From an uncultured Devosia sp. (GTDB lineage: Bacteria > Pseudomonadota > Alphaproteobacteria > Rhizobiales > Devosiaceae), in NCBI GenBank assembly GCA_946481445.1, contig CAMLOA010000088.1:1-7203 (forward strand): 7,203 nucleotides of DNA, read 5' to 3'. Within the stretch, counting starts at the first letter, position 1; each line of letters begins with the position of its first letter. Positions 1 through 7,203 of the stretch are shown in pieces. The notes under the pieces are model-generated. The model did not search any database, was not told where the DNA came from, and worked only from the letters and a program-made list of their open reading frames with translations. A program made the translations under genes and the position numbers.

Positions 1-463
1 TGGCGCGGGCGGAGTCGCGGTTGGAATAGGCGTCCAGCGCTTCCTTGATCTGGCGCAGCACCAGGGCGGTCATGTTCTTGACGCCATTGTAGAAGGTGGG
101 CTGCAGGTTGAGGCCCTCGAGCTTTAGGGAGCGACGCGCAAGCTGCTTGGCCATGTCGCCGACGCGTTCCAGGTCGGAGGCGACGTGGATGGCGGTGATG
201 ATCGAGCGGAGGTCCGAGGCCATGGGCTGGCGGCGGGCAATCATGGAGACGGCCACGTCGTCTATATGGCGCTGCATGTCGTCGATGCGCTGGTCGGCAA
301 TGATGGTGACATCGGCCAGTTCGCGATCAAGACGGAGCAGGGCCTTGGTGCCGTTCTCGATGGCAACCTCGACTTGGCCACCCATTTCGTTGATCAGCTG
401 GGCGAGCGCAATGAGTTCTTCATTGTAGGACGTGACGATGTGTTCGGCGCCGGTATTGGGCAT
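1..463 (-). CDS. phoU: Phosphate transport system regulatory protein PhoU (partial, C-terminus beyond the window)
   Basis: PhoU is a cytoplasmic, helical protein that links the Pst transporter to the PhoR histidine kinase and so keeps the Pho regulon off when phosphate is plentiful. The visible part is 154 codons starting MPNTGAEHIVTSYNEEL; the family is usually about 220-240 residues, so roughly the last third is cut off by the window edge. The sequence is all-helical in character. It carries the conserved DLERVGDMA motif at about residues 97-105, the acidic E/DxxxD-type motif that binds metal in PhoU three-helix bundles. The ATG at 463-461 has an AAAGGA ribosome-binding sequence 7 bp upstream. 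It lies 28 bp after the pstB stop, the usual position at the end of a pst operon, and probably shares the pstS promoter. Because the amber codon in pstB is upstream in the same message, polar effects on phoU are possible (inference). Identification rests on motif, length and operon position. Confidence 0.95.
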   Translation of the reverse strand, partial: MPNTGAEHIVTSYNEELIALAQLINEMGGQVEVAIENGTKALLRLDRELADVTIIADQRIDDMQRHIDDVAVSMIARRQPMASDLRSIITAIHVASDLERVGDMAKQLARRSLKLEGLNLQPTFYNGVKNMTALVLRQIKEALDAYSNRDSARA

Positions 464-491
464 GACGAAATCCTTTGTGTCCGCGCTCGGA

Positions 492-1316
492 TCAGCCGAT
501 ACGGCCCATGATGTAGTCCTGGGTCTGCTTGTTGACCGGATTGGTGAAGATGTCTTCGGTGACGCCTTCCTCGATCAGCTTGCCCAGGTGGAAGAAGGCG
601 GTCTTCTGGCTGACGCGCGCCGCCTGCTGCATGGAGTGGGTCACGATGACGATGGTGAAGTTCTCGCGCAGCTCGTCGATCAGTTCCTCGATGATGGCGG
701 TGGCGATGGGGTCGAGGGCCGAGCAGGGCTCGTCCATGAGCAGCACTTCGGGCTTGGTAGCGATGGCGCGGGCAATGCACAGGCGCTGCTGCTGGCCACC
801 GGACAGGCCGGTGCCGGGCTCATGCAGGCGATCCTTGACCTCTTCGAACAGGCCGGCCTTGCGAAGGGAAGAAACCACGATCTCTTCGGTTTCGGCCTTG
901 TTGGACACCATGCCGTGGATCTTGGGACCGTAGGCGACGTTCTCGAAGATCGACTTGGGGAAGGGATTGGGCTTCTGGAACACCATGCCGACGCGGGCAC
1001 GCAGTTCCACAACATCGAGGTTCTTGTCGTAGATGTCCTCGCCATCGAGCGTGATCCTGCCAGTGACGCGGCAGATGTCGATGGTGTCGTTCATGCGGTT
1101 GAGGGAGCGCAGGAAGGTGGACTTGCCACAGCCGGACGGGCCGATCAGCGAGGTGACCCGATTGCGGTCGATCTCCAGATTGACCCCGAACAGGGCCTGC
1201 TTGGCGCCGTAGAAGACGCTGACATCCTCACCCTACATCGCCGCGGTGGGCGGGACGGCGGCATGCTCGGGCTTTGCTACGAGCGTCGAGCCCTTGTTTT
1301 CGGTCATCGCGTTCAT
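492..1316 (-). pseudogene. pstB: Phosphate ABC transporter ATP-binding protein PstB, interrupted by an in-frame TAG
   Basis: PstB is the cytoplasmic ATPase of the PstSCAB importer. Read through, the frame encodes 274 codons, a normal PstB length. Numbered from the ATG at 1316, it has the A-loop tyrosine in VFYG (about 36), Walker [10 protein letters not shown] (59-67), Q-loop VFQKPNPFP (Gln 114), signature LSGGQQQR (171-178), Walker B VLLMDEP (Asp 195, Glu 196), a D-loop SALD and switch His 227 in VTHS. Codon 28 is TAG (1235-1233), directly after an ATG and just before GEDVSVFYG. The frame is identical on both sides, so a single base change explains it. No ATG, GTG or TTG occurs in frame between the TAG and Walker A; the next ATG (1094) is past Walker A and would give an inactive fragment. 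The start is the ATG at 1316 or, with better GAGAG spacing, the ATG at 1307. The gene follows pstA by about 50 bp. It is a true pseudogene, a suppressed amber or a sequence error. Confidence 0.9.
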
Positions 1317-1365
1317 CTCTCAAATTCCGTTCTGGGCGCGGGGCGCCGGTTGCATCTTGTCAGTG

Positions 1366-2649
1366 TTACCAGCGCCGTTCCAGCCGCTGCCGCAGGAAGA
1401 TGGCGACCGCATTCATGACCAGCAGGAAGCCCAGCAGGACCATGATGCCCGCCGACGTCCGCGCAACGAAGCCGCGTTCGGGGCTATCTGCCCAGATGTA
1501 GATCTGGGTCGGAAGCGTCGTGGAGGCTTCCAGGATGCCCCCGGGAGGGCTGGTGATGAAGGCGTTCATGCCGATCAGCAGCAGGGGTGCTGTTTCGCCC
1601 AGCGCGGCGGCCATGGCAATGATGGTCCCTGTGAGGATGCCGGGCAGAGCCAGCGGCAATACGTGATGGAAGATCACCTGCTGGGGCGAGGCGCCCATGC
1701 CATAGGCGGCTTCGCGGATGGAGGGGGGTACCGCCTTGAGGGCGTTGCGGGTGACGATGATCAGGGTCGGCAGGGACATCAGGGCGATGACGAGGCCGCC
1801 GGCCAGGGGCGCCGAGCGCGGTATGCCGAAAATCTGGATGAAGACGGCAAGGCCGAGCAGGCCGAAGACGATGGAGGGCACCGCGGCCAGGTTGTTGATG
1901 TTGACCTCGATGATGTCGGTCCAGCGGTTCTTGGGTGCGAATTCCTCAAGGTAGATGGCGGCGCCAATACCCATGGGAAAGCTTACCAGGAAGCAGATCA
2001 GCACCACGTAGATGGAACCAACCATGCCGTTGAGCAGGCCGGCAATCTCGGGGAAGCGGCTGTCCGGATTGGTGAACAGAGCCCAGTTGAAGGGCGCCGA
2101 CACGCGGCCATCGGCAACGAGCTGGTCGAACCAGGCGATCTGCTGGTCGCTGACGCGGCGATTTTCCTCGGGGGTGTCGCGGCGAACGGTACCCTTGTTG
2201 AGCTGGTCGAACTCGTCCGAGGCCGGCACTTCCAGTGTCAGGGTCTGGCCGATCAGGCCGGGATTGGCGATGACGGCATTGCGCACGAAGAACTGGGTGT
2301 TGTTGGTGAGCAACTGGCCCAGGGCGCGGACCTCTGCCGTGCCCTCGACGCCGGGCAGCAGGTTATCCAGCCCGTCGGCCACAACAGCGCGCCAGTTGGC
2401 GCTGGCCGGATCGGCCGGATCGACATCGGCCGGAATGGCGAAATCAACGCGGATATGGGTCTGGATGAAGGCCGGATAGCCACCGATCACGATGGTGAAC
2501 AGCAGGATGCCCAGCAGGCCGACCGCTGCGGAGATCGCCGCCACGCCATAGGCGCGCAGGCGGAGATCGGCCGCGTTTCGCCTGTTGCGCAGGCGGGCCC
2601 GGTTGACGGTGACAGTCTCGACCTGGGTCGGCAGGATTGCGTCGGTCAT
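1366..2649 (-). CDS. pstA: Phosphate ABC transporter permease PstA, long alphaproteobacterial form
   Basis: PstA is one of the two inner-membrane subunits that form the phosphate channel with PstC. The protein is 427 residues, much longer than the roughly 300-residue enterobacterial PstA. A basic cytoplasmic N-terminus (about 1-33) precedes a first membrane helix (about 34-57). A soluble, presumably periplasmic domain of about 150 residues follows (60-203), matching the DUF3333-type N-terminal extension known in this group. The permease core then begins at about 206 with helices near 206-232, 253-275, 283-300, 338-360 and 399-419. The cytoplasmic EAA loop, which docks on PstB, is clear as EAAYGMGASPQQVIFHHVLP (313-332). 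The ATG at 2649 lies 7 bp after the pstC stop, and a GAGG ribosome-binding sequence overlaps that stop, which suggests translational coupling to pstC. The stop is TAA at 1368-1366. The gene looks intact, but its ATPase partner downstream is interrupted. Confidence 0.96.
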   Translation of the reverse strand: MTDAILPTQVETVTVNRARLRNRRNAADLRLRAYGVAAISAAVGLLGILLFTIVIGGYPAFIQTHIRVDFAIPADVDPADPASANWRAVVADGLDNLLPGVEGTAEVRALGQLLTNNTQFFVRNAVIANPGLIGQTLTLEVPASDEFDQLNKGTVRRDTPEENRRVSDQQIAWFDQLVADGRVSAPFNWALFTNPDSRFPEIAGLLNGMVGSIYVVLICFLVSFPMGIGAAIYLEEFAPKNRWTDIIEVNINNLAAVPSIVFGLLGLAVFIQIFGIPRSAPLAGGLVIALMSLPTLIIVTRNALKAVPPSIREAAYGMGASPQQVIFHHVLPLALPGILTGTIIAMAAALGETAPLLLIGMNAFITSPPGGILEASTTLPTQIYIWADSPERGFVARTSAGIMVLLGFLLVMNAVAIFLRQRLERRW

Positions 2650-2656
2650 GATGGCC

Positions 2657-4036
2657 TCAGTCGTACTGTTCGCGATACTTGCGCACGATGTTCAGGGCGA
2701 TGACGTTGAGCCCGAGCGTCACAAGGAACAGCACGAGGCCAAGCGCGAAGGCGGCAAGGGTCTTGGGGTTGTCGAACTCGGTATCGCCGGTGAGCAGCGA
2801 GACGATCTGCACCGTCACGGTGGTGACCGAGTCCATCGGGTTGATATTGAGGGTGGCGATCAGGCCTGCGGCCATCACCACGATCATGGTTTCGCCGATG
2901 GCGCGCGACAGGGCCAGCAGGATGCCGCCGACAATACCGGGCAGGGCGGCCGGCAGCAGGACCTTGGTCATGGTCTCGGCGCGGGTGGCGCCCATGGCCA
3001 GCGAACCATCGCGCATCGAGCGCGGCACGGCGCGAATGGCGTCGTCGGCCAGCGAGGAGATGAAGGGGATGATCATGATGCCCATGACCAGGCCGGCGGC
3101 CAGCGCGCTGTTGGGCGAGGTGGTGATGCCCAGGAGGCTGCCGGCATTGCGCACTGCCGGGGCCACGGTGAGCACGGCGAAGAAGCCGTAGACCACGGTG
3201 GGCACGCCAGCGAGCATTTCCAGCACGGGCTTGATGACATTGCGGACGCCGTCCCCGGCATATTCGACCAGGAAGATGGCGGTGAACAGCCCGATGGGGA
3301 TGGCCACCAGCATGGCGATGGTGGAGATGACGATCGTGCCGAGGAAGACCGGGACGGCGCCGAACGCGCCCTGGCCGGCCACCTGGTCGGCGCGAATGGC
3401 GATCTGGGGTTCCCAGCGCAGACCGAACAGGAATTCGTGCACCGGCACCATGCGGAAGAAGGCCAGCGACTCCCAGATCAGGGAGACGATGATGCCGACG
3501 GTGGTCAGGATCGCAACGACCGAGCACAGGATCATGGTCGTCATGACGAAGGTTTCAAAGCCGGTGCGGGCGCGGAAGCGGGGGCTGAGGCGCGAGACGG
3601 CGAAGAACAGGCCCAGCAGCATGGCGGCCATTGCCACCACGACCATGGCCCAGGCGGCGATCTGCTGCCAGCGAACCAGGGTTTCGGCGGCGACAACCAC
3701 GGCCGGATCGGGTTCGCCGAACAGCACGCCGGAGGCCACATTCTTGATTTCGGACAGCAGCAGGGACATCTGGGCCGGGCTGCGGCCTTCGGTCAGCGCA
3801 GCGGGGAGGGTCCCCAGCAGCATGTTGTCGATGACGGAGCCCTGCAGGATGAGCCAAAGGATGACAAGGACAAGGGCGGGGACACCGACCCATACCGCCA
3901 CGAAGGCGCCGTGATAGCCGGGGAGCGAATGGACCTTGGCCCCCTCCACTGCAGCAAAGCGTTTCCCTGAATTGCGGCCGATGAAGAAGGCCACAAGTGC
4001 GAAAACCAGAATAGCAAGAAGGAGATAGCCGACCAC
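2657..4036 (-). CDS. pstC: Phosphate ABC transporter permease PstC, long form
   Basis: PstC is the second channel-forming inner-membrane subunit of the phosphate importer. I place the start at the GTG at 4036-4034, giving 459 residues beginning MVGYLLLAILVFALV, because a consensus GGAGG lies exactly 6 bp upstream and the protein then opens with a membrane helix, as long PstC proteins do. The upstream in-frame GTG at 4087 would add 17 proline- and arginine-rich residues, would lie inside the hairpin after pstS, and lacks a ribosome-binding site. Predicted helices lie near 3-20, 43-65, 126-147, 163-187, 229-256, 275-297, 312-330, 364-392 and 428-452. Residues up to about 190 are the extra N-terminal region absent from the shorter (about 320-residue) enterobacterial PstC. 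The EAA-type loop is RDGSLAMGATRAETMTKVLLP (about 342-362). A GET motif (381-383) occurs in the same position as in PstA (351-353). The stop TGA is at 2659-2657, 7 bp before pstA. Confidence 0.95.
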   Translation of the reverse strand: MVGYLLLAILVFALVAFFIGRNSGKRFAAVEGAKVHSLPGYHGAFVAVWVGVPALVLVILWLILQGSVIDNMLLGTLPAALTEGRSPAQMSLLLSEIKNVASGVLFGEPDPAVVVAAETLVRWQQIAAWAMVVVAMAAMLLGLFFAVSRLSPRFRARTGFETFVMTTMILCSVVAILTTVGIIVSLIWESLAFFRMVPVHEFLFGLRWEPQIAIRADQVAGQGAFGAVPVFLGTIVISTIAMLVAIPIGLFTAIFLVEYAGDGVRNVIKPVLEMLAGVPTVVYGFFAVLTVAPAVRNAGSLLGITTSPNSALAAGLVMGIMIIPFISSLADDAIRAVPRSMRDGSLAMGATRAETMTKVLLPAALPGIVGGILLALSRAIGETMIVVMAAGLIATLNINPMDSVTTVTVQIVSLLTGDTEFDNPKTLAAFALGLVLFLVTLGLNVIALNIVRKYREQYD

Positions 4037-4042
4037 GGTGAG

Positions 4043-4047
4043 CCTCC
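4043..4047 (-). promoter_or_regulatory. Ribosome-binding site that fixes the pstC start
   Basis: The minus strand reads GGAGG here, followed by 6 bases and then GTG (4036-4034) in the pstC frame. This is a full consensus Shine-Dalgarno sequence at ideal spacing. It favours the internal GTG over the farther upstream in-frame GTG at 4087. Confidence 0.8.
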
Positions 4048-4073
4048 AGCGGGGGCGAGGGCATGCAGAAGGA

Positions 4074-4102
4074 GGAAGCCGGGGCACGGGGCCCCGGCTT
4101 CC
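4074..4102 (-). promoter_or_regulatory. Perfect 12-bp hairpin between pstS and pstC (attenuator or mRNA stabiliser)
   Basis: The arms GGAAGCCGGGGC (4074-4085) and GCCCCGGCTTCC (4091-4102) are exact reverse complements separated by a 5-base loop, giving a very stable GC-rich stem. It begins 9 bp after the pstS stop codon. In the direction of transcription it is followed by CTTCC/TTCTGC-type sequence without a run of four or more U residues, so it is not a classical strong intrinsic terminator. In binding-protein transporter operons such hairpins commonly protect the upstream binding-protein message or let only part of transcription through, so that PstS outnumbers the permease. That role is inferred here. 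A small second palindrome, GGTCAGACC (4103-4111), sits directly between the pstS stop and the hairpin. Confidence 0.8.
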
Positions 4103-4111
4103 GGTCAGACC

Positions 4112-5152
4112 TTATTTGGCAGGGGCCGCCATGGCGACGCTGCCTTCGACGTTGGCGCGAGTTGCATCGCGCTCTTCGGCCGGCAGGGAGATCAGGCCGC
4201 GCTCGGCCAGGTAGCCGCCTTCACCAAAGGCTTCCTCGGAGACGTATTCGGTGACGAATTCGTTGAGGCCGGGGATGACGCCCTTGTGGGCGTTCTTGAC
4301 GTAGATGTAGAGCGGACGCGACACGGCGTAGGAACCATCAGCAATGGTCTCGGGGGCCGGCAGGACGCCATCGACGGCAACGGCCTTGAGGGTGTCGCTG
4401 TTCTCGAACAGGAACGAGTAGCCGAAGATGCCCAGGGCGTTCGGGTCGGCGTTCAGGCGCTGCACGATCAGGTTGTCGTTCTCGCCGGCTTCGATGAAGG
4501 GACCGTCCTGACGCATGCGCGAGCAGGTCTCTTCCATCTTGTCTTCTTCGAGAGCGGCAATGGCTTCGAACTCGCCGCAGCCTTCGAGCATGACCAGCTC
4601 GACGAAAGCGTCACGGGTGCCCGAGGTCGGCGGGGGGCCGAACACGGTGATCGGGGTGCTGGGGAGCGACGCGTCGATGTCGGACCAGTTCTTGTAGGGG
4701 TTGTCGACGATGGCGCCTTCGACCTCGACCTGGGCAGCCAGTGCCTGGAAAAGCTGGGCCTTGGTCAGGCTCAGTTCCGGACCCTGGTTGGAATGGGCGA
4801 TGGAGAGCCCGTCATAGCCGATGAGCACTTCGGTGATCGAGTCGACGCCATTGGCGACGCACAGCTCGTACTCGGACAGCTTCATGGCGCGCGAGGCGCC
4901 AGTGATATCGGGGAAGTCAGCGCCGACGCCTTCGCAGAAGATCTGCATGCCGCCGCCGGTACCGGTCGATTCAACGACGGGGGCGGTGCCACCGGTCATG
5001 GCAGCGAACTGCTCGGACACGGCCTGGGTGTAGGGGAACACGGTGGACGAGCCGACGATGCGGATCTGGTCGCGCGACTGGGCGAAGGCAGCGGTGGTGC
5101 CAAACGCGGCGAGCGCGATCACGGCAGCACTGGCGTAGAGTGCGATCTTCAT
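4112..5152 (-). CDS. pstS: Periplasmic phosphate-binding protein PstS
   Basis: PstS captures inorganic phosphate in the periplasm and delivers it to PstC/PstA. From the ATG at 5152 it is 346 residues. A typical Sec signal peptide (MKIALYASAAVIALAAFGTTAAFA) ends with an AFA|Q cleavage site at about 24/25. Phosphate-binding loops of the family are visible: IVGSSTVFP (32-40), STGTGGGM (62-69), GASRAM (85-90) and PTSGTRDAF (175-183). Four cysteines (about 73, 98, 192, 210) could form disulfides in the periplasm. I chose this start because GGGAAG lies 5 bp upstream and the signal peptide begins directly. The in-frame ATG at 5182 would add ten polar residues (MKMNSEREVP) before the signal peptide. 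It is the first gene of the operon, behind a Pho box about 120 bp upstream, so strong induction under phosphate starvation is expected. The stop TAA (4114-4112) is followed by a stable hairpin. It looks intact. Confidence 0.97.
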   Translation of the reverse strand: MKIALYASAAVIALAAFGTTAAFAQSRDQIRIVGSSTVFPYTQAVSEQFAAMTGGTAPVVESTGTGGGMQIFCEGVGADFPDITGASRAMKLSEYELCVANGVDSITEVLIGYDGLSIAHSNQGPELSLTKAQLFQALAAQVEVEGAIVDNPYKNWSDIDASLPSTPITVFGPPPTSGTRDAFVELVMLEGCGEFEAIAALEEDKMEETCSRMRQDGPFIEAGENDNLIVQRLNADPNALGIFGYSFLFENSDTLKAVAVDGVLPAPETIADGSYAVSRPLYIYVKNAHKGVIPGLNEFVTEYVSEEAFGEGGYLAERGLISLPAEERDATRANVEGSVAMAAPAK

Positions 5153-5254
5153 GGGGACTTCCCTTTCGGAATTCATTTTCAACCTGGCCGACCTACCGGA
5201 ATGTTCCCCCGGGCCGCCCTGTGACGCGGCAGACCATAGGGGCGCTGCGCGACA

Positions 5255-5260
5255 GTTTTA
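5255..5260 (-). promoter_or_regulatory. Candidate -10 element of the pstS promoter
   Basis: The minus strand reads TAAAAC (4 of 6 matches to TATAAT) exactly 10 bp downstream of the second half-site of the Pho box. PhoB-dependent promoters place the -10 about that distance from the box, which replaces the -35. The implied transcript would start near 5247 and have a leader of roughly 95 bases before the pstS ATG. Confidence 0.55.
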
Positions 5261-5270
5261 TTGCGGTTGC

Positions 5271-5288
5271 ATGACGCGTTTGTGACAG
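5271..5288 (-). promoter_or_regulatory. Pho box (PhoB operator) upstream of pstS
   Basis: The minus strand reads CTGTCACAAACGCGTCAT, two 7-base half-sites (CTGTCAC and GCGTCAT) separated by an AT-rich 4-base spacer. This is the 11-bp repeat period of the PhoB consensus CTGTCATnnnnCTGTCAT. Its orientation matches pstS and it has a -10-like hexamer at the right distance. Under phosphate limitation PhoB~P would bind here and turn on the whole pst-phoU operon. The identification follows from the sequence and from the well-known control of pst operons; binding itself is inferred. Confidence 0.82.
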
Positions 5289-5360
5289 GCCAAGCCCATG
5301 ATTCATATGAAGTTAGTGCCGAACAACGCGCATTGTGAACGGCGCCGAACTCATTCGAAT

Positions 5361-5396
5361 GTGACAGAAATGACAAGGCGTCACCGAGTCTGTCAG
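5361..5396. promoter_or_regulatory. Cluster of four GTCA/TGAC half-sites far upstream of pstS
   Basis: Within 36 bp there are two half-sites on the minus strand (CTGTCAC at about 5362-5368 and TTGTCAT at 5371-5377) and two on the plus strand (GCGTCAC near 5378-5384 and CTGTCAG near 5390-5396). The half-sites resemble PhoB repeats, but the same-strand spacings are 9 and 12 bp instead of 11. It may be an auxiliary PhoB loading region, a degenerate second Pho box, or chance enrichment. The rest of the 287-bp gap between pcaR and pstS holds no gene I can support. Confidence 0.35.
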
Positions 5397-5409
5397 CCAC
5401 GGATGGGAC

Positions 5410-5444
5410 GCATGCTAGCCCGGTTTTGTGACAGGCATGCTAGC
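5410..5444. repeat. 10-bp direct repeat flanking a Pho-like half-site at the pcaR stop
   Basis: GCATGCTAGC occurs at 5410-5419 and again at 5435-5444, 25 bp apart, with the second copy covering the pcaR stop codon. Each copy is two overlapping 6-bp palindromes (GCATGC and GCTAGC), so the pair can also form short inverted pairings. Between them the minus strand carries GCCTGTCACAAA, the same 12-mer that forms the left part of the main Pho box at 5279-5290. No U-tract follows, so I do not call a terminator. Confidence 0.6.
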
Positions 5445-6195
5445 GCAGCAGCGGGCGCACTTCGGACTGCACCTTGCGCATCAGGGGCAGGAAATTGGCG
5501 ATCATGTGCGAGGTGGAGGCGCGGGCGGACTGGGCGCCGATATTGAGCGCGGCAACGGTCTGGCCCTGGGCATTGAGCAGGGGCACGGCGATGGAGCACA
5601 GGCCCAGTTCGAGTTCCTCGTCGATGACGGCAAAACCCTGCGCGGCGACCACGGCCAGTTCGGTGGTGATCGTCTCGAGATCGGCCTTGGTCTTGTCGGT
5701 ATAGGCGATCAGGTCGGACCGATCGAGGATGTCGCGGGCGCGGGCCGGCGGCATGGCAGCCAGCAGGATACGGCCCATGGAGGTGCAATAGGCCGGCAGG
5801 CGCGCGCCGGCACCCAGATTGATCGACATCACCCGGCGGTAGGAGGCGCGGGCGATGTAGAGGATGTCGGTATTGTCGAGGACCGCCGCGGAGGAGGACT
5901 CGTTGATCTGGGCGGAGAGCTCTTCGAGAAAGGGCTGGATCAGCCGGGGCAGGGGCGTGGCCGCCAGGTAGGAATGGCCGAGGTTGAGCACGCGCGGCGT
6001 GAGGCGGAAGAACTTGCCGTCATAGGTGGCGTAGCCGAGATGGGTGAGGGTCAGCAGGCACCGGCGGGCGGAGGCGCGTTCGAGCCCGGTGCGGTTGGCG
6101 ACATCGGTGATCGAGAGGCTGGCATGTTCCTCGTCGAAGCATTCGATGACGGCGAGGCCCTTGACCAGGCCATTGATGATATCGCCTTCGCGCAT
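5440..6195 (-). CDS. pcaR: IclR-family transcriptional regulator, PcaR type (beta-ketoadipate pathway)
   Basis: This is a 251-residue DNA-binding regulator of the PcaR/PcaU/PobR branch of the IclR family. The N-terminal winged helix-turn-helix covers about 5-70: LSITDVANRTGLERASARRCLLTL is the helix-turn-helix, and YATYDGKFFRLTPRVL is the wing and linker. The C-terminal effector domain follows (about 85-250) with LPAYCTSMGRILLA (133-146) and ELGLCSIAVPLLNAQG (196-211), segments typical of PcaR proteins. I start at the ATG at 6195 because AGGAAAG lies about 6 bp upstream; the in-frame ATG at 6234 would add 13 unsupported residues. It is divergent from a 3-oxoadipate CoA-transferase gene, the arrangement in which PcaR activates pcaIJF in response to beta-ketoadipate. 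That pairing is the main support for the specific name. The inducer is inferred from the family. Its 3' end lies 287 bp before pstS, which is transcribed in the same direction but has its own promoter. Confidence 0.88.
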   Translation of the reverse strand: MREGDIINGLVKGLAVIECFDEEHASLSITDVANRTGLERASARRCLLTLTHLGYATYDGKFFRLTPRVLNLGHSYLAATPLPRLIQPFLEELSAQINESSSAAVLDNTDILYIARASYRRVMSINLGAGARLPAYCTSMGRILLAAMPPARARDILDRSDLIAYTDKTKADLETITTELAVVAAQGFAVIDEELELGLCSIAVPLLNAQGQTVAALNIGAQSARASTSHMIANFLPLMRKVQSEVRPLLR

Positions 6196-6244
6196 GGCAC
6201 TTTCCTTTGGGTCACGAGAAGGATGGCCCGCCACGCCGTGCCAC

Positions 6245-6277
6245 GACCTCGTGGTTCGACGGGCTCACCATGAGGTC
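6245..6277. repeat. REP-like palindromic intergenic element
   Basis: The arms GACCTCGTGG (6245-6254) and CCATGAGGTC (6268-6277) are complementary at 9 of 10 positions, the exception being a G-T wobble. The 13-base loop TTCGACGGGCTCA gives the core TGGTTCGACGGGCTCACCA. A nested CCACGA/TCGTGG pair (6241-6254) offers an alternative fold. From memory, this resembles a family of short palindromic repeats (containing GTTCGAC..GCTCACCATGAGG) found in many copies between genes of several alphaproteobacteria. Only one copy lies in this window, so its dispersal cannot be seen here. It sits just upstream of pcaR, inside the probable pcaR leader, and could affect that message. Confidence 0.6.
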
Positions 6278-6304
6278 TACTGAAACCAGCTTGGGCGGTA
6301 TTCG

Positions 6305-6335
6305 AACAAATATCGCAAAGCGCACAATATTCGTT
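6305..6335. promoter_or_regulatory. Inverted repeat in the pcaR-pcaI divergent promoter region (candidate PcaR operator)
   Basis: AACAAATAT (6305-6313) and ATATTCGTT (6327-6335) are inverted copies matching at 8 of 9 positions around a 13-base centre. The block is AT-rich against GC-rich surroundings. It can also be read as two imperfect direct copies (ACAAATATCG and ACAATATTCG), which recalls the multiple-repeat operators of the PcaU/PobR/PcaR family. It lies about 100 bp upstream of pcaI and 110 bp upstream of pcaR, so one site could serve both genes. Binding by PcaR is inferred. Confidence 0.5.
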
Positions 6336-6339
6336 GACC
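6334..6339 (+). promoter_or_regulatory. Candidate -35 element of the pcaI promoter
   Basis: TTGACC matches the -35 consensus at 5 of 6 positions and overlaps the right arm of the inverted repeat. At the usual 17-bp spacing the -10 region is poor (GTTTGT near 6357), which is what an activator-dependent promoter would look like. I see no better pair in this gap. Confidence 0.4.
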
Positions 6340-6424
6340 TGGCGATGGGCAATCCTGTTTGTTGCGGACAATTCAAGGTGTCGCGCTGGTCCGGCCAGAA
6401 GGGTTTTCCGCCGGGTTGCCGCTC

Positions 6425-6430
6425 GAGGAG
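6425..6430 (+). promoter_or_regulatory. Ribosome-binding site that fixes the pcaI start
   Basis: GAGGAG stands 6 bp before the ATG at 6437 and directly abuts an in-frame ATG at 6431. The spacing favours the second ATG (MGKVLPLAEAV) as the start. Confidence 0.75.
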
Positions 6431-6436
6431 ATGTTC

Positions 6437-7203
6437 ATGGGCAAAGTCCTGCCGCTTGCCGAGGCCGTCCGGCAAAACCTCCATGACGGCGATGTGGTCG
6501 CCTTCGAGGGGTTCACGCACCTCATTCCGCATGCCGCGGCGCATGAGGCGATCCGGCAGGGGTTCAAGGACCTCACGCTGCTGCGCATGACGCCGGACAT
6601 CGTCTATGACCAGATGATCGGCATGGGCATGGCGCGGAAGGTGATCTTCTCCTATGCCGGAAACCCGGGCGTGGGCCTGCTGCGGCGGATGCGCGATGCC
6701 ATCGAGAACCAGTATCCGCGCGCCATCGAGACGGTGGAGCACTCCCACTCGGCCATGGCGCAGGCCTATGAGGCGGGCGCCGCCGGGCTGCCGCTGGCCG
6801 TGTTCCGCGGCTACAAGGGCGCCGACCTGCCCAAGGTGAACCCCGACATCAGATCGATCACCTGCCCCTATACCGGCGAGGAGCTGGCGACCGTGCCGGC
6901 GCACCGGCCCGACGTGACCTTCATTCATGCGCAAAAGGCCAATGAGAAGGGCGACGTGCTGATCGAAGGCATTGTCGGGGTGCAGAAGGAGGCGGCGCTG
7001 GCCGCCAAGCGCGTCGTGGTGACCGTCGAGGAGGTGGTGCCGGACTTCAAGGGGCTGCACCCGAACCTGTGCATCCTGCCGCACTGGACGGTGAATGCGA
7101 TCGCGGTGGTCAAGGGCGGCGCGCATCCCAGCTACACGCACGGATACTACGCGCGCGACAATGCCACCTATCTCGAATGGGACAAGATCTCGGCCGACCG
7201 CGA
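6437..7203 (+). CDS. pcaI: 3-oxoadipate CoA-transferase subunit A (partial, C-terminus beyond the window)
   Basis: This is the A subunit of a two-subunit family I CoA-transferase. In the beta-ketoadipate pathway it would move CoA from succinyl-CoA to 3-oxoadipate in the cytoplasm, together with a B subunit that carries the catalytic glutamate and should lie just downstream. The 255 visible codons begin MGKVLPLAEAV. They contain DGDVVAFEGFTHLIPHAA (about 17-34), the loop corresponding to the subunit A signature, then FSYAGNPGVGLLRR, EHSHSAMAQAYEAGAAGLP, FIHAQKANEKGDVLIEGIVGVQKEA, VTVEEVV and GGAHPSYTHGYYARDNATYLEWD. This resembles the longer glutaconate CoA-transferase A type (about 290-320 residues) more than the shorter classical PcaI of about 230, so about 30-40 residues may be missing at the right edge. 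The substrate is assigned mainly from the divergent pcaR gene; another acyl-CoA substrate is possible. An AT-rich inverted repeat and TTGACC lie about 100 bp upstream. Confidence 0.85.
   Translation, partial: MGKVLPLAEAVRQNLHDGDVVAFEGFTHLIPHAAAHEAIRQGFKDLTLLRMTPDIVYDQMIGMGMARKVIFSYAGNPGVGLLRRMRDAIENQYPRAIETVEHSHSAMAQAYEAGAAGLPLAVFRGYKGADLPKVNPDIRSITCPYTGEELATVPAHRPDVTFIHAQKANEKGDVLIEGIVGVQKEAALAAKRVVVTVEEVVPDFKGLHPNLCILPHWTVNAIAVVKGGAHPSYTHGYYARDNATYLEWDKISADR

Follow-up and report, generated by a model that had tools for sequence, protein, structure and literature searches.

An in-frame amber codon in pstB of a Devosia-like alphaproteobacterium: a candidate recent nonsense allele

The pst locus and the interrupted pstB frame

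The window, by which we mean the whole stretch of DNA analyzed (7,203 nucleotides), carries on its minus strand a pcaR-type regulator followed by pstS, pstC, pstA, pstB and the start of phoU. In this order pstB occupies its place within a predicted pstS-pstC-pstA-pstB-phoU operon. The features are as follows, with profile scores given against the cut-off of each model:

2..463, minus strand: phoU, partial, running off the window (PF01895, 73.3 bits; cut-off 23.5)
492..1316, minus strand: pstB frame, phosphate ABC transporter ATPase, interrupted (TIGR00972 and relatives)
492..1094, minus strand: 200-residue frame from the first ordinary start past the TAG (listed as P0122)
1233..1316, minus strand: leader frame of 27 codons ending at the TAG, read from the sequence
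1233..1235, minus strand: in-frame TAG, pstB codon 28, read from the sequence
1366..2649, minus strand: pstA, intact (TIGR00974, 219.3 bits; cut-off 193.45)
2657..4036, minus strand: pstC, intact, 459 residues from a GTG at 4036 (TIGR02138 and P0154)
4112..5152, minus strand: pstS, intact (PF12849, 170.9 bits; cut-off 27)
5271..5288, minus strand: weak PHO-box-like site upstream of pstS, two mismatches to the consensus, not significant
5440..6195, minus strand: pcaR-type IclR regulator with TAG as its stop (TIGR02431, 338.2 bits; cut-off 284.75)

With the ATG at 1316-1314 as codon 1, the pstB frame has a TAG at codon 28 (1235-1233). The other 273 codons are open, 27 before the TAG and 246 after it in a single frame that terminates with TGA at 494-492, and pstB is consequently left without a complete translatable reading frame. 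With X placed at codon 28, the frame scores 400.3 bits against the NCBIfam model for PstB, TIGR00972 (cut-off 343.2), and the motifs at codons 59, 171 and 192, which we take to be Walker A, LSGGQ and Walker B, all share it. Single-base changes that create a stop number 64 of 2466 on this frame. The initial annotation had placed the TAG at codon 28 of the minus-strand pstB frame, and both coordinates and frame were correct on recheck; its reading of a single substitution is borne out by the one frame shared on either side of the codon, and a frameshift was rejected as the cause on the same ground. It had also described pstS, pstC, pstA and the visible part of phoU as intact, and all four are open and match their families, pstS by PF12849 while falling under the cut-off of TIGR02136 (150.9 bits; cut-off 206.6). 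For pstC, the longer frame at 2657-4087 scores 268.7 bits against TIGR02138 (cut-off 196.45).

The same annotation held that no conventional restart could give an active ATPase, and this was confirmed. From the TAG up to codon 59, where Walker A starts, there is no ATG, GTG or TTG, and the first ordinary restart, ATG codon 75 at 1094, lies past Walker A (59-67). The 200-residue remnant beginning there retains LSGGQ and Walker B and is without both Walker A and Tyr 36, presumably the A-loop residue. Before Walker A only near-cognate codons are available: AAG 39, CTG 42, CTG 47 and ATC 49. Such codons do lie 3' of the TAG, but that one of them, or ATG 75, should start a shortened and useful PstB is scarcely credible: all are past Tyr 36, which is invariant in 120/120 relatives (the best 120 of 8000 scored), and ATG 75 falls past Walker A as well. 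An out-of-frame restart directly after the TAG, of 26 codons, was rejected.

Several further observations concern the surrounding DNA. The pst operon looks mosaic (window 1450-4150), with Ks to G059, the nearest genome compared (85% over pstB-pstA DNA), of 0.52-0.57 in pstA and pstC and of 0.34-0.43 in phoU, pstB, pstS and pcaR; PstC and PstA are nearer to those of L114 (84 and 86%) than to those of L113 (80 and 79%). This pattern is compatible with recombination and equally with a chimeric contig. On the plus strand, antisense to pstB, 432-1418 is open for 328 residues, most likely as a shadow frame in GC-rich DNA. Two copies of the decamer gcatgctagc, at 5410-5419 and at 5435-5444, surround the end of pcaR. 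A search of the window with a PHO-box consensus, allowing two mismatches, gave one match against a mean of 0.10 expected, and a match also turned up in 21 of 200 shuffled sequences, which is not significant; with three mismatches allowed there was one match against 1.60 expected.

Constraint on pstB and the rarity of internal stops

PstB relatives were taken as the best 120 of 8000 scored from a predicted-protein database, which cannot show an interrupted PstB and speaks to the residues of intact relatives, not to the frequency of stops. Aligning relatives at codon 28 had been proposed as a check in the initial annotation; within the best 120 of 8000 the site is variable, with R the commonest residue (42), followed by E (17), V (16), A (15) and K (13) and, more rarely, T (5), S (4), I (3), Q (2), H (2) and M (1). 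The Walker A residues checked in the same relatives (59, 66 and 67) are invariant. PstB chains of known structure, identified by sequence (9k3x, 9k3y and 9k3s), align from query residue 30 onward, which places the TAG just upstream of the conserved PstB core. The closest PstB among these 120, P0002, differs only at residues 21 and 25 and at the stop, with zero residue differences over codons 29-274 at the protein level; the second-closest, P0003, is named Devosia sp. XGJD_8, and it is for this reason that the window is termed Devosia-like.

The rest of pstB is strongly constrained. Between the window and G059, codons 29-274 of pstB carry 44 synonymous and 3 nonsynonymous changes (Ka/Ks 0.018), and the corresponding ratios are 0.043 for whole pstB, 0.125 for pcaR, 0.194 for pstS, 0.211 for partial phoU, 0.255 for pstC and 0.275 for pstA. 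At near-invariant columns, defined as at least 97% alike among the listed relatives (120 PstB and 119 PstC), the window departs at none of 174 in PstB and none of 210 in PstC. The picture in pstB is thus of one lesion in an otherwise constrained frame. Since Ka/Ks is 0.018 and the protein match to P0002 is exact after the TAG, the stop should be either very recent or absent from the cell, in support of the earlier suggestion of a very recent event or a base error, and an old pstB pseudogene is very unlikely on the same two grounds.

To place the stop among related genomes, PstB was surveyed in the family to which G001 belongs (the Devosiaceae; G001 is the Devosia naphthalenivorans genome that contains L001), with matches accepted at E 1e-70 or better. 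A match was found in 129 of 136 genomes, 133 matches altogether, with a single match in 125 of the 129. Only one of the 133 contains an internal stop, as counted over the matched stretch, which often starts only past residue 15-27 and in a few cases is truncated where a contig stops. The exception belongs to G082 (L117), a genome of 2.0 Mb. Its pst operon (L117 2957-7736) looks broken throughout: the pstS and pstC matches are split over two frames, and pstB has a TAG inside its frame, is missing its end and reads on into phoU, a state that could reflect either decay or poor sequence. G082 therefore resembles the window in having a TAG inside the pstB frame within the same genome family, and differs from it in the split pstS and pstC and the loss of the pstB end into phoU, whereas in the window the TAG is the sole damage seen. 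Across the order, 366 of 397 genomes have a PstB match, and no internal stop appears among the matches listed, a sample from which no rate can be derived. In viral_contigs, six stretches matched the PstC pattern and none encodes a relative; among plasmid records 25 matched, none of them over as much as 80% of the query.

Nonsense allele, sequence error or read-through

We favor a real and very recent pstB nonsense allele in a Devosia-like alphaproteobacterium, with a probability of about one half. In its favor are the open frame on both sides of the stop, the lack of an ordinary start ahead of Walker A, the constraint on codons 29-274, the absence of departures at near-invariant columns, the gene set of G059 and the pst lesions recorded in other strains. 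Several results count against it. An exact search for the 30-mer containing the TAG gave no match in either genome_contigs or viral_contigs, and the truncated product P0122 (200 residues) is listed for a single contig (9299 bases), while a PstC identical to that of the window (P0154, 459 residues) is on two, the longest of 9997 bases; here the listing is read as contigs bearing the exact protein, a reading that is not beyond doubt. On the second P0154 contig, pstB may be intact, the contig may end before pstB, or the gene may have been called differently. Internal stops are moreover very rare in the family, and the sole case sits in a broken-looking operon.

A serious contender, at somewhat under even odds, is that one base is wrong in the consensus or assembly of a short contig and that pstB is intact in the living cell. 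The very strong purifying selection on the rest of pstB, which bears no further damage, the presence of the remnant on a single contig and the 132 of 133 family matches that are without an internal stop all speak for it. Against it, the window holds no other oddity: its five complete frames have no frameshift, none of the 384 near-invariant positions departs, and the TAG site lies outside any homopolymer run. Poor sequence overall is not indicated, given the absence of departures at near-invariant PstB and PstC columns. Early decay of the operon, with another pst operon or carrier serving the cell, finds some support in the four of 129 family genomes with two PstB matches and in the broken-looking operon of the 2.0 Mb genome, but it is most improbable in a window whose pstS, pstC, pstA and remaining pstB are open and constrained, and G059 has one PstB match.

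Useful read-through of the TAG, by an amber-suppressor tRNA or near-cognate decoding, would restore some full-length PstB, and the variability of residue 28 (best 120 of 8000 relatives) implies that many inserted amino acids should be tolerated. We nevertheless consider it very unlikely. UAG is in use as a normal stop, since pcaR, the one gene examined, ends in TAG both in the window and in G059, and reading through that codon would append 86 residues in the window; the one stop-bearing match among 133 in the family, in its broken operon, also weighs against it. With TAG ending pcaR in both genomes, recoding is disfavored, and of the three causes offered in the initial annotation (recent event, suppressor, base-calling error) it is the suppressor alone that loses ground. 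Programmed recoding of the pstB TAG was rejected; general decoding of UAG is disfavored by the pcaR stop, and weak suppression is still compatible with it. A more speculative version, in which the strain carries the amber codon as a stable trait, a suppressor tRNA gives partial read-through, PstB is kept low and the Pho regulon sits permanently half-on, has an even slimmer chance. None of the results suggests a new decoding mechanism or new biology, and the lesion is of an ordinary kind.

Predicted Pho phenotype and comparable lesions

If the nonsense allele is real, translation of pstB would stop after 27 residues, and the only ordinary restart would yield a 200-residue remnant without Walker A, leaving no active ATPase. 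In Escherichia coli, PstSCAB and PhoU are required for the high-phosphate signal to PhoR, according to one report (PMC4423584). By analogy with this scheme, Pst transport would be lost, PhoU and PhoR would no longer receive the phosphate-replete signal, PhoB would stay on, and phosphate would be taken up by a Pit-type carrier. The gene set of G059 includes, besides its single PstB match, one PhoB match over the cut-off, downstream of phoU, and a Pit/PHO4 carrier. Given this gene set and the E. coli scheme, a pstB null should live on Pit with a raised Pho regulon, and the organism of the window would by extension do the same. The best PhoR match in G059, however, is a kinase scoring 282.4 bits, under the cut-off of 334.2, which counts against the scheme proposed for a real allele. 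Three elements of this account are inferred: the presence of the stop in living cells, a single copy of pstB in the genome, and the entire phenotype.

Comparable lesions are on record. Sinorhizobium meliloti 1021 carries one in pstC, which in strain Rm1021 reportedly gives moderate PhoB activation at sufficient phosphate and which is variously described as a deletion, frameshift or point mutation (PMC4468178, PMC12445080, PMC3616915). The Rm1021 lesion is like that of the window in being one small lesion in one pst-operon gene of an alphaproteobacterium; it differs in affecting pstC, in a laboratory strain that also has corrected derivatives, whereas the window has a candidate nonsense codon in pstB. 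A second case comes from the gammaproteobacterium Klebsiella pneumoniae. There, too, a pst gene acquired a premature stop in a non-laboratory setting: a pstS nonsense allele that affects the Pho regulon is reported in a clinical isolate, Sanger-confirmed and complementation-tested (PMC5532282). In the window the gene is a different one, pstB, and the nonsense codon a candidate.

Should the TAG be an error, it is a caution against inferring phenotype from one base on a short contig. Should it be real, the window would hold a pst loss-of-function allele comparable to the one known from laboratory S. meliloti 1021, a reminder that near-identical strains can differ in how their Pho regulon behaves.
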